DNA of 64,000 nt, taken from contig NZ_CP109137.1 of the NCBI RefSeq assembly GCF_035918095.1, positions 4,838,001-4,902,000 on the forward strand, written 5' to 3'. A program made the position numbers and the translations under genes. Shown one piece after another: positions 1-64,000 of the stretch (position 1 is the stretch's first letter; every line of letters starts with the position of its first letter). The notes beneath the pieces are model-generated. The model was not told the origin of the DNA, searched no databases, and was given only the letters and a program-made list of their open reading frames with translations. This DNA comes from Streptomyces sp. NBC_01750. GTDB taxonomy: Bacteria; Actinomycetota; Actinomycetes; Streptomycetales; Streptomycetaceae.

Positions 1-31
1 GTTTGATCGCCGGGGGCCTCTGGCCTGCTGT

Positions 32-72
32 GTACTCGGCAGGATTCGAACCTGCAACCTTCTGATCCGTAG
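32..72 (-). other. 3' fragment of a tRNA-Arg gene (possible att scar)
   Basis: Read on the minus strand this is the 3' half of a tRNA: an anticodon-loop stretch CTACGGA (anticodon ACG, Arg), a 3' anticodon arm TCAGA, a perfect T arm (GCAGG, loop TTCGAAT, CCTGC) and an acceptor-like CGAGTAC. No matching 5' half lies upstream; homology stops at the anticodon loop, where a 10-base palindrome CTCTATAGAG abuts. Such 3' tRNA fragments are typical of the far junction of elements integrated into a tRNA gene. The intact partner tRNA is not in the window, so this may be an old or displaced attachment site. It is not a functional tRNA. Confidence 0.65.
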
Positions 73-97
73 CTCTATAGAGATCAGTCGGTAGGGG

Positions 98-478
98 TCA
101 TAGCGGTTGCGTGGGAGGGGCTGCGGAGGGCAGAAGGTCGGGGGCGGTTGTTGGGGTTGCTGTATTTGGTTGCTGTACCGCTGTTGCATCGTCGTCGTAG
201 GTGGCGAGGTTGTTGCGGGCGCTGAGGGTGTCGGGATGATCGGTGTCCAGAGCCCGCTCGTCGTGGGCGGCCTGCATCGCGGTCGGCAGGTACGGCCAGT
301 ACGTGAACTGGGTTGTGGTGCGGTCCTTGACCGACCGGAGCGCGGCCTGGTGCTGCGGGGATCCCGGGTACACGCCGTCCAGGGCCGCGGCCTTGAAGCG
401 GCGCCAGGCCCATGCGGCGGCCGCGTACGTAGCGCCGACAGCGGCGCCGATCGGGTAGAGGAGAGCAAGGTTGGCCAT
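98..478 (-). CDS. small membrane protein with TPR-like fragment, possibly chimeric
   Basis: A 126-residue protein with one N-terminal hydrophobic segment (about residues 4-24). At residues 76-92 it carries a motif of the kinesin-light-chain TPR type, ALDTDHPDTLSARNNLA. After that the sequence turns into a Thr/Pro/Ala-rich tail unlike a TPR repeat, so the reading frame may be a fusion or a frameshifted TPR gene. It lies beside the tRNA fragment and looks like part of a decayed integrated segment. No catalytic motif is visible and no function can be assigned. The ATG at 478 is preceded by a GGAGGCC-type ribosome site. Confidence 0.55.
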   Translation of the reverse strand: MANLALLYPIGAAVGATYAAAAWAWRRFKAAALDGVYPGSPQHQAALRSVKDRTTTQFTYWPYLPTAMQAAHDERALDTDHPDTLSARNNLATYDDDATAVQQPNTATPTTAPDLLPSAAPPTQPL

Positions 479-577
479 GGCGGGGCCTCCTATCGATGTG
501 GTGGGGCCCCGCCTTTCGGGTCGTCCCGCGGTGGATGCGGGACGGCGGGTGGGGGCGGACGCGGTGGGGGCGGATGG

Positions 578-1045
578 TCAGCGAGGTGGTCCGATGATGC
601 GGTTGCCGCGCAGGGCTGCGGCTTCGGCGAGCTTGTCTTTGGTGATCTCGAACCCGTCGGGGCGGGGGGTGGTGACGTCGCGTCCGGCGTGCCGGAACAT
701 TTCCTCTATGCCCGCGGGGGTGGCGATGAGGAGGAGGTCTGCGCGGTCGGACGTGATGCGGTAGCCATGGGGGATATTGCGGGGCAGGTAGACGACGCCG
801 CCTTCGGACAGTTCGTGGCGTTCGTCTCCGACCCACACGAGTGCCTCGCCCTTGAGGAGGAGGAACACCTCGTCCTCGCGGGTGTGGAGGTGGAAGGGCG
901 GGGCCTCCCCCTTGTGGATGTCGAACCGTCCGACACTGAGCTGTCCCTCGGTGGCCTGACTGTCGAGCAGGATCGTGAACAGCCCGCCGTCGAGCCATTC
1001 AAGGGTCTGCTGCTGGCTGGGCTGGGCGAGGTAGGCCATGGTCAT
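578..1045 (-). CDS. cupin-domain protein
   Basis: A 155-residue single-domain cupin. Motif 1 is clear at residues 46-66, with metal-ligand candidates H52, H54 and E59 in FHLHTREDEVF. Motif 2 follows at about residues 83-95 with PRNIPHG, giving H93. This is the two-histidine, glutamate and distal-histidine ligand set of metal-binding cupins such as quercetin 2,3-dioxygenase-like proteins, but the substrate cannot be told from sequence. A GGAGA ribosome site precedes the first ATG; a second ATG two codons later is possible. It stands alone and points into the eroded left end of the window. Confidence 0.8.
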   Translation of the reverse strand: MTMAYLAQPSQQQTLEWLDGGLFTILLDSQATEGQLSVGRFDIHKGEAPPFHLHTREDEVFLLLKGEALVWVGDERHELSEGGVVYLPRNIPHGYRITSDRADLLLIATPAGIEEMFRHAGRDVTTPRPDGFEITKDKLAEAAALRGNRIIGPPR

Positions 1046-1234
1046 GGCGGTCTCCAGGGTGGGTGCGGCGGCTCGCTTGGGCGAGTCGGGCGGGGAGGAG
1101 GCCGACGCCGGCGTCGGCGACGACCTGGACGCGGGGGCCCTGTTGAAGGGCGGTAAGCATGGGGGAGACGCTGCGGACGCCGTCAGTCACACCGGTGCTG
1201 CACCACGAGCTCTTCGGATGGTCTGAGCCGGGCG

Positions 1235-1616
1235 TCAGAATCGGCGCGGTGACGTGATCACGAATGCGGGGATCACCGCCGCGGCGACGATCAGGTGCAT
1301 CAGGGCCAGCAGGAGGAGGTCGGACGTTGTGAGGCCGACCCCGTTGAAGGGAAGACTGCCGACGAACACCAGAGCCGTGAGCGCCTCCCAGACGACGGTG
1401 GCCCGCCGTGGGGCAAATCGTTCCAGCAGCTCCAGGAGTCCCCAGCCGAGCAGCGCCGGGACGACGGAGGCGGCATCATCACGCTGATCAGGATGGACTG
1501 GTCGGCCGTCGGCCGAACACAGCGGGAGTCCTGAGGTCGTACCCGGCGACGTCGGTCGGGTGCCAACGCCGGAAACGGGCGGTTCCCCTCGGGCAGGTAC
1601 ACCAGAATGCGTACAT
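1235..1616 (-). pseudogene. decayed DUF6069-type membrane protein
   Basis: A good start (AGGAG, then ATG at 1616) opens a frame that stops after about 40 unrelated codons. In another frame, 1498 to 1235 encodes about 87 residues ending in a stop. That piece contains LLGWGLLELLERFAP, then two hydrophobic helices (one with LALMHLIVAAAVIPAF), which resembles the C-terminal half of DUF6069 membrane proteins. The N-terminal helices are missing or scrambled, so the gene appears broken by deletion and frameshift. It diverges from a TetR stub across two palindromes. The family assignment is from memory of the pattern. Confidence 0.5.
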
Positions 1617-1629
1617 GATCAACTCCTAA

Positions 1630-1647
1630 TTTCCTCACGTGTGGAAA
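1630..1647. promoter_or_regulatory. palindrome, operator-like (copy 1)
   Basis: An inverted repeat, TTTCC and GGAAA around a central CACGTG-like core, sits just upstream of the decayed DUF6069 start. Its position between divergent remnants suggests a former TetR operator. Confidence 0.45.
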
Positions 1648-1651
1648 CTAA

Positions 1652-1669
1652 TTTCAGCGTATGCTGAAA
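1652..1669. promoter_or_regulatory. palindrome, operator-like (copy 2)
   Basis: Perfect arms TTTCAGC and GCTGAAA are separated by GTAT. The site lies four bases from the first palindrome and about 50 bases before the TetR stub. Size and symmetry fit a TetR-family operator. It seems better preserved than the genes it would have served. Confidence 0.5.
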
Positions 1670-1721
1670 CTGTCGCGGAGGGGAAGTCCCTTCACTGACC
1701 TGTTACGGAAGGTGATGCGGT

Positions 1722-1796
1722 GTGACTGGGCGAGGTCCCCGGGGAGGGCGCGGAGAGCGGGCGGACAAGATCATCACCGCCGCGCCTGGCGCTTGA
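1722..1796 (+). pseudogene. truncated TetR-family regulator (N-terminal stub)
   Basis: A GTG-initiated frame of 24 codons reads like the very start of a TetR repressor: a Gly/Arg-rich leader, then GERADKIITAA, the beginning of helix 1 of the HTH. It then meets a TGA. No continuation of the DNA-binding or ligand domain is found downstream. With the divergent DUF6069 remnant this looks like a dead TetR/target pair. The stub is short, so the call is tentative. Confidence 0.4.
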
Positions 1797-1994
1797 TCAA
1801 GCACGCGGGTCCGGGATCGGGGAGCGACTACGCGTCCCTCCGGGTAACTGTCGGGAATCGTCAGCACCCGCCGCGCACAGTGCGGCGGCCCGCCCTCTTG
1901 GTCGGACTCCTGTGCGATCATTGCGGCACATTTGTCATGTGCCGCACCAGACCCACGCGCGCGGCCATGTCCTGACCGTCCCGGGGGGAACGGA

Positions 1995-4900
1995 ATGTCA
2001 CGCCATCCGCGTGCGACGAGCGCCAGACCTGCGCCGCGCACCGCACTCCTGCTCACGCTGCCCGTCTTGTTGTCCGTCCTGCTGTCCACGCTTCTTCCGG
2101 CGGGAGCAGCGTGGGCGCGGGACATCACGCCCACCGCCGCGGACGCCGCCGGAGCCGGCTGCGCCGCGCTGCCGCTCACCTCTTTCGGGGACCCGGCCGG
2201 CGCGGTCGGCAAGGCGACGGTCGCCGGCCACGGCGGCAGCGTCTGCTTCGGCTTCACCGCTGAGAAGGCCGGGCTGCACCGCGTCGTGCTCGGCAAGGTC
2301 CACGCCGAGACCTACTCCCAGGTCTTCGACGGCACCACCCAACTGAACTGCAACCAAACCGATCGGAGCGACGCGGGCTGGTGCGATCTGCCCCGCGCCG
2401 GCGCCTACACCCTGAAGGTGGTCAATCAGGGGTGGCAGAACCTGATCGACACTCCTGTCGCCGTCGTGCCGCTGAACACCGCCGACCACTGTGCCCCGGA
2501 GGCCGGGACGGCGTGGGACACCCCCGTCGTGAAGGGCTCCGCCCCCGGCCCGGTGGCGATCATGTGCCGGCCCTTCACCGGGAAGGCCGGTGAGCGCATC
2601 ACGGTCGACCTCCGCACCGACAAGCCCTCCGGCGACAGCCAGTACTGGATCACCGACGCGTCCGGTGCCCGGATCTGCCCGCGCTCGAACGACGACAACA
2701 GCGAAGGCTGCGTCCTGCCCGGCGACGGCCCCTACCGGGTCCTCGCCCGCATCGGCGACGTGGAGGGCGGCTTCCCCGCCGCGTACACCCTGAAGATCCG
2801 CCGCCTCTCCGACCCGGCCGGCTGCGCGCACGTCCCGCTCAATGCGTACGGCGCGGCGCCCACCACCGTTGATGCGGCCTCCGGCTGCAAGGTCTTCACC
2901 GCACCCGCCGCCGGGCGTTACGACGTGTACGGGGTCCACGACGGGAGCCGCTCCCGGCTGAAGGCGTACGACCAGACGGGCAGGACCGTCTGCGCATCGG
3001 ACGGCATCTGCACCCTGCCCGCCGCGGGTGACTACACCGTACTCACCGACGACGCCACCCTGATCCTCGACCGGTCCGCCGTCACCGGCTGCCGGCCCGT
3101 CGAACTCGGCACCCACCAGGGCACCCTGACCCACAGCGGCGAGGTGGACTGCCTGACCCTGCCGCTGCCCAAGGGCTCCGGTATGGCCGCGCTGAAGAGC
3201 GTGAGCGGCCAGATCCCGCGGATCGACGTCACCGTCGCCGACGCCACCGGCGCCGAGCAGTGCGACGGGACCACCCTCAACTGGGGCACCTGCGGGCTGA
3301 ACGGCACCGCTCCGTTCCGTGTCCTGGTCTCCGCCGCCGACCAGAAAACGCCGACCGGCTCCTACCGCCTCGCGCTGTACCGCACGAGCGCGCCGAACGA
3401 TTGCCAGGTGCTCCCGGCGGGCGACTTCACCTCCGAAAGCGCCCACGCAGGCCTCAGCACAGGTGGCGGGGTCATCTCGCACTGCCTGACCATCCCCGCC
3501 GGCGACCACAGCGCGATGGAGAGCATCCAGCTCCAGGCCGCCCCGGGTACGACGGCCAGGACGTACCTCTCGGTCGTGGACAAGTACAGCAGGCAGGTCT
3601 GCCGGGGCCCCGCTCTGCAGGGCATCCGGCTCACCTGCAACCTCGTGCCGGGCGTCGCGCACACCGTCCTGGTCAACGGAAGCGACACAACCGGCACCTA
3701 CACCCTGACCCGCCGGGACGTCACCTCCACCGCGAAGGGCTGCACCGCCAATCCCGCGACCCCGGTCGGCGGACCGTCCACGGGCGGCACCTTCTCCGGG
3801 GCGAACACGCTGCTCTGCCGCCAGGTCACCACCTCCGACGCCGAGGACACCCTGCACCTCGACGTCCGCGACGCGCACGGCACCGCGAGCCTCGTGGCTT
3901 ACGGCGAGGACGGCAAGCTCGCCTGCAGCACCTACCCCAACAAGGCCTGCGCGGTCACCGGCTCCACCCACTACCAGGTCCTCGTCACCGTACCGACGAG
4001 CCAGAAGGACGACGACCCGTATCACTTCGACGCCCTGCGCATCGCCACCGCCGCCGGGCCGGCCCGGGAGTGCACGGCCGTCCCCAACATCAGCTACGGG
4101 TACGGTCCGATCACCGGCACCCTGGACGAGCAGCACACCGCCGTCTGCGCGGTACTGCCGACCGCTGTCGGCGACCGCTTCGACATGGCGATCAGCGACA
4201 CCACGGGGGCCACCGACGCCGCCGTGCCCGCGCTGTACGACAAGAGCCTCGACAACGGCTGCACGCTGACGGTGCCCACCGGCTACGGATGCTCGGTCGA
4301 CGAACCGGACACCAGGGGCGCCTCCCCCAGCATCATGGTCCTGAGCCTGCCCAAGAAGGCCTCACACACCTCCTACCGGGCGGAACTCATCTGCTCATCC
4401 GTCATCTGCGGCACGCAGCGGGTCAGCGTCGATCGGGTGACCCCGACCACCGCCGAGAGCGGCACGAAGGCCACCGTGCGCGTGACGGGTACGGCTCTGC
4501 ACAAGGACGACAAGGTGGTGCTCAGCCGGGTCGGCGGCAAGGTGGAGTCGACCACTGTGTCGGTGGCGGCCAACCGCAGGACCCTTACGGCCGTGCTGGA
4601 CCTGACCGGGGCTCTCCCGGGCGACTGGAACCTCGGCGTCATCACCCACAACGCGGGGGAGTACGCACTCGGCACCTTCACCGTCACCCCGCCCACGCTG
4701 ACCAACACCGCGGCTCCCGCCATCGGGGGCACGGCCCAGGTCGGCGCCACCCTCACCGCGAACCCGGGCAGTTGGATGCCCACCCCGGTGTCGTACGGCT
4801 ACCAGTGGCAGGCCGACGGCGAGGCGATCTCCGGGGCGACGGCGTCCACGTACACCGTGCCCGCCTCGCTGCTCGGCAAGAAGCTGACCGTCGCCGTCAC

Positions 4901-5510
4901 CGCCCGCCTCCTCGGTGGAGAGACCGCCGTCACCTCGGCGGCCGTCACGGTCGACAAGGGCGCCGCCCCCATGGCGACCACGGCCCCGAAGATCAGCGGC
5001 ACGGCGAAGGTCGGCGTCAAGCTCGGCCTCACGCAGGGCATCTGGACTCCGGCCGTCACGTCGTACGGCTACCAGTGGAAGGCCGACGGCAAGGCGATCC
5101 CCGGGGCGACGGCGTCCACGTACACCGTGCCCGCCTCGCTGCTCGGCAAGAAGGTCACCGTCACCGTCACCGCCCACCGCACGGGCCATACCGACGGCAC
5201 GGCCACGACCGCCGCGGCCACGGTCGCCAAGGGCAGCACCCCGAAGGCCACCAAGGCGCCCACGATCTCGGGCACCGCCAAGGTCGGCCGCACGCTCAAG
5301 GCCGCCCCGGGCACCTGGACGCCCACCCCGTCCTCGTACGCCTACCAGTGGTACGCGGACGGCAGGGCGATCAAGGGCGCCACCGGGTCCTCGCTGAAAC
5401 CGGCCTCCGCCGAGCGGGGAAAGAAGATCACGGTGAAGGTGACCGCCCGCCGCACCGGACACAGCGACGGCACCGCCACCAGCAAGCCGACGGCGAAGGT
5501 CGCTCGCTGA
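1995..5510 (+). CDS. large secreted protein with Cys-containing modules and Ig-like C-terminal repeats
   Basis: About 1171 residues from ATG 1995, which follows a GGGGGGAA ribosome site; an in-frame start further upstream lacks one. Residues 1-41 form a signal peptide (Arg-rich start, long Leu/Val core, cleavage near AWA). The body has several modules of roughly 110 residues, each with a conserved Cys pair and a G-x-Y-x-V/L strand pattern. Three tandem Ig-like units of about 90 residues fill the C-terminus (from about residue 900), with GTAKVG, a W-T-P segment, YQW and a GATAST strand. These repeats are typical of Gram-positive surface and wall-hydrolase proteins. No catalytic domain or sorting signal is seen; an extracellular binding or structural role is inferred. 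Confidence 0.8.
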   Translation: MSRHPRATSARPAPRTALLLTLPVLLSVLLSTLLPAGAAWARDITPTAADAAGAGCAALPLTSFGDPAGAVGKATVAGHGGSVCFGFTAEKAGLHRVVLGKVHAETYSQVFDGTTQLNCNQTDRSDAGWCDLPRAGAYTLKVVNQGWQNLIDTPVAVVPLNTADHCAPEAGTAWDTPVVKGSAPGPVAIMCRPFTGKAGERITVDLRTDKPSGDSQYWITDASGARICPRSNDDNSEGCVLPGDGPYRVLARIGDVEGGFPAAYTLKIRRLSDPAGCAHVPLNAYGAAPTTVDAASGCKVFTAPAAGRYDVYGVHDGSRSRLKAYDQTGRTVCASDGICTLPAAGDYTVLTDDATLILDRSAVTGCRPVELGTHQGTLTHSGEVDCLTLPLPKGSGMAALKSVSGQIPRIDVTVADATGAEQCDGTTLNWGTCGLNGTAPFRVLVSAADQKTPTGSYRLALYRTSAPNDCQVLPAGDFTSESAHAGLSTGGGVISHCLTIPAGDHSAMESIQLQAAPGTTARTYLSVVDKYSRQVCRGPALQGIRLTCNLVPGVAHTVLVNGSDTTGTYTLTRRDVTSTAKGCTANPATPVGGPSTGGTFSGANTLLCRQVTTSDAEDTLHLDVRDAHGTASLVAYGEDGKLACSTYPNKACAVTGSTHYQVLVTVPTSQKDDDPYHFDALRIATAAGPARECTAVPNISYGYGPITGTLDEQHTAVCAVLPTAVGDRFDMAISDTTGATDAAVPALYDKSLDNGCTLTVPTGYGCSVDEPDTRGASPSIMVLSLPKKASHTSYRAELICSSVICGTQRVSVDRVTPTTAESGTKATVRVTGTALHKDDKVVLSRVGGKVESTTVSVAANRRTLTAVLDLTGALPGDWNLGVITHNAGEYALGTFTVTPPTLTNTAAPAIGGTAQVGATLTANPGSWMPTPVSYGYQWQADGEAISGATASTYTVPASLLGKKLTVAVTARLLGGETAVTSAAVTVDKGAAPMATTAPKISGTAKVGVKLGLTQGIWTPAVTSYGYQWKADGKAIPGATASTYTVPASLLGKKVTVTVTAHRTGHTDGTATTAAATVAKGSTPKATKAPTISGTAKVGRTLKAAPGTWTPTPSSYAYQWYADGRAIKGATGSSLKPASAERGKKITVKVTARRTGHSDGTATSKPTAKVAR
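4831..5153 (+). repeat. tandem Ig-like unit with 53-base exact DNA repeat
   Basis: Bases 4831-4883 and 5101-5153 are identical over 53 bases, 270 bases apart, inside successive Ig-like units of the secreted protein. The third unit (to 5510) is clearly diverged. Identity at silent sites suggests recent duplication or gene conversion between units one and two. Confidence 0.85.
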
Positions 5511-5521
5511 GCACGCCTCAC

Positions 5522-5559
5522 GGGGTGGACCCCGCCGGTCATCCGGCGGGGCCCACCCC
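5522..5559 (+). terminator. hairpin terminator after secreted-protein gene
   Basis: A 17-base-pair stem with one mismatch and a four-base loop begins 11 bases after the stop codon and is followed by a short T run. It fits an intrinsic terminator of GC-rich actinobacterial type. Confidence 0.75.
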
Positions 5560-5617
5560 TTTCGCGTGCCGCGGCTTCGCCAACGGTGACGAGCAGTCCC
5601 TCGGTACGGACATGGAA

Positions 5618-5645
5618 GAGGCCCCCGGATGGCTCCGGGGGCCTC
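5618..5645 (-). terminator. hairpin terminator for Yip1 gene
   Basis: A perfect 12-base-pair stem (GAGGCCCCCGGA) with loop TGGC lies 35 bases past the stop of the minus-strand gene. It faces the previous terminator, insulating the convergent pair. Confidence 0.7.
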
Positions 5646-5680
5646 CTCGCGTCCTGCGCAGTCCCAGGTTCTGGGCAGTC

Positions 5681-6568
5681 CTAGATCGTGCCCAGCTTGA
5701 TGATCGACAGCAGGGCGATCAGCTGGATCGCCGACGCGCCCAGCGCCTTTGGCCACGGCAGATCGTGTGACTTGCTCACCATCGACGTGAACAGCGCTCC
5801 CGCAGCCAGCCACGTCGCCCAGCCCAGCCCCTGGACCAGGGAGTTCTCACCGCCCAGGAAGAGGGCGAAGATCAGGCGCGGGGCGTCCGTGATCGACATG
5901 ATCAGCATGGAGAGGCCGACCGTCGGCTGCCAGGCGCCGTCGCCGCCGAGCTGACGGGCCAGGGTGTGGGTCACCGCGCCCAGGATCAGGCCGCCGATGA
6001 CGAATGCGACCGCCGTCGTCAGTACGTACGGAATGGCCGAGGAGATCGTCGCGTTGATCGTCTCCTCGCGGGCCTTGTCGAAGCCGAAGATCGCGAGCAG
6101 TCCGTAGAGGAACGTCACGATCAGCGCGGGGCCCCACACCGGGTAGTCGCGCATCTGCCAGAACGTCGGTCCCGGGCGCAGCACGATGCCGCTCAGCAGC
6201 TGCTTCCAGTGCAGACGCGGGCCGGCCGGGGCGGCGGCGGCCGCGCCCGCGCGGTAGGTCGCGCCGTCGCCGTACGGGTCCTCGTTGACGCTGAACGCCT
6301 GGGTGTGGCCAGGGTTGTTGGCGTACGGGTCACCGTGCGGGGGCTGCTGGTACGGGTCGCCGAAGTACTCCGGTTCGCCGTACGGGCCCTGAGGCCGCTG
6401 CTGTTGGTGACCGCCGCCGGCCTGGGGCCACTGCGGCGGTTGCTGCTGCTGCGCATACGGCGGCGCCGCACGGCCGCCTCCGCCCCGGTAGGGCGGCGGC
6501 GGTGCCTGCTGCGGTTGCTGCTGCGAGGTGCGGTTGTCCCGGCCGCGTCCGATCCTGAATCCAGCCAC
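5681..6568 (-). CDS. Yip1-family integral membrane protein
   Basis: About 295 residues if translation starts at GTG 6568; an upstream in-frame ATG at 6649 would add a Ser/Gly/Pro-rich leader. The first 110 residues are Gln, Pro, Gly and Tyr-rich low complexity, typical of actinobacterial Yip1 proteins. Five hydrophobic helices follow (ALIVTFLYGLLAIFGF, YVLTTAVAFVIGGLILGAV and others). Yip1-like proteins are polytopic; their bacterial role is not established. The gene is monocistronic with its own terminator. No catalytic residues are visible. Confidence 0.8.
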   Translation of the reverse strand: MAGFRIGRGRDNRTSQQQPQQAPPPPYRGGGGRAAPPYAQQQQPPQWPQAGGGHQQQRPQGPYGEPEYFGDPYQQPPHGDPYANNPGHTQAFSVNEDPYGDGATYRAGAAAAAPAGPRLHWKQLLSGIVLRPGPTFWQMRDYPVWGPALIVTFLYGLLAIFGFDKAREETINATISSAIPYVLTTAVAFVIGGLILGAVTHTLARQLGGDGAWQPTVGLSMLIMSITDAPRLIFALFLGGENSLVQGLGWATWLAAGALFTSMVSKSHDLPWPKALGASAIQLIALLSIIKLGTI

Positions 6569-6692
6569 GTATTCGAACGTACCTGGTCCCGGAGAGTGAG
6601 GTACTCCACCCAGGGGAACAAGCGGCCCTTTGCTGCGGAGCTGTGACATCCCCTAGGGGAAAGTCCGGGGGTCTGCCGGAGTGCCCTCAGCC

Positions 6693-6714
6693 GGGCATTC
6701 GATGGGCATTCGAT
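6693..6714. repeat. 11-base tandem direct repeat
   Basis: GGGCATTCGAT occurs twice in tandem in the gap between two minus-strand genes. No function is evident. Confidence 0.8.
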
Positions 6715-6780
6715 GCGCGTACGGCGGGCGTACGCACGGGCGGGTACTGGGCCGGAGTGCGGCAGGCAGGTTGCAGGTGG

Positions 6781-7887
6781 TCAGGGCAGGAAGACCGACG
6801 TACTGAAGGTCACCAGCGCGCGCGTCCGCTCCGCCGCCGGATACAGGGCCACGACGTCCGCGTGCTCACCGCGGTGCGTACGTGTCACCACGTCCGGGCG
6901 CTTGTCGCCGTCGAAGTCCGCATACACGAGGACGTCGGTCGCGGGGCTCGACTCGCCGGACGGAAGCCCGGGCCCGGGCGGGAGCTGTACCGGCTCGGTG
7001 CGGTACGTGCCGCCCGCGCGACCGGGGCCGTCGGGGCTGCCGAGCAGCAGCTTGCCCTTGGCCGCCGCGCCCGGCCCGGGGACGCGGGCCGAGACCACCA
7101 GGTCGTCGTAGCCGTCGTCATTGGTGTCCGCCTCGGGTGCCGGTGCCGAGAGCGCCGGCCCGCCGCCCGGGACAGGCGCCGTGGCGGCGCGCGGCGCGCC
7201 GGCGCGGGTGAAGGGGCCGCGCAGGAAGCTGACGCGGCCCGCCGAGGCGGTGACCGCCAGGTCGGTGCTGCCGTCGCCGTCGAAGTCGCCGCAGACGGGG
7301 TGGTCGGGCCAGTCGTTGCCGTATCTCGCCTCGTCGGGGATGCGGAGGACGGCAGCCTTGCCGCCGAGGCCGGTGGGGGAGCCGAAGAGGAGCTGGAGCG
7401 GTACGGGCGGTCGGCCGATGCCGTTGTACGGCGGGTCCGTGGCGACGATCAGGTCCGCGAAGCCGTCCTTGTCGAGGTCGCAGGAGGCCTCGGCGTCGAA
7501 GGCGGCCGGGAGGGTGCCGTCGACGGGTGCGGCGTTGGCTCGCGGGGTGAGGATCTGGCGGCGGGCGGGGTCCAGGCGGCGCACGGCGGCGGTGCCGTAG
7601 ACGACACCGATGCCCGCGTCGTCGCCGTGGCTGTCGTCGGCGGCCTTCACCAGGTCGTTCAGCACGAGATCGCGATGTCCGTCGCCGTTGAAGTCCTCGG
7701 GGACGCTGCTGCCGGAGCCGCGGGGGACGGGGAGGCGCGGGGTGGCTCCCCGCCCGGCGAGCGGGGCGGTGTCGCCGTTCTTGGCGGCGGGCCGGTCGGG
7801 CCCGGGGCTGCTCGTGCAGCCCGCCAGCAGCAGTGCGCAGAAGCAGGCGGCGCTCATTGCCGCTGCTGCCGCCGTTTGTATCCGCAC
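6781..7887 (-). CDS. FG-GAP repeat lipoprotein
   Basis: A 368-residue exported lipoprotein with GTG start. The signal sequence ends in lipobox LLAGC with Cys24. The mature part contains at least five FG-GAP/integrin-alpha-like calcium-binding loops, for example DFNGDGHRDLV, DLDKDGFADLIV, DFDGDGSTDLAV and DTNDDGYDDLVV, spaced as in a beta-propeller. A surface-anchored, calcium-stabilised propeller is predicted; the ligand is unknown. The gene is monocistronic and transcribed away from the Fe-S gene's terminator. Confidence 0.85.
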   Translation of the reverse strand: MRIQTAAAAAMSAACFCALLLAGCTSSPGPDRPAAKNGDTAPLAGRGATPRLPVPRGSGSSVPEDFNGDGHRDLVLNDLVKAADDSHGDDAGIGVVYGTAAVRRLDPARRQILTPRANAAPVDGTLPAAFDAEASCDLDKDGFADLIVATDPPYNGIGRPPVPLQLLFGSPTGLGGKAAVLRIPDEARYGNDWPDHPVCGDFDGDGSTDLAVTASAGRVSFLRGPFTRAGAPRAATAPVPGGGPALSAPAPEADTNDDGYDDLVVSARVPGPGAAAKGKLLLGSPDGPGRAGGTYRTEPVQLPPGPGLPSGESSPATDVLVYADFDGDKRPDVVTRTHRGEHADVVALYPAAERTRALVTFSTSVFLP

Positions 7888-8244
7888 GACCCACCCCGTC
7901 CGTCTCTTCTGTGCTCAGTCGCCCCACGATGCTCGTTCGGCTGTCGCGGCAGGGCAATGGATCCGTCGTGATCGCAGGCCGATGGTTATACGGTGCGTAG
8001 TGGGGCGGGTGTGGAATGCAGTCCATTGTGGAAAATGAGTGGGTTCACCGGAGCGCGCTCTGCCTGAATGCCAGGGTTGTTGCATTCCCGGTGGATGGTG
8101 CAAACATCCCATCCGTAATGTCATGGACGTCGCCATGGCAAAGAGCGACAGACGCGATAAACCAGACAGCGGATCACCCTGGGAGCACCACACGACGGAC
8201 GACCCGCAGATCCGCCGATCTCCGCCGGGGGAGTGCACACACAG
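7888..8244. other. 357-base intergenic region
   Basis: Between the lipoprotein start and the Fe-S gene terminator there is no convincing gene. It contains an imperfect hairpin GGATGG/CCATCC (8093-8114) with a ten-base loop. A short plus-strand frame with charged composition could start near 8132 but has no supporting homology. Confidence 0.5.
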
Positions 8245-8282
8245 GAGCGGCCGGATCTGCCCCGAGGCAGATCCGGCCGCTC
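8245..8282 (-). terminator. hairpin terminator for etfD
   Basis: A perfect 17-base-pair stem (arm GAGCGGCCGGATCTGCC) with loop CCGA lies 31 bases beyond the stop of the minus-strand Fe-S gene. It is strong and symmetric, so it could act in both directions. Confidence 0.8.
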
Positions 8283-8312
8283 CCGTGTTGCGTACGGACT
8301 ACTTCACCGGCC

Positions 8313-10583
8313 CTACTTCACCGGCTCGGGCTCCGGCGCGTCCTTGGACTCCTCGGAGGCAGCCGGGTCGGCCGGAGGCGTGCGCACCGAGTCGAGCAGC
8401 AGCTGCGCCACGTCCACGACCTGGAGCGATTCCTTCGCCTTGCCTTCGTTCTTCTTGCCGTTCACCGAGTCCGTGAGCATGACCAGGCAGAACGGGCAGG
8501 CGGTGGAGACGATGTCCGGGTTCAGCGAAAGGGCCTCATCAACACGCTCGGTGTTGATGCGCTTGCCGATCCGCTCCTCCATCCACATCCGGGCACCACC
8601 GGCGCCGCAGCAGAAGCCGCGTTCCTTGTGGCGGTGCATCTCCTCGTTCCGCAGGCCCGGCACCTTCGCGATGATCTCGCGCGGCGGCGTGTAGACCTTG
8701 TTGTGACGGCCCAGGTAGCAGGGGTCGTGGTACGTGATCAGACCCTCGACCGGCGTCACCGGAATCAGCTTGCCCTCGTCGATGAGGTGCTGGAGCAGCT
8801 GCGTGTGGTGGATGACCTCGAACTCGCCGCCCAGCTGCGGGTACTCGTTCGCGATCGTGTTGAAGCAGTGCGGGCAGGTCGCGACGATCTTCTTCGACGA
8901 CTTGGGCTTCTTCGTCGAGGGGTCCTCGTCGTCCTCGCCGTACGCCATGTTCAGCATGGCCACGTTCTCCTGGCCGAGCTGCTGGAACAGCGGCTCGTTG
9001 CCCAGGCGCCGGGCCGAGTCACCCGTGCACTTCTCGTCGCCGCCCATGATCGCGAACTTCACGCCCGCGATGTGCAGGAGCTCGGCGAAGGCCTTGGTGG
9101 TCTTCTTCGCCCGGTCCTCCAGGGCGCCCGCGCAGCCGACCCAGTACAGATAGTCGACTTCGGACAGGTCCTCGACGTCCTTGCCGACGATCGGGACCTC
9201 GAAGTCGACCTCCTTGGTCCACTCGACGCGCTGCTTCTTCGCAAGACCCCAGGGGTTGCCCTTCTTCTCCAGGTTCTTGAGCATCGTGCCCGCCTCGGAC
9301 GGGAACGCGGACTCGATCATCACCTGGTAGCGGCGCATGTCGACGATGTGGTCGATGTGCTCGATATCGACCGGGCACTGCTCCACGCACGCACCGCAGG
9401 TGGTGCAGGACCAGAGCACGTCCGGGTCGATGACGCCGTTCTCCTCGAGCGTCCCGATCAGCGGACGCTCGGCCTCGGCGAGGGCCGCCGCCGGCACGTC
9501 CTTGAGTGCCTCGGCCGAAGCCTTCTCCTCGCCCTCCATCGTCTTGCCGCCGCCGGCCAGCAGATACGGGGCCTTGGCGTGCGCGTGATCGCGCAGCGAC
9601 ATGATCAGGAGCTTCGGAGAGAGGGGCTTTCCGGTGTTCCAGGCGGGGCACTGCGACTGGCAGCGGCCGCACTCCGTACACGTGGAGAAGTCGAGGATGC
9701 CCTTCCAGGAGAACTGCTCCACCTGGGATACGCCGAAGACGTCGTCCTCGCCCGGGTCCTCGAAGTCGATCTCCTTGCCGCCGCTCGTCATCGGCAGGAG
9801 CGCGCCGAGCGCGGTCGAGCCGTCGGCGTTCCGCTTGAACCAGATGTTCGGGAAGCCGAGGAAGCGGTGCCAGGCGACACCCATGTTGGTGTTGAGCGAG
9901 ACCGTGATCATCCAGATCAGCGAGGTGCCGATCTTGATCATCGCGGTGAAGTAGATGAGGTTCTGGAGCGCCCCGAGGCTGAGCCCCTTGAAGGCGAGGA
10001 CCAGCGGATACGAGACGAAGTAAGCGGCCTCGTAGCCCTCGACATGGTGGATCGCGCCCTCGAGCCCGCGCAGGGCGAGGATCGCGAGACCGATGGTGAG
10101 GATGACGTACTCGACGAAGTACGCCTGCCAGGCCTTGGAGCCGGCGAAGCGCGACTTGCGGCCCGCCCGCGAGGGCAGGTTCAGCAGCCGGATCGCCATC
10201 AGCACGACGATGCCGACGACCGTCATCAGGCCGATGAACTCGATGTACATCTCGAACGGCAGGAAGCCGCCGATGACCGGCAGCGTCCAGTCCGCCTGGA
10301 AGAGCTGTCCGTATGCCTGCGCCAGCGTCGGCGGCAGGGTGAGGAAGCCGATCGCGACAAACCAGTGGGCGAAGCCCACGATCCCCCACCGGTTCATCCG
10401 GGTGTGGCCGAGGAACTCCTTGACCAGGGTGATCGTGCGCTGCTTGGGATTGTCGGTACGGCTGCCCGCGGGCACGGCCTGGCCGAGCCTGACGAACCGG
10501 TAGATCTGCGCGACGGCTCGGGCGATGAGCGCAACGCCGACCACGGTCAGGACCAGCGACACGATGATCGCGGCGAGTTGCAT
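8313..10583 (-). CDS. etfD: membrane Fe-S oxidoreductase of EtfD type
   Basis: 756 residues. The N-terminal third has about five transmembrane helices. Then come two [4Fe-4S] ferredoxin motifs, CTECGRCQSQCP (residues 302-312) and CTTCGACVEQCP (393-403), and two CCG-type domains with WVGCAGA, CPHCFNT and GFCCGAGG. This is the heterodisulfide-reductase-like arrangement of EtfD (M. tuberculosis Rv0338c), which passes electrons from ETF, reduced by acyl-CoA dehydrogenases, to menaquinone. No etfAB or fad genes are adjacent. The C-terminus is an acidic, Pro-rich tail. A TetR-like palindrome lies in its promoter. Family assignment is firm; physiological role is by analogy. Confidence 0.85.
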   Translation of the reverse strand: MQLAAIIVSLVLTVVGVALIARAVAQIYRFVRLGQAVPAGSRTDNPKQRTITLVKEFLGHTRMNRWGIVGFAHWFVAIGFLTLPPTLAQAYGQLFQADWTLPVIGGFLPFEMYIEFIGLMTVVGIVVLMAIRLLNLPSRAGRKSRFAGSKAWQAYFVEYVILTIGLAILALRGLEGAIHHVEGYEAAYFVSYPLVLAFKGLSLGALQNLIYFTAMIKIGTSLIWMITVSLNTNMGVAWHRFLGFPNIWFKRNADGSTALGALLPMTSGGKEIDFEDPGEDDVFGVSQVEQFSWKGILDFSTCTECGRCQSQCPAWNTGKPLSPKLLIMSLRDHAHAKAPYLLAGGGKTMEGEEKASAEALKDVPAAALAEAERPLIGTLEENGVIDPDVLWSCTTCGACVEQCPVDIEHIDHIVDMRRYQVMIESAFPSEAGTMLKNLEKKGNPWGLAKKQRVEWTKEVDFEVPIVGKDVEDLSEVDYLYWVGCAGALEDRAKKTTKAFAELLHIAGVKFAIMGGDEKCTGDSARRLGNEPLFQQLGQENVAMLNMAYGEDDEDPSTKKPKSSKKIVATCPHCFNTIANEYPQLGGEFEVIHHTQLLQHLIDEGKLIPVTPVEGLITYHDPCYLGRHNKVYTPPREIIAKVPGLRNEEMHRHKERGFCCGAGGARMWMEERIGKRINTERVDEALSLNPDIVSTACPFCLVMLTDSVNGKKNEGKAKESLQVVDVAQLLLDSVRTPPADPAASEESKDAPEPEPVK

Positions 10584-10627
10584 TTGGGGGCTCCTCGGGC
10601 CTGCGAGGGTGGGATTCGGCGACTTCT

Positions 10628-10645
10628 ACTAAGCGGTAACTTAAT
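10628..10645. promoter_or_regulatory. palindrome upstream of etfD
   Basis: ACTAAGCGGTAACTTAAT has TAAG and CTTA arms around a six-base centre, about 45 bases before the etfD start. The region is AT-richer than its surroundings. It resembles a TetR-type operator for fatty-acid genes, but this is inference only. Confidence 0.4.
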
Positions 10646-10713
10646 CAGTCCGTTGCTGAGAGTACCCACTTATTGCGCCGCACTGTAGCCGCGCACGCGG
10701 TGATCTGTGTCGC

Positions 10714-11271
10714 TCAGGCAAGCCTGACCGGGCGGGCCCGGCGAGGACGGACCGGAGCGAGCCCGGTGAAAGCGGCCGGGAGGGTCCGGGCCAGGATCAG
10801 CAGGTCCAGTCCCAGCCAATACTCCTCCATGTAGTGCAGATCGAGCACGGCCATCTCCTCCCAGGGGAGTTCGGAGCGTCCGCTGATCTGCCAGAGGCCG
10901 GTGATGCCGGGGCGTACGCCGAGCCGGGCGCGGCCGGCTCCGGTGGCGGGCCCGGAGTTCTCCGGCGGCAGCGGCCGGGGGCCGACCAGCGACATCTCGC
11001 CGCGCGCCACATTGATCAGCTGGGGCAGCTCGTCGAGGAAATGGTCGCGCAGCGCCCGTCCGACGGGTGTGCTGCAGCGGGTGCCGGCCCGTCGCGTACG
11101 GAACGTCAGCATTGCAAAGGTGCGGCCGCCGAGACCGGCCCTGTCCTGGCGGGTCAGTACGGGCCCCGGAGAGGTGAGCGCGACCGCCGCGGTGACCGCG
11201 AGCAGTACCGGGGACAGGAGCAGCAGCAGGATCAGACTGCCCGTCAGATCGACGGCTCGCTTTGCAGGCAT
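10714..11271 (-). CDS. bacterial sugar transferase (undecaprenyl-phosphate glycosylphosphotransferase type)
   Basis: About 185 residues from ATG 11271, which has a GAAAGG ribosome site; an upstream in-frame start lacks one. It begins with KRAVDL and one long hydrophobic helix (residues 10-33), then shows family blocks: FRTRRAG, DELPQLINVARGEMSLVGPRP and RPGITGLWQISGRSE. This is the catalytic C-terminal domain of WcaJ/PglC-like enzymes that load the first sugar phosphate on the lipid carrier at the membrane. The family's usual signature near the start, KxFxTM, is altered to LTFRTRR. No other polysaccharide genes are adjacent, so the glycan is unknown. Confidence 0.8.
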   Translation of the reverse strand: MPAKRAVDLTGSLILLLLLSPVLLAVTAAVALTSPGPVLTRQDRAGLGGRTFAMLTFRTRRAGTRCSTPVGRALRDHFLDELPQLINVARGEMSLVGPRPLPPENSGPATGAGRARLGVRPGITGLWQISGRSELPWEEMAVLDLHYMEEYWLGLDLLILARTLPAAFTGLAPVRPRRARPVRLA

Positions 11272-11430
11272 GGGTACACGCCTTTCATCACGATTGACAG
11301 TTATTAACCGATTTTTTCGGCTTTGACTCTCGCAGATGAGCGCTGTGCGAAACCCGTGCGCCACGCGCGTGGGCCCTTGGGGGCGGGATGGGCGCAGGAG
11401 TCGGCAAGGGTGCACGTAAGTGCCGGATAA

Positions 11431-14015
<2,585 letters not shown>

Positions 14016-14045
14016 CGCAATGATCATCCGAGAGGAGGGACGTCG

Positions 14046-15230
14046 ATGAGTACGAAGGACTTCGTCGAGAAGGACTACTACAAGGTTCTCGGCGTCCCGA
14101 AGGATGCCACCGAGGCCGAGATCAAGAAGGCGTACCGGAAGCTCGCCCGCGAGTTCCACCCGGACGCCAACAAGGGCGACGCCAAGGCCGAGGGTCGTTT
14201 CAAGGAGATCTCCGAGGCCAACGACATCCTCGGCGACCCCAAGCGGCGCAAGGAGTACGACGAGGCGCGCGCCCTCTTCGGCAACGGTGGCTTCCGGCCG
14301 GGTCCCGGCGGCCCCGGCGGCACTTTCAACTTCGACCTGGGCGACCTCTTCGGAGGCGCACAGGGCGGGACGCAGAGTGGCGCCGGAGGCTTCGGTGGCG
14401 GTCTCGGCGATGTGTTCGGCGGCCTGTTCAACCGTGGCGCCGCCGGCACGGGTACGCGTACCCAGCCGCGCCGTGGCCAGGACATCGAGTCCGAGGTGAC
14501 GCTCAGCTTCACCGAGGCGGTGGACGGGGCCACGGTCCCGCTGCGGATGTCCAGTTCGGCGGCGTGCAAGGCGTGTTCGGGCACCGGCGACAGAAACGGT
14601 ACGCCTCGGGTGTGCCCGACCTGTGTCGGCACCGGCCAGGTCTCGCGCGGCGGCAGCGGCTCCTTCTCGCTCACCGACCCGTGCGTGGACTGCAAGGGCC
14701 GCGGCCTGATCGCACAGGACCCCTGCGACGTCTGCAAGGGCAGTGGGCGCGCCCGCTCCTCGCGCACCATGCAGGTCCGTATCCCCGCGGGCGTCTCCGA
14801 CGGCCAGCGGATCCGGCTGCGCGGCAAGGGCGCACCGGGCGAACGAGGCGGCCCGGCCGGCGACCTGTACGTCGTCGTGCATGTCGGTGCCCACTCCGTC
14901 TTCGGCCGCAAGGGCGACAACCTCACGGTCACCGTGCCCGTCAGCTACGTGGAGGCGGCCCTCGGCGGCGAGGTGAAGGTGCCGACCCTCGGCGGTCCCC
15001 CGGTCACGCTGAAACTGCCCGCAGGGACGCCCAACGGTCGTACGATGCGTGCCCGCGGCAAGGGTGCGGTCCGCAAGGACGGCACCCGCGGCGACCTGCT
15101 GGTCACCGTCGAGGTCGCGGTCCCCAAGGAGCTGAGCGACAAGGCGAAGGAAGCGCTGGAGGCCTACCGCGAAGCCACCGCGGAGGAGGACCCGCGGGCC
15201 GAGCTGTTCCAGGCCGCGAAGGGAGCATGA
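14046..15230 (+). CDS. dnaJ: co-chaperone DnaJ
   Basis: 394 residues. The J domain covers residues 10-75 with the HPD tripeptide in REFHPDANKG. A Gly/Phe-rich linker follows, then four zinc-finger repeats CKACSGTG, CPTCVGTG, CVDCKGRG and CDVCKGSG, and the C-terminal substrate domains. DnaJ stimulates DnaK ATPase and delivers clients. It is 30 bases after grpE with a GAGAGGAGG-like ribosome site and only four bases before hspR. It is the operon-borne DnaJ1 type. Confidence 0.97.
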   Translation: MSTKDFVEKDYYKVLGVPKDATEAEIKKAYRKLAREFHPDANKGDAKAEGRFKEISEANDILGDPKRRKEYDEARALFGNGGFRPGPGGPGGTFNFDLGDLFGGAQGGTQSGAGGFGGGLGDVFGGLFNRGAAGTGTRTQPRRGQDIESEVTLSFTEAVDGATVPLRMSSSAACKACSGTGDRNGTPRVCPTCVGTGQVSRGGSGSFSLTDPCVDCKGRGLIAQDPCDVCKGSGRARSSRTMQVRIPAGVSDGQRIRLRGKGAPGERGGPAGDLYVVVHVGAHSVFGRKGDNLTVTVPVSYVEAALGGEVKVPTLGGPPVTLKLPAGTPNGRTMRARGKGAVRKDGTRGDLLVTVEVAVPKELSDKAKEALEAYREATAEEDPRAELFQAAKGA

Positions 15231-15234
15231 GGCA

Positions 15235-15696
15235 ATGGACGGACGTCGCCGACAGTATTCAGCTGTCAGCAGGGCTTACGAACTGACCGACGAGTCGCCG
15301 GTGTACGTGATCTCGGTGGCGGCGCAGCTCTCGGGTCTGCATCCGCAGACCCTGCGGCAGTACGACCGGCTGGGTCTGGTCTCGCCGGACCGTACGGCAG
15401 GCCGGGGCCGGCGCTACTCCGCCCGCGACATCGAACTGCTTCGCACCGTCCAGCAGTTGTCGCAGAACGAGGGCATCAACCTGGCCGGGATCAAGCGCAT
15501 CATCGAACTGGAGAACCAGGTGGCGGCGCTCCAGCAGCGGGTGGTGGAGCTGTCTGCGGCCGTGGACGGCGCGGCGGCGGCGATGCAGCAGCGCGAGGCG
15601 CAGGTGCATGCCTCCTACCGGCGCGATCTGGTGCCGTACCAGGATGTGCAGCAGGCGAGCGCGCTGGTGGTCTGGCGGCCCAAGCGTCCCGAGTAG
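15235..15696 (+). CDS. hspR: heat-shock repressor HspR (MerR-like)
   Basis: 153 residues. A MerR-type winged helix-turn-helix occupies residues 23-95 (YVISVAAQLSGLHPQTLRQYDRLGL, then RGRRYSARDIELL), followed by a coiled coil. HspR binds HAIR sequences and represses dnaK and clpB. Three HAIR sites are in this window, two before its own operon and one before clpB, so autoregulation is predicted. It is the last gene of the operon and is followed by a very strong hairpin. Confidence 0.96.
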   Translation: MDGRRRQYSAVSRAYELTDESPVYVISVAAQLSGLHPQTLRQYDRLGLVSPDRTAGRGRRYSARDIELLRTVQQLSQNEGINLAGIKRIIELENQVAALQQRVVELSAAVDGAAAAMQQREAQVHASYRRDLVPYQDVQQASALVVWRPKRPE

Positions 15697-15732
15697 CACC
15701 GGAGTCGTGTCCCGAGCAGGACCGCAGTTGTG

Positions 15733-15777
15733 CGGCTGAGGGGCCGGAGAGCGAGTCGCTCTCCGGCCCCTCAGCCG
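15733..15777. terminator. 21-base-pair hairpin after the dnaK operon
   Basis: A perfect 21-base-pair stem with a three-base loop AGT lies 37 bases after hspR. It separates the operon from the convergent LuxR-type gene and is symmetric, so it may serve both strands. Confidence 0.85.
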
Positions 15778-15879
15778 TGTGAAACATGTGACGGGACGCC
15801 AGCTTCTTACGTTCCCTTCTCGCGTCCTGTGGCGTTCCCAATGCAAACGGTCCCGCCGGCCACCCCGCTGTCCCGGGCC

Positions 15880-16863
15880 TCAGCCCTCGTGCTCCAGAAT
15901 CCCCGACTGCGCGATGAGATAGCCGAGTTGGGTCCGGCTGCCGCTGCCCAGCGCGGAGCCCAGCTTGGCGATATGGGCACGGCAGGTACGGACGTTCATG
16001 CCGAGCCGCCGGGCGATGGCCTCGTCCACATGGCCCTCGACCAGCAGCTTGGCGATCGAGCGCTGGACGCCTGTGATGCCGTCCAGCGGGGGGCCGTAGG
16101 AGACCTGCTCCTCCCACGGGATGCCGTGCAGCCAGAACTGCTCGAAGACGCCGACGAGATACTCGACGATTCCCTTGTGCCGTAGCTCAAGTGCCGAGAG
16201 CCTGTCGCTACTTGCCGGTATGAACGCTACTTTCCGGTCGACAATGATCAGCCGGTCGATGATCTCCTCGAGCGTGCGCACCTCCACGCCGGACGGGCCG
16301 ACCTGCTCCATGTAGGAGAGCGTGGCCGGGTGGTGGCGGGCCGTGTGCTGGTAGAGCGTCCGCATCCGTACGCCGCGGTCGATCAGCGGCTCCACGCGGC
16401 GCAGAGCCTTCTCCAGGATGTGCGGCTGCCGCCCGCTGCCGGGCTGCACCGTGAGGAGCTCCTCCGAACACTCTGCGGTGACCTGGTCAAGGGTTGTGTT
16501 GATGCGGTTGAGACCCTCGAGGACGGTGATCCCCTGTGGGACGGTGGAGTTCTGAGCACTGAACGCCATGAATGGCTCAAGTGCGTCGGTCAGAGCGACA
16601 GTTCGCCGTCGGCGCTCTTGGATCTCCCGCTCGATGGGGTGTATCAGCTGTGTCAGCGCAGTGGTCGGTGGAACCGGACGGAGCCACTGAGCGTCGTCGG
16701 GATCCGGATGCAGCAGGGCGAGATCGAAGAGGCAGGGTGTGGGTTCCGCCTCTGACCGGGCTATTCGCCCGGTCCGCAGAGCGGTGATGTAGAGAACCTT
16801 CCCCGCTTCGCACAGCTCGCCGTCTGCGTGAGGGTGTCCCGTTTCGCCCTCCTTCGATGACAT
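15880..16863 (-). CDS. LuxR-type HTH regulator with a large N-terminal domain
   Basis: 327 residues from ATG 16863, preceded by GAGGGGG. Residues 1-250 form an unassigned Streptomyces-type sensor domain with a charged helix (IEREIQERRRRTVALTDA), an EELLTVQPG strand and a RTLYQHTARH block reminiscent of a TrmB/phospholipase-D-like fold. The last 65 residues are a LuxR/GerE HTH (GVQRSIAKLLVEGHVDEAIARRLGM). There is no receiver domain, so it is an orphan regulator. It diverges from the GEPSWG-repeat peptide gene with 126 bases between starts, suggesting it controls that gene and itself. Confidence 0.85.
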   Translation of the reverse strand: MSSKEGETGHPHADGELCEAGKVLYITALRTGRIARSEAEPTPCLFDLALLHPDPDDAQWLRPVPPTTALTQLIHPIEREIQERRRRTVALTDALEPFMAFSAQNSTVPQGITVLEGLNRINTTLDQVTAECSEELLTVQPGSGRQPHILEKALRRVEPLIDRGVRMRTLYQHTARHHPATLSYMEQVGPSGVEVRTLEEIIDRLIIVDRKVAFIPASSDRLSALELRHKGIVEYLVGVFEQFWLHGIPWEEQVSYGPPLDGITGVQRSIAKLLVEGHVDEAIARRLGMNVRTCRAHIAKLGSALGSGSRTQLGYLIAQSGILEHEG

Positions 16864-16879
16864 ATGCACCCCCTCAGGC

Positions 16880-16894
16880 TCCTGCATTACAGGA
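16880..16894. promoter_or_regulatory. inverted repeat in the LuxR/peptide divergent promoter
   Basis: TCCTG, five bases, CAGGA. It is the only clear dyad between the regulator and the repeat-peptide gene and is a candidate site for the regulator. It lies only about 17 bases upstream of the regulator's start, as expected of autorepression. Confidence 0.4.
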
Positions 16895-16989
16895 ACATGA
16901 TGCCTGCCGTCGCTGGTGCAAGCGTTCGGAGTGAGACATCGTCTTATGCGCGGGGGAGGAGGAATGATCAAAAGAGGTGGAGATCACCC

Positions 16990-17301
16990 ATGTCTAGGAC
17001 GCTTCGTGCTCTTTGTGCTCTTGCCATAGCGGCGGCCGCGCTCGGTGCGGTGGCTTCCGGCGAGCCCTCCTGGGGTAGCTCTCCCGCCGGCGCGGTGACG
17101 GCAGCCCCTGGCGAACCTTCGTGGGGCTTCGCTCCCGCGGACGCTGTGGCAGCAACGCCCGGTGAGCCCTCCTGGGGTGTCGTCGCGGCAGACGCGGTGC
17201 GTACTCCTGGTGAGCCTTCCTGGGGTGTGGCGCCGGCAGATGCCGCGGGTACTCCTGGTGAGCCTTCCTGGGGTGTCGCTCCGGCCCGCACGGACGCATG
17301 A
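16990..17301 (+). CDS. exported multi-repeat peptide precursor (five GEPSWG repeats)
   Basis: 103 residues from ATG 16990 with a GAGGTGGAGA ribosome site. Residues 1-22 are a signal peptide (SRTLR, Ala/Leu core, AVA cleavage site). The rest is five copies of GEPSWG at residues 24, 41, 58, 74 and 90, separated by 10-11-residue Ala/Pro/Asp spacers such as VAPADAVRTP. The hexapeptide is invariant although its codons vary (GAG/GAA, CCC/CCT, TCC/TCG), so selection acts on the peptide. No Cys is present outside the signal. The layout is that of a multi-core secreted precursor or a repetitive wall protein. It is translationally coupled to the next gene. I do not recognise a described family. Confidence 0.8.
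   Translation: MSRTLRALCALAIAAAALGAVASGEPSWGSSPAGAVTAAPGEPSWGFAPADAVAATPGEPSWGVVAADAVRTPGEPSWGVAPADAAGTPGEPSWGVAPARTDA
17059..17274 (+). repeat. five GEPSWG coding repeats
   Basis: Copies start at 17059, 17110, 17161, 17209 and 17257, so periods are 51, 51, 48 and 48 bases. The last two copies are nearly identical at the DNA level; the first three differ by synonymous changes within the hexapeptide. Confidence 0.9.
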
Positions 17302-17618
17302 CCGTTCCACCGGACGACCGGGTCTTCCGGCGTGAAATGGCTACGGCCTACCGATCGGGGTGGCATTTCATCGACCTCGTCACGGCAATCCCCCACCGTG
17401 GCGACTCGTTGATGGTCACCCTCTTCGGAGAGCCGATAGTCGTGGCGCGCGAGGAGGACGAGGACGTCCGCGCGTATCGGTGCCTTCGCAGGCCCCGTGG
17501 AGCTCCACAGCCCGTCCGCTGTGCCATCCGGTACGGCATGATTTTCGTCAATCTCGACCAGCGGGACCACCAGCTGGTCGAGCCCGACACCACCACCGCC
17601 ACCCCCCGCAGTGCCTGA
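17298..17618 (+). CDS. Rieske-like protein lacking histidine ligands
   Basis: 106 residues whose ATG overlaps the peptide gene stop (ATGA). Residues 15-90 follow the N-terminal Rieske domain of ring-hydroxylating oxygenases: GWHFIDLVTAI, then a gepvVVAREEDEDVRAY-like strand, then RGAP and the closing strand MIFVNLD. The Cys-x-His and Cys-x2-His cluster motifs are not intact: Cys62 and Cys75 remain but no His accompanies either, and the segment between them is shortened. A canonical [2Fe-2S] centre is therefore unlikely. Coupling suggests it binds, chaperones or modifies the repeat peptide. The function is unknown; similarity is by pattern only. Confidence 0.7.
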   Translation: MTVPPDDRVFRREMATAYRSGWHFIDLVTAIPHRGDSLMVTLFGEPIVVAREEDEDVRAYRCLRRPRGAPQPVRCAIRYGMIFVNLDQRDHQLVEPDTTTATPRSA

Positions 17619-17660
17619 GCGGTTCCCCCGTCGTTGTAAATCGCTCAGGTGCTTCCCCCA

Positions 17661-17705
17661 CACAGCGGCGCCATCGTGGACCTGAAACACGATGGCGCCG
17701 CTGTG
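17661..17705. terminator. 18-base-pair hairpin closing the peptide cassette
   Basis: A perfect 18-base-pair stem (arm CACAGCGGCGCCATCGTG) with a nine-base loop lies 42 bases after the Rieske-like gene and 61 bases after the convergent gene's stop. It probably terminates both. Confidence 0.85.
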
Positions 17706-17766
17706 CATTTCCCGTACGGAGCTGTGTCCCGTGCGGAAGCGGGACGGCCGGCTTCGGCCGAGTCCG

Positions 17767-18174
17767 TCAGCCGCGTCCCATCGCCCGGTCCAGGGCGATT
17801 TCGATGAGCACCCGGTCCGGGTTGGGTGCCGGCATGCGCTCGTAGCGCTCCGCGTAGCGCCGTACCGCGTCCTCGATGAGCTCCGGCTCCGTGCGTACGG
17901 TCGCCAGCCCCTCCAGCGTCGCCCAGCGCCCCCGGTGGACCTGACAGACGGCCACGCGCGCCCCGCCCTGGCGGTCGGCGGCCAGGATGTTGGCCACCTT
18001 CGTGCTGCTCTTGTTGGTGATGATGCGGGCGAGCCCGGCCTCGGGGTCGTATGTCACGCCCACCGGGACGACGTGCGGGCTGCCGTCCGGACGCTGTGTG
18101 GTGAGCGTGCACAGATGGTATTCACGCCAGAACGCGAGGTATTCGGGACCTGGGTTGCGTACGTCGATGGCCAT
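17767..18174 (-). CDS. PPOX-class / F420-dependent flavoprotein-like enzyme
   Basis: 135 residues from ATG 18174. It is a split beta-barrel of the pyridoxamine 5'-phosphate oxidase-like superfamily with LCTLTTQRPDGSPHVVPVGV, the ITNKSSTKVANI phosphate-binding block and RWATLEGLATV. This pattern matches the Rv1155-type F420-binding subgroup (TIGR03618-like) more than true PdxH, which is longer. Such proteins reduce or bind deazaflavin- or flavin-linked substrates in the cytoplasm. It diverges from clpB, sharing a 139-base promoter region that holds a HAIR site. Confidence 0.85.
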   Translation of the reverse strand: MAIDVRNPGPEYLAFWREYHLCTLTTQRPDGSPHVVPVGVTYDPEAGLARIITNKSSTKVANILAADRQGGARVAVCQVHRGRWATLEGLATVRTEPELIEDAVRRYAERYERMPAPNPDRVLIEIALDRAMGRG

Positions 18175-18229
18175 GCTCTGCAGGGTAATTGTGACGGCAA
18201 CCGGTCGCGTCGGCACCGCCTGCTCCCTG

Positions 18230-18250
18230 CTTGAGTGAAGTAGACTCAAC
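18230..18250. promoter_or_regulatory. HspR operator HAIR (clpB promoter)
   Basis: CTTGAGT, seven bases, ACTCAAC; one mismatch to consensus. It lies 64 bases before clpB and places clpB in the HspR regulon. It is also about 56 bases before the divergent PPOX-type gene. Confidence 0.9.
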
Positions 18251-18313
18251 TTTGTGCAGGTTGAATGAGTCAGTGTTGACGGAAGAGCCCTTGAGCGAGG
18301 AGGAGAGACCGCA

Positions 18314-20905
18314 GTGGACGCCGAGCTGACCAACAAGAGCCGGGATGCGATCAACGCCGCCACCACCCGGGCCGTGTCCGAGGGGCACCCCGATCTGACC
18401 CCCACGCATCTGCTGCTCGCGCTGCTCGCGGGCCAGGACAACGAGAACATCACCGATCTGCTGGCCGCGGCCGAAGCCGACCAGGCAGCCGTGCGGTCCG
18501 GGGCGGAGCGGCTGCTGGCCGCGCAGCCCAGCGTGACCGGGTCCACCGTCGCGCCGCCGCAGCCCAACAGGGAGCTGCTCGCCGTCATCGCCGACGCCGC
18601 ACAGCGGGCCAAGGAGCTCGGGGACGACTACATCTCCACCGAACATCTCCTCATCGGTATCGCCGCCAGGGGCGGCCAGACCGGGGAGGTGCTGGACCAG
18701 CAGGGGGCCACGGCGAAGAAGCTGCTGGCCGCGTTCGAGACGGCGAGGGGAGGGCGCAGGGTGACCACAGCCGACCCCGAGGGGCAGTACAAGGCGCTGG
18801 AGAAGTTCGGTACGGACTTCACCGCCGCGGCCCGTGAGGGCAAGCTCGACCCGGTCATCGGCCGGGACCAGGAGATCCGCCGCGTGGTGCAGGTGCTCTC
18901 GCGGCGTACGAAGAACAACCCCGTCCTCATCGGCGAGCCCGGCGTCGGCAAGACCGCCGTCGTCGAAGGTCTCGCCCAGCGGATCGTGAAGGGCGATGTG
19001 CCCGAGTCGCTCAGGAACAAGCGGCTGGTCTCGCTGGACCTCAGCGCGATGGTTGCGGGCGCGAAGTACCGCGGTGAGTTCGAGGAGCGGCTGAAGACCG
19101 TCCTCTCCGAGATCAAGCAGAGCGACGGCCAGATCATCACCTTCATCGACGAACTGCACACCGTCGTGGGCGCCGGCGCGGGCGGCGACTCCTCGATGGA
19201 CGCGGGCAACATGCTCAAACCGATGCTGGCGCGCGGCGAGCTGCGCATGGTCGGCGCGACGACGCTCGACGAGTACCGGGAGCGGATCGAGAAGGACCCC
19301 GCGCTGGAGCGGCGGTTCCAGCAGGTGCTGGTCGCCGAGCCGTCCGTGGAGGACACGATCGCGATCCTGCGCGGGCTCAAGGGCCGGTACGAGGCTCACC
19401 ACAAGGTGCAGATCGCGGACTCGGCACTGGTCGCCGCCGCGACGCTCTCGGACCGGTACATCACCTCGCGTTTCCTGCCGGACAAGGCCATCGACCTGGT
19501 CGACGAGGCCGCCTCCCGGCTCCGTATGGAGATCGACTCCTCGCCCGTCGAGATCGATGAACTCCAGCGCTCCGTCGACCGGTTGAAGATGGAAGAGCTC
19601 GCTCTCAAGAACGAGACCGACCCGGGCTCCAAGCAGCGCCTGGAGAAGCTGCGCCGCGACCTCGCCGACAAGGAGGAGGAACTGCGCGGCCTCACCGCGC
19701 GCTGGGAGAAGGAGAAGGAGGGTCTCAACCGTGTCGGTGGGCTGAAGGAGAGGCTCGACGAGCTGCGCGGTCAGGCCGAGCGGGCCCAGCGCGACGGCGA
19801 CTTCGACACCGCTTCCAAGCTGCTGTACGGGGAAATCCCGGGCGTGGAACGAGAGTTGGAGGAGGCGGCGGAGGCCGAGCAGGAAGCGGCCAAGGACACC
19901 ATGGTCAAGGAGGAGGTCGGCCCGGACGACATCGCGGATGTGGTCGGCTCCTGGACCGGGATCCCGGCCGGTCGGCTGCTCGAGGGCGAGACGCAGAAGC
20001 TGCTGCGCATGGAGCAGGAGCTGGGCAGGCGGCTGATCGGTCAGATCGAGGCGGTGCGGGCGGTCTCCGACGCGGTCCGGCGTACCCGGGCCGGGATCGC
20101 CGACCCGGACCGGCCGACCGGCTCGTTCCTCTTCCTCGGCCCCACCGGCGTCGGCAAGACCGAGCTGGCGAAGGCCCTCGCGGACTTCCTGTTCGACGAC
20201 GAGCGGGCGATGGTCCGCATCGACATGAGCGAGTACGGGGAGAAGCACTCCGTGGCCCGGCTGGTCGGTGCGCCTCCGGGGTACGTCGGCTACGAGGAGG
20301 GCGGCCAGCTCACCGAGGCCGTGCGGCGGCGTCCGTACTCCGTCGTGCTGCTCGACGAGGTGGAGAAGGCGCATCCCGAGGTCTTCGACATCCTGCTCCA
20401 GGTCCTCGACGACGGCCGGCTGACGGACGGACAGGGCCGCACGGTGGATTTCCGCAACACGATCCTGGTCCTGACGTCGAACCTCGGCAGCCAGTACCTG
20501 GTCGAGCCGCTCACCTCGGAGGAGGAGAAGCGGGAGCAGGTCCTGGAGGTGGTCCGGGCTTCCTTCAAGCCGGAGTTCCTGAACCGGCTGGACGATCTGG
20601 TGGTCTTCTCGGCGCTGTCCCGCGATGAGCTCGCGCACATCGCGAAGCTCCAGATCGACCGCCTCGCGCAGCGCCTCGCCGAGCGCAGGCTCACGCTGGA
20701 GGTCACCCCGGCGGCGCTCGATTGGCTGGCGGACGAGGGCAACGACCCGGCGTACGGGGCACGGCCGCTGCGCCGTCTGGTGCAGACGGCGATCGGCGAC
20801 CGTCTCGCGAAGGAGATCCTCGCGGGCGAGGTCACGGACGGCGACACGGTCCGGGTGGACCGCTTCGAGAACGGGCTGATCGTGGGCAAGGCGGGAGCGG
20901 CTTGA
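18314..20905 (+). CDS. clpB: disaggregase ClpB (Hsp100)
   Basis: 863 residues with GTG start behind GAGGAGGAGAG. It has an N-terminal repeat domain (1-150), AAA-1 with Walker A GEPGVGKT near residue 207, a long middle coiled coil (about 400-520), AAA-2 with GPTGVGKT near 610, and a C-terminal small domain ending in a Gly/Ala tail. ClpB extracts polypeptides from aggregates together with DnaK. The aromatic pore loop [10 protein letters not shown] is intact. HspR control is predicted from the upstream HAIR. Confidence 0.97.
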
Positions 20906-21204
20906 TCGTGGGCAGCGTGGGAGCGGCCTGATCGCGGGCAGGGCAGGGCAGGGCGGGGCTGACGCGGTGCGGGGCGCGTCTCCCCGCGCCCGCTCTGTCC
21001 CCCATGGGGGACAGGCCCCGGCCCGCCGTGGGGCCCGCGACCCCACGCCACCGCGTATCCCCTCATCGGGGGCACGGGAAGGCGCCGGCAGGGGAAAGGC
21101 CCGGCCGGAAATGTCAGCCCGCAGCGGATCGGGCGAGTCGGGGGTTGCCATGCCCCGCCGGGCATGGGAGAGGATGGCGGGAACCGTACGAAGGGAAATA
21201 CACG
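20906..21204. other. 299-base intergenic region
   Basis: Downstream of clpB is a run of GGGCA-type short repeats (about 20936-20960) and G/C-rich sequence leading to the next gene's ribosome site. I see no credible gene and no strong terminator here. Confidence 0.5.
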
Positions 21205-21753
21205 GTGACCATCGATCCGTCCTCGATTCCTAATTTCGGGGGCCAGCCCCAGCCGCAGGCCGCAGGACCGGCGGGCCCCGTCGTTCCCGATCAGGACCTG
21301 GTCAAGCAGCTCCTCGATCAGATGGAGCTCAAGTACGTCGTCGACGACGAGGGCGACCTCGCCGCGCCGTGGGAGGAATTCCGCACGTACTTCATGTTCC
21401 GAGGCGAGGAGGACCAGCAGGTCTTCTCGGTGCGGACCTTCTACGACCGTCCGCACGCCCTCGAGGACAAGCCCAAGCTCCTCGACGCGATCGACGACTG
21501 GAACCGTCGCACCCTGTGGCCGAAGGTCTACACGCACATCCACGACGAGGAGGAGGACGCCCCCAGCACGGTCCGCCTCATCGGCGAGACACAGATGCTG
21601 ATCGGCATGGGCGTCAGCCTGGAGCACTTCGTGTCGTCGACGGTCAGCTGGGTCCGGGCCTCGATCGAGTTCGACAAGTGGCTCGTGGAGCAGCTCGGCC
21701 TGGAGCCGGCGGACGAGAAGGCAGCCGACGAGAAGCCCGCCGACGACGCCTGA
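21205..21753 (+). CDS. YbjN-domain protein
   Basis: 182 residues from GTG 21205, with AAGGGA ten bases upstream. After a Pro/Gln-rich leader, residues 30-165 fit the YbjN fold (related to type III secretion chaperones): LLDQMELKYVVDDEGDL, YFMFRGEEDQQVFSV, DAIDDWNRRTLWPKV and a closing ISF-like helix. YbjN proteins are small cytoplasmic proteins of unclear role, linked to stress and motility in other bacteria. The C-terminus is an acidic EKAADEKPADDA tail. It stands alone. Confidence 0.85.
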   Translation: MTIDPSSIPNFGGQPQPQAAGPAGPVVPDQDLVKQLLDQMELKYVVDDEGDLAAPWEEFRTYFMFRGEEDQQVFSVRTFYDRPHALEDKPKLLDAIDDWNRRTLWPKVYTHIHDEEEDAPSTVRLIGETQMLIGMGVSLEHFVSSTVSWVRASIEFDKWLVEQLGLEPADEKAADEKPADDA

Positions 21754-21772
21754 GCGGCCCCGGCAGCACCGG

Positions 21773-22975
21773 CTACGGCGCCAGCGGGGACAGTGTCACC
21801 AGATACGTCCCGTAGGCGAACGACAGCCCGGCCAGCGCGACGGTCACCACGACCGCCGCCCTCGGCCGGGCTTTTGTCATGGCGCGGGCCACCGGCAGCA
21901 GCAGCGGAAAGGCCGGCAGCAGAAAACGCGGCTTGGACTCGAAGAAGCCGGAGCCTCCGACCGTGATCAGCACCAGCACGAGGGTGTAGACGAATACCGC
22001 CAACGGCGGCCGCTCCAGCGCGAAGAGCACGAACAGCAGCACCGCCGCCGCGACGACCAGCAGCGACAGCACGGGAGGGAACATCGCCGGGCGCAGCACG
22101 ATGTCGCGCACCACCTTCAGCGCTCCGATCCCGAAGTCGAAGCGTGAGTTCCAGCCGCGCTGCACGGCGAAGTACCCGCGCAGCGGGTCGCCCGTACGGA
22201 AGCCGACGAAGAGCACATAGCCGCACCAGCCGAGCGGCGCCACGGCCGCGCCCGTCCAGATCCGCCACCCCGGGCGCCCGCCCCGCCGGTACGCCTTGGA
22301 CACCTCGTACACCGCCACCGCGAGCACCGCCGCGGCCACCGCGATCCCGTTGGGCCTGGAGAGCCCGGCGAGTGTCGCCAGCGTGCCCGCCCACACCCAG
22401 CGGCGGGTGAGCAGCGCGTACAGCGACCAGGCGGCGAAGGCGGTGAGCACCGGCTCCGTGTACGCCATGGAGAGCACGATCGAGTGCGGAAGCAGGCCCC
22501 AGAGCAGGACCGCCGTGGTCGCGACGCGCCGTCCGTGCAGCCGCTCGACGACCGCGTAGATGCCCAGGGCCGCGGCCGCGGCCGCGGACCAGGAGAGCAG
22601 CAGCCCGGCGGTGCCGCTGGTCACGGGCAGCACGGTCGTCACCGCGCGCAGCAGCCCCGGGTAGAGCGGGAAGAACGCCAGATCGCTCTGGACCGAGCCG
22701 TCCGGCCAGCTCAGGATGCGGCCGTAGCCGTGCTCGGCGATCAGCATGTACCAGTCGGAGTCCCAGGTACGGGCCAGCAGCATCCGGGGCGAGCGCCCGA
22801 TGTGCCAGGCCCAGCCGGCCATCACCAGCAGCCCGGCCAGCCGCGCCACCGCGAACAGACCCAGCGCGGGGACTGCCCTCAGCATCGCGGCGCGCCGGCG
22901 GGAGACGGGCCTGGCACCCGCCGCCGCTGTGGTGTCGAGAGTGTCGGCGGACAGGGTGCACCTCCGGGCGCGCAC
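21773..22975 (-). CDS. membrane glycosyltransferase, mannosyltransferase (PIG-V-like) family
   Basis: About 400 residues with roughly 10 transmembrane helices. The first loop carries WDSDWYMLIAEHGYG, the acidic pair expected of GT-C enzymes that use polyprenyl-phosphate sugars, and FFPLYPGLLRA follows. The family is the actinobacterial PIG-V-like mannosyltransferase group, acting on extracytoplasmic acceptors. The start is uncertain: GTG 22975 lacks a ribosome site, whereas GGAGG stands six bases before an in-frame CTG at 22954; ATG 23080 would give a longer Arg-rich leader. Acceptor unknown. Confidence 0.8.
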   Translation of the reverse strand: MRARRCTLSADTLDTTAAAGARPVSRRRAAMLRAVPALGLFAVARLAGLLVMAGWAWHIGRSPRMLLARTWDSDWYMLIAEHGYGRILSWPDGSVQSDLAFFPLYPGLLRAVTTVLPVTSGTAGLLLSWSAAAAAALGIYAVVERLHGRRVATTAVLLWGLLPHSIVLSMAYTEPVLTAFAAWSLYALLTRRWVWAGTLATLAGLSRPNGIAVAAAVLAVAVYEVSKAYRRGGRPGWRIWTGAAVAPLGWCGYVLFVGFRTGDPLRGYFAVQRGWNSRFDFGIGALKVVRDIVLRPAMFPPVLSLLVVAAAVLLFVLFALERPPLAVFVYTLVLVLITVGGSGFFESKPRFLLPAFPLLLPVARAMTKARPRAAVVVTVALAGLSFAYGTYLVTLSPLAP

Positions 22976-23074
22976 AGGGGGTCGGTCAACCCGACCTTGT
23001 GCTGCCCGGGGCGCGCGCGCGAGTGCTGCGCAGCAGACGGAGCCGGTTCCTACCCGGTCGGCTGAAGATGCGCG

Positions 23075-23088
23075 TGTCACCCGTGACA
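23075..23088. promoter_or_regulatory. perfect 14-base inverted repeat
   Basis: TGTCACCCGTGACA lies between the aminotransferase stop and the glycosyltransferase start. It is a compact dyad that could be an operator for the glycosyltransferase gene; no regulator is evident. Confidence 0.35.
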
Positions 23089-23097
23089 GCGGGCCGC

Positions 23098-24297
23098 TCA
23101 GCCGCTAGCGAGCCCCTTGAGGCGGGTCACCGCCTCCTGGAGCACCGACTCCCGCTTGCAGAACGCGAATCGGACGAACGGAGCGCCCTGGTCGCGGTGG
23201 TCGTAGAAGACCGCGTTCGGGATGGCGACGACCCCGCACCGCTCCGGCAGCGACCTGCAGAAGGCGAAGCCGTCGTCCTCGCCCAGGGACCGGATGTCGG
23301 TGGTGACGAAGTACGTGCCCGCCGGGCGGTAGACCTCGAAGCCGGCATCCACCAGACCCGCGCTCAGCAGATCCCGCTTGGCCCGCAGGCCGTCCCGCAG
23401 CTCCTCGAAGTACGCGTCCGGCAGCCGCAGCGCCTCGGCCACCGCGTACTGGAACGGCCCCGCCGACACGTACGTCAGGAACTGCTTCGCCGAGCGGACC
23501 GCGGTGACCAGTTCGGGCGACGCCGTGAGCCAGCCGACCTTCCAGCCGGTGAACGAGAACGTCTTGCCTGCCGAGGAGATCGTCACCGTGCGTTCGCGCA
23601 TCCCGGGGAAGGACGCGATCGGGACGTGCTCGCCGTCGAAGGCGAGATGCTCGTACACCTCGTCGGTGACGACGAGCAGATCACGCTCGACGGCGAGTGC
23701 GGCGATCGCGGCCAGCTCCTCGCGCGTGAGCACCGTGCCGGTCGGATTGTGCGGCGTGTTGAGCAGGATCAGCCGGGTCCGGCCGGTGATCGCGTCCCGC
23801 AGTTCGTCCAGGTCGAGGTGGTACGCGCCGTCCCGCGGGCGCAGCGTCACCGGTACCCGCGTGCCGCCCGCCATCGCGATGCACGCGGCGTACGAGTCGT
23901 AGTACGGCTCCAGCGCGATGACCTCGTCGCCCGGCTCCACCAGCGCGAGCAGCGCCGCCGCGATGGCCTCCGTCGCGCCCGCCGTGACCAGGACCTCCGT
24001 ATCGGGGTCGTACGACAGCCCGTAGCGCCGCCGCTGGTGGTCGGTGATCGCCGTGCGCAGCTCGGTGACCCCGGGACCCGGCGGGTACTGGTTGCCGCGG
24101 CCGTCGCGCAGCGCCCGTACCGCCGCCTCCCTGATCTCCTTCGGGCCGTCCGTGTCGGGGAAGCCCTGGCCGAGGTTGATCGACCCGGTCCGTACGGCCA
24201 GCGCCGACATCTCCGCGAAGATCGTCGTGCCGAATTCCGCCAGTCGGCGGTTGAGCAGCGGTCGTGGTCCGGGTTCGCGTCCAGTCATGGTCGCCAT
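23098..24297 (-). CDS. PLP-dependent aminotransferase, fold type I
   Basis: 399 residues. The class I/II aminotransferase signature is complete: NTPHNPTG with Asn184, TDEVYEHL with Asp212 and Tyr215, Schiff-base Lys245 in SSAGKTFSFTGWK, and FVRFAFCKRE with the carboxylate-binding Arg. NLGQGFPD near residue 41 is typical of the kynurenine/glutamine transaminase and N-succinyl-diaminopimelate aminotransferase branch. Substrate cannot be set from sequence; kynurenine is conceivable given kynA/kynU 12 kb away, but they are not linked. A second ATG (24288) has the better AGGA spacing. Confidence 0.88.
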   Translation of the reverse strand: MATMTGREPGPRPLLNRRLAEFGTTIFAEMSALAVRTGSINLGQGFPDTDGPKEIREAAVRALRDGRGNQYPPGPGVTELRTAITDHQRRRYGLSYDPDTEVLVTAGATEAIAAALLALVEPGDEVIALEPYYDSYAACIAMAGGTRVPVTLRPRDGAYHLDLDELRDAITGRTRLILLNTPHNPTGTVLTREELAAIAALAVERDLLVVTDEVYEHLAFDGEHVPIASFPGMRERTVTISSAGKTFSFTGWKVGWLTASPELVTAVRSAKQFLTYVSAGPFQYAVAEALRLPDAYFEELRDGLRAKRDLLSAGLVDAGFEVYRPAGTYFVTTDIRSLGEDDGFAFCRSLPERCGVVAIPNAVFYDHRDQGAPFVRFAFCKRESVLQEAVTRLKGLASG

Positions 24298-24314
24298 CCT
24301 GTGCCGAAGCTCTG

Positions 24315-24328
24315 GACTTGCTCAAGTC
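24315..24328. promoter_or_regulatory. short inverted repeat upstream of the aminotransferase
   Basis: GACTTG, CT, CAAGTC lies 17 bases before the aminotransferase start. The spacing does not match a HAIR site. It is a possible operator or chance dyad. Confidence 0.3.
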
Positions 24329-24422
24329 TGCTTTGGGTTCTCACAGCCGGGGGCATCCCCGTGTCACACAAGAAGCGGTCACGCAAAGACGCGGGGGGCT
24401 CGCTTCGGGGGATGGAAGGACG

Positions 24423-24680
24423 GTGAGAGCAGTGGCAGCTTTCTTCGGGATTCTGATGGTCGTCTTCGTGTTCGCCGTGATCGTCGCGGGCAGGGCGAAG
24501 GCGAAGAAAGGCAACCGGGGCAGGACGGGCACGGGCCGTCGGCGCAGCGGGGCCGGGGGCAGCGGTGGCAGCTGGTGGGCGGGTGGCGCTGACGGGGGCT
24601 CGTCGTCCTGTGGCGGTTCCTCGTCCTGTGGCGGTTCCTCGTCCTGCGGCGGTGGTGGATGCGGTGGCGGAGGCAGCTGA
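24423..24680 (+). CDS. small membrane-anchored protein with Ser/Cys/Gly-repeat tail
   Basis: 85 residues from GTG 24423 with GGAAGGA upstream. Residues 3-23 form one transmembrane helix (AAFFGILMVVFVFAVIVAG), followed by a Lys/Arg stretch and a Gly/Trp segment. The last 28 residues are SSSCGG repeats (three) plus GGGGCGGGG, giving four regularly spaced Cys. The DNA of the tail is a near-perfect 15-base tandem repeat. The layout resembles small metal-binding or secretion-related peptides, but I do not recognise the family. It has its own classic terminator. Confidence 0.65.
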   Translation: MRAVAAFFGILMVVFVFAVIVAGRAKAKKGNRGRTGTGRRRSGAGGSGGSWWAGGADGGSSSCGGSSSCGGSSSCGGGGCGGGGS

Positions 24681-24707
24681 CACGGGGCAGCCGGTCCGCG
24701 ACCACTG

Positions 24708-24746
24708 AAGGCACCCGGCGGGTGAACTCCCGCCGGGTGCCTTTTT
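24708..24746 (+). terminator. rho-independent terminator
   Basis: A 15-base-pair stem (AAGGCACCCGGCGGG and complement) with a six-base loop is followed by CTTTTTG, 27 bases after the Cys-rich protein gene. It is the most canonical terminator in the window. Confidence 0.92.
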
Positions 24747-25052
24747 GTTGAATGCCCAGTCGGCCGCCGCGCGGGTCGTTCCGCGGATCGCGGCGTCGGC
24801 CATGTCGACCCTTTTTGTTGAACAGTTGAACTGTAGGGCCCCCGAGGGGATGGAAACCCAACCAAGTTGGGTAAAAGCGCTGTGGGTGCCGCGCAGTTCA
24901 TGATTCCCTCGCTGTTGGAACCTATTGGAACCATCCAGCCCTCGGACCTCATGTGGACCCGAGCAGGCGTTCCCCCACTTTCTGACCTTCCCCCTTCGGG
25001 GCGCCCCCGGTCCACGTGTCCACCTGTCGAAGCGTGTTTGCGGAGCCGACCC
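24747..25052. other. 306-base intergenic region
   Basis: It contains a second copy of CTTTTTGTTGAA (24810-24821) matching the terminator tail, then the overlapping motif GTTGAACAGTTGAACTG. A frame in phase with the DUF2617 gene opens at 24867, but it lacks a ribosome site and domain similarity. This is probably the promoter and leader of DUF2617. Confidence 0.5.
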
Positions 25053-25571
25053 ATGCTCACGACCCTCAAGACCGCCTATTCCGATACCAGTGCCGACGAC
25101 CTCGCCTGGGCGTTGGGAAGGGAGCCGCTCCCTGCCCTGGCCGTCCTCGACCTCGAACTCTCAGGAGCAAAACTGCAGTTGAGACTGCTGGGCGCCTCCC
25201 ATCAAGTGCTGCTCGAGGAGGAGCGGGGCAGCTGCTCCGAGACCGTCGCCTGTATGCGGGGCAGCAGCACTCCGCTGCCGCTCGGGGTGGCCAAACGGCT
25301 CGGCGACTGGGAGTACGAGTTCGCGGCCCACGTCGAGACGCTCACGAAGGGGTCGTTCGCGGGTCGTGCGCAGGAGCTGCTCGCGCTGGTCGCAGACCAC
25401 CCCAACGGACTGGCCGGCACCTTTCCCGGGTCGCCGGACGCGTTCACCGCGATGCTCGCGCAGCGGATCGAGGGCCAGGTGCGGTGGCGCACCTGGCACG
25501 CCTATCCGCAGGAGGGTCGTCTCGTTGTCACCCGTACGCGCGTTGGCGTCCGTATGCCGGCCGCCCTGTAG
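25053..25571 (+). CDS. DUF2617 family protein
   Basis: 172 residues from ATG 25053. The sequence fits the actinobacterial DUF2617 family: LTTLKTAYSDTSADDLAWALG at the start, a beta-rich middle with a Cys pair (SCSETVACM), and a conserved C-terminal WRTWHAYPQEGRLVVTRTR. Function is unknown. It is 54 bases upstream of the spermidine synthase-like gene, a pairing I recall as conserved in Streptomyces; co-transcription is likely. Confidence 0.8.
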   Translation: MLTTLKTAYSDTSADDLAWALGREPLPALAVLDLELSGAKLQLRLLGASHQVLLEEERGSCSETVACMRGSSTPLPLGVAKRLGDWEYEFAAHVETLTKGSFAGRAQELLALVADHPNGLAGTFPGSPDAFTAMLAQRIEGQVRWRTWHAYPQEGRLVVTRTRVGVRMPAAL

Positions 25572-25625
25572 TTACACTCTTGTGGGTGACACAGTGCACG
25601 CGCACGGCGACGTAGCGTTACCAAC

Positions 25626-27221
25626 ATGATCGACCAGCAGCCGACCTCAGTGCCCCAGAGCGTGCTGCGACTGCCCGTCCGCCCGGACGCCGGACGGTAT
25701 CTGGTGCTGGTCGCGGTCTTCGTCTGCGCCGCCTGCGGACTGGTGTACGAGCTCGAACTGGTCGCCCTCGCCTCGTACTTGATCGGCGATTCCGTCACCC
25801 AGGCATCCGTCGTCCTTTCGGTGATGGTCTTCGCGATGGGTATCGGCTCGCTGCTCGCCAAGCGGCTGCGGTGCCGGGCCGCGGTCGGCTTCGGTCTGCT
25901 GGAGGCCGCGCTGGCCATGATCGGCGGCTGCTCGGCCATGGTGCTGTACGCCTTCTTCGCCTGGATCGGCGAGTCCCGGTTCGTGCTGGTCCTGTTCTCC
26001 CTGGCCATCGGCGTGCTGATCGGCGCCGAGATCCCGCTGCTGATGTCCCTGATCCAGCGCATCTCCAGGCGCGACGCGGAGGGCACGGTGGCCGATCTGT
26101 TCGCCGCCGACTATGTGGGCGCCCTCGTCGGCGGGCTCGCCTTCCCGTTTCTGCTGCTGCCGTGGCTGGGGCAGCTCATGGGCGCGCTGTTGACGGGAGC
26201 CGTCAACGCCGTGGCAGGCGGACTGCTCGTGCTGTGGCTCTTCCGCCGCGATCTGACGGCCCGTTCCCGATGGTGGCTGCTGGTCGCCAATATGACGGTG
26301 CTGGCGGTGCTTGCGACCGCGGCGGTCCTGGTCGACGACTTCGAGCGCGCTGCGCGCAGCGCGGTCTACGGGCATCAGGTGCGGGTCGCCGTCCACACCG
26401 ACGTACAGGAAGTCGTGCTCACCGGCGGCCGGTCGGGGCCGCCGGACCTCTTCCTGGACGGCCGGCTACGCGTCAGCGGGCGCGACGAGTACCGGTACCA
26501 CGAGGCGCTGGTCCACCCGGCGATGCGCGGGCCGCACGCGCGCGTACTGATCCTGGGCGGCGGCGACGGGCTGGCGGCGCGTGAGGCGCTGCGCTATCCG
26601 GATGTCCGGTCGGTGACCGTCGTCGAACTGGATTCCGGCGTCGTCCGGCTGGCGCGCACGGACCCGGCGCTCTTCACGCTGAACGCCCACGCCTATCAGG
26701 ATCCGCGGGTGCGGGTCGTCACCGCGGACGCCTTCTCCTGGCTGCGCGCACCCCGGGGGACGTACGACGTGGTGATCTCGGACCTCCCCGACCCGGGCAT
26801 CACTCCCAGCACAAAGCTGTACTCCCAGGAGTTCTACGGGCTCGCCGCCCGGGTCCTCGCGGACGGTGGGCGGCTGGTCGTCCATGCGGGGACGCCGGTC
26901 TCCCGTCCGCACACCTTCTGGACGATCGACGCGACGCTGCGCGCGGCCGGGTTCGGCACCCGGCCGTACAGCGCGAGCGGCCGGTTCTCGGGCTTCGCCG
27001 CGGGACCGGACCGGGCGACGGGCACTGCCGCCGCGCCGCACGACTGGGGGTTCCTGCTCGCCGCCGTGGGCCGGGTCCCGCGGCTCGGACTCGACACGGG
27101 AGTACCGCGGCTGCGGGCGCTCGGCCCGTCCGCGCTCGCGGCGGGGGTGCGTGCCGCCGAGCGGACCAGGCTGCCTGCCCTGCCGCCGTCGACGTTGGTG
27201 CACCCGCGGTACACAGACTGA
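25626..27221 (+). CDS. membrane-bound spermidine synthase-like protein
   Basis: 531 residues. The first 230 form about seven transmembrane helices; residues 250-500 are a spermidine synthase-type Rossmann domain with the cofactor loop [15 protein letters not shown] (about 308-322), a VVELDSGVV acidic strand and ISDLPDPG near 385. These acidic residues bind the aminopropyl donor in SpeE, so activity as a polyamine aminopropyltransferase or related transferase is plausible. The fused membrane domain is seen in many actinobacteria and its purpose is unknown. It follows DUF2617. Confidence 0.85.
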
Positions 27222-27289
27222 GTACGGACTGCGCGGTACACGGACCGAAACGCTGACGTGGCGCTCCCGCCTGGGTAGGCTCGGCTTCC

Positions 27290-28228
27290 ATGGAGCATGA
27301 GGTGTTCGTTCCGCTTCCGGCAGAGACCCTCCGACAGGCGCTGCGGGACCCCGCGCGGGTAGCCCGCTGCGTCCCCGGGCTCCAGCAGGCCGCGGCCGAG
27401 TCGGCAGGCCCGCTCTCCGGGCGGCTGAAGATCCGGATCGGCGGGCACACGATCACTTACCGCGGCACCCTGCGCATCGTCGAGCAGGGCGACACCTTCG
27501 CGGTCGAGGGCGAGGGCGTGGAGGTACGCGGCACCGGCTCGGCCAAGGTGACCCTGACGATCCGTACCGAACCTACCGACGGCGGTACGAGGCTCAGCTT
27601 CACCGGTACGTCCAGCGCGGAGGGACGGCTGGCGGAGCTGGCCGACTCGGCGACGGCATCGGCCGCGCACCGGCTGCTGGACCGGTTCGCCGACCGGATC
27701 GCACTGACGGCGGAGCCGACACCGGAAGAGCTGGAACAGCCGGTCGACGGCGGCGAAGCCTCCGCGGAGACCGAAGCCTCCGCGGACACCGCGAAGCCGT
27801 CCGTGTTCGACGCACCGGTGCCGCCGCCGTCGCTCGACCCGGTCGCCGAGGAGCAGTTCGGCGCAACGGATGCGCCGGACGTGCCCGATGCGCCGGACGT
27901 GCCCGACGTGCCCGATGTGCCAGAGGTCTCCGGTGTGTCGGAGGTCCCCGACGTATCGGAGGTGCCGGGCGCATCCGGAGCGCCGGAGCGGCAGGAGCTC
28001 TCCGCCGTCCCCGACGAGCCGCCCGCCGAGGCCGCGCACGCCCGCCGCACCATGATCGGGCGCAGCGCCGAAGAGGTCGACCACGCCCCGCCGCGCGGCC
28101 GCTACGCACCTACGCCGGCGCCCGACGCTGGCACCGCCGGTGCCACGCTTCGCTGGCTCGCGCCCGCCGCGGCCCTCGCGCTCGCCTCCGCGGTCGTCGT
28201 CGGACGAGTGCTGCGGCGCCGCAAGTAG
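27290..28228 (+). CDS. CoxG-like SRPBCC protein with C-terminal membrane anchor
   Basis: 312 residues. Residues 1-145 are a CoxG/SRPBCC domain (MEHEVFVPLPAETLRQALRD, DPARVARCVPGLQ, FTGTSSAEGRLAELADS), as in the CO-dehydrogenase maturation protein CoxG. A 100-residue acidic linker follows with repeated DVPDVPD/EVPDVSEV units, and one transmembrane helix (WLAPAAALALASAVVVG) with a final RRRK. No coxLMS genes are nearby, so a role in CO dehydrogenase is doubtful; the domain may bind a hydrophobic ligand at the membrane. Confidence 0.82.
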   Translation: MEHEVFVPLPAETLRQALRDPARVARCVPGLQQAAAESAGPLSGRLKIRIGGHTITYRGTLRIVEQGDTFAVEGEGVEVRGTGSAKVTLTIRTEPTDGGTRLSFTGTSSAEGRLAELADSATASAAHRLLDRFADRIALTAEPTPEELEQPVDGGEASAETEASADTAKPSVFDAPVPPPSLDPVAEEQFGATDAPDVPDAPDVPDVPDVPEVSGVSEVPDVSEVPGASGAPERQELSAVPDEPPAEAAHARRTMIGRSAEEVDHAPPRGRYAPTPAPDAGTAGATLRWLAPAAALALASAVVVGRVLRRRK

Positions 28229-28254
28229 CCACCGGTCGCCGGTACTGTCGTCGT

Positions 28255-29052
28255 GTGAGTAGCAGCGAAGAGAACATCCGGCTGGCCGCCGGAGACGTCG
28301 AGTTGACCGTGCATCCGCAGAACGGCTGCCGCGTCGCGAGCCTGCGCATCGGCGGCACCGAGGTGCTGCGCCAGGGTGAGCGGTACGGCTCGTTCCCGAT
28401 GGTCCCCTGGTGCGGCCGCGTCGGGAACGGCCGGTTCAGCAATGGAGATGTACGCCATCAACTGCCGCTCAACTCACCGCCGCACGCCATCCACGGCACG
28501 GGCCGCGACGCCGCCTGGCACACCGCCCGCGCGAACAAGAGCGGGGCGGCCTTCACCTACGACCTCGCCGACCCCTGGCCGTACACCGGACGTGTCACTC
28601 AGGCCTTCGAGCTGGCCGAGGACTGGCTGACCCTCACCATGGGCGTCGAGACGTACGGGACGTCGTTCCCGGCCCAGGCCGGCTGGCACCCGTGGTTCCT
28701 GCGCAACCTCGGCACCGGTGAGGACGCACGGATCGACTTCACGCCCGGGTGGCAGGAGGAGCGTGGCTCCGACCATCTGCCGACCGGTCGGCGCATCGCG
28801 CCGCTGCCCGGCCCGTGGGACGACTGCTTCGGGACGCCCGACGGTGTCTCGGTCACGCTCACCTGGCCGGAGCAGCTGGAGCTCACGGTCACCAGTCGCG
28901 CCGAGTGGGTCGTCGTCTACGACGAGCAGGACGAGGCCATCTGCGTGGAACCGCAGTCGGGCCCGCCGAACGGTCTCAACACCCACCCGCAGCTGGTCAC
29001 CCCGATCGAACCGCTGGAGATCGCGACCACCTGGACCTGGCGCCGCCTTTAA
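28255..29052 (+). CDS. aldose 1-epimerase family protein
   Basis: 265 residues with GTG start. It is a galactose mutarotase-like beta-sandwich: PWCGRVGNGRF, the catalytic-region HGTGRDAAW, AGWHPWFLRNL with the second His, and CVEPQSGPPNGLN with the conserved Glu. This interconverts alpha and beta anomers of hexoses or hexose phosphates in the cytoplasm. It ends ten bases before pyrE, so the two may share a transcript, although the functions are not obviously linked. Confidence 0.88.
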   Translation: MSSSEENIRLAAGDVELTVHPQNGCRVASLRIGGTEVLRQGERYGSFPMVPWCGRVGNGRFSNGDVRHQLPLNSPPHAIHGTGRDAAWHTARANKSGAAFTYDLADPWPYTGRVTQAFELAEDWLTLTMGVETYGTSFPAQAGWHPWFLRNLGTGEDARIDFTPGWQEERGSDHLPTGRRIAPLPGPWDDCFGTPDGVSVTLTWPEQLELTVTSRAEWVVVYDEQDEAICVEPQSGPPNGLNTHPQLVTPIEPLEIATTWTWRRL

Positions 29053-29062
29053 GCTCATGGGC

Positions 29063-29602
29063 ATGACTGACGTACGTGCTGAGCTGCTCCAGCAGATCAA
29101 GGACAAGGCCGTGGTGCACGGCAAAGTGACCCTCTCCTCGGGTCTTGAGGCCGACTGGTACATCGACCTGCGCCGCATCACGCTGGACGGTGAGGCCGCG
29201 CCGCTGGTCGGCCAGGTGATGCTCGATGCCACCGCCGAGCTGGACTACGACTGCGTGGGCGGTCTGACGCTCGGGGCCGACCCGGTGGCGACATCGATGC
29301 TGCATGCATCGGCGGCGCGCGGGCAGCGGCTCGACGCCTTTGTCGTACGCAAGACGGGCAAGGCGCACGGTATGCAGCGCCGGATCGAGGGCACTGACGT
29401 CAAGGGCCGTCGCTGCCTGGTCGTCGAGGATGTCTCGACCACCGGCGGTTCCCCGCTGACCGCCGTCGAGGCGGTACGGGAGGCCGGCGGCGAGGTCGTC
29501 GCGGTCGCCGTCATCGTGGAGCGCGGCGCGGCTCCGGCCATCGCCGGGGCAGGGCTTCCCTATGTCAACGCGTTCTCCCTCGACGAACTCGGTCTCGCCT
29601 GA
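29063..29602 (+). CDS. pyrE: orotate phosphoribosyltransferase
   Basis: 179 residues from ATG 29063 (MTDVRAELL); an ATG six bases earlier is possible. The sequence shows KVTLSSGLEADWYIDLRRITLDG, GLTLGADPVA and the PRPP-binding loop CLVVEDVSTTGGSPLTAV. It converts orotate and PRPP to OMP in pyrimidine synthesis. It sits apart from the main pyr operon. A parS site follows within 70 bases. Confidence 0.96.
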   Translation: MTDVRAELLQQIKDKAVVHGKVTLSSGLEADWYIDLRRITLDGEAAPLVGQVMLDATAELDYDCVGGLTLGADPVATSMLHASAARGQRLDAFVVRKTGKAHGMQRRIEGTDVKGRRCLVVEDVSTTGGSPLTAVEAVREAGGEVVAVAVIVERGAAPAIAGAGLPYVNAFSLDELGLA

Positions 29603-29671
29603 CCTCCTTCGCCGACTCGTGACCTAGGTCCCGAGACAGGCTCTGACCTGCGATGACGTCGAGGTGCGTGC

Positions 29672-29687
29672 TGTTTCACGTGAAACG
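29672..29687. other. parS centromere site
   Basis: TGTTTCACGTGAAACG contains the perfect 14-base palindrome GTTTCACGTGAAAC, the ParB-binding consensus; only the last base differs from the canonical 16-mer. In Streptomyces such sites cluster around the replication origin, with a few distant copies. It lies in the pyrE-fba gap, with no coding overlap. Confidence 0.93.
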
Positions 29688-29824
29688 GGACGCGCCTCGC
29701 GCAGGTCGGTGACCCGCGCAGGGTGGAGCTGCGCCCAGAGTCTGGAAAGATGGGCGCCGACGATGACGTCGCCCCCAGGTCAGGGCCAAGCACCACATAC
29801 CCGCACATCACAAGGAGCGGACAT

Positions 29825-30856
29825 ATGCCCATCGCGACTCCCGAGGTCTACAACGAGATGCTCGACCGGGCGAAGGCAGGCAAGTTCGCCTACCCGGCCA
29901 TCAACGTGACCTCGTCCCAGACCCTGCACGCTGCGCTGCGCGGCTTCGCGGAGGCCGAGAGCGACGGCATCGTCCAGATCTCCACCGGTGGGGCCGAGTT
30001 CCTGGGCGGCCAGTACAAGAAGGACATGGTCACCGGCGCGGTCGCGCTGGCCGAGTTCGCGCACATCGTCGCCGAGAAGTACGACATCAACGTCGCCCTG
30101 CACACCGACCACTGCCCGAAGGACAAGCTGGACGGCTATGTCCGTCCGCTGCTGGCGATCTCCGCCGAGCGCGTCAAGGCAGGCGGCAACCCGCTGTTCC
30201 AGTCCCACATGTGGGACGGCTCGGCCGAGACCCTCGCCGACAACCTGGCCATCGCCCAGGAGCTGCTCGTACAGGCTGCCGCTGCCAAGATCATCCTCGA
30301 GGTCGAGATCACCCCGACCGGTGGTGAGGAGGACGGCGTCACCCACGAGATCAACGATGAGCTGTACACCACGGTCGAGGACGCGCTGCGCACCGCGGAG
30401 GCGCTCGGTCTGGCCGAGAAGGGCCGCTACCTGCTGGCCGCCTCGTTCGGCAACGTCCACGGCGTCTACAAGCCGGGCAACGTCGTCCTGCGCCCCGAGC
30501 TGCTGAAGGACCTGCAGCAGGGTGTCAGCGAGAAGTACGGCCTGAAGCCCGGAAGCCAGCCGTTCGACTTCGTCTTCCACGGCGGCTCCGGCTCGACGGC
30601 CGAGGAGATCGCCACCGCGCTGGAGAACGGCGTCGTGAAGATGAACCTCGACACCGACACCCAGTACGCCTTCACCCGCCCCGTCGCGGACCACATGTTC
30701 AAGAACTACGACGGTGTGCTGAAGGTCGACGGCGAGGTCGGCTCCAAGAAGACCTACGACCCGCGCACCTGGGGCAAGGCGGCCGAGGCCGGTATGGCCA
30801 AGCGTGTCGGCGAGGCCTGTGCCGCCCTGCGCTCCGCGGGCAGCAAGCTCAAGTAA
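29825..30856 (+). CDS. fba: class II fructose-bisphosphate aldolase
   Basis: 343 residues from ATG 29825 behind AAGGAG. It shows the zinc-binding LHTDHCPKDKL, the EVEITPTGGEEDGV loop, FGNVHGVYKPGN and DFVFHGGSGS with catalytic and metal histidines, and the MNLDTDTQ end. It cleaves fructose 1,6-bisphosphate to DHAP and glyceraldehyde 3-phosphate. It is a Zn-dependent long-form class II enzyme, monocistronic with a good terminator. Confidence 0.97.
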   Translation: MPIATPEVYNEMLDRAKAGKFAYPAINVTSSQTLHAALRGFAEAESDGIVQISTGGAEFLGGQYKKDMVTGAVALAEFAHIVAEKYDINVALHTDHCPKDKLDGYVRPLLAISAERVKAGGNPLFQSHMWDGSAETLADNLAIAQELLVQAAAAKIILEVEITPTGGEEDGVTHEINDELYTTVEDALRTAEALGLAEKGRYLLAASFGNVHGVYKPGNVVLRPELLKDLQQGVSEKYGLKPGSQPFDFVFHGGSGSTAEEIATALENGVVKMNLDTDTQYAFTRPVADHMFKNYDGVLKVDGEVGSKKTYDPRTWGKAAEAGMAKRVGEACAALRSAGSKLK

Positions 30857-30911
30857 GCGGCTCGGGCGAGCGGCCACGGCCGACAGCCCATAAAGCGCCA
30901 TCCGTACGCCG

Positions 30912-30942
30912 GGCCCGGCACCCCTTCCCGGGGTGCCGGGCC
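30912..30942 (+). terminator. hairpin terminator after fba
   Basis: A perfect 13-base-pair stem (GGCCCGGCACCCC) with a five-base loop starts 55 bases after the fba stop and 27 bases before the next gene. Confidence 0.75.
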
Positions 30943-30968
30943 TGCGGCATGTCCGGGGAGAACTCACC

Positions 30969-32129
30969 GTGAGCTATGACTTCGACACCCCCGTCGACCG
31001 GCGCGGCACCTGGTCCGTGCAGTGGGACGGCGTCGCGGACCGGTTCGGCAGGGACGGGCTGCTGCCCTTCACCATCTCCGACATGGACTTCGCGTCCCCG
31101 CCCGAGGTGCTCGACGCGCTGAAGCGGCGTATCGAACACGGGATCTTCGGCTACACCGACTGGCGTCACGAGGACTTCCTGTCCGCGATACGTGACTGGT
31201 TCGCCGGCCGCTACGGCACCGACATCGACACCGACCGGATCGTGTACGGGCCCTCCGTGCTCAACCAGCTCTCGCAGCTGCTGCGGATGTGGACCGGACC
31301 GGGCGACGGCGTGGTCGTCCACACCCCGACCTACGACGGTTTCCTGAAGGCGATATCGGGCCTCGGGCGGGAGCTGCGCGGTGCGCCGATCGGCGACCCG
31401 GTGGCCCTGGAGCGTCAGCTCGCGCGCCCGGACAGCAAGGTGCTCGTGCTCTGCTCGCCCCACAACCCGACCGGCACCGTGTGGACGGAGGCCGAGCTGA
31501 AGGAGTTCGCGCGGCTCGCGGAGGCGTACGACGTCGCGGTCATCAGCGACGAGATCCATGCCGACTTCGTACACACCGACTTTGTGCCCGAAGGGCGGCG
31601 GCATCTGCCGTGGACGCGGTTCGGGACGGGCCGCTGGGCGCTGGTGACTTCAGCCACCAAGGCCTTCAACTTCCCGGCGCTCAGTGGTTCGTACGGGATC
31701 ATCGGCGACCCGGACGACCATGCGGCGTTCCTGCGCCGGATGCAGACGGGTGAGGGGCTCGCCTCGCCCGCCGTACTGTCGCTGACCGCGCACATCGCCG
31801 CGTACCGGGACGGCGGGCCGTGGCTGGACCGGCTCAACGCCTATGTGGCGGGGAATCTTCGCCTCGTCGCCGAGCGGCTCAACTCCGCGTTTCCGGAACT
31901 TCAATGGCAGCCGCCGCAGGCGGGCTATCTGGCCTGGATCGATCTGCGGCCGCTCGGCGTCGACGACGCGGCGCTGCAGCGGGAGCTGATCGAGCGCGAG
32001 AGGGTCGCGATCATGCCGGGCACGACGTACGGCTCCGACGGTTTCCTGCGGTTCAACGTCGGCTGTCCCCGCGCCAAGGCGGAGCAGGGCGTGGACGCTC
32101 TGATCCGTGCCCTCCACCGGCTGGCCTGA
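30969..32129 (+). CDS. MalY/PatB-type PLP C-S lyase or aminotransferase
   Basis: 386 residues from GTG 30969. It is a fold-type I PLP enzyme of the MalY/PatB branch: ISDMDFASPPEVLDAL near the start, CSPHNPTGTVW, VISDEIHADFVH and Schiff-base Lys about 232 in TSATKAFNFPAL, with Arg in FLRFNVGCPR. Family members cleave cystathionine or cysteine conjugates (beta C-S lyase) or act as aminotransferases. No sulfur genes are adjacent. Starts further upstream lack a ribosome site. Confidence 0.85.
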   Translation: MSYDFDTPVDRRGTWSVQWDGVADRFGRDGLLPFTISDMDFASPPEVLDALKRRIEHGIFGYTDWRHEDFLSAIRDWFAGRYGTDIDTDRIVYGPSVLNQLSQLLRMWTGPGDGVVVHTPTYDGFLKAISGLGRELRGAPIGDPVALERQLARPDSKVLVLCSPHNPTGTVWTEAELKEFARLAEAYDVAVISDEIHADFVHTDFVPEGRRHLPWTRFGTGRWALVTSATKAFNFPALSGSYGIIGDPDDHAAFLRRMQTGEGLASPAVLSLTAHIAAYRDGGPWLDRLNAYVAGNLRLVAERLNSAFPELQWQPPQAGYLAWIDLRPLGVDDAALQRELIERERVAIMPGTTYGSDGFLRFNVGCPRAKAEQGVDALIRALHRLA

Positions 32130-32156
32130 GGCGCCGGGCCCGGGGATGATCCGGGT

Positions 32157-33740
32157 ATGGACAACAGGCCGGGGGAGTCAAGTCCGGGAGGGAAGAACTC
32201 GGGGCAGAAGGGCCCGGCGGGGATGGGCCCGGGGAAGAAGAGCCCGGAAGGGATCGGCCCGGGAAAGAAGGCTCCGGGCCGGATCAGGCTGTCCACGGCC
32301 ACCGGCCGCTGGGTGGTTCTGACGACGGTGTTGGGCTCCAGCATGGCCCTGTTGGACTCAACCGTCGTCAATGTCGCGCTGCCTCGCATCGGGGAGGATC
32401 TCAACGCCGACATGGCGGTCCTCCAGTGGACGATCAACGCCTACATGCTCACGCTGGCCGGGCTGATCCTGCTCGGCGGTGCGCTCGGCGACCGCTTCGG
32501 GCGGCGGAAGATCTTCGTGTTCGGCGTGGTCTGGTTCGCGGCCGGCTCGCTGCTCTGCGGCCTCGCGCCCAATGACCTTGTGCTGGTGGGCGCCCGCGCT
32601 CTGCAGGGTGTCGGCGCGGCGCTGCTCACGCCGGGGTCGCTGTCCCTGATCCAGGCGAGCTTCCACCCGGACGACCGGGCCCGCGCGGTGGGGCTGTGGT
32701 CGGGGTTCGGTGGCGTCGGCGCGGCGGTCGGTCCGTTTCTGGGCGGCTGGCTGGTCGACGGGCCCGGCTGGCGCTGGGTGTTCCTGATCAATGTGCCGCT
32801 GGCCGCGCTGTGTGTGCCGGTCGCGCTGAAGCACGTACCGGAATCGCGCGACCCGCAGGCCCACGGCCGCTTCGATGTGCTGGGCGCGGTGCTCGGAGCC
32901 GCGGCGCTGGCGCTGGTGACGTACGCGCTCATCGCGCCGTCGGTGTGGGCGGGCCTCGCGGGCGTTCTGGTCGGGGTGGCCTTCGTACTCGTCGAGCGGC
33001 GGCGGCCCGCTCCGATGCTGCCACTGTCGATCTTCGCGAACCGGCAGTTCACCGCGGTCAATATCGTCACGCTCTGCGTGTACGCAGCCTTCAGCGGATT
33101 CTTCTTCCTCACCGCCCTGCAGCTCCAGGTGGTGGCCGGCTATTCGGCACTTGGCGCCGGTCTGGCACTGCTGCCCACCACGGTGCTGATGCTGCTGCTT
33201 TCGGCGAAATCAGGCGAGCTGGGGGAGCGGATCGGCCCGCGTATCCCGCTCACCGTCGGCCCGCTGCTCTGCGCGACGGGCATGATGCTGATGCTGCGCG
33301 TCGGCGAGAACGCTTCGTTCGTACGTGATGTGCTGCCCGCGATGGTGGTGATGGGCATGGGCATGGTGACCCTGGTCGCGCCGCTGACCGCGACCGTCCT
33401 GGCCTCCGTCGAGACCGCGCGGGCGGGGCTCGCGAGCGGCATCAACAACGCGGCGGCCCGCGCGGCCGGTCTGCTCGCGGTGGCCGCGCTACCGCTGCTG
33501 GCCGGGATGGGGCCGGAGGCGTACCGCTCGGCGGCGGAGTTCGGTGCGACGTTCCGGCGGGCGATGCCGATGTGTGCCGGGGTGCTGGTCGTGGGCTCGC
33601 TGATCGCCTGGTGGACCGTGCGGAAGCCGCTGCCCGAGGCGGCGCCTGCCCGCCCCGAGTGCAGGATGAACTGCGGGGTGTCGGCGCCGCCGCTGGAGGC
33701 GGCTGCCGTGGTCAGTACTGAGCCGGGTCGATCTGGTTGA
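32157..33740 (+). CDS. MFS multidrug exporter, DHA2 (14-TMS) family
   Basis: 527 residues. A Gly/Lys/Pro-rich cytoplasmic leader of about 45 residues contains near repeats of GPGKK; then about 14 transmembrane helices. The family motifs are clear: LDSTVVNVALPRI in helix 1, GGALGDRFGRRKIF (motif A) and LQGVGAALLTPGSLSLI. DHA2 proteins expel drugs or metabolites using the proton gradient. The last codons overlap the convergent lipoprotein gene by 29 bases. No regulator gene is adjacent. Confidence 0.87.
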   Translation: MDNRPGESSPGGKNSGQKGPAGMGPGKKSPEGIGPGKKAPGRIRLSTATGRWVVLTTVLGSSMALLDSTVVNVALPRIGEDLNADMAVLQWTINAYMLTLAGLILLGGALGDRFGRRKIFVFGVVWFAAGSLLCGLAPNDLVLVGARALQGVGAALLTPGSLSLIQASFHPDDRARAVGLWSGFGGVGAAVGPFLGGWLVDGPGWRWVFLINVPLAALCVPVALKHVPESRDPQAHGRFDVLGAVLGAAALALVTYALIAPSVWAGLAGVLVGVAFVLVERRRPAPMLPLSIFANRQFTAVNIVTLCVYAAFSGFFFLTALQLQVVAGYSALGAGLALLPTTVLMLLLSAKSGELGERIGPRIPLTVGPLLCATGMMLMLRVGENASFVRDVLPAMVVMGMGMVTLVAPLTATVLASVETARAGLASGINNAAARAAGLLAVAALPLLAGMGPEAYRSAAEFGATFRRAMPMCAGVLVVGSLIAWWTVRKPLPEAAPARPECRMNCGVSAPPLEAAAVVSTEPGRSG

Positions 33741-34512
33741 GGATCACGATGAGCTCAGGGTCGGTCTGGTAGTGGAAGACCAGGGTCTGCTTCTTCCCGT
33801 ACGCATTGATCCTGGTGAGGAACTCGCTCGCGGTGATCGCCTTGCGCTGCCCGGCGGCGACGAATGGCGTGGTGACGGTGATGTGCGCGTTCTCGTTCAG
33901 CGGGAACGGGCGTGCCGTCCCGCCGGAGGTGGTCCAGGTCGCCCTGTCCTTGCCGTGGCAGGTGAAGTGCCCCTCGCGAATGACGAGCCGACCGGTCCGA
34001 CCCGTCCCGGACCCGCTGTGGACCTGGACGTACGGGCCGTGGTGGCCCCCACAGAGGTCGCCGTCGTACGGGAAACCGTCCGTGCCGCCCGCCGGGGCCT
34101 GCTGGGACGGGGGCGGGGGCGCGGTGGGCGGGCCGGGTTCGCCGGCGCCGCCGTTCCCGCTCGTACCGCCTCCGCCGCCGCCCGAGCCGCCGTCGCCGGA
34201 ACCGTCTGAGCCGCCCGAGCCGCCCGTGGCCGGACCGCCCGTGCCCGCACCGGCGGTCGTGGACGGACCCGGTGCCGTTGAGCCCGCCGGAGCGCTTCCG
34301 GAGGGCTTGGCGGACACCGAGGGCGAGGAGGTGGCGGGCGCCGAGGATCGTGCGGACGTTGTGGACGGAGACAGCGAGGGTGGGGGTGACGGCGAGCGCC
34401 AGGCCTCGTCGCGTCCGCCTTTGGCGCCCGGTTCGCCGCACCCCGTCGCCAGGCCCAGGACGACGACCGCTCCCAGCGCCGTGGCCTTGCACCCGCCCGT
34501 GACCCTGCCCAT
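33712..34512 (-). CDS. putative lipoprotein with Ser/Gly-rich linker
   Basis: 266 residues from ATG 34512. The signal sequence ends LGLATGC, a plausible lipobox, followed by about 130 residues of Ser, Thr, Pro and Gly linker with long Gly runs. The folded C-terminal 120 residues include DLCGGHHGPYVQVHSG, EGHFTCHGKDRATW and VFHYQTDPELIVILNQID. Two Cys and paired His could suggest metal binding or a disulfide. I do not recognise the family. It converges on the MFS gene and overlaps it by 29 bases. Confidence 0.65.
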   Translation of the reverse strand: MGRVTGGCKATALGAVVVLGLATGCGEPGAKGGRDEAWRSPSPPPSLSPSTTSARSSAPATSSPSVSAKPSGSAPAGSTAPGPSTTAGAGTGGPATGGSGGSDGSGDGGSGGGGGGTSGNGGAGEPGPPTAPPPPSQQAPAGGTDGFPYDGDLCGGHHGPYVQVHSGSGTGRTGRLVIREGHFTCHGKDRATWTTSGGTARPFPLNENAHITVTTPFVAAGQRKAITASEFLTRINAYGKKQTLVFHYQTDPELIVILNQIDPAQY

Positions 34513-34590
34513 GACAACGATGTTCGCCGCCGTCGCACACCACCCGCACCGCTTCCACGGATTCCCCACCGACCTGTGACACTGGAGCCC

Positions 34591-35004
34591 ATGTCCATCC
34601 ATGAAAACCTCCTCGGGGGACCTGCCCCGACCCACCTGCCCGACGACCCAGGGCCGCGCGAGCTCCTCGCGACCGGGGCGGCTCCCGCCGATGTCGCCGC
34701 CAAGTACCCGACCTCGTCGCTGGCCTGGGCACAGCTCGCCGACGACGCGTTCGAGAACGGCCGCGTCGTCGAGTCGTACGCCTACGCGCGCACCGGCTAC
34801 CACCGCGGCCTCGACTCGCTGCGGCGCAGCGGCTGGAAGGGCCACGGCCCGGTGCCGTGGGAGCACGAGCCGAACCGCGGCTTCCTGCGCGCGCTGCACG
34901 CGCTCGCGCGCGCCGCGCAGTCGATCGGCGAGCAGGAGGAGTACGAGCGCTGTACGACGTTCCTGCGCGACTCCTCGCAGACCGCGGCCGACACGCTGGG
35001 CTGA
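34591..35004 (+). CDS. DUF3151 family protein
   Basis: 137 residues from ATG 34591 with GGAG upstream. The actinobacterial DUF3151 pattern is clear: SIHENLLGGPAPTHLPDD, AWAQLADDAFENGRVVESYAYARTGYHRGLD, SGWKGHGPVPWEHEPNRGFLRAL. It is mostly helical, TPR-like and cytoplasmic, with unknown function. It diverges from the lipoprotein gene and has a terminator. Assignment is by recognised family pattern. Confidence 0.85.
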   Translation: MSIHENLLGGPAPTHLPDDPGPRELLATGAAPADVAAKYPTSSLAWAQLADDAFENGRVVESYAYARTGYHRGLDSLRRSGWKGHGPVPWEHEPNRGFLRALHALARAAQSIGEQEEYERCTTFLRDSSQTAADTLG

Positions 35005-35014
35005 TCAAAACGAA

Positions 35015-35060
35015 CCGAAGGCCCGTATTCCCCATCTGTACAGGGGGTGCGGGCCTTCGG
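35015..35060 (+). terminator. hairpin terminator after DUF3151 gene
   Basis: Outer arms CCGAAGGCCCG and CGGGCCTTCGG plus an inner CCCC/GGGG pair form a long hairpin starting 10 bases after the stop. Confidence 0.75.
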
Positions 35061-35122
35061 CCGTTCCGTTCGCGCACCCCGAAGATTCGCACGCGCCGGC
35101 GATTACAGTGGGGGGCGTTCTG

Positions 35123-36055
35123 ATGGGCAGTCGCAGTCGTAGCCGCGGTCGTAGTAGCAGTAGCAGTAGCAGCGGCAGTAGCAGCGGCAGTAGCAGCAGT
35201 GGCGCCGGCAGTGGCCGTCGAAAACCGGCGGCCCGCCGCCCCCTCGCCCGCTTACTCCTGCTCTGCGCGGCCCTCGTCGTCCTCTCCCTCGGCGGCGGCG
35301 CCGCCCTCGCGCACTGGCGCGGAACCGCGGAGCCGGTAACCGGGGCTGACGACACCGTCCGCCCGCTCATACCGCCGTCCGAGCCCCCGGTAGCCGCCGA
35401 GCCCGAGCCGCGTACGACCGCGTCGACGCCCTCGCGGAACCGCCCGCCGGCCGCCGAGCCTCCGACGCGGAAGGAAAAGCCGCCCGTCAGGGTCCCCGCC
35501 TCGGGCAAGGGCACCTTCACCACCGCGCGGGCCTCCGGCAGCGCGGCCGGCTCGGGCCCGCTGCGCCGCTACCGCGTACAGGTCGAGGACGGCGTCGACA
35601 TCTCCGCGAAGGAAGCCGCCGCCGAGATCCAGCGGATCCTCGCCCACCCGCGCGGCTGGGCAGCGCACGGCAAGGGCTCGTTCCAGCTGGTCACATCGGA
35701 TGCCGACTTCGTGATCCGGATCGCCACCCCGGCCACCGCGGACCGGCTCTGCCTCGCGCAGGGCTTCGACACCCGCGGCGAGCTGAACTGCGAGACCGCC
35801 GACGGTGTCGTGGTGAATCTGCGCCGCTGGATGCTGGGCTCCCCGACGTTCGCCGGGCCTGCCGCCGAGTACCGGCATCTGATCATCAACCACGAGATCG
35901 GGCACGAGATCGGCATCCGCAAGCACCTGGGCTGCGCGGGCCCGGGCAAGCCCGCGCCGGTGATGATGCAGCAGATCAAGGGGCTGGACGGCTGCCGCTC
36001 CAATGCCTGGCCGTACGACGAGAACGGGACGTACATCACAGGCCCGGCGCTCTGA
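35123..36055 (+). CDS. DUF3152 protein, predicted membrane-anchored zinc metalloprotease
   Basis: 310 residues from ATG 35123. The start is a Ser/Gly/Arg microsatellite-coded region, then one transmembrane helix (about 42-60, LLLLCAALVVLSLGGG). A Pro/Thr linker leads to the extracellular DUF3152 domain. It carries HEIGHEIGIRKH (about 257-268), an HExxHxxxxxH zinc-protease motif, with Cys residues at CLAQG, NCETADG, GCAGPG and GCRS. A secreted-side peptidase is inferred; the family has no known substrate. It lies 68 bases before the kyn operon's likely -10 element. Confidence 0.8.
   Translation: MGSRSRSRGRSSSSSSSGSSSGSSSSGAGSGRRKPAARRPLARLLLLCAALVVLSLGGGAALAHWRGTAEPVTGADDTVRPLIPPSEPPVAAEPEPRTTASTPSRNRPPAAEPPTRKEKPPVRVPASGKGTFTTARASGSAAGSGPLRRYRVQVEDGVDISAKEAAAEIQRILAHPRGWAAHGKGSFQLVTSDADFVIRIATPATADRLCLAQGFDTRGELNCETADGVVVNLRRWMLGSPTFAGPAAEYRHLIINHEIGHEIGIRKHLGCAGPGKPAPVMMQQIKGLDGCRSNAWPYDENGTYITGPAL
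35152..35204 (+). repeat. AGC/AGT trinucleotide microsatellite
   Basis: A run of AGT, AGC and GGC triplets encodes the Ser/Gly leader of the DUF3152 protein. It is a candidate slippage tract; length change in threes would alter only the cytoplasmic leader. Confidence 0.8.
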
Positions 36056-36076
36056 CCCGCGAAATGACCCCCGGCT

Positions 36077-36082
36077 TATGAT
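36077..36082 (+). promoter_or_regulatory. candidate -10 element of the kyn operon
   Basis: TATGAT lies 74 bases before the kynA start, inside a small dyad (CCGGC ... GCCGG). It matches the HrdB-type -10; a -35 (near 36053) is poor. Inference only. Confidence 0.35.
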
Positions 36083-36155
36083 GCCGGTGGGGACCGGGGC
36101 TCCCGAGCCAACAGGAAGGGGCGGACCGCTACCCGGACACGTCGAGGAGACAGCG

Positions 36156-36977
36156 ATGTCACATGACGCGACCCCGAACCTGGATTTCGCGGGTACCACT
36201 CCGTACGAGGACTATGTCCAGGCGGACGTTCTCACCCACCTTCAGCATCCGCTCTCGGACGACCCGGGAGAGATGGTCTTCCTGGTCACCACCCAGGTGA
36301 TGGAGCTGTGGTTCACCGTCATCGTCCACGAGTGGGAGACGGCGGCCGGCGCGCTGCGGGAGGACAATCTGCCCGTCGCTCTCGCCGCGCTGAAGCGCAG
36401 CACGTACGAGCTGGAGTCGCTCAACGCCTCCTGGGAGCCGCTCGCGCATCTCACCCCCGCTCAGTTCAACTCGTACCGCAGCGCTCTGGGCGAAGGCTCC
36501 GGCTTCCAGTCGGCGATGTACCGGAGGCTCGAGTTCCTCCTCGGCGAGAAATCGGCGTCGATGCTGGTGCCGCACCGGGGCGCGCCGCGGGTGTACGCGG
36601 AGCTGGAGAAGGCGTTGCAGGAGCCGAGCCTGTATGACGAGGTGCTGCGCCTGCTCGCGCGGCGCGGGATGGCGGTTCCGTCCGCCGTCCTCGACCGGGA
36701 TCTGTCGCAGAAGTACGAGCCGTCGGCGGAGATCGAGGAGGTCTGGGCCGCCGTGTACGGCGCCGCGGACCAGGACACCGAGCTGGTGCGGCTCGGCGAG
36801 GCGCTGACCGATGTCGGCGAGCTGGTCTGGCGCTGGCGCAACGACCATCTGGTGGCGACACGGCGGGCCATGGGCTCGAAGTCGGGCACGGGCGGTTCGG
36901 CGGGCGTGGCCTGGCTGGAGAAGCGCGCCCGCAAGAACGTCTTCCCCGAGTTGTGGACGGCGCGCAGCCATGTCTGA
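36156..36977 (+). CDS. kynA: tryptophan 2,3-dioxygenase
   Basis: 273 residues from ATG 36156 behind GAGGAGA. Family blocks are YEDYVQADVLTHLQHPLS, MVFLVTTQVMELWFTVIVHEW, RRLEFLLGEKS, and WRWRNDHLVATRRAMGSKSG with the heme-ligand His and GTGGSAG. It is a cytoplasmic heme enzyme opening the indole ring of L-tryptophan to N-formylkynurenine. It overlaps kynU by eight bases, so the pair is one operon. Length is typical of bacterial enzymes. Confidence 0.96.
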   Translation: MSHDATPNLDFAGTTPYEDYVQADVLTHLQHPLSDDPGEMVFLVTTQVMELWFTVIVHEWETAAGALREDNLPVALAALKRSTYELESLNASWEPLAHLTPAQFNSYRSALGEGSGFQSAMYRRLEFLLGEKSASMLVPHRGAPRVYAELEKALQEPSLYDEVLRLLARRGMAVPSAVLDRDLSQKYEPSAEIEEVWAAVYGAADQDTELVRLGEALTDVGELVWRWRNDHLVATRRAMGSKSGTGGSAGVAWLEKRARKNVFPELWTARSHV

Positions 36978-38172
36978 GTCACTGGCCGGGAAGGCCGCGG
37001 CGCTGGACGCCGCAGATGAACTGGCCGGTGTGCGCAAGCTGTTCGCGCTCGACGAGGCCGTGTACCTGGACGGCAACTCACTGGGCGCGCTGCCGGCCCA
37101 TGTCCCGGCGCGGGTCGCCGACGTGGTGACCCGGCAGTGGGGCGAGCTGCGGATCCGCTCGTGGGACGAGAGCGGCTGGTGGACGGCGCCGGAGCGGATC
37201 GGCGACCGGATCGCGCCGCTGGTGGGTGCGGGGCCGGGGCAGATCGTGGTCGGCGACTCCACGAGTGTCAACGTCTTCAAGGCGGTCGTGGGCGCGGTCC
37301 GGCTCGCCGAGCGCTCCGGGAACCTCTCCCGTACGGACATCGTGGTCGACGCGACGACGTTTCCGACGGACGGCTATATCGCCGAGTCGGCGGCCCGGAT
37401 GACGGGCAAGCGGCTGGTCCCGGTCGCGCCTGCGGACCTCCCCGCGGCGCTCGGCCCGAACACGGCGGTGGCGCTGGTCAACCACGTCGACTACCGCACC
37501 GGCCGCCTCCACGACCTGCCGTCGCTGACGGCGGCGATCCACGAGGTGGGCGCGCTGGCGGTCTGGGACCTCTGCCACAGCGCGGGCGCGCTGCCGGTCG
37601 GTCTGGACGCGCACGGTGTGGACCTGGCGATCGGCTGCACATACAAGTACCTGAACGGCGGCCCGGGTTCACCGGCGTATCTGTACGTCGCCGAACGCCA
37701 CCAGGCTGCCTTCGACTCCCCGCTGCCGGGGTGGAACTCGCACACGGACCCGTTCGCGATGACGCCCGCCTACGAGGCGGCACCGGGCGCGGTACGGGGC
37801 CGGGTCGGGACACCCGACATCCTGTCCATGCTGGCGCTGGAGGCGGCGCTGGAGGTGTGGGACGGCGTCTCGGTCGACTCCGTACGGGCGAAGAGTCTGG
37901 CGCTGACGGACTTCTTCCTGGAGTGCGTCGAGTCGTACGTCCCGGCGGGCCGCGTCACCTCCCTGACCCCGCTGGAGCACGCGTCGCGCGGCAGCCAGAT
38001 CGCGCTGCGGTGCGAGGAGGCGCCCGCGGTGATGGAGAAGCTGATCGCACGCGGCGTGGTCGGCGACCTGCGCCGCCCGGATGTGCTGCGGTTCGGGTTC
38101 ACACCGCTGTACGTGGGCTTCGCGGACGCCGAACGAGCGGCGTCGGTACTGGCGGAAGTAGTGGCCGCCTGA
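36970..38172 (+). CDS. kynU: kynureninase
   Basis: 400 residues from ATG 36970, inside the end of kynA. Fold-type I PLP enzyme with YLDGNSLGALP, the phosphate-binding DSTSVNVFK, LVNHVDYRTG, DLCHSAGALP and the Schiff-base Lys (about 227) in IGCTYKYLNGGPGSPAYLY. It hydrolyses kynurenine to anthranilate and alanine. With kynA and the following hydrolase it completes the route from tryptophan to anthranilate. A terminator follows. Confidence 0.95.
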   Translation: MSESLAGKAAALDAADELAGVRKLFALDEAVYLDGNSLGALPAHVPARVADVVTRQWGELRIRSWDESGWWTAPERIGDRIAPLVGAGPGQIVVGDSTSVNVFKAVVGAVRLAERSGNLSRTDIVVDATTFPTDGYIAESAARMTGKRLVPVAPADLPAALGPNTAVALVNHVDYRTGRLHDLPSLTAAIHEVGALAVWDLCHSAGALPVGLDAHGVDLAIGCTYKYLNGGPGSPAYLYVAERHQAAFDSPLPGWNSHTDPFAMTPAYEAAPGAVRGRVGTPDILSMLALEAALEVWDGVSVDSVRAKSLALTDFFLECVESYVPAGRVTSLTPLEHASRGSQIALRCEEAPAVMEKLIARGVVGDLRRPDVLRFGFTPLYVGFADAERAASVLAEVVAA

Positions 38173-38184
38173 CGCTGTGACGAT

Positions 38185-38221
38185 CTGATCAGCGGGGACT
38201 GGTACCGTCCCCGCTGGTCAG
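38185..38221 (+). terminator. hairpin terminator after kynU
   Basis: About 15 base pairs (arms CTGATCAGCGGGGAC and GTCCCCGCTGGTCAG, one G-T mismatch) with a seven-base loop, 12 bases after the stop. Confidence 0.7.
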
Positions 38222-38258
38222 GTCAATTCCGCCACACTGTCGGAAGGTTGGAGCTGCG

Positions 38259-39125
38259 ATGGACCCCGCCGCCCGTGACGCCGCCGAGAGCGACTCGCTG
38301 CTCTCGCATCCCGTCGTCGCACCGGATGCCTCCGTCGCGTACGGCGAGCACCCCGACCAGGTCGTCGACTTCTACGCGCCCCGCGGCGGGCTTGCCGGTG
38401 TGCCCCTCGTCGTGATGCTGCACGGCGGAGCCTGGCGGTCGGCCTACGACCGGCAGCACGTCACGCCCTTCGTGGACTTTCTGGCCAGGCGCGGGCTCGC
38501 CGTCGCCAATGTGGAGTACCGGCGCGGGAGCGAACTCCCGCAGCAGCGCGGGAGCGAGGCCGTCGCCGGGCGGTGGCCGGAGACCTTCGACGATGTCGCC
38601 GCCGCGATGGACGCACTGCCCGGCCTGGTGAAGGACGTCCTGCCGCAGGCCGACGCCCGGCGCACCGTCGTCACCGGGCACTCCGCCGGCGGGCAGCTGG
38701 CGCTGTGGGCGGCTGCCCGGCACCTTCTGCCGGCCGGCTCGCCGTGGCGGCTCGCCGCGCCGCCCGCGCTGCGCGGCGTGGTCGCGCTCGCGCCGGTCGC
38801 GGACTTCACGCAGGCCGTCGCGCTCGATGTGTGCGGCGGGGCCGTGAAGCAATTCCTCGGCGGCGATGCGCAGTTCGACGCCCGCAGGGCGCACGCGGAT
38901 CCGGCCGTACTCCTGCCCACCGGCATCGCCACCACCGTCGTACAGGGCCGTACCGACATCGTCGTGCCGTACGCCGTCCCGGAGGCGTATGTCGACGCCG
39001 CCGCGAAGGCCGGTGAGACCGTCGGGCTGACGCTCCTCGAGGACGTCGGACACTTCCCGCTGATCGACCCGGCCGCGGACGCGTGTGCCGTCGTCGCGGA
39101 GGAGATCGCCCAGCTGGCCTGGTAG
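38259..39125 (+). CDS. alpha/beta hydrolase, probable kynurenine formamidase
   Basis: 288 residues. It is an esterase/lipase-type fold with oxyanion motif HGGAW (about residue 54), nucleophile in GHSAGG (Ser near 142), an acid near GRTDIVV and a terminal His in VGHFPL. Arylformamidases of the HGGxW type have this layout. Placement right after kynA-kynU strongly suggests it hydrolyses N-formylkynurenine, the missing middle step. It lies beyond the kynU terminator, so it probably has its own promoter or is read through. Confidence 0.78.
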   Translation: MDPAARDAAESDSLLSHPVVAPDASVAYGEHPDQVVDFYAPRGGLAGVPLVVMLHGGAWRSAYDRQHVTPFVDFLARRGLAVANVEYRRGSELPQQRGSEAVAGRWPETFDDVAAAMDALPGLVKDVLPQADARRTVVTGHSAGGQLALWAAARHLLPAGSPWRLAAPPALRGVVALAPVADFTQAVALDVCGGAVKQFLGGDAQFDARRAHADPAVLLPTGIATTVVQGRTDIVVPYAVPEAYVDAAAKAGETVGLTLLEDVGHFPLIDPAADACAVVAEEIAQLAW

Positions 39126-39216
39126 TCGCAGGGCCCCGCTCATACCCGTAGTACTTCGGAGCTACGCCGCGGATGCGCTCCCGGGCGGGACGCCGACCAC
39201 GCGCCGTGATTCATAA

Positions 39217-39257
39217 CTTCAGTTCCGAGAGGGAGCGCTCAGCTCTCGGAACTGAAG
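39217..39257 (+). promoter_or_regulatory. 15-base inverted repeat overlapping the ribosome site
   Basis: Perfect arms CTTCAGTTCCGAGAG and CTCTCGGAACTGAAG flank an 11-base loop containing AGCGCT. The right arm runs into AAGGAA, the likely ribosome site of the next gene. In RNA this hairpin could limit translation; as DNA it could be an operator. Confidence 0.6.
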
Positions 39258-39264
39258 GAAAGCC

Positions 39265-40212
39265 ATGGCGTCCCGCCTGCGTCGTACCTTGCTCGCCGCC
39301 CTTGTCACGGCCGCGGTGACCCTGCCGGTGTCGGCGGCGGCGCGGCCTGCCGCCGTCCCCGCGCCGGCACCGGCCACCATCGCGCCGCTCACCGCCGCCG
39401 GACTCCCGCTCCTCGGCGACAGGTTCGCGGCCGGCCGCGCCGACATCCGCGCGGCCGCAGAGACGGCCGCCGGCCATGGCGATCAGGGACGGGCCGCCCG
39501 GCTGCGCGTCATGGCGGACCCGGCGCGGCACTTCCTCTCCTTCGACGGCCGGGACGGCGGCCGCACCGCCGAGGTCTTCGGCGATCTGGCGCGGGCCGAG
39601 CGGATCGCCGTGCTGGTGCCGGGCTCGGACACCAACCTCGATACGTACGAACGCTTCCGGGCCGGCGCCGTCGCCCTTCACGACGAGCTCGGCGACCGCG
39701 CCGCGGTCGTCGCCTGGCTCGGCTACGCGACACCGGGAACCATAAGCCCCGAGGTCCTGACCGAAGGGAGGGCGGACGACGCCGCCGCACAACTGCAAGA
39801 ATTTGTAAGGGAGTTGAAGGGGGCCAAGCCCGGCTCTCGCGTGTCGCTGCTCTGCCATTCGTACGGTTCCGTCGTCTGCGGACGCGCCGCCCCCTCCCTC
39901 GACGTCGCCGACATCGCCCTCTACGGCAGCCCCGGCGCCGGTGCCGACAACGTCGCCGACCTCCACACCCCCGCCACGGTCTGGGCCGGACGCGGCTCCG
40001 ACGACTGGATCGCCGACGTCCCGCACGTCCGGCTCGACATCCTCGGCACCACCGTCGGCCTCGGCGCCGACCCCGTGTCTGACGGCTTCGGCGCCCGCAC
40101 CTTCGCCGCCGGTGACGGCGGGCACAGCGACTACCTGAAGCCCGGCTCCGTATCCCTGAAGAACCTCGCCCGGATCGCCCTCGGCCGCGCGAAGGAGGTC
40201 ACCCATGTCTGA
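39265..40212 (+). CDS. secreted alpha/beta hydrolase, DUF1023-like
   Basis: 315 residues with a signal peptide (residues 1-27, RLRRTLLAALVTAAVTLPVSA). The fold core shows ERIAVLVPGSDTNLDTY, VVAWLGYATPG and the nucleophile elbow CHSYGSVVCG (Ser about 198), with DADNVADLHT-like and GGHSDYL near the end giving acid and His candidates. DUF1023 proteins are uncharacterised actinobacterial serine hydrolases. Its stop overlaps the acyltransferase start by eight bases, so the two genes form a coupled pair, perhaps both acting on a surface or secreted ester. Confidence 0.82.
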   Translation: MASRLRRTLLAALVTAAVTLPVSAAARPAAVPAPAPATIAPLTAAGLPLLGDRFAAGRADIRAAAETAAGHGDQGRAARLRVMADPARHFLSFDGRDGGRTAEVFGDLARAERIAVLVPGSDTNLDTYERFRAGAVALHDELGDRAAVVAWLGYATPGTISPEVLTEGRADDAAAQLQEFVRELKGAKPGSRVSLLCHSYGSVVCGRAAPSLDVADIALYGSPGAGADNVADLHTPATVWAGRGSDDWIADVPHVRLDILGTTVGLGADPVSDGFGARTFAAGDGGHSDYLKPGSVSLKNLARIALGRAKEVTHV

Positions 40213-41461
40213 GGTGCCCGTGCGTGAAGTGCCTGTGAGCGGGGCGTCCATACGTGAGGTGCTGCCCGTGCATGGGGCGTCCGCGAGTGGGGCGCCCCTG
40301 CGCGACCTGGCACGCCGTATCGACGCGGCCACCCCGCCCGACCGCGATCGCGCCGTCGACGCCCTGCGCGCCCTCGCCATCCTCGGCGTGGTGCTCGGGC
40401 ACTGGCTCGTCACCGCCCTCGTCATCGACGGGGGCGCGCTGCGCGGCGCGAGTCCGCTGCAGCATCTGCCCCGGCTCGCCCCGATCTCCTGGCTCTTCCA
40501 GACCCTCGCCGTGTTCTTCCTGGTCGGCGGGCAGGTGGGTACGTCGAGCCACGCCGCTGCCCGCGCCCACGGAACGACCTACGGTAAGTGGCTCGGTGCC
40601 CGGCTGTCCCGTCTCTTCCGGCCGGTCGCCGCCGTACTGACGCTGTGGACCGTGGCGGCCGTGTGCATGCTTGCCTCCGGTACCGGCCTGGACACCGTGA
40701 CCACCCTTCTCGACCTGGTCCTCTCACCTCTCTGGTTCCTGCTCGTGTTCGCCGCGCTGACCGCCGCGACGCCGCTCGTCGCCCGGCTGCATCCGCTGTG
40801 GCCGCTCGCCGTCGTCCTCCACATCGACCTGTTCCGCTTCGGCCTCGGCGGGCCTGCCTGGCTGGGCTGGACGAATGTGGCCGCGGGCTGGCTGGTCCCG
40901 TACTGCCTGGGCGCGGCGTGGGCACGCGGCGAGTTCCGGTCCCGTACCAGCGGCTGGGTGCTGCTCACCATCGGCATCGCCGCCACCGCCGGGCTCGTCC
41001 TGTTCGCCGGCTACCCCGCGGCCATGGTCGGCGTGCCCGGTGCCCCCGTCTCCAACCTCAATCCGCCGACCCTCGCCGCCGTCGCCTTCGGCCTCGCCCA
41101 GTGCGGGGCGGCCCTGTTGCTGCTCGGCCCGCTGCGCCGGGTGCTTCAAAGGCCCATGGCCTGGGCGGCCGTGGCGCTGGTCAACCTCTCCGCGATGACG
41201 GTCTTCCTCTGGCACCAGACCGCGCTCATGGCGGTCACCGCGACCGGCCTGCTCGCGGGAACGGCGCTGCCCGGACTGCACACGGTGCCCGACGGCTCCG
41301 GCTGGGTGCTCGCCCGGATCGCCTGGCTGCCGGTGTTCGCGGCGGCGCTGCTGGTGTGCTGGGGAGCGTTCCGTACCTACGAACAGCGGCGGCCCCGGAA
41401 AGGCAGCCGGGTCGTACGGGCCCACGAGCCCGCCCGGGAACGGGAGATGGGCCGTGTTTAG
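40205..41461 (+). CDS. membrane acyltransferase (acyltransferase 3 family)
   Basis: 418 residues. It opens with a 40-residue leader of short repeats (REVPVREVPVSGASIREV), then RAVDALRALAILGVVLGHW with the catalytic-type His, and about 10 transmembrane helices. GGQVG and SRLFRPVAAVL are family landmarks. Such proteins transfer acetyl or other acyl groups to sugars or lipids across the membrane. Its translation is coupled to the secreted hydrolase before it and overlaps the sensor kinase after it by eight bases. Confidence 0.83.
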   Translation: MSEVPVREVPVSGASIREVLPVHGASASGAPLRDLARRIDAATPPDRDRAVDALRALAILGVVLGHWLVTALVIDGGALRGASPLQHLPRLAPISWLFQTLAVFFLVGGQVGTSSHAAARAHGTTYGKWLGARLSRLFRPVAAVLTLWTVAAVCMLASGTGLDTVTTLLDLVLSPLWFLLVFAALTAATPLVARLHPLWPLAVVLHIDLFRFGLGGPAWLGWTNVAAGWLVPYCLGAAWARGEFRSRTSGWVLLTIGIAATAGLVLFAGYPAAMVGVPGAPVSNLNPPTLAAVAFGLAQCGAALLLLGPLRRVLQRPMAWAAVALVNLSAMTVFLWHQTALMAVTATGLLAGTALPGLHTVPDGSGWVLARIAWLPVFAAALLVCWGAFRTYEQRRPRKGSRVVRAHEPAREREMGRV

Positions 41462-42767
41462 GGTTGACGCCGTGGACAACGACGACAAGGCGCGCCTGGC
41501 CCCGGCGGCCAGGACGGCCCTGCGGTCGTTTCCGCGCACCCTCCGTGAGGACCTGTGCACCCTCGCCGCCGACCCGCTGCCGCGCATCACCAAGGTGCGA
41601 TGGCTGGCCTGGTTGCCGCATGTCATTGTGGTGTGGCTGTCGATTCCTCTCTTCCTGGCCAACAGCGATGAGCTGGAAAACCGCTCCGGCCTCGGCGCGC
41701 AATACGGGTTGCTGCTCGCGGCGTTCCAGTCGGGCGCGCTCATCCTCGCGATGTTCCGTCCGGTGCCCGCCTGGTGGCTGTCCCTGGTCCCCACTCTCGT
41801 TGTCGCGGTCGGCGAGCCAAGGCCGGACGATCCGTGGCCGTGGCCCGTGACCGGGGTCCTCGCGCACGCCGGCGTACTGCTCCTGCTGTCGCTGCGGGTA
41901 CGCCCCCGGGTTGCGGTCGAGGCGCTGCTGCTCAGCTGTCTGGCGGGCCTGGTCCTCGAGGGGATCGGCGACCGCCCCCACGACACGACGGCCCCGGTTG
42001 CGGCGCTCGTTTTCACCGTCGTCGTGATCGTGGGCGGATCGCTGCGCGGCCGCCGCGAGGCCCGCACCAGGCTGGTCGAGCAGGAGGTGCTGACCGCGGA
42101 GGAACGGGCCAGGCGCACGCTGCTGGAGGAGCGGAGCCGTATCGCACGTGAGCTGCACGACGTGGTCGCCCACCATATGTCGGTGATCTCCATCCAGGCG
42201 CAGGTCGCGCCGCACCTGGTCGAGGATCCGTCCGATGAGCTGAAGGAAAACCTCGCGGGCATCCGCGAGAACGCCGTCGACGCGCTGACCGAACTGCGCC
42301 GGGTGCTCGGCGTACTGCGGTCCGAGAACCCCGAGCCGAACGACGAGTCCCAGACCCCGCAGCCCACGCTGGCACGGCTCGGCGCCCTCGTCGACAACGT
42401 CCGCAGCGCGGGCCTGACCGTCACCACCGAGGTCGACAACGGTACGCGCCCGCTGTCGCCCGGCATCGAACTGTCGGCATTCCGCATAGTCCAGGAAGCG
42501 CTCAGCAATGCGATGCGGCATGCGCCGGGCTCGATGGTGCGGGTGCGGATCGCGTACGACCCGGCCGGGCTGACGGTCCGGGTCACCAACACCGCGCCGG
42601 CCGGGCCGGTCCCGGCCTCCCCGGGCGCCGGCCACGGTCTGCTCGGCATGCGCGAGCGCGCCGCGATGCTGGGCGGCGAAGTGACGACCGGCCCTACGGC
42701 CGACGGTGGGTACGAAGTGACCGCCACGCTCCCGCTGAACGGGACCCCTATGAAGGACAACGCATGA
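41454..42767 (+). CDS. sensor histidine kinase, NarL-type (HisKA_3), copy 1
   Basis: 437 residues from GTG 41454 (GGAGA site); GTG 41472 is an alternative. There are about five transmembrane helices in residues 45-190, a coiled linker, then HisKA_3 with the phospho-acceptor in RIARELHDVVAHHMSV and an HATPase domain with SNAMRHAPGS and GAGHGLLGMRERAAMLGG. The extracytoplasmic part is minimal, so it probably senses a membrane or cytoplasmic cue. Four bases overlap the response regulator. It is paralogous to the kinase at 43652. Confidence 0.88.
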   Translation: MFRVDAVDNDDKARLAPAARTALRSFPRTLREDLCTLAADPLPRITKVRWLAWLPHVIVVWLSIPLFLANSDELENRSGLGAQYGLLLAAFQSGALILAMFRPVPAWWLSLVPTLVVAVGEPRPDDPWPWPVTGVLAHAGVLLLLSLRVRPRVAVEALLLSCLAGLVLEGIGDRPHDTTAPVAALVFTVVVIVGGSLRGRREARTRLVEQEVLTAEERARRTLLEERSRIARELHDVVAHHMSVISIQAQVAPHLVEDPSDELKENLAGIRENAVDALTELRRVLGVLRSENPEPNDESQTPQPTLARLGALVDNVRSAGLTVTTEVDNGTRPLSPGIELSAFRIVQEALSNAMRHAPGSMVRVRIAYDPAGLTVRVTNTAPAGPVPASPGAGHGLLGMRERAAMLGGEVTTGPTADGGYEVTATLPLNGTPMKDNA

Positions 42768-43432
42768 CGATCCGCGTGATGATCGCCGACGACCAGGCGA
42801 TGGTCCGGCAGGGCTTTACGGTGCTGCTCAACGCCGAGCCCGGTATCGAGGTGGTCGGCCAGGCCGTGGACGGCCTCGACGCCGTCGCCAAGGTCGCCGA
42901 ACTCGGCCCCGATGTCGTGCTGATGGACATACGCATGCCCGAACTCGGCGGCATCGAAGCCACCCGCCGGATCACTCAGGTCCCGGACGCCACCGTCAAG
43001 GTCCTTGTGCTGACCACCTTCGACCTCGACGAGTACGTCTACGAGGCGCTGCGCGCGGGTGCGTCCGGCTTTCTGCTGAAGGACGCATCGGCCGCTCAAC
43101 TGGCCGAAGCGGTACGGGTGGTGGCCGCGGGCGACGCGCTGCTCTCACCGAACATCACCAAGCGGCTGATCCTTGAGTTCTCCCGGACGCTGGGCGCACC
43201 GCGGGCCCCGCTCAAGGAGCGCGTCGGTGATCTCACGGAGCGCGAGACCGAGGTGCTCACGCTGATCGCCCAGGGCCTGTCGAACGCGGAGATCGCCGTG
43301 CGGCTGGTGGTGGCGGAGCAGACGACGAAGACGCATGTGAGCCGGATCCTGGTGAAGCTGGGGCTGCGGGACCGTACGCAGGCGGCGGTCTTCGCGTACG
43401 AGACGGGTCTCATACGCCCCACCGGCTACTGA
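42764..43432 (+). CDS. response regulator, NarL/LuxR family, copy 1
   Basis: 222 residues. The receiver domain has MIADDQAMVRQG and phospho-acceptor Asp in DVVLMDIRMPE (about residue 54), then a LuxR HTH with LTERETEVLTLIAQGLSNAEIA and THVSRILVKLGLRDR. The cognate kinase is the overlapping gene upstream. It is strongly similar over its full length to the regulator at 44965. Confidence 0.93.
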   Translation: MTIRVMIADDQAMVRQGFTVLLNAEPGIEVVGQAVDGLDAVAKVAELGPDVVLMDIRMPELGGIEATRRITQVPDATVKVLVLTTFDLDEYVYEALRAGASGFLLKDASAAQLAEAVRVVAAGDALLSPNITKRLILEFSRTLGAPRAPLKERVGDLTERETEVLTLIAQGLSNAEIAVRLVVAEQTTKTHVSRILVKLGLRDRTQAAVFAYETGLIRPTGY

Positions 43433-43651
43433 GGTCTTGAGGGCGGCCCGTTGAGCATCCGGCCGTACCGCCGTCGACACCGTGGAGAGGGCCGGGGCGC
43501 CGGCGCGGAGCTTCGCCGAGCGGACGGCCGATCACGCGGACACCTTCCGTTCCTCGTCACACGCGGTGAGCAGGTAGTACTCAGGACGGACGCGGCAGAA
43601 TCCGTAGCGATGCTGACGACCGCGTCCGTCCTTCCGCTTACCGTTCTGTAC

Positions 43652-44968
43652 GTGACCGAGAAGACCCGCAGCCCCGAGTACCGCCTGGCCTTGGGCGCGC
43701 TGAGCGGCCTCCGCCAGGACCTGTTCCATGACGCCCTCGCCTACCGCCCGTTGTACCCGATGCGGACGGACGGGCCGCTCACCCGCCGTCTCCCCGGCCG
43801 GATACGCGACGGCGCCGCCTGGATACCGCACGCCGCCGTGGTCGTCCTGGCGATGTTCGTGCTGTCCATGGCGTACTTCTCCGGTGACAGCGGGGGGGCC
43901 GGGGCGGAGTTTGTACTGACAGGATTCATCCCGGCGGCCGCAGTGCTGATGACCCTGGTCAGGCCGGTCGGCGCATGGTGGCTCTCGCTGCTCAGCACCC
44001 CCGTGGTCGCCGTCCTCGCCGGCTACTGGGACGGCTGGCCGTGGACGCCCAGCGGCTTCCTCTCGCATCTGACGGTGCTGACGGTGGTCGCGATGCGGAC
44101 CCGTCCGCGTGCCGCAGGCTGGATGTGGGCGCTGACGGCGGCATACGGCTTCTTCGCCGAGGTCGGTCTCAGCGGTCGGTACGGCGGCTCCGACACTCCT
44201 CAGATGCTCTTCGTCGCCGCCCTCGCGCTGCTGGTGGTGACCGTGCTGCACGTCCGCCGCGAGGCGAGGCAGGAGGTCGCGGCGCAGCAGACCGTGACAG
44301 CCGTCGAGCGCGACAAGCGCACGCTGCTGGAGGAGCGCACCACCATTGCCCGCGAACTGCACGATGTCGTCGCCCACCACATGTCGGTGGTCGCGATCCA
44401 GGCGGAGGCCGCGCCGTACCGCGTGGAGAATCCGCCGCCCGAGCTGGAGAAGGCCTTCGCCACCATCCGCGAGAACGCGGTGGCCGCGCTGACCGAACTG
44501 CGCCGGGTCCTCGGTGTCGTACGGGCGGAGGACTACCAGGCCCCCGACGCGCCGCAGCCGGTGCTCGCCGATATCGAGAACCTGCTCTCCAACGTCCGCG
44601 AGGCGGGTCTGGACGTGGAGAAGACGGTCACGGGCGCGGTCCGCGCTCTGCCGCAGGGCGTCGAGCTGTCGGCGTACAGGATCGTCCAGGAGGCGCTCAG
44701 CAACGCGCTGCGCCACGCGCCGGGTTCGACGGCGAAGGTCGAGATCTCCTACGTCCTCGGCGGCCTCGGTCTGCGGATTGCCAACACCGCCGCACGGAGC
44801 CTGGTCAAGCCCTCGCCGGGCGCCGGCCACGGCATCACGGGCATGCGGGAACGTGTGACGATGCTGGGCGGCGAGATGACCGCGGAGTCCACGGAGGAGG
44901 GCGGCTACGAGGTGATCGCCTTCATTCCCGTCACCGCGACCGAGACCGCCTCCGAGGAGACCTCATGA
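43652..44968 (+). CDS. sensor histidine kinase, NarL-type (HisKA_3), copy 2
   Basis: 438 residues from GTG 43652, chosen because length and start then match copy 1; an in-frame ATG at 43610 and a longer frame from 43451 are possible. Membrane helices occupy about residues 50-180. HisKA_3 has TIARELHDVVAHHMSVVAIQ; the ATPase domain has SNALRHAPGS and GAGHGITGMRERVTMLGG. It overlaps its regulator by four bases. Between copy 1 and copy 2 is a 219-base gap with no other gene, and copy 2 may have its own promoter there. Confidence 0.86.
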   Translation: MTEKTRSPEYRLALGALSGLRQDLFHDALAYRPLYPMRTDGPLTRRLPGRIRDGAAWIPHAAVVVLAMFVLSMAYFSGDSGGAGAEFVLTGFIPAAAVLMTLVRPVGAWWLSLLSTPVVAVLAGYWDGWPWTPSGFLSHLTVLTVVAMRTRPRAAGWMWALTAAYGFFAEVGLSGRYGGSDTPQMLFVAALALLVVTVLHVRREARQEVAAQQTVTAVERDKRTLLEERTTIARELHDVVAHHMSVVAIQAEAAPYRVENPPPELEKAFATIRENAVAALTELRRVLGVVRAEDYQAPDAPQPVLADIENLLSNVREAGLDVEKTVTGAVRALPQGVELSAYRIVQEALSNALRHAPGSTAKVEISYVLGGLGLRIANTAARSLVKPSPGAGHGITGMRERVTMLGGEMTAESTEEGGYEVIAFIPVTATETASEETS

Positions 44969-45624
44969 CGATCCGCGTCCTTATCGTCGACGACCAGATG
45001 ATGGTCCGGGAGGGTTTCTCGGTCCTGCTGAACGCGATGCCCGACATCGAGGTGATCGGCGAGGCCGTGAACGGCCGCGAGGCGGTCACCAAGGTCGCCG
45101 AGCTCGCGCCCGATGTCGTGCTGATGGACATCCGTATGCCGGAGCTGAACGGTATCGAGGCGACCCGCGAGATCGTCGCGGCGCACAGCGAGTCCAAGGT
45201 CCTGGTGCTGACGACCTTCGACCTCGACGAGTACGTGTACCAGGCGCTGCGCGCGGGAGCCTCCGGCTTCCTGCTGAAGGACGCCTCCGCCCGCCAACTG
45301 GCAGACGGGGTAAGGGTGGTGGCGGCGGGCGAGGCGCTGCTGGCCCCGACAGTGACGCGCCGCCTGATCACGGAGTTCTCGAAGCTCTCGCAGAACCCGC
45401 GGCCGCCGGCGCTGGCGCAGGTCGGCGATCTGACGGAGCGCGAGACGGAGGTGCTGGTGCTGATCGCGCAGGGTCTGTCGAACGCGGAGATCGCCTCGCA
45501 TCTGGTGGTGGCGGAGTCCACGATCAAGACGCATGTGAGCCGGGTGCTGGTGAAGCTGGGGCTGCGGGACCGCACGCAGGCGGCGGTGTTCGCGTACGAG
45601 GCGCGACTGGTGACCCCGAGCTGA
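44965..45624 (+). CDS. response regulator, NarL/LuxR family, copy 2
   Basis: 219 residues from ATG 44965 (ATGA overlap). The receiver has LIVDDQMMVREGFSVLL and DVVLMDIRMPELNGIEATR with Asp near 54; the LuxR HTH has LTERETEVLVLIAQGLSNAEIASH. It shares whole blocks with copy 1, such as VLTTFDLDEYVYxALRAGASGFLLKDAS. The stop codon merges with an intergenic repeat element. Confidence 0.93.
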   Translation: MTIRVLIVDDQMMVREGFSVLLNAMPDIEVIGEAVNGREAVTKVAELAPDVVLMDIRMPELNGIEATREIVAAHSESKVLVLTTFDLDEYVYQALRAGASGFLLKDASARQLADGVRVVAAGEALLAPTVTRRLITEFSKLSQNPRPPALAQVGDLTERETEVLVLIAQGLSNAEIASHLVVAESTIKTHVSRVLVKLGLRDRTQAAVFAYEARLVTPS

Positions 45625-45670
45625 TCAAGCCCCTCCGGCGTTTGAGGAGCGGGGCTTGGGGCGGAGCCCC
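45623..45670. repeat. intergenic palindromic repeat (long form)
   Basis: GATCAAGCCCCTCCGGCG, then TTTGAGGAGCGGGGCTTGGG and a GGGGCT/AGCCCC hairpin. I recall this motif as frequent between Streptomyces genes. A shortened relative is at 50161. It probably ends transcription of the regulator. Confidence 0.65.
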
Positions 45671-45768
45671 GACAAGGGCCTCGTGGGGGTCCCCCGGACT
45701 GGGGGAGATTGAGGCGCGGTGTCCGGGGTGGAGCCCCGGGCACGGGAGGCGACCGGTAGCGTCGGTCC

Positions 45769-46971
45769 ATGGCCGCCTTCGACCCCTGGTCACCCGCATT
45801 CGTCGCCGACCCCTACCCGGCCTATGCCGAGCTCCGCTCCCGCGGCCGGGTGCACTACTACGAGCCCACCCGCCAGTGGCTCGTCCCGCACCATGCCGAC
45901 GTCTCCGCGCTGCTGCGCGACCGGCGGCTCGGGCGGACCTATCTGCACCGTTTCACGCACGAGGAGTTCGGCCGTACGGCACCTCCGGCCGCGCACGAGC
46001 CGTTCCACACGCTCAACGACAGCGGGATGCTCGATCTCGAGGCGCCCGACCACACCCGGATCCGGCGGCTGGTCTCCAAGGCCTTCACACCGCGTACCGT
46101 CGAATCGCTCGTGCCCACCGTGCGCAGACTCGCGGACGAGCTCGTCGCGGGGCTCAAGGACGCCGGCGGAGGCGATCTGCTCGCCGAGGTCGCCGAGCCG
46201 CTGCCCGTCGCCGTCATCGCGGAGATGCTCGGTATCCCGGCTGCCGACCGCGCACTGCTGCGGCCCTGGTCGGCCGGCATCTGCGGGATGTACGAGCTGA
46301 ATCCGTCCGAGGAGACCGCCGACCGCGCCGTCACGGCCTCGCTCGAATTCAGCGCGTATCTACGGAAGTTGATCACCGAGAGGCGCAGCTCGCCCGGCAG
46401 CGACCTGATCTCCGCGCTCATCGCCGCGTACGAGGAGGGCGACCGGCTCAGTGAGCAGGAGATGATCTCGACCTGTGTGCTACTGCTGAACGCGGGTCAC
46501 GAGGCGACGGTCAACACCACCGCCAACGGCTGGTGGACGCTCTTTCGCCACCCAGCGCAGCTCGCCGCTCTCCACGCCGACCACACGCTCCTGTCCACAG
46601 CTGTGGAGGAGCTGATGCGGTACGACACCCCGCTCCAGATGTTCGAGCGCTGGGTGCTCGACGACATCGAGATCGACGGAACGGTCATCCCGCGCGGCTC
46701 CGAACTCGCCCTGCTCTTCGGCTCGGCCAACCGCGACCCGGAGAGGTTCGCCCACCCGGACACTCTTGACCTCGCCCGCGCCGACAACCCTCATGTCAGC
46801 TTCGGCGGCGGCATCCACTACTGCCTCGGCGCACCGCTCGCCCGTATCGAACTGGCCGCGTCCTTCGGAGAGTTGCTCCGCCGGGTACCGACGATGCGGC
46901 TCGCCGCCGAGCCGGAGTGGAAGCCGGGCTATGTCATCCGCGGTGTCAAGGAACTGCTGGTCGAGCTTTGA
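45769..46971 (+). CDS. cytochrome P450, CYP107-like
   Basis: 400 residues, a soluble bacterial P450. The I helix has LLNAGHEATVN (the usual Thr-Thr is Ala-Thr), the K helix EELMRYDTP (ExxR), and the heme loop FGGGIHYCLGAPLAR places the Cys ligand near residue 351. Position and sequence resemble S. coelicolor CYP107U1 (SCO3636), which I recall being tied to sporulation and antibiotic production. No ferredoxin gene is adjacent, so redox partners are elsewhere. The natural substrate is unknown. Confidence 0.88.
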   Translation: MAAFDPWSPAFVADPYPAYAELRSRGRVHYYEPTRQWLVPHHADVSALLRDRRLGRTYLHRFTHEEFGRTAPPAAHEPFHTLNDSGMLDLEAPDHTRIRRLVSKAFTPRTVESLVPTVRRLADELVAGLKDAGGGDLLAEVAEPLPVAVIAEMLGIPAADRALLRPWSAGICGMYELNPSEETADRAVTASLEFSAYLRKLITERRSSPGSDLISALIAAYEEGDRLSEQEMISTCVLLLNAGHEATVNTTANGWWTLFRHPAQLAALHADHTLLSTAVEELMRYDTPLQMFERWVLDDIEIDGTVIPRGSELALLFGSANRDPERFAHPDTLDLARADNPHVSFGGGIHYCLGAPLARIELAASFGELLRRVPTMRLAAEPEWKPGYVIRGVKELLVEL

Positions 46972-46996
46972 TGCCCGCCCCCCGGGGTGGGCAGGG

Positions 46997-48619
46997 TCAG
47001 GTCTGCATGTCCCTCCTGCGCAGACCTCCGAGTCCCGCCGCCACCAGTGCCGCCGCCGCGACGGTCAGCAGCAGCACCGGTGTCCAGGCCATCTCTTGGC
47101 CCGGCAGCTTCGGCAGGTGGCTGAACGGCGACAGGTTCATCACCGCCCCGGGCAGGTCCAGCGCCGGGCCGATCCAGCCCAGTGCGAGGCAGATCCCGAC
47201 CACCGCCCAAGAAGCCGGGGCCGCCTTCGGGAAGAGCCCGTACAGCGCCACCGCGAGCCCGCCCAGCAGCCAGACCGCCGGCAGTTCGACCAGGACCGCG
47301 CCCATGATCGGGCCGAACTCCTCGCCGTGGCCGATCGTCAGCCCCAGACCGGCCATGACCATGATCACGACCGCGCCGCCGAAGGCGATGACCAGGTGGC
47401 CCGCCGCCCAGGCGAGCCGGCCGACCGCGTTCGCCAGGACCGGCTCGGCGCGCTGTGAAGTCTCCTCGCCGTGCAGCCGCAGCACGGACGCGACCGTGTA
47501 CAGCGCGGCGATCATGCCGAACATGCCGATCATCGCCGCAAGGAAGGCCTCGGTCATACCGGTCTGCCCGCCCATCCGCTCGAAGATCTCCCGCGCACCC
47601 TCGTTGTCGCCGACCAGGTCCGCCGCGCCCTCGGCCATCCCGCCGAAGACGATCCCGGCCAGGAAGAACCCGACGACCCAGCCGAGAACGCTGCCGCGCT
47701 GGAGCCGCCGTGCGAGCCCGGCCGCGGTGGCGATCCTGCCTTCCGCGGGCCCGGGGCGGGTCGGCAGGAAGCTCATGCCGAGATCGCGCCGTCCGGCCAG
47801 TACATAGGCGACGGCACCCTGGGCGACGACCGCGGCCGCGAGGAGCGGCAGGACCCACCAGCGCTCGTTCGCGTACGGCCGCACGTTCTCCGCCCAGCCG
47901 AGCGGCGAGAGCCAGGTCAGTACGGACGAGCCGTCGTCTCCGGAGGCGTCGCCCGCAGCCCGCAGGACGAACGCGACGCCGAGCACGGCGGCCGTGAGGC
48001 CCTTGGCGAGCCGGGCGCTCTCGGTGAGCTGCGCCATGATCGCCGCCATGCCCGCGAAGAGCATGCCGATCGCGCCGATGGTGAGCCCGACCGCGAGCGC
48101 GCCGGAACCGGAGCCGGTCGGTCCGGAGAGCCCGGCGGTGATGATCAGCGTCAGCACCGCATTGGCGACGAACGCCGTCAGCAGCGCCGAGGTCAGCGGG
48201 GCCCGCCGGCCCACCATCGCGGAGGACAGCAGTTCCTGACGGCCGGTCTCCTCCTCTTCCCTGGTGTGCCGGACGACGATGACCAGGCTCATCACTGCCG
48301 CCAGTACGGCCACGAAGCCGGCGAAGCGCCAGGCGACAAGGCCGCCGAGGGAGTCGCTGAAGACCGGTCCGTACATCGCGCGCAACGAGCCGTTGGTGGA
48401 CAGGGACTCGGCCAGGTCGGCGCGCTTCGCGGCGGTGTCGTACAGGCTCTCCAGCGAGCCGGAGCCGCTGGTGATGACGGCCCCGAGCGCCAGGACCCAG
48501 ACCGGCATCATCAGCCGGTCGCGGCGCAGGGCGAGTCTCAACAGCGTGCCTGTACCAGCGAGTTGACGCGTTCCGCCGGTGCGCGGGGCGAACCCGGTGG
48601 CATGGGCCACGGCGGTCAT
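46997..48619 (-). CDS. ABC transporter permease (drug-export type)
   Basis: 540 residues from ATG 48619, overlapping the ATPase stop (ATGA). About 12 transmembrane helices lie in two halves, each opening with a cytoplasmic helix ([19 protein letters not shown] and [18 protein letters not shown]). It belongs to the ABC-2-type export permeases found in actinobacterial tetronasin/drug-resistance pairs. It works with the adjacent ATPase. The gene end is close to, and convergent with, the P450 gene. Confidence 0.85.
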
Positions 48620-49524
48620 CGCGACATCGCCTCTTCGGGCGCGTAGTGACGGAGGAAGAGCTCTTCGAGCGTGGGCGGTGTGCTGATCAGCGAGCGGATC
48701 CCGGACTCGGTGAGCGAGCGCAGCACCGCGTCCAGCTTGTCGGTGTCGACCTGGAGTCTGACGCGTCTGCCCTGTACGTCGAGGTCGTGCACGCCGGGCA
48801 GCCGGGCAAGGCCGTTCGGCGCCCCGGCGAGCTCCGCCGTGACGCTCGTACGCGTCAGATGCCGAAGCTCCGCGAGCGAACCGGTCTCGACGGTCCGGCC
48901 CTTGCGGATGATGCTGACCCGGTCGCAGAGGGTCTCGACCTCGCTGAGGAGGTGCGAGGAGAGCAGGATGGTCCGGCCGCGGTCCCGTTCGTCCTCGACG
49001 CAGCCCTGGAAGACCTCTTCCATCAGCGGGTCGAGTCCGGAGGTCGGCTCGTCGAGGATCAGCAGATCCACGTCGGACGCGAAGGCGGCGACCAGGGCGA
49101 CCTTCTGGCGGTTGCCTTTGGAGTACGTACGCCCCTTCTTGGTGGGGTCGAGTTCGAACCGCCCGATGAGGTCCGCGCGTCGCGCCTTGTCGAGGCCGCC
49201 GCGCAGCCGGCCGTAGAGGTCGATGACCTCTCCGCCGGAGAGGTTCCGCCACAGGGTCACGTCCCCCGGTACGTAGGCGACGCGGCGGTGGAGCTCGACC
49301 GCGTCGTTCCACGGATCCCCGCCGAGCAGCCGGGCCGCGCCGGAGTCGGCGCGCAGCAGTCCGAGGAGGACCCGGATGGTGGTGGACTTCCCGGCGCCGT
49401 TGGGGCCGAGGAAGCCGTGGACCTCACCGGTCTCGACGGCGAGGTCGAGGCCGTCCAGTGCCTGCGTCCGCCCGAACGCCTTGTGCAGTCCGGCTACTTC
49501 AATGGCGAGGTTTGCCTTGGTCAT
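48616..49524 (-). CDS. ABC transporter ATP-binding protein (drug-export type)
   Basis: 302 residues. Walker A is GPNGAGKST (about residues 39-47); the signature is the variant [11 protein letters not shown]; Walker B is [13 protein letters not shown], followed by H-loop [11 protein letters not shown]-terminal 80-residue DrrA-like domain follows. It energises the overlapping permease. The start codon faces the divergent MarR-like gene, with a dyad between them. Confidence 0.93.
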
Positions 49525-49544
49525 GTTTCAGAACGTACAGTACT

Positions 49545-49560
49545 TTCACGAACTTGTGAA
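49545..49560. promoter_or_regulatory. dyad between ABC operon and MarR-like regulator
   Basis: TTCAC, six bases, GTGAA, embedded in ACTTTCAC ... GTGAAGTT, 20-36 bases before the ATPase start. This is a good candidate operator for the divergent regulator. Confidence 0.55.
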
Positions 49561-49625
49561 GTTAAGGAAGCGTATAAAGTCGACGAGCCACGGTGGACGA
49601 GGGGACCAGGGGAGACGATGAGGCC

Positions 49626-50126
49626 ATGAGCGGCGAAAACGGCTCGACGGGGCGGGCCGGTGACGAGGCCGTCTCGCGCTTTGTGGAGCGATTCGCGGCG
49701 GAGCTGACCGAAGCGGGTATGCAGCGGATGGCCTCGCGGGTCTTCGCGGCGCTGCTGTCGTCGGAGAAGGGCAGCATGACCTCCGCGGAGCTGGCGGAAC
49801 AGCTCCGGATCAGTCCGGCCGCGGTCTCGGGTGCGATCAGGTACCTCAACCAGGTCAACATGGTCAGCCGCGAACGCGACCCGGGCTCGCGCCGTGACCG
49901 CTACGTCCTGCACAACGAGCTCTGGTACGAGACCTTCACCCGCCGCGACCAGTTGCTGACCCGCTGGGAGAAGGCCCTGCGCGACGGCGCGGAGACGCTG
50001 GGCCCCCAGACGGCGGCGGGCAGGCGGGTGGCGGAGACGGCGGAGTTCTTCGAGTTCCTGCAGGGCGAGATGTCGGGCCTGATGGAACGCTGGCGCGTGT
50101 ATCGCGAGGCGCGGGGTATGGCCTGA
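49626..50126 (+). CDS. MarR/GbsR-family regulator
   Basis: 166 residues from ATG 49626 (GAGG upstream); GTG 49593 is an alternative. Winged helix residues 35-100: MQRMASRVFAALLSSEKGSMTSAELAEQL, then SPAAVSGAIRYLNQVNMVSRERDPG and the wing RRDRYVLHNELW. A C-terminal helical region probably dimerises. The arrangement opposite a drug-type ABC exporter, with a dyad between them, predicts a local repressor of the exporter induced by its substrate. Confidence 0.86.
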   Translation: MSGENGSTGRAGDEAVSRFVERFAAELTEAGMQRMASRVFAALLSSEKGSMTSAELAEQLRISPAAVSGAIRYLNQVNMVSRERDPGSRRDRYVLHNELWYETFTRRDQLLTRWEKALRDGAETLGPQTAAGRRVAETAEFFEFLQGEMSGLMERWRVYREARGMA

Positions 50127-50160
50127 GAGCTGTCCCCTCGCAGTGCGGGGACGGGCCTGA

Positions 50161-50195
50161 GATCAAGCCCGTCCCGGCAGTTGAGGACGCACCGG
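50161..50195. repeat. intergenic repeat (short form)
   Basis: GATCAAGCCCGTCCCGGCAG then TTGAGGACGCACCGG. It is a variant of the element at 45623, lacking the long hairpin. Confidence 0.55.
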
Positions 50196-50236
50196 CGGGC
50201 CGGGCCGGCCCTCAGCGGCCCGCCCCCGTCACCGCA

Positions 50237-51058
50237 CTACCCTCCCGAAGCCACCGCCGTCGACGGCAGCGTCAACCCCCACGCCCCTGGCCGCAGCGTC
50301 CATGTCCGCGTCCGGACCGGGCCCGTGATCAGCGCGTCCGCCCGGTAGCGGAAGTCCGCCCCGGACACGGTCACCGTCAGAGCCCGCGCCGTGACCGGCT
50401 CCGTGTCCGTGCCGTGCCGGACGACCACCTCCGCCCGGCCGCCGCCCGCGCGCACCGTCACGTCCTCCACCAGCCGGTCGAGATCCGTCAGCAGCACTCC
50501 GTCCGCCTCCACCCGCAGCCGGTGCGTACGGACCACCGGCACCGGCGGCGCCGGGTGGACCAGGGTGCGGACCAGTGAGCGGCAGGTGTGCCACACCGAA
50601 GCGCCGTTCGCCGAGGCGCCCGACGCCGCCCGCGCCGCCGGGATCGACAGATCCCCCAGCACCACTCCGTCGCTCTCGTCCACCAGCAGATCAAGACGCC
50701 GTACGGTCCCGTCCAGCACCGCCCGCGCCGCCGCCACCGGGCCCCGCGGCACGCCCAGCGCGTGCGCGAGTTCTACGGAAGTGCCCACCGGGATCAGCGC
50801 CAGCGCCCCGTCGCCCAGCCAGCGGTCCCGGTGCAGCAGGGCCACCGCCCGCAGCAGGGCACGGTCGTCACCGATCACCACAGGCCGCCGCGAGCCCCTG
50901 CGGGCCAGCGCCCGCGCGAATTCCTCCGGACCCTCGGGAAGGCAGATCTTCGCCTCCGCGCCGCCACACAGCACATCTTTCGCGATCCGCACGGACTCGC
51001 CGTCACTTCGGCGGGCGACCGGGTCGATGACCACCAGTAGCTGGTCGTGAGCCGACAC
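50237..51058 (-). CDS. diacylglycerol kinase-like protein, catalytically degenerate
   Basis: 273 residues from GTG 51058 with GGAAGGACCGAG upstream. It follows the DAG/sphingosine kinase fold, but the nucleotide loop that should read GGDGT is VIGDDRALLRAV, and the NDLA motif is TSVELAHALGVP. Both active-site motifs are therefore lost. The C-terminal beta domain is retained. It is more likely a lipid-binding or regulatory protein than an active kinase. It diverges from purA, with 153 bases between starts. Confidence 0.75.
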   Translation of the reverse strand: MSAHDQLLVVIDPVARRSDGESVRIAKDVLCGGAEAKICLPEGPEEFARALARRGSRRPVVIGDDRALLRAVALLHRDRWLGDGALALIPVGTSVELAHALGVPRGPVAAARAVLDGTVRRLDLLVDESDGVVLGDLSIPAARAASGASANGASVWHTCRSLVRTLVHPAPPVPVVRTHRLRVEADGVLLTDLDRLVEDVTVRAGGGRAEVVVRHGTDTEPVTARALTVTVSGADFRYRADALITGPVRTRTWTLRPGAWGLTLPSTAVASGG

Positions 51059-51092
51059 CTCGGTCCTTCCTCGGGTAGCATCTTTGTGCAAG

Positions 51093-51120
51093 AGCCCCTT
51101 GCGCTATTGCGCCAGGGGCT
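51093..51120. promoter_or_regulatory. hairpin in the purA upstream region
   Basis: AGCCCCTTGCGC and GCGCCAGGGGCT form a 12-base-pair stem with one mismatch and loop TATT. It lies 92 bases before purA and 35 bases from the divergent gene. It may be an attenuator or operator; no purine-riboswitch core is seen. Confidence 0.45.
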
Positions 51121-51211
51121 TCGTCTATTCCGGGGCAACCGGTCCGAAGACTCAGGCACGGCTCAGGCCCCCTGACCTTGGTCTTGCCCCGCCCGGAAGG
51201 GGTGTACGCCT

Positions 51212-52495
51212 GTGCCCGCACTTGTGCTGCTCGGTGCTCAGTGGGGTGACGAGGGCAAGGGAAAGGCCACCGACCTGCTCGGTGGATCAGTGGATTATGT
51301 AGTGCGCTATCAGGGCGGCAACAATGCCGGCCACACGGTTGTCGTGGGCGACCAGAAGTATGCGCTCCATCTGCTCCCTTCCGGAATCCTCTCGCCGGGA
51401 TGTACTCCGGTCATCGGCAACGGCGTCGTTGTCGACCCGGCCGTCCTGCTCTCCGAGCTGAGCGGGCTGAACGACCGCGGCATCGACACGAGCAAGCTGC
51501 TGATCAGCGGAAATGCCCACCTGATCACTCCGTACAACGTCATTGTCGACAAGGTGACGGAACGGTTCCTCGGGAAGCGGAAGATCGGCACGACCGGCCG
51601 CGGAATCGGCCCGACGTACGCGGACAAGATCAACCGCGTCGGCATCCGCGTCCAGGACCTCTACGACGAGTCGATCCTGGAGCAGAAGGTCGAGGCGGCG
51701 CTGGAGTCCAAGAACCAGCTCCTCGCAAAGGTCTACAACCGCCGCGCGATCGAGGCCGACAAGATCGTCGAGGAGATGCTCCAGTACGCGGAGCAGCTCA
51801 AGCCGTACGTCGCGGACACGACGCTGATCCTGAACGATGCCATCGACGAGGGCAAGGTCGTCCTCTTCGAGGGCGGCCAGGGCACGCTCCTCGACGTCGA
51901 CCACGGCACGTACCCCTTCGTCACCTCCTCCAACCCGACCGCGGGCGGCGCCTGCACGGGCGCAGGCGTGGGCCCGACGAAGATCAGCAGGGTCATCGGC
52001 ATCCTCAAGGCGTACACGACCCGCGTCGGCGCGGGCCCGTTCCCGACGGAGCTCCTCGACGAGGACGGCGAGGCGCTGCGCCGCATCGGCGGCGAGCGTG
52101 GCGTGACCACCGGCCGTGACCGTCGCTGCGGCTGGTTCGACGCGGTCATCGCGCGGTACGCGACCCGGGTCAACGGCCTGACCGACTTCTTCCTCACCAA
52201 GCTGGACGTGCTGACCGGCTGGGAGCAGATCCCGGTGTGTGTGGCGTACGAGATCGACGGCAAGCGCGTCGAGGAGCTCCCGTACTCCCAGACCGACTTC
52301 CACCACGCGAAGCCGATTTACGAGATGCTGCCGGGCTGGTCCGAGGACATCACCAAGGCGAAGACCTTCGCCGACCTGCCGAAGAACGCGCAGGCCTATG
52401 TGAAGGCGCTGGAGGAGATGTCGGGCGCGCCGATCTCGGCGATCGGTGTCGGCCCCGGCCGGACCGAGACGATCGAGATCAACTCGTTCCTCTAG
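51212..52495 (+). CDS. purA: adenylosuccinate synthetase
   Basis: 427 residues with GTG start. The GTP loop is [17 protein letters not shown] at the start; [29 protein letters not shown]-like [16 protein letters not shown] and the IMP/GTP site RRCGWFDAV follow. It joins IMP and aspartate to adenylosuccinate with GTP. It is monocistronic, with a hairpin upstream and a strong terminator. Confidence 0.97.
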
Positions 52496-52507
52496 TACGG
52501 CTTACGG

Positions 52508-52542
52508 ACAGGGGTGCCCCGCATGGTGCGGGGCACCCCTGT
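52508..52542 (+). terminator. hairpin terminator after purA
   Basis: About 15 base pairs (core AGGGGTGCCCCGC) with a five-base loop, 12 bases after the purA stop. Confidence 0.85.
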
Positions 52543-52702
52543 CGCGTCGGCGTTGCGCCAGGTCAGCTCGGTAATGAACGGCCCGGCGCCTTCGGCGGGT
52601 CCCCGGTGCGGCCCACGCACGCCGGCGTCGGGCGCGTCGGCCGGGTAACGATGGAGGCACCTGCGCGGGGTCGTGTCACCGGCACCTCATAGGCTCCCGC
52701 CC

Positions 52703-54427
52703 ATGAGCGACGGGGAATCCGGCAGACGGGTCATCGACGGGCGCTTCGAGCTGGAGGCACGGCTCGGTGGCGGCGGTATGGGCATGGTGTGGCGAGCGCG
52801 CGATCTGGCGCTGGACCGGGCCGTGGCCCTCAAGGAGGTGCGGCCGCCCGATCCCGGGCTCGCCGAGCACGACCCCGAGGCCGCGGCGATTCTGCGGGAG
52901 AGGGTGCTGCGGGAGGCGCGGGCACTCGCCCGGGTCAACCATCCCCATGTGGTGACCATCCACCACGTGGTGGACGGTGCCCAGCACGCCTACCCGTGGC
53001 TCGTCATGGAGCTGGTGACCGGCGGATCGCTCCAGGACCGGCTGGACAAGGGGCCGATGACGCCGGTCGAGGCGGCCAGGATGGGGCGCGACGTGCTGGC
53101 CGCACTGCGGGCCGCGCACGACGTCGGCATCCAGCACCGTGACGTGAAGCCCGCCAATGTCCTGATGCGGCCCGACGGGCGCCCCGTCCTCACCGACTTC
53201 GGCATCGCGGCGATCCGTGAGTCGACCTCGCTGACCATGACCGGCTCGATCATCGGCACGCCCGACTACATGGCGCCCGAGCGTATCTCCGGCGACGACG
53301 GCGGCCCGGGCTCGGACCTGTGGTCCCTGGCGATGATGCTGTACGTCGCCGTCGAGGGGAACCATCCGCTGCGCAGGGGGTCGACGCTGGCGACCTTGGC
53401 CGCCGTGCTCAAAGAGGAGCTTCCGCCTCCGCGCCGGGCGGGTGCGCTGGCAGGGGTACTGGCCGCCGTTCTCGTCAAGGACCCGGCCGCGCGGCCCGAC
53501 CCGGAGACCGTCGACCGGATGCTCGCGGAGGCGGCTCAGGGTGAGGTAAGCATTCCGAGCGGGACAGGCGCGACCACGTCGTACCGGCTGACGCCCCCGC
53601 CGGGACCGGCGACCCCGCCGCCGGCATCGCCCGGATTCGGGCCGCCGATGGGCTTCGGACCCGCGACTCCGCATGGTGGCGTGCCGGGCCCCATGGGGCC
53701 GCCGACCCCCTACCCGGCGGGCCCTACACGTCGGACGCTGCACCGGACGGGCGCCCGTGCGAAGCGCCGGACTGCACTCGCGATCGCGTCGGCCGTCGTC
53801 GGGCCCGTGCTGACCGGGGTCCTGGTGTGGTCCCTGGTGCCGCACGCCGACGAGCTGTTCGGCAGCGACACGGGGTCGCAGTCCTCCGCCGGCTCCTCTG
53901 CCAACAGCTCACGGACGCCGACTCCCACTCCCACCCCCACTCCCACGTCCAAGCCGTCGAGGGCCGCAGTCAGGACGGACCTGCTGACACCGGACGGCAT
54001 TCGCGCGGCCATCAAGGAACTGAAGGCGGAGACGGGCACCGACCAGGTGGGCCGCTTCGTCGTGTACCCGGAGTACATTTCCGTCGAAGCGATGGTCAAG
54101 GGCAGCAGGACCAAGTACGACAGCTACAGCTACCGGGCCGGCGAAGGCGTCACGCAGGACTCGATGAAGGGCACGCTGTCGGGAGGCGATCTCCCGGTCA
54201 GCATGGACGCATTCGACTGGGACGTCCTCCCCGCCCTGATGCGCAAGGCGGAGAAGGAACTGAACGTGAAGAACCCGACCACGCGCTACCTCGTGATCCG
54301 GCAGCCCAACGACCTGTTCGACACCCCGGCCGGTATTGGCGTCTACCTGGGCGACGACTACGACAGCGGCTACCTGGACGCCGACCCCAAGGGCAAGGTG
54401 ACCCGGGTCATGCCGGCCGGAAGCTGA
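52703..54427 (+). CDS. receptor-like Ser/Thr protein kinase (first)
   Basis: 574 residues from ATG 52703; a start 30 bases earlier is possible. The kinase domain is residues 15-275: LGGGGMGMVWRARD, VALKEV (catalytic Lys), HRDVKPANVL, DFG, and GTPDYMAPER activation segment. A Pro-rich juxtamembrane linker leads to one transmembrane helix (about 360-378) and a 190-residue extracellular domain with a Ser/Thr/Pro hinge. Hanks-type kinases of this layout sense envelope signals. It ends 66 bases from the convergent second kinase, beyond a 14-base direct repeat. Confidence 0.92.
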   Translation: MSDGESGRRVIDGRFELEARLGGGGMGMVWRARDLALDRAVALKEVRPPDPGLAEHDPEAAAILRERVLREARALARVNHPHVVTIHHVVDGAQHAYPWLVMELVTGGSLQDRLDKGPMTPVEAARMGRDVLAALRAAHDVGIQHRDVKPANVLMRPDGRPVLTDFGIAAIRESTSLTMTGSIIGTPDYMAPERISGDDGGPGSDLWSLAMMLYVAVEGNHPLRRGSTLATLAAVLKEELPPPRRAGALAGVLAAVLVKDPAARPDPETVDRMLAEAAQGEVSIPSGTGATTSYRLTPPPGPATPPPASPGFGPPMGFGPATPHGGVPGPMGPPTPYPAGPTRRTLHRTGARAKRRTALAIASAVVGPVLTGVLVWSLVPHADELFGSDTGSQSSAGSSANSSRTPTPTPTPTPTSKPSRAAVRTDLLTPDGIRAAIKELKAETGTDQVGRFVVYPEYISVEAMVKGSRTKYDSYSYRAGEGVTQDSMKGTLSGGDLPVSMDAFDWDVLPALMRKAEKELNVKNPTTRYLVIRQPNDLFDTPAGIGVYLGDDYDSGYLDADPKGKVTRVMPAGS

Positions 54428-54460
54428 CGCGCGGGCCGGCGGCCGACCGGGGCGCTCTGC

Positions 54461-54488
54461 GTTCTTGCAGACCCGTTCTTGCAGACCC
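54461..54488. repeat. 14-base exact tandem direct repeat
   Basis: GTTCTTGCAGACCC occurs twice back-to-back between the convergent kinase genes. No terminator hairpin is seen here. Confidence 0.85.
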
Positions 54489-54492
54489 TTTC

Positions 54493-56661
54493 TTACGGAC
54501 GCCGGTACTCGCGCGGCGAGTTGCCCGTGTCGAGGAAGGACCGGTTCAGCGTGCTGCCGCTCACCGTCAGGACCGACGATCCGGCCGCCGCGCAGTCGCC
54601 GCTCACCACCAGGGAAGGACCGATCACGACGCGGTCCGCCGCCGAGAACAGCTCGGACTTCGACAGACACGTGCCGCCGTCCTGTGTGGTGGTGAAGGTG
54701 ACGACCTGGCTGCCCACGGCACCCTGCGAGACGGTCAACCGCTGCACACCGGCGGATCCGGTCAGTTGTCGCTCCCAGGAGCCCAGGAAGCCGTCCCGTA
54801 TCCGGTCGGAGCCGGCCTTGTGCAGCGTTGCGCTACGGCCGCCGCTCGCGGTCCACGCGAGCGTGCCGTCGGAGCGCGCTGTCAGGGTCTGCTCGCCGAT
54901 CGCTGAACACTTCCCGGCGGGAGTGCTGACGGTGACACCGGTGTCGACGCGGATCGAACCACCGCTTGCCGCAAGCAGTTTGCCGGTGCCCTTGCACAGA
55001 TAGCTCTCGCCCACGCTGATGCTCGCGACGACAGTGTCGCCGACCTTGCCGGGGGAGAGGGTGATCCGGCGCTGCGAGCCGGTGTCCGCGCCGTCGCGGT
55101 CGACGCTGCCGATCCATGCCCCGGCGTACGCGGCGGGCAGCGCGGCCGGTCCACCGGCTTTCCCAGGCTTTCCCGGCTTCTTGCCCGCCGGGTTCTTGGA
55201 CGAAGGTTCCTTCGCGTCGTCGCTCGCGCCGCTCCCGGGCCCGGGCGACGACAGCCACTCCTTGTCCTTGCCCCGTCCGGCCGCGTCAGGCGCTCCGTTG
55301 GACGACCCGACGCCGCCTCCCGGCCGGCCGGCGACCGTGTCGCCGTCCCCGCGCAGCAGAGCGACGGCGGTGAAGGCCGAGCCCAGCAGTGCTGCCACGG
55401 CCACACCGGCGATCACTACTGTCCGCCAGGAGCGCTTCCGCGCCTCGGGGCCGGTACCGACGGTGTCGGATGCGTCGGGGGCCGCGAGGTGGCCCTGTAC
55501 CCAGGAGCCGTAGGGGGCGGCGGCCGAGGGGCTTCCGGGCACGCCGCCAGGAGCCGCGGGCGCGGGGTCGCCGGAGGCCTGGGGCCACGGGGGCGTGGCA
55601 TCCGACCGCGGAGTGCCGGGGGTGTTGGGAGTGCCGGGAGTGCCGGGAGTGCCAGGGGCGCCCGGGATGCCGGGAGTTCCAGAGGTTCCGGGCGTGCCCG
55701 GAGACGGCGGGGTGCCGTACGCCACCCGGCCGGCATCCGGTGACGGCGGGGTCGGCACGGCGCCCCTCGTCGGCGTATCGGCGTCCAGCAGCGACACTGC
55801 GTGCTGCCCGAGTTCGGCGATCAGCGCCGCGGGCAGCCAGGGTGCGGCCGGATCGGCAGGGCGGGTGCGCTCCACGATCTGCTCCGGCGTCGGCCGCCCT
55901 GCCGGATCCTTGGCCAGACAGTCCGCGATCAGCTGCCGCAACTCCCCGTCCACGCCGTTCAGATCGGGCTCCGCGCTCACGATACGGAACATGATGGAGT
56001 GGATCCCGGTGTCGGAACGCCCGAAAGGCAGCCGCCCGGTCGCCGCGTACGCCAGCACCGAGCCCAGCGAGAACACATCACAGGCAGGACCGACCCGCTC
56101 GCCCTGGATCTGCTCGGGCGACATATAGCCCGGCGACCCCACCACCACGCCGGTCTGGGTCAGTTCCTCGGACGCGTACTCCAGCGCGCGTGCGATGCCG
56201 AAGTCGATGACCCGAGGACCGGCGATCGTGACCAGTACGTTGGACGGCTTCAGGTCCCGGTGGACGAGACCGGCCCCGTGCACGCTCCGCAGCGCGCCGG
56301 CCAGACCGTACGCCAGTGTCCGCACCGACTCCTGGGGCAGCGGCCGCTCCCGCACGATGTGCAGCAACGAGGGCCCGGCGATGTACCCGGTCGCCACCCA
56401 CGGCTCCGCCGCCTCGGTGTCCGCGTCCAGTACGGGTGCGGTCCACTCCCCGCCGACCCGGCGCGCGGCGGCCACCTCCTGCCGGAACCGGCCGCGGAAC
56501 TCCGGCTTCCCGGCGAGCTCGGCCTTGATCAGCTTGACCGCGACCGTACGGCCGCCCGCGGAACGGGCCAGGTAGACCCGGCCCATACCGCCCTCGCCGA
56601 GGCGGCCGAGCAGACGGTATTCACCTATGGAGGGCGGATCCTGGGGCGCGAGGTGTTCCAT
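54493..56661 (-). CDS. receptor-like Ser/Thr protein kinase (second)
   Basis: 722 residues. The kinase domain (residues 15-270) has [39 protein letters not shown] and [11 protein letters not shown] low-complexity linker with many GTP/GAP triplets (collagen-like [13 protein letters not shown]) follows, then a transmembrane helix (near 415-435) and a 280-residue extracellular Ser/Thr-rich domain with beta-strand-type repeats and Cys. Kinase and layout closely match the third kinase. It is monocistronic. Confidence 0.93.
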
Positions 56662-56726
56662 GCGCCGAAGATTACGCAGTCGGCGTGGCGAGCCCGCGTT
56701 CGGGATTCACGCACCGGTGACGACGG

Positions 56727-57137
56727 TCAGTCCTCGCCACAGATCCGCAGCCCCCTCGGCGTCGCGCACGGCAGATGTCCGTGTGTACGGATGACGTCCT
56801 GGCCGCTGCCCCGGCTCATATAGCTGAGGAAGCTGGAGGCGAGTGAGTCGGCGGGCGGCTGGCCGTAGGTGTACGCGTACTCGATCTCCCGGTACGGGTA
56901 CGCGCTCTTGCCGATGTCGTCGACGGACGGGGCGTCGCCCGCGATGGAGAGGCGGTGCACACCCTTGAGCGGAGTCCCGGAGCGCAGTTCGCTGTAGCCG
57001 ATGGCGCCCGGCAGCCGGGCGACCGTGGCCAGCACCTGTTCCGTGGAGTCGAGTTCGCAGCGTACGACCGGGGCCCCGGGGTCATCCTTCCGCTCGCAGT
57101 CGCGGGAGGAGTTGGCGGGCTCGTTCCGTTGCGGCAC
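56727..57137 (-). pseudogene. truncated periplasmic substrate-binding (PstS-like) domain
   Basis: 136 residues corresponding to the C-terminal half of a phosphate-type solute-binding fold: RNEPANSSRDC, LPGAIGYSELRSGTPLKG, AYPYREIEYAYTYGQPP and SSFLSYMSRGSGQDVIRTHGH. The N-terminal half, signal sequence and a proper start are missing: upstream sequence reads in other frames without domain similarity. In Streptomyces such domains usually sit at the end of larger secreted or kinase-linked proteins. It is probably a deletion remnant beside the kinase. Confidence 0.6.
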
Positions 57138-57219
57138 GCGGCGGGCGGCCTTCCGTCGAGTGGCCGCGCGGCCGGCCCGTGCTGACGCGAGCGCCCTCGC
57201 GGTACCGCGGCACAGGCAT

Positions 57220-57241
57220 CCGGACGATCCGGATCGTCCGG
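57220..57241. promoter_or_regulatory. perfect 22-base palindrome
   Basis: Half-site CCGGACGATCC followed directly by its reverse complement, in the gap between the P450 terminator and the truncated binding-protein gene. It is a possible operator, or the scar of the deletion. Confidence 0.5.
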
Positions 57242-57249
57242 TAGTACGC

Positions 57250-57284
57250 GGCGCGGGGCCCGGATCGCGTCCGGGCCCCGCGCC
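57250..57284 (-). terminator. hairpin terminator after P450 gene
   Basis: A perfect 15-base-pair stem (GGCGCGGGGCCCGGA) with loop TCGCG, 12 bases past the P450 stop. Confidence 0.8.
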
Positions 57285-57295
57285 TTCGCGTCAGA

Positions 57296-58669
57296 TCAGT
57301 GCGCGCCGCCCACGTGGCGCAGCACGCACCGTGCCGGGCCCGTCGCGCGCAGGGTGATCCCGGTATCCACCGGGACATCGACGTCGATGGCGTCCAGCTC
57401 GAACTCCCGCAGGATCATCGCCAGCGCCAGCACCGACTCCAGCATCGAGAAGTGCTGACCGAAGCACGCCCGCGGCCCGCCGCCGAACGGGAACCACGCA
57501 TACCGCGGCCGCCCGTTCTCCCGCTCCGGCGTGAACCGTTCCGGGTCGAAGCGCTCCGGCTCGTCCCAGTACCGGGGATGCCGGTGCGTCACCCACGGCG
57601 CGACGATCACATCCGCGCCGGCCGGGATCGTGTGCCCCCCGATCTCCGTCGCCGCGACCGCCCGGCGGCCGATGACAGGACCCGGCGGGTAGAGGCGCAG
57701 CGCCTCCTTCAGCACCTGTGTCAGATACGGGAGTGCCTCGAGATCCGCGGCCCCCGGGGTTCGTCCGCTCAGTACGCGTACCACCTCCTCCCGCGCCCGC
57801 GCCTGCTGCTCGGGGTGGCGGGCCAGCAGGTGCAGTGCGAACGCGAGCGACGTGGCCGTTGTGTCATGCCCCGCGAGCAGGAACACCAGCACCTGGTCGC
57901 GGATCTCGGACGCGTCGAGGGTCCCGTCCTCCGCGCTCTCGGCCTGGGAGAGGAGCGTCAGCAGGTCCTCGCCCTGTGCCGCCTTCCCCTCCGCGCGCCG
58001 CTTCTCGATGATCCCGTCGCACACCGCGTACAGATCGCCCATCGTGGCCGTGGCCCGCCGGTTGGCCGGAGTCGGCCAGCTGCGCGGGAAGTTGGCGGGG
58101 GAGTAGCCGCGGGCGAGCGTGTACTCCCCGATGATCGGGAAGCATCGCTCCACGACGTCGACCGCCGCCTCGACGTCCGTGCCGAACAGAATGCGGGCGA
58201 CCGCCCGCAGCGTGAGCCGGGTCGTCTCGGCGACGACGTCCACCGTGGCGTCGGGGGCGCTGCGCCAGGTGGAGAGCAGCGCGGCGGTTTCGGCGGTTAC
58301 GGCGTCGGCGTAGCCGTCGACCCGTCGTCGGGTGAACAGCGGCTGTACGAGCCGCCGCTGCCGGAGGTAGTCGTCGTCCTGGCTGGTCAGCAGGCCGTTG
58401 CCGAACGACTCCCGGACCTCCTGGTAAAAGGCGTTGTCCTTGCGGAAGTTGGCCGATTCCGTCGCCAGCACCTGCTGGGCGCCCTCCGCGGAGAACACCG
58501 CGTACAGCTCGATTCGCAGCCCGGGCGGGCCCGCGGTGAACCTGACGACGTCTCCGTGCTCGCGCTGTGCGCTGAGGTAGGTGCCGAGCGAGTCGCGCTT
58601 GAGCTCGAACATCGAGCCAAGTAACGGCAGACCCGCCGGACCCGGTACTGCTGTGCCCGTCTTCGTCAT
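57296..58669 (-). CDS. cytochrome P450 with a TTA codon
   Basis: 457 residues from ATG 58669. It is longer than usual soluble Streptomyces P450s and closer to class E/CYP4-CYP102-like forms: a Pro-Gly-rich start (VPGPAGLPLLGSMFELKRD), I helix LLAGHDTTATSLAFAL, ExxR in LKEALRLYPPGPV, and heme loop FGGGPRACFGQHFSM with Cys about 402. Residue 16 (58622-58624) is encoded by TTA, so translation would depend on the bldA leucine tRNA. It is last in an operon after a DUF397 gene (21 bases) and a regulator. No redox partner gene is present. Confidence 0.9.
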   Translation of the reverse strand: MTKTGTAVPGPAGLPLLGSMFELKRDSLGTYLSAQREHGDVVRFTAGPPGLRIELYAVFSAEGAQQVLATESANFRKDNAFYQEVRESFGNGLLTSQDDDYLRQRRLVQPLFTRRRVDGYADAVTAETAALLSTWRSAPDATVDVVAETTRLTLRAVARILFGTDVEAAVDVVERCFPIIGEYTLARGYSPANFPRSWPTPANRRATATMGDLYAVCDGIIEKRRAEGKAAQGEDLLTLLSQAESAEDGTLDASEIRDQVLVFLLAGHDTTATSLAFALHLLARHPEQQARAREEVVRVLSGRTPGAADLEALPYLTQVLKEALRLYPPGPVIGRRAVAATEIGGHTIPAGADVIVAPWVTHRHPRYWDEPERFDPERFTPERENGRPRYAWFPFGGGPRACFGQHFSMLESVLALAMILREFELDAIDVDVPVDTGITLRATGPARCVLRHVGGAH

Positions 58670-58689
58670 GGCTTCTCCTACGTACGGGT

Positions 58690-58926
58690 TCAGCTTGCCC
58701 AGTCGAGGAAGTTCGTCCAGGTGGTGGGAGCGACGGCGAAGGTGGGTCCGTCGGCCCGCTTGGAGTCGCGGATGTGGATGGTGCGGGGGCAGGCGGCGAC
58801 CTCGACGCAGTCGCCGGTTCCGTCGCTGCTGTACGAGGACTTGCGCCAGTCGAAGGCGACTTCGATGCAGCTGCCGCCACCGCTGTCGCTGTAGCTGGAC
58901 TTGAACCAGCGCAGGCTGTTGCTCAT
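58690..58926 (-). CDS. DUF397 protein
   Basis: 78 residues with two DUF397-type half motifs, WFKSSYSDSGGGSCIEVA and WRKSSYSSDGTGDCVEVA, then RDSKRADGPTFAVAP. DUF397 proteins are small partners of XRE-DUF5753 regulators in Streptomyces, in the BldB/AbaA/WhiJ type gene sets. Its start overlaps the regulator stop by four bases. The doubled motif suggests an internal duplication. Confidence 0.92.
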   Translation of the reverse strand: MSNSLRWFKSSYSDSGGGSCIEVAFDWRKSSYSSDGTGDCVEVAACPRTIHIRDSKRADGPTFAVAPTTWTNFLDWAS

Positions 58927-59759
58927 CTCTGCTCTCCTGCCAACCGCTCGATGAGGCCCAGCGATTCACGGGGATCCAGGGCCTGTGCCCGGATCCTCGC
59001 ATACCGCTGGGTCAACGTACTCACCTTTCCCGGCTCCTTGATCAGCAGGCTCTCGCCCTGGATTTCCAGGAAGACCAAGCGGTCATGCTCCGGGCTCTCC
59101 ACCAGCTCCATCCCACCGCGGTCGCCTGCGTATTCTCCGCTGAGCCCAGCGTCCAGCGGCAACACCTGAAGCGTCACGTTACGCCGCCGCGCGCACTCCG
59201 CAAGGTGCCGCAGCTGGCCCCGCATGACCTCCTCGCTGCCGATCGTCCGCCGTAACACCGACTCCTCCAGGATCAGCTCGATCAGCGCCACCGGCTCCCG
59301 CTCGAACAGCGCCCTGCGCGCCATCCGCGCCTCGACCAGCTCCTCCACCCGCTCCTCGGACAACGGCGGATAACCCCCGCCGATCAGCGCCCGCGCATAC
59401 TCCTCCGTCTGGAACAGCCCGTGCACGACCAGCGTCGCGTACAGACAAAGCCCCACCGCCTTCTGCTCCAGCAGCGCGTAGTCCTTGAACTGCGCCGGGT
59501 ACTTGTCCAGCCGTACGTATGTCCTCGCCTCCTCGAAGATCCCCGTCCCGCCCCCGAGCACCCTCTCCAGCTCCACCAGCATCTGGTCGCTCGCGGGCTG
59601 CGCGCAGGTCTCCATCGCGCTCACCGCCGCGCCCGTGAAGCCCATCTCGTTTCCCAGCTGCTCCTGCGTCAGTCCTTTCTGGACGCGCATATTGCGCGCG
59701 ACATTCGCCACCAGACGCGTCGCGGGACCCGCCGTTTCCTTGTTTTCCGCACGTGCCAT
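58923..59759 (-). CDS. XRE-family regulator, DUF5753 (WhiJ-like), with a TTA codon
   Basis: 278 residues. The N-terminal HTH has MRVQKGLTQEQLGNEMGFTGAAVSAMETC; the DUF5753 domain covers residues 90-270 (LFQTEEYARAL, EARMARRALFERE, LRHLAECARRRNVTLQVLP). Residue 169 (59253-59255) is a TTA Leu codon, so expression is likely bldA-dependent. WhiJ-like regulators control development and secondary metabolism together with DUF397 partners. Three ACTCAACCGG iterons lie 18 bases upstream. It heads the operon with DUF397 and the P450. Confidence 0.9.
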   Translation of the reverse strand: MARAENKETAGPATRLVANVARNMRVQKGLTQEQLGNEMGFTGAAVSAMETCAQPASDQMLVELERVLGGGTGIFEEARTYVRLDKYPAQFKDYALLEQKAVGLCLYATLVVHGLFQTEEYARALIGGGYPPLSEERVEELVEARMARRALFEREPVALIELILEESVLRRTIGSEEVMRGQLRHLAECARRRNVTLQVLPLDAGLSGEYAGDRGGMELVESPEHDRLVFLEIQGESLLIKEPGKVSTLTQRYARIRAQALDPRESLGLIERLAGEQR

Positions 59760-59776
59760 TTACGATCACCGCTTCG

Positions 59777-59806
59777 ACTCAACCGGACTCAACCGGTCTC
59801 AACCAG
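59777..59806. repeat. three tandem 10-base iterons before the XRE regulator
   Basis: ACTCAACCGG, ACTCAACCGG, TCTCAACCAG in direct tandem, 18 bases upstream of the regulator's start. On the minus strand they read CCGGTTGAGT. This is a probable autoregulatory binding site. Confidence 0.6.
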
Positions 59807-59855
59807 TCCCCGCCGAATTCGACCCGCCTCAAAGGGAGCTCGAGCAGGTCAACGT

Positions 59856-60323
59856 ATGCCGGACCCCTCGTCCCGGTCCTGGAAAACGCTAGCCAAGGTC
59901 ACCCAGACTGTCCTTGTGGATACGCAAAGTCGCGAAGTAAACCTCGATTGGATTCCGGCTTCGGGATTCCAGCTCCGTAAGGCGGGCGTGCAATTCGACG
60001 CCATCCGCGTCGACGACGAAGACGGCCGCCGCCTCGCCGATCTCCTGGAGAGGATGACCGGGGGTGACCCCGGGCCCGTCGTCATCGAGGCGCACGGGAG
60101 GCGGTCCGTGTACTTCCTCGTACCGGCCGGGACGACGTCGCACCGAGCCTGGCCGCGAGGTGTGACCCGGCTCAACTCGGGTCACGCTCACGTGAGTTAT
60201 ATCCCGGTGCCTGCCCTCAAAGGCCGCACCTGGCCGCTGTCCTGGCGGTTCCCGCCCACTGGTGCCGGTCGATTCGTGCACCCTCTTCTGCTCTGCAACG
60301 CCGCGTCCGTGCTGCTCGGTTGA
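59856..60323 (+). CDS. uncharacterised Streptomyces protein next to XRE/DUF397 genes
   Basis: 155 residues from ATG 59856, divergent from the regulator. The sequence has FDAIRVDDEDGRRLADLLERM, then VYFLVPAGTTSHRAWPRGVTRL and SYIPVPALKGRTWPLSWRFPP. I recall proteins of this kind beside WhiJ-like regulators in Streptomyces. It is probably globular and cytoplasmic; the strands resemble the N-terminal part of bifunctional primase/polymerase proteins, but no catalytic residues are visible. A role in the same regulatory set is plausible. Confidence 0.6.
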   Translation: MPDPSSRSWKTLAKVTQTVLVDTQSREVNLDWIPASGFQLRKAGVQFDAIRVDDEDGRRLADLLERMTGGDPGPVVIEAHGRRSVYFLVPAGTTSHRAWPRGVTRLNSGHAHVSYIPVPALKGRTWPLSWRFPPTGAGRFVHPLLLCNAASVLLG

Positions 60324-60401
60324 CCCCATCGGCGTCCGGGACGTGTCCCGGACGCGCGGAACCGGGACAGCCAGCCGCCACCATCTCTAGCGTCCATCCC
60401 C

Positions 60402-61682
60402 ATGGACACAACACGGAGGACAATTCTTCGGGGCATGGCCGCGGCCCCACTCGTGGCGACGGCCGGCGGGCTTCTGGTACCCGCGACGGCGCACGCGGCC
60501 GTCGCGGCCGAATTGCCAGGAGTCAGGCTCTGGATACGCACGGGAAAGGACCCGGAGGGTGGCGGCGCTTCCTACCCCGACGCCATCAAGGGGCTGCTCG
60601 ATGTGGAAAGGCTTCCCCATGCCCCTGTCAGCCAGGTAATGGAGGATCTCAACAGGTCGGGCACATACCGGCGAAGGCCGGACTGGCCACGGCGGAATTC
60701 ACCCGACGTGGCGCGCACGTTCACCTGGCGGCGTGACGACTTCACCACCCGGGACTGGCGGCCCCAAGGCATCACCACCGACTACGACGGCCACGGAACC
60801 GGCGGAAATGTGGTGCTGGTCTCCTGGTACACGATGAACAGGGCCGCTCATCAGGCCGCGCGCATCAGCTTTGTGGATGTGAGCGGCACGTCCCGTCCGA
60901 TGTACCGGCATGTGCTGCTGGTCGAGCCGTACCGGACCGGGAGCGGACGGTACAGCTTCCGGCCCGTGACAAAGCATGTCGGGGGAATCGCCTGGTACAA
61001 GGACCGGCTGTACGTCGTGGACACCAAGTACGGTCTGCGGGTGTTCAACCTGGACCAGATGTTCCAGGTGTCGACCGGCGGCCCTGCGATGAGCCACTGC
61101 GGGCTCCACAGCGACAATCGCTACTACGGCTACGGCTGCAAGTACGTCCTGCCGCAGAGCCGCGGGTACGACGACATCGAGGCCGAGATCGACAGGATGC
61201 GCTATTCCCAGGTGTCCGTCGACCGTACGACCGGGCCGTACCACACGCTGCTGGTGAGCGAGTTCGTCGACAAGGGCTCGGCATCGGCGCAGGCGCGGGC
61301 GGTGCGGTTCGAGGTCGAGCGCGACCATGGGGCGCTGCGGCATGTCGATCCCGCGACACAGTCGGTGCTCTCGCAGAAGACGTACCGGATCACCAATGGG
61401 AAGCAGATCCAGGGCGCGGTCAGCGTGAACGAGAGGTTCTACGTCTCCCGCAGTGACGGCCCGTCCGAGTACGGCTACCTGCGGACGGGCCGGGCGGCCG
61501 CCACCGATCTGACCGTGCGGACGAGCGGCAGGGTGGTGCGGGGGCCGGAGGATCTGTCCTACGCACGAACCGGCGGGCAAGGACTCCTGTGGTCGCTCGG
61601 CGAGTATGCGGTCGGCGACCAGGACCCGGGCGAGCCGCGGTCCCGCTACAACAGCCGCTACGTGTACGCCATCAGACTCTGA
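60402..61682 (+). CDS. Tat-exported protein, propeller-like
   Basis: 426 residues. The leader has RRTILRG and a hydrophobic core ending AHA (cleavage about residue 32), a twin-arginine-type signal. The mature protein contains beta strands with W and Y repeats (GGIAWYKDRLYVVDTKYGLRVF, YHTLLVSEFVDKG, QIQGAVSVNERFYVSRSD, YARTGGQGLLWSLGEY), typical of a secreted beta-propeller. No metal or catalytic motif is visible. I recall similar Streptomyces proteins without function. It sits between the XRE set and the third kinase. Confidence 0.75.
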   Translation: MDTTRRTILRGMAAAPLVATAGGLLVPATAHAAVAAELPGVRLWIRTGKDPEGGGASYPDAIKGLLDVERLPHAPVSQVMEDLNRSGTYRRRPDWPRRNSPDVARTFTWRRDDFTTRDWRPQGITTDYDGHGTGGNVVLVSWYTMNRAAHQAARISFVDVSGTSRPMYRHVLLVEPYRTGSGRYSFRPVTKHVGGIAWYKDRLYVVDTKYGLRVFNLDQMFQVSTGGPAMSHCGLHSDNRYYGYGCKYVLPQSRGYDDIEAEIDRMRYSQVSVDRTTGPYHTLLVSEFVDKGSASAQARAVRFEVERDHGALRHVDPATQSVLSQKTYRITNGKQIQGAVSVNERFYVSRSDGPSEYGYLRTGRAAATDLTVRTSGRVVRGPEDLSYARTGGQGLLWSLGEYAVGDQDPGEPRSRYNSRYVYAIRL

Positions 61683-61759
61683 ACCGCATGGTCAGCGCCG
61701 GCCACTACCGTCCCCGGCACGGAGGAACGGTTCGGGCGGTGCTCCGGCCGAGCCCCTGA

Positions 61760-63421
61760 TCAGCTCGTCTTCGTGTACGTGAGCGGCGCACCGCCCGAGC
61801 CCACCAGCTCGCGCACGATCGTCGTTCTGTCGGGCATGTCCAGGCGGCTCCACTGACCCGGTGAGCACTGCTTCGGATCGCCGAAGGTGACCTGGGTCGG
61901 GCCGAGTTCGAGGGGTGGGCCCGGGGCGCGGAGGGTGGCCGACCAGCGGCAGTCGTAGTTCGGTCCGGTGCCCGACAGGGTCATGACCTGGGTGCCGGCC
62001 GTGCCCTGGGTGATCGTCATGGTGCGGACGTTGGTGCCGTCGGCGGTGTCGAAGGATGCCTGCCAGGTGCCGACGTACTCCTGCGGGACGCCGCCGGCCG
62101 CCGTGCCGGGATCGGTCGGCGGCGTGGTGGCGGGGGCCGCCGGCGATGAGGTCAGCGGCGAGGGGGCCTTCGAGGCCGGCGACTTGGAGTCGGTGGACGC
62201 GGGCCGCTTGCCGTCGTCCCCCATGAACGCGTACACCGAGCCGCCGGCCCCGACCGCTACGACCAGGGCCACCGCGACGAGGGCGATGGTGCCGCCCTTC
62301 CTCCGTGGCGCGGGGCCGTACGGGAGGGTGTTGGGGGCGTACGGAGCCGGTGCGGGGGCGTTGGGAACCGGTGACGGGCCGCTGTACGGGTAGCCGTACC
62401 CGTACGCGGGGGGCGGGGTCGGCGGGGGCGTGGACTGCGGCATGGGGGGCTTCGGGGCGGCGACCGCGGTCATCGTCGGCGGCTGTTCCGGGGCCGGGGC
62501 CCTTGCCGGTGCGGGGGCCGCCGGTTGCTCCACCTCCAGCAACTGCACAGCATGGCGGCCCAGTTGGGCGATCAGCGCGCCGGGCAGCCAGGGCTCGCCG
62601 TCCGCGTCGGAGGTCGTACGCTCCAGGATCCGCGCGAGCGTCGGACGGGACCCGGGGTCCTTGTTGAGGCAGTCGCGTACGAGCTCGAGCAGAGATTCCG
62701 GAAGGCCGGCCAGGTCCGGCTCCTCCTGCGCGATACGGAACATCAGCGCGTGCACACCACTGTCGGCCGAGCCGAACGGGAGGCGGCCCGTCGCCGCGTA
62801 GGCGAGGACGGAGCCGAGGCAGAAGATGTCGCAGGCGGTGGTGACGCGGTCGCCGCGTACCTGCTCGGGAGCCATGAAACCGGGCGAACCGACGAGCGCG
62901 CCGGTGCGGGTGAGACCGCCGTCGGTGACCGTTTCCAGGGCACGGGCTATGCCGAAGTCGATGACCCGGGGGCCGTCGATCGTGATCAGGATGTTGGACG
63001 GCTTGAGGTCGCGGTGGATGAGTTCGGCGCCGTGGATGTTCTCGAGCGCGTGCGCGAGGCCGGCGGCGAGGATGCGGACGGAACGCTCCGGGAGGGGGCC
63101 GTGACCGCCGGAGACGACGGTGTGGAGCGCGGGTCCCGCGATGTAGCCGGTGGCGACCCACGGGACGGGGGCCTCGGTGTCGGCATCGAGTACGGGTGCG
63201 GTCCACTCGCCGCCGACGCGCAGGGCCGCGCGCACTTCCTGGCGGAATCGGTTGCGGAACTCCTCCTGCACGGCGAGTTCCTGGCGTACGAGCTTGACGG
63301 CGACGGTGCGGCCGCGGTCGTTGCGCGCGAGGTAGACCTGGCCCATGCCGCCCGCGCCGAGCCGGGCCAGCAGACGGTACTCGCCGATGTGCCGTGGATC
63401 TGCCGGTGCCAGTGGCTCCAT
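61760..63421 (-). CDS. receptor-like Ser/Thr protein kinase (third)
   Basis: 553 residues. It starts MEPLAPADPRHIGEYRLL, like the second kinase ([18 protein letters not shown]), and has [38 protein letters not shown] and GSPGFMAPEQ. An Ala/Pro-rich linker with PPTPPP runs leads to a transmembrane helix (about 388-405) and a 130-residue extracellular domain ending in VGSGGAPLTYTKTS. It is a paralogue of the second kinase; the two differ mainly in linker and ectodomain, so they probably sense different signals. Confidence 0.93.
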   Translation of the reverse strand: MEPLAPADPRHIGEYRLLARLGAGGMGQVYLARNDRGRTVAVKLVRQELAVQEEFRNRFRQEVRAALRVGGEWTAPVLDADTEAPVPWVATGYIAGPALHTVVSGGHGPLPERSVRILAAGLAHALENIHGAELIHRDLKPSNILITIDGPRVIDFGIARALETVTDGGLTRTGALVGSPGFMAPEQVRGDRVTTACDIFCLGSVLAYAATGRLPFGSADSGVHALMFRIAQEEPDLAGLPESLLELVRDCLNKDPGSRPTLARILERTTSDADGEPWLPGALIAQLGRHAVQLLEVEQPAAPAPARAPAPEQPPTMTAVAAPKPPMPQSTPPPTPPPAYGYGYPYSGPSPVPNAPAPAPYAPNTLPYGPAPRRKGGTIALVAVALVVAVGAGGSVYAFMGDDGKRPASTDSKSPASKAPSPLTSSPAAPATTPPTDPGTAAGGVPQEYVGTWQASFDTADGTNVRTMTITQGTAGTQVMTLSGTGPNYDCRWSATLRAPGPPLELGPTQVTFGDPKQCSPGQWSRLDMPDRTTIVRELVGSGGAPLTYTKTS

Positions 63422-63589
63422 CGCCGCGCGCCCTTCCCCCGTGCCGGACCTGCTTCGTGCCGGACGTGCTTCCGTTTCCGACAGACCGAGAATAGTGGGC
63501 GTCGAGGTGACCCTTATAGGTCAGGATCCGACCTCATTGGCCCATACCGTCGGACTCACGAACGCAACCCCGTACGCGAGGAGACTGTC

Positions 63590-64000
63590 ATGGCCGTCAA
63601 GCCGGTTCCCGGGGGCTGCACCAGCGTCACACCCTGGATCATTTCGCAGGACACGGCGGGTGTCATCGACTACCTGAAGGCCGCTTTCGGGGCGGTGGAG
63701 TTGGGCCGGATGACCGGCGAGGACGGTCGGATCGGGCATGCGGAGGTACGGATCGGGGACGCGCTGGTGATGCTGTTCGACGCGGGGGGCGCCGACTGGC
63801 CGCCGACACCGGCGTTCCTGCGGCTGTACGTCGAGGACGCGGACGCCGTGCACCGGCGGGCGGTTGAATGCGGCGGCGAATCGGTGACCGAGGTGACGCA
63901 CCTCTTCTTCGGGGACCGGGTCGGCCGGGTGCGGGACCCGTTCGGGAACCTGTGGTGGATCCAGACGCACGTCGAGGATGTGAGCGAGGCGGAGATGGGG
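63590..64000 (+). CDS. VOC-family (PhnB/glyoxalase-like) protein, truncated by window end
   Basis: 137 codons are open from ATG 63590 with GAGGAGA upstream; no stop is reached. The sequence has VTPWIISQDTAGVIDYLKAAFGAVELGRM, HAEVRIGDALVMLFDA and FFGDRVGRVRDPFGNLWWIQTH, the paired beta-alpha-beta-beta-beta units of the vicinal oxygen chelate fold, PhnB/glyoxalase subgroup. Metal-site candidates include the His in HAEVRIG and the Glu/His of the second half. The substrate is unknown. Confidence 0.87.
   Translation, partial: MAVKPVPGGCTSVTPWIISQDTAGVIDYLKAAFGAVELGRMTGEDGRIGHAEVRIGDALVMLFDAGGADWPPTPAFLRLYVEDADAVHRRAVECGGESVTEVTHLFFGDRVGRVRDPFGNLWWIQTHVEDVSEAEMG

Follow-up and report, generated by a model that had tools for sequence, protein, structure and literature searches.

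Gene content and organization of the locus

The window analyzed here is a stretch of 64,000 nucleotides from Streptomyces sp. NBC_01750 (contig positions 4838001-4902000). The gene order, as read by eye, is dnaK-grpE-dnaJ-hspR, a LuxR-type gene on the reverse strand, a small precursor gene and a Rieske-like gene on the forward strand, a PPOX-like gene on the reverse strand, and clpB. The features of the central part are as follows (window coordinates).

15880-16863, reverse strand: LuxR-type regulator, 327 aa, proposed receptor (profile matches, covariation with the core)
16123-16821, reverse strand: TrmB-like sensor of this regulator, about residues 15-247 (TrmBL2 profile match)
Regulator residues 256-316, reverse strand: LuxR/GerE helix-turn-helix (HTH) (profile match)
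16456-16458, reverse strand: sensor specificity residue L136 (covariation with the core)
16393-16395, reverse strand: sensor specificity residue V157 (covariation with the core)
16880-16903, forward strand: operator-like element TCCTG-N5-CAGGAACATGATGC in the divergent intergenic region (conservation in 143 loci)
16990-17301, forward strand: putative pheromone precursor of 103 aa (five GEPSWG cores after a signal-peptide-like start)
16990-17055, forward strand: putative Sec signal peptide, residues 1-22, ...AVA/SG (hydropathy rule, AxA-like site)
17059-17076, forward strand: core copy 1, GEPSWG
17110-17127, forward strand: core copy 2, GEPSWG
17161-17178, forward strand: core copy 3, GEPSWG
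17209-17226, forward strand: core copy 4, GEPSWG
17257-17274, forward strand: core copy 5, GEPSWG
17298-17618, forward strand: degenerate Rieske-fold protein, 106 aa, translationally coupled (ATGA) (weak oxygenase match, alignment A2)

A preliminary description of this DNA proposed an exported peptide with five GEPSWG repeats, and the open reading frame at 16990-17301 has this structure: basic residues and a hydrophobic stretch form a signal-peptide-like N terminus, and the five copies follow. The start proposed at that time, an ATG at 16864, is part of a longer in-frame reading frame; in most homologues, the start corresponds to position 16990. Codons differ among the copies as had been noted, with four spellings for five copies (copies 4 and 5 are identical), and the two statements on the neighboring genes also hold, as the LuxR-type gene diverges from the precursor and the start of the Rieske-like gene lies inside the precursor stop codon. 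No importer or processing protease is encoded in the locus. A GEPSWG-like match elsewhere in the genome is antisense to a long open reading frame and was taken as a chance occurrence.

A profile of the LuxR-type protein that included paralogues (A1, 88 rows) matched the TrmBL2 structures 5bpd, 5box, and 5bqt at residues 15-247 (E value of about 8e-9) and a LuxR HTH at residues 256-316. The match to TrmBL2 was weaker with a profile of 34 orthologues only (A3; residues 53-246, E value of 6e-5), and the single window sequence matched HTH chains only, with no match to TrmBL2. By profile comparison, the sensor half therefore corresponds to the effector-binding domain of TrmB, a protein that senses sugar; it differs from TrmB and TrmBL2 in that a LuxR HTH follows the sensor and in that the proposed ligand is a peptide. 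The window protein fell below the cutoff of the GerE model, which three relatives exceeded. Pfam and NCBIfam gave HTH and TrmB-type matches only, with no LuxR/acyl-homoserine lactone (AHL) autoinducer-binding domain. When the window protein and five relatives were scanned against Pfam, the matches were again to HTH and TrmB-type models, and no tetratricopeptide repeats were found.

Distribution and sampling of the locus

A protein search with the precursor alone recovered 10 relatives, which were too few, and the Rieske-like gene was thus used as the better anchor. At an E-value limit of 1e-3, a match to the Rieske-like protein was found in 332 of the 392 genomes of the genus (60 had none), and 11 of the matches listed for these 332 genomes were weak (E value above 1e-20). 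In an order-wide sample, 150 of 197 genomes had a match, the sole one outside the genus at an E value of 7e-4. The pattern of paired GEPSWG copies matched in 6 of the 392 genus genomes; this low number reflects differences in the core between species rather than rarity of the locus.

The first 80 loci taken were the best 80 by identity, a choice biased toward near relatives, and 70 more came from the top of the match list for genus genomes. With eight repeats removed, the 142 collected loci and the window make a set of 143, of which 141 are distinct, since L097/L118 and L102/L119 are from the same genomes. All 143 loci share the arrangement of a reverse-strand LuxR-type gene, a forward-strand precursor, and a forward-strand Rieske-like gene, and the LuxR-type gene, the PPOX-like gene, and clpB were present in 80/80 of the best-80 loci. 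Precursors were detected automatically in 140 of the 143 loci and read from the same frame in the other three. Sensor analyses used 142 of the 143 loci, L120 being left out for a sensor shorter than 300 aa, and the Mantel and parsimony analyses and the clpB part of the independent-pair test used the 79 loci in which clpB was long enough.

Core peptides are uniform within precursors and polymorphic between genomes

The cores follow the pattern [D/E/N]xxW and comprise 33 modal types in the 143 loci, including EPSW, EPTW, DSTW, DSGW, DIGW, DPGW, and DTRW. Copy number ranges from one (26 precursors) and two (38 precursors) up to 10 (2 precursors). Four loci (L101, L168, L170, and L256) carry about 7 to 10 copies, which suggests rapid change in copy number. 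The four-letter core is uniform within 108 of the 117 multicopy precursors (106 of 115 distinct proteins), while shuffling of the copies among these 117 precursors in 2,000 trials gave a mean of 3.75 uniform precursors and a maximum of 11. Copies within precursors differ in the core by 0.51 per synonymous site (pS) and 0.014 per nonsynonymous site (pN); related genomes thus keep the repeat with a bias toward synonymous change, the pattern whose absence was to count against the early proposal. The search pattern fixes D/E/N and W, which carry no weight in pN, and the values at the two free core positions are 0.013 and 0.053, compared with 0.198 at the residue after W and 0.35 to 0.56 in the flanks. 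This high synonymous and low nonsynonymous difference among copies indicates that their uniformity does not result from recent duplication. On the sequence evidence, the core is the unit under selection, polymorphic between genomes and uniform inside precursors.

The core covaries with the sensor of the divergent regulator

Core distance correlated with sensor distance in the 79 loci both when clpB was controlled for (partial Mantel r = 0.70, P = 0.0005) and when the HTH, clpB, and the Rieske-like protein were all controlled for (r = 0.68, P = 0.0005); the P value is the floor of 2,000 permutations, and the Mantel test does not fully remove phylogeny. Given clpB, the core was weakly correlated with the HTH (r = 0.24) and the Rieske-like protein (r = 0.18), both at a P value of 0.0005, and these coefficients became -0.06 and -0.04, respectively, with the sensor and clpB included. 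By parsimony, the core changes 22 times on the sensor tree, 31 times on the HTH tree, and 36 times each on the clpB and Rieske-like trees, with a minimum of 17; the HTH and Rieske-like trees are built on few columns, and clpB is long. The Rieske-like gene overlaps the precursor, yet its product does not track the core when the sensor is controlled for, so closeness alone does not explain the match to the sensor. Another account of the linkage is that the sensor and precursor, being neighbors, could have been exchanged together. The LuxR-type gene entered the preliminary description as a divergent neighbor, and this covariation now makes its product the likely receptor of the core peptide. The presumed signal varies between lineages and is matched to this receptor at the level of sequence, as in a pherotype.

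Two sensor residues, 136 and 157 (window numbering), correspond to core residue 2 with no exception in 142 sensors (127 clusters at 97% identity), the two columns having been chosen post hoc as the best of about 250. Ser at this core position is found with M136 and D157 (53 sensors), Thr with V136 and D157 (22 sensors), Pro with L136 and V, M, A, or L157 (42 sensors), Ile with V136 and G or A157 (15 sensors), Leu with V136 and G157 (5 sensors), and Val with V136 and S157 (5 sensors). The code is chemically sensible, with Asp for a hydroxyl group and room for bulky residues. Other core positions are also tracked: Glu at residue 1 occurs with W250 (34/36) and Asp with L250 (94/100), position 74 following residue 1 as well, and Pro at residue 5 occurs with G, S, or A118 and S or N149 (21/21) and Ser with R149 (14/14).

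The clpB tree requires 18 changes of core residue 2 and likewise 18 of its joint label with residue 136. Independent pairs on this tree associated Ser/Thr with D157 (8/8, P = 0.008), Ile/Leu with G/A157 (6/6, P = 0.03), and, in a small sample, Pro with L136 (3/3). The association of Glu with W250 was not significant (P = 0.06), as 5 of 8 pairs agreed and 3 did not differ. The tree of the Rieske-like protein and HTH gave few supported pairs, one to three per comparison among those listed.

The two-residue rule fits 54 of 56 further loci, and 13 of these have sensors identical to training sensors (the window itself twice). Among the 41 new loci with sensors less than 97% identical to training (38 clusters), the rule was right in 36 clusters and made no call in the remaining two (A136/A157 with Leu), compared with 28 of 38 clusters by copying from the nearest training sensor.

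Paralogous regulator-peptide pairs

Of 150 Streptomyces genomes, 145 contain the LuxR family; across the class, a profile search found it in 97 of 197 genomes, which belong to 40 of 90 genera. Of 70 LuxR loci scanned, 26 have the Rieske-like gene, and the scan found a repeat precursor in 25 of them; the one missed (L232) has DIGW cores on inspection. A divergent exported [DEN]xxW peptide was found at 12 of the 44 loci without the Rieske-like gene, and a downstream one at one more (13), compared with 0 of 114 window tiles sized like the scanned divergent stretch. No peptide was found in the other 31 of these 44 scanned loci, which amount to 43 distinct ones, as L214 and L225 are the same place; three had short flanks.

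Fifteen paralogous pairs, including L196 and L210 from a looser scan and without a clear signal peptide, show D157 in 7/7 receptors with Ser/Thr peptides and in 0/8 others (Fisher P = 1.6e-4); clustering at 60% identity reduces these groups to 7 and 5 clusters, respectively (12 in all). The paralogues that obey the D157 rule are at 34 to 49% identity and lie elsewhere in the genomes. The full two-residue rule was right in only 8 of the 15 pairs, the failures being Asn, Leu, and Val peptides that go with different receptor residues. Two paralogous precursors (L212 and L226) repeat DNGWS and have receptors with A136/M157, a possible extension of the code to Asn.

The window genome itself has a second pair far away, in which a LuxR paralogue (39% identity) faces a 52-aa peptide ending in DTGWG. 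In this region (L189, contig positions 6243500-6250000), local positions 2545-3894 hold the regulator with the exported peptide divergent from it, and a long open reading frame after the peptide (3913-5244) resembles an ATP-grasp protein by eye. The class-wide search gave no convincing peptide in 15 loci, 14 of them outside Streptomyces. One locus outside the genus (L294) has a small exported reading frame ending in STIWG that diverges from a LuxR relative and may be a distant version.

A conserved element between the divergent genes

The element TCCTG-N5-CAGGAACATGATGC lies about 100 to 110 bp before the precursor start, within a single 10-bp bin in 129 of the 143 loci, and its best 16-mer averages 0.93 mismatches across the other 142 loci, compared with 7.0 when sequence is shuffled. 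The 24-bp pattern has one perfect match in the genome and three places with 3 mismatches, a number equal to that of the reversed control. It was not found in the 20 paralogue loci in which it was sought (best, 5 to 7 mismatches). Such a near-invariant element at a single site suggests local feedback, in which the regulator may bind the element.

A putative peptide pheromone and its proposed receptor

The best reading of the locus, to which we assign a probability of roughly 0.82, is that it probably encodes a peptide pheromone together with the one-component receptor matched to it. The secreted multicore peptide signal of the preliminary description is thus strongly supported by the sequences, through the synonymous bias among copies and a cognate regulator that covariation allows to be identified. 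The signal peptide would direct the precursor out of the cell, where trimming would release several copies of a short [D/E]xxWx peptide (EPSWG or GEPSWG in the window genome). This peptide would be taken up again, probably through an oligopeptide ABC importer, and bind the divergent LuxR-type protein at its TrmB-like sensor; the regulator may in turn control the shared promoter region, positively or negatively, through the operator-like element and close a feedback loop. As the core differs by lineage and the receptor pocket with it, each lineage would hear mainly its own signal.

The precursor peptide might instead bind the sensor inside the producing cell, before or in place of export, and serve as a local coregulator with no cell-to-cell signal. 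Covariation shows a matched pair and not where the two meet, and the sensor-containing protein bears no sign of export. We regard this as unlikely, however, given that the hydropathy rule for a signal peptide holds in 143/143 precursors, that an AxA-like site directly precedes the first core in 31 of the 143 precursors, compared with 23 of the 316 later cores, and that many short cores with diverged spacers fit the release of many peptides. The protein ends at the last core plus one residue in 34 of the 143 precursors.

The preliminary description also offered an unusual RiPP precursor, in which the Rieske-like protein would modify the core Trp or its neighbors to give an antibiotic or a signal. 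The multiple cores of the precursor, and the Rieske fold encoded by the gene coupled to it, invite this reading. The fold itself stands insofar as the protein aligns weakly with the N termini of ring-hydroxylating oxygenase alpha subunits (best PDB E value of 2e-4), whose N-terminal Rieske-domain part, as in naphthalene dioxygenase and GbcA, is the part that aligns. The locus protein differs from these subunits in lacking both their catalytic domain and their cluster ligands. The Rieske cluster motif is CxH/CxxH, and in alignment A2 (39 sequences) the [2Fe-2S] ligands are not kept: the ligand His is absent by alignment to the oxygenases, and Cys62 and Cys75 are each replaced in one sequence. 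The C-terminal ATPRSA is invariant in 39/39 sequences although the preceding stretch varies in length. We propose a binding or accessory role for this protein rather than catalysis. No other candidate modifying enzyme was found among the open reading frames between hspR and clpB, the Rieske-like protein does not track the core when the sensor is taken into account, and its gene is missing from paralogous LuxR-peptide pairs; the RiPP reading is therefore highly improbable.

Least probable of all is a cell-wall or matrix protein with repeats whose core travels with the sensor by linkage alone, as the repeats, the signal peptide, and the adjoining sensor end of the luxR gene could suggest, since many precursors have one core (26/143) or two (38), the Rieske-like protein matches the core no more closely than clpB does although its gene overlaps the precursor stop codon, and the D157 rule holds in distant paralogues elsewhere in the genomes.

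Relation to known signaling systems

In the RRNPP systems of Bacillota (Rap-Phr, PlcR-PapR, and NprR), an exported propeptide yields a short linear peptide that is sensed by an intracellular receptor with tetratricopeptide repeats. The proposed pheromone system resembles them in a propeptide that adjoins its receptor, a short linear peptide, and signal types matched to receptors. A propeptide predicted by hydropathy to be exported is encoded beside the receptor in 143/143 loci. The Streptomyces system differs in its host, in its TrmB-like sensor with a LuxR HTH, and in cores that often occur in 2 to 10 copies; it would work like RRNPP but is not a member, because no tetratricopeptide repeats were found. 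The alpha-factor of yeast is likewise made from one exported precursor that contains several identical pheromone copies with spacers; the multicopy precursors are alike, but there is no homology, and the receptor and processing differ.

Two reviews (PMC10075063 and PMC4748050) describe actinobacterial signals as mostly enzyme-made small molecules, or butyrolactones and cyclic or modified peptides. We found no description of the peptide family or of the precursor-receptor pair in the open-license PMC literature, judged mostly from article listings, and the core motif strings occurred there in seemingly unrelated papers.

A candidate orthologue in S. coelicolor

PMC3282765 describes SCO3665 and SCO3666 as LuxR proteins of 327 and 394 aa, and SCO3664 is absent from its table of S. 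coelicolor LuxR genes; clpB of this species is SCO3661 (PMC2687793). In one sampled genome (G246), the order is a 394-aa LuxR, a 327-aa LuxR, and a 345-aa LuxR gene, a precursor (DTIWS), the Rieske-like gene, and clpB. Within this trio (L137, positions 5209-8373), V136/D157, as expected for DTIWS, occurs only in the 345-aa protein. Because gene order and lengths match G246, SCO3664 should be the orthologue of the 345-aa gene, and it is likely, by gene order and length, the orthologue of the divergent LuxR-type gene. PMC6585502 calls SCO3664 a regulator and reports that an insertion in it raised actinorhodin more than 50-fold, and complementation restored 12 of the 16 mutants tested there, a figure for the whole set and not for SCO3664 itself. 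This result fits a regulator that restrains antibiotic production, and polar effects or a mapping error may also account for it. The 655-Da factor linked to BldK was considered as a DTIWS-type peptide and rejected, as the calculated masses (620.28, 707.31, and 533.25) do not match.

It also appears fairly probable from these patterns that Streptomyces, and perhaps other Actinomycetes, harbor a large unnamed class of linear [D/E]xxWx pheromones that act through TrmB-LuxR one-component receptors, that one of these restrains antibiotics in S. coelicolor, and that specificity is predictable from two sensor residues. If true, this would be a gene-encoded, lineage-private language of linear peptides with a readable receptor code, new for Streptomyces by the literature searched. 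Synthetic pentapeptides would then be cheap probes of silent antibiotic clusters, as the link of SCO3664 to actinorhodin illustrates, and the system would offer a clean model of how signal-receptor specificity evolves.
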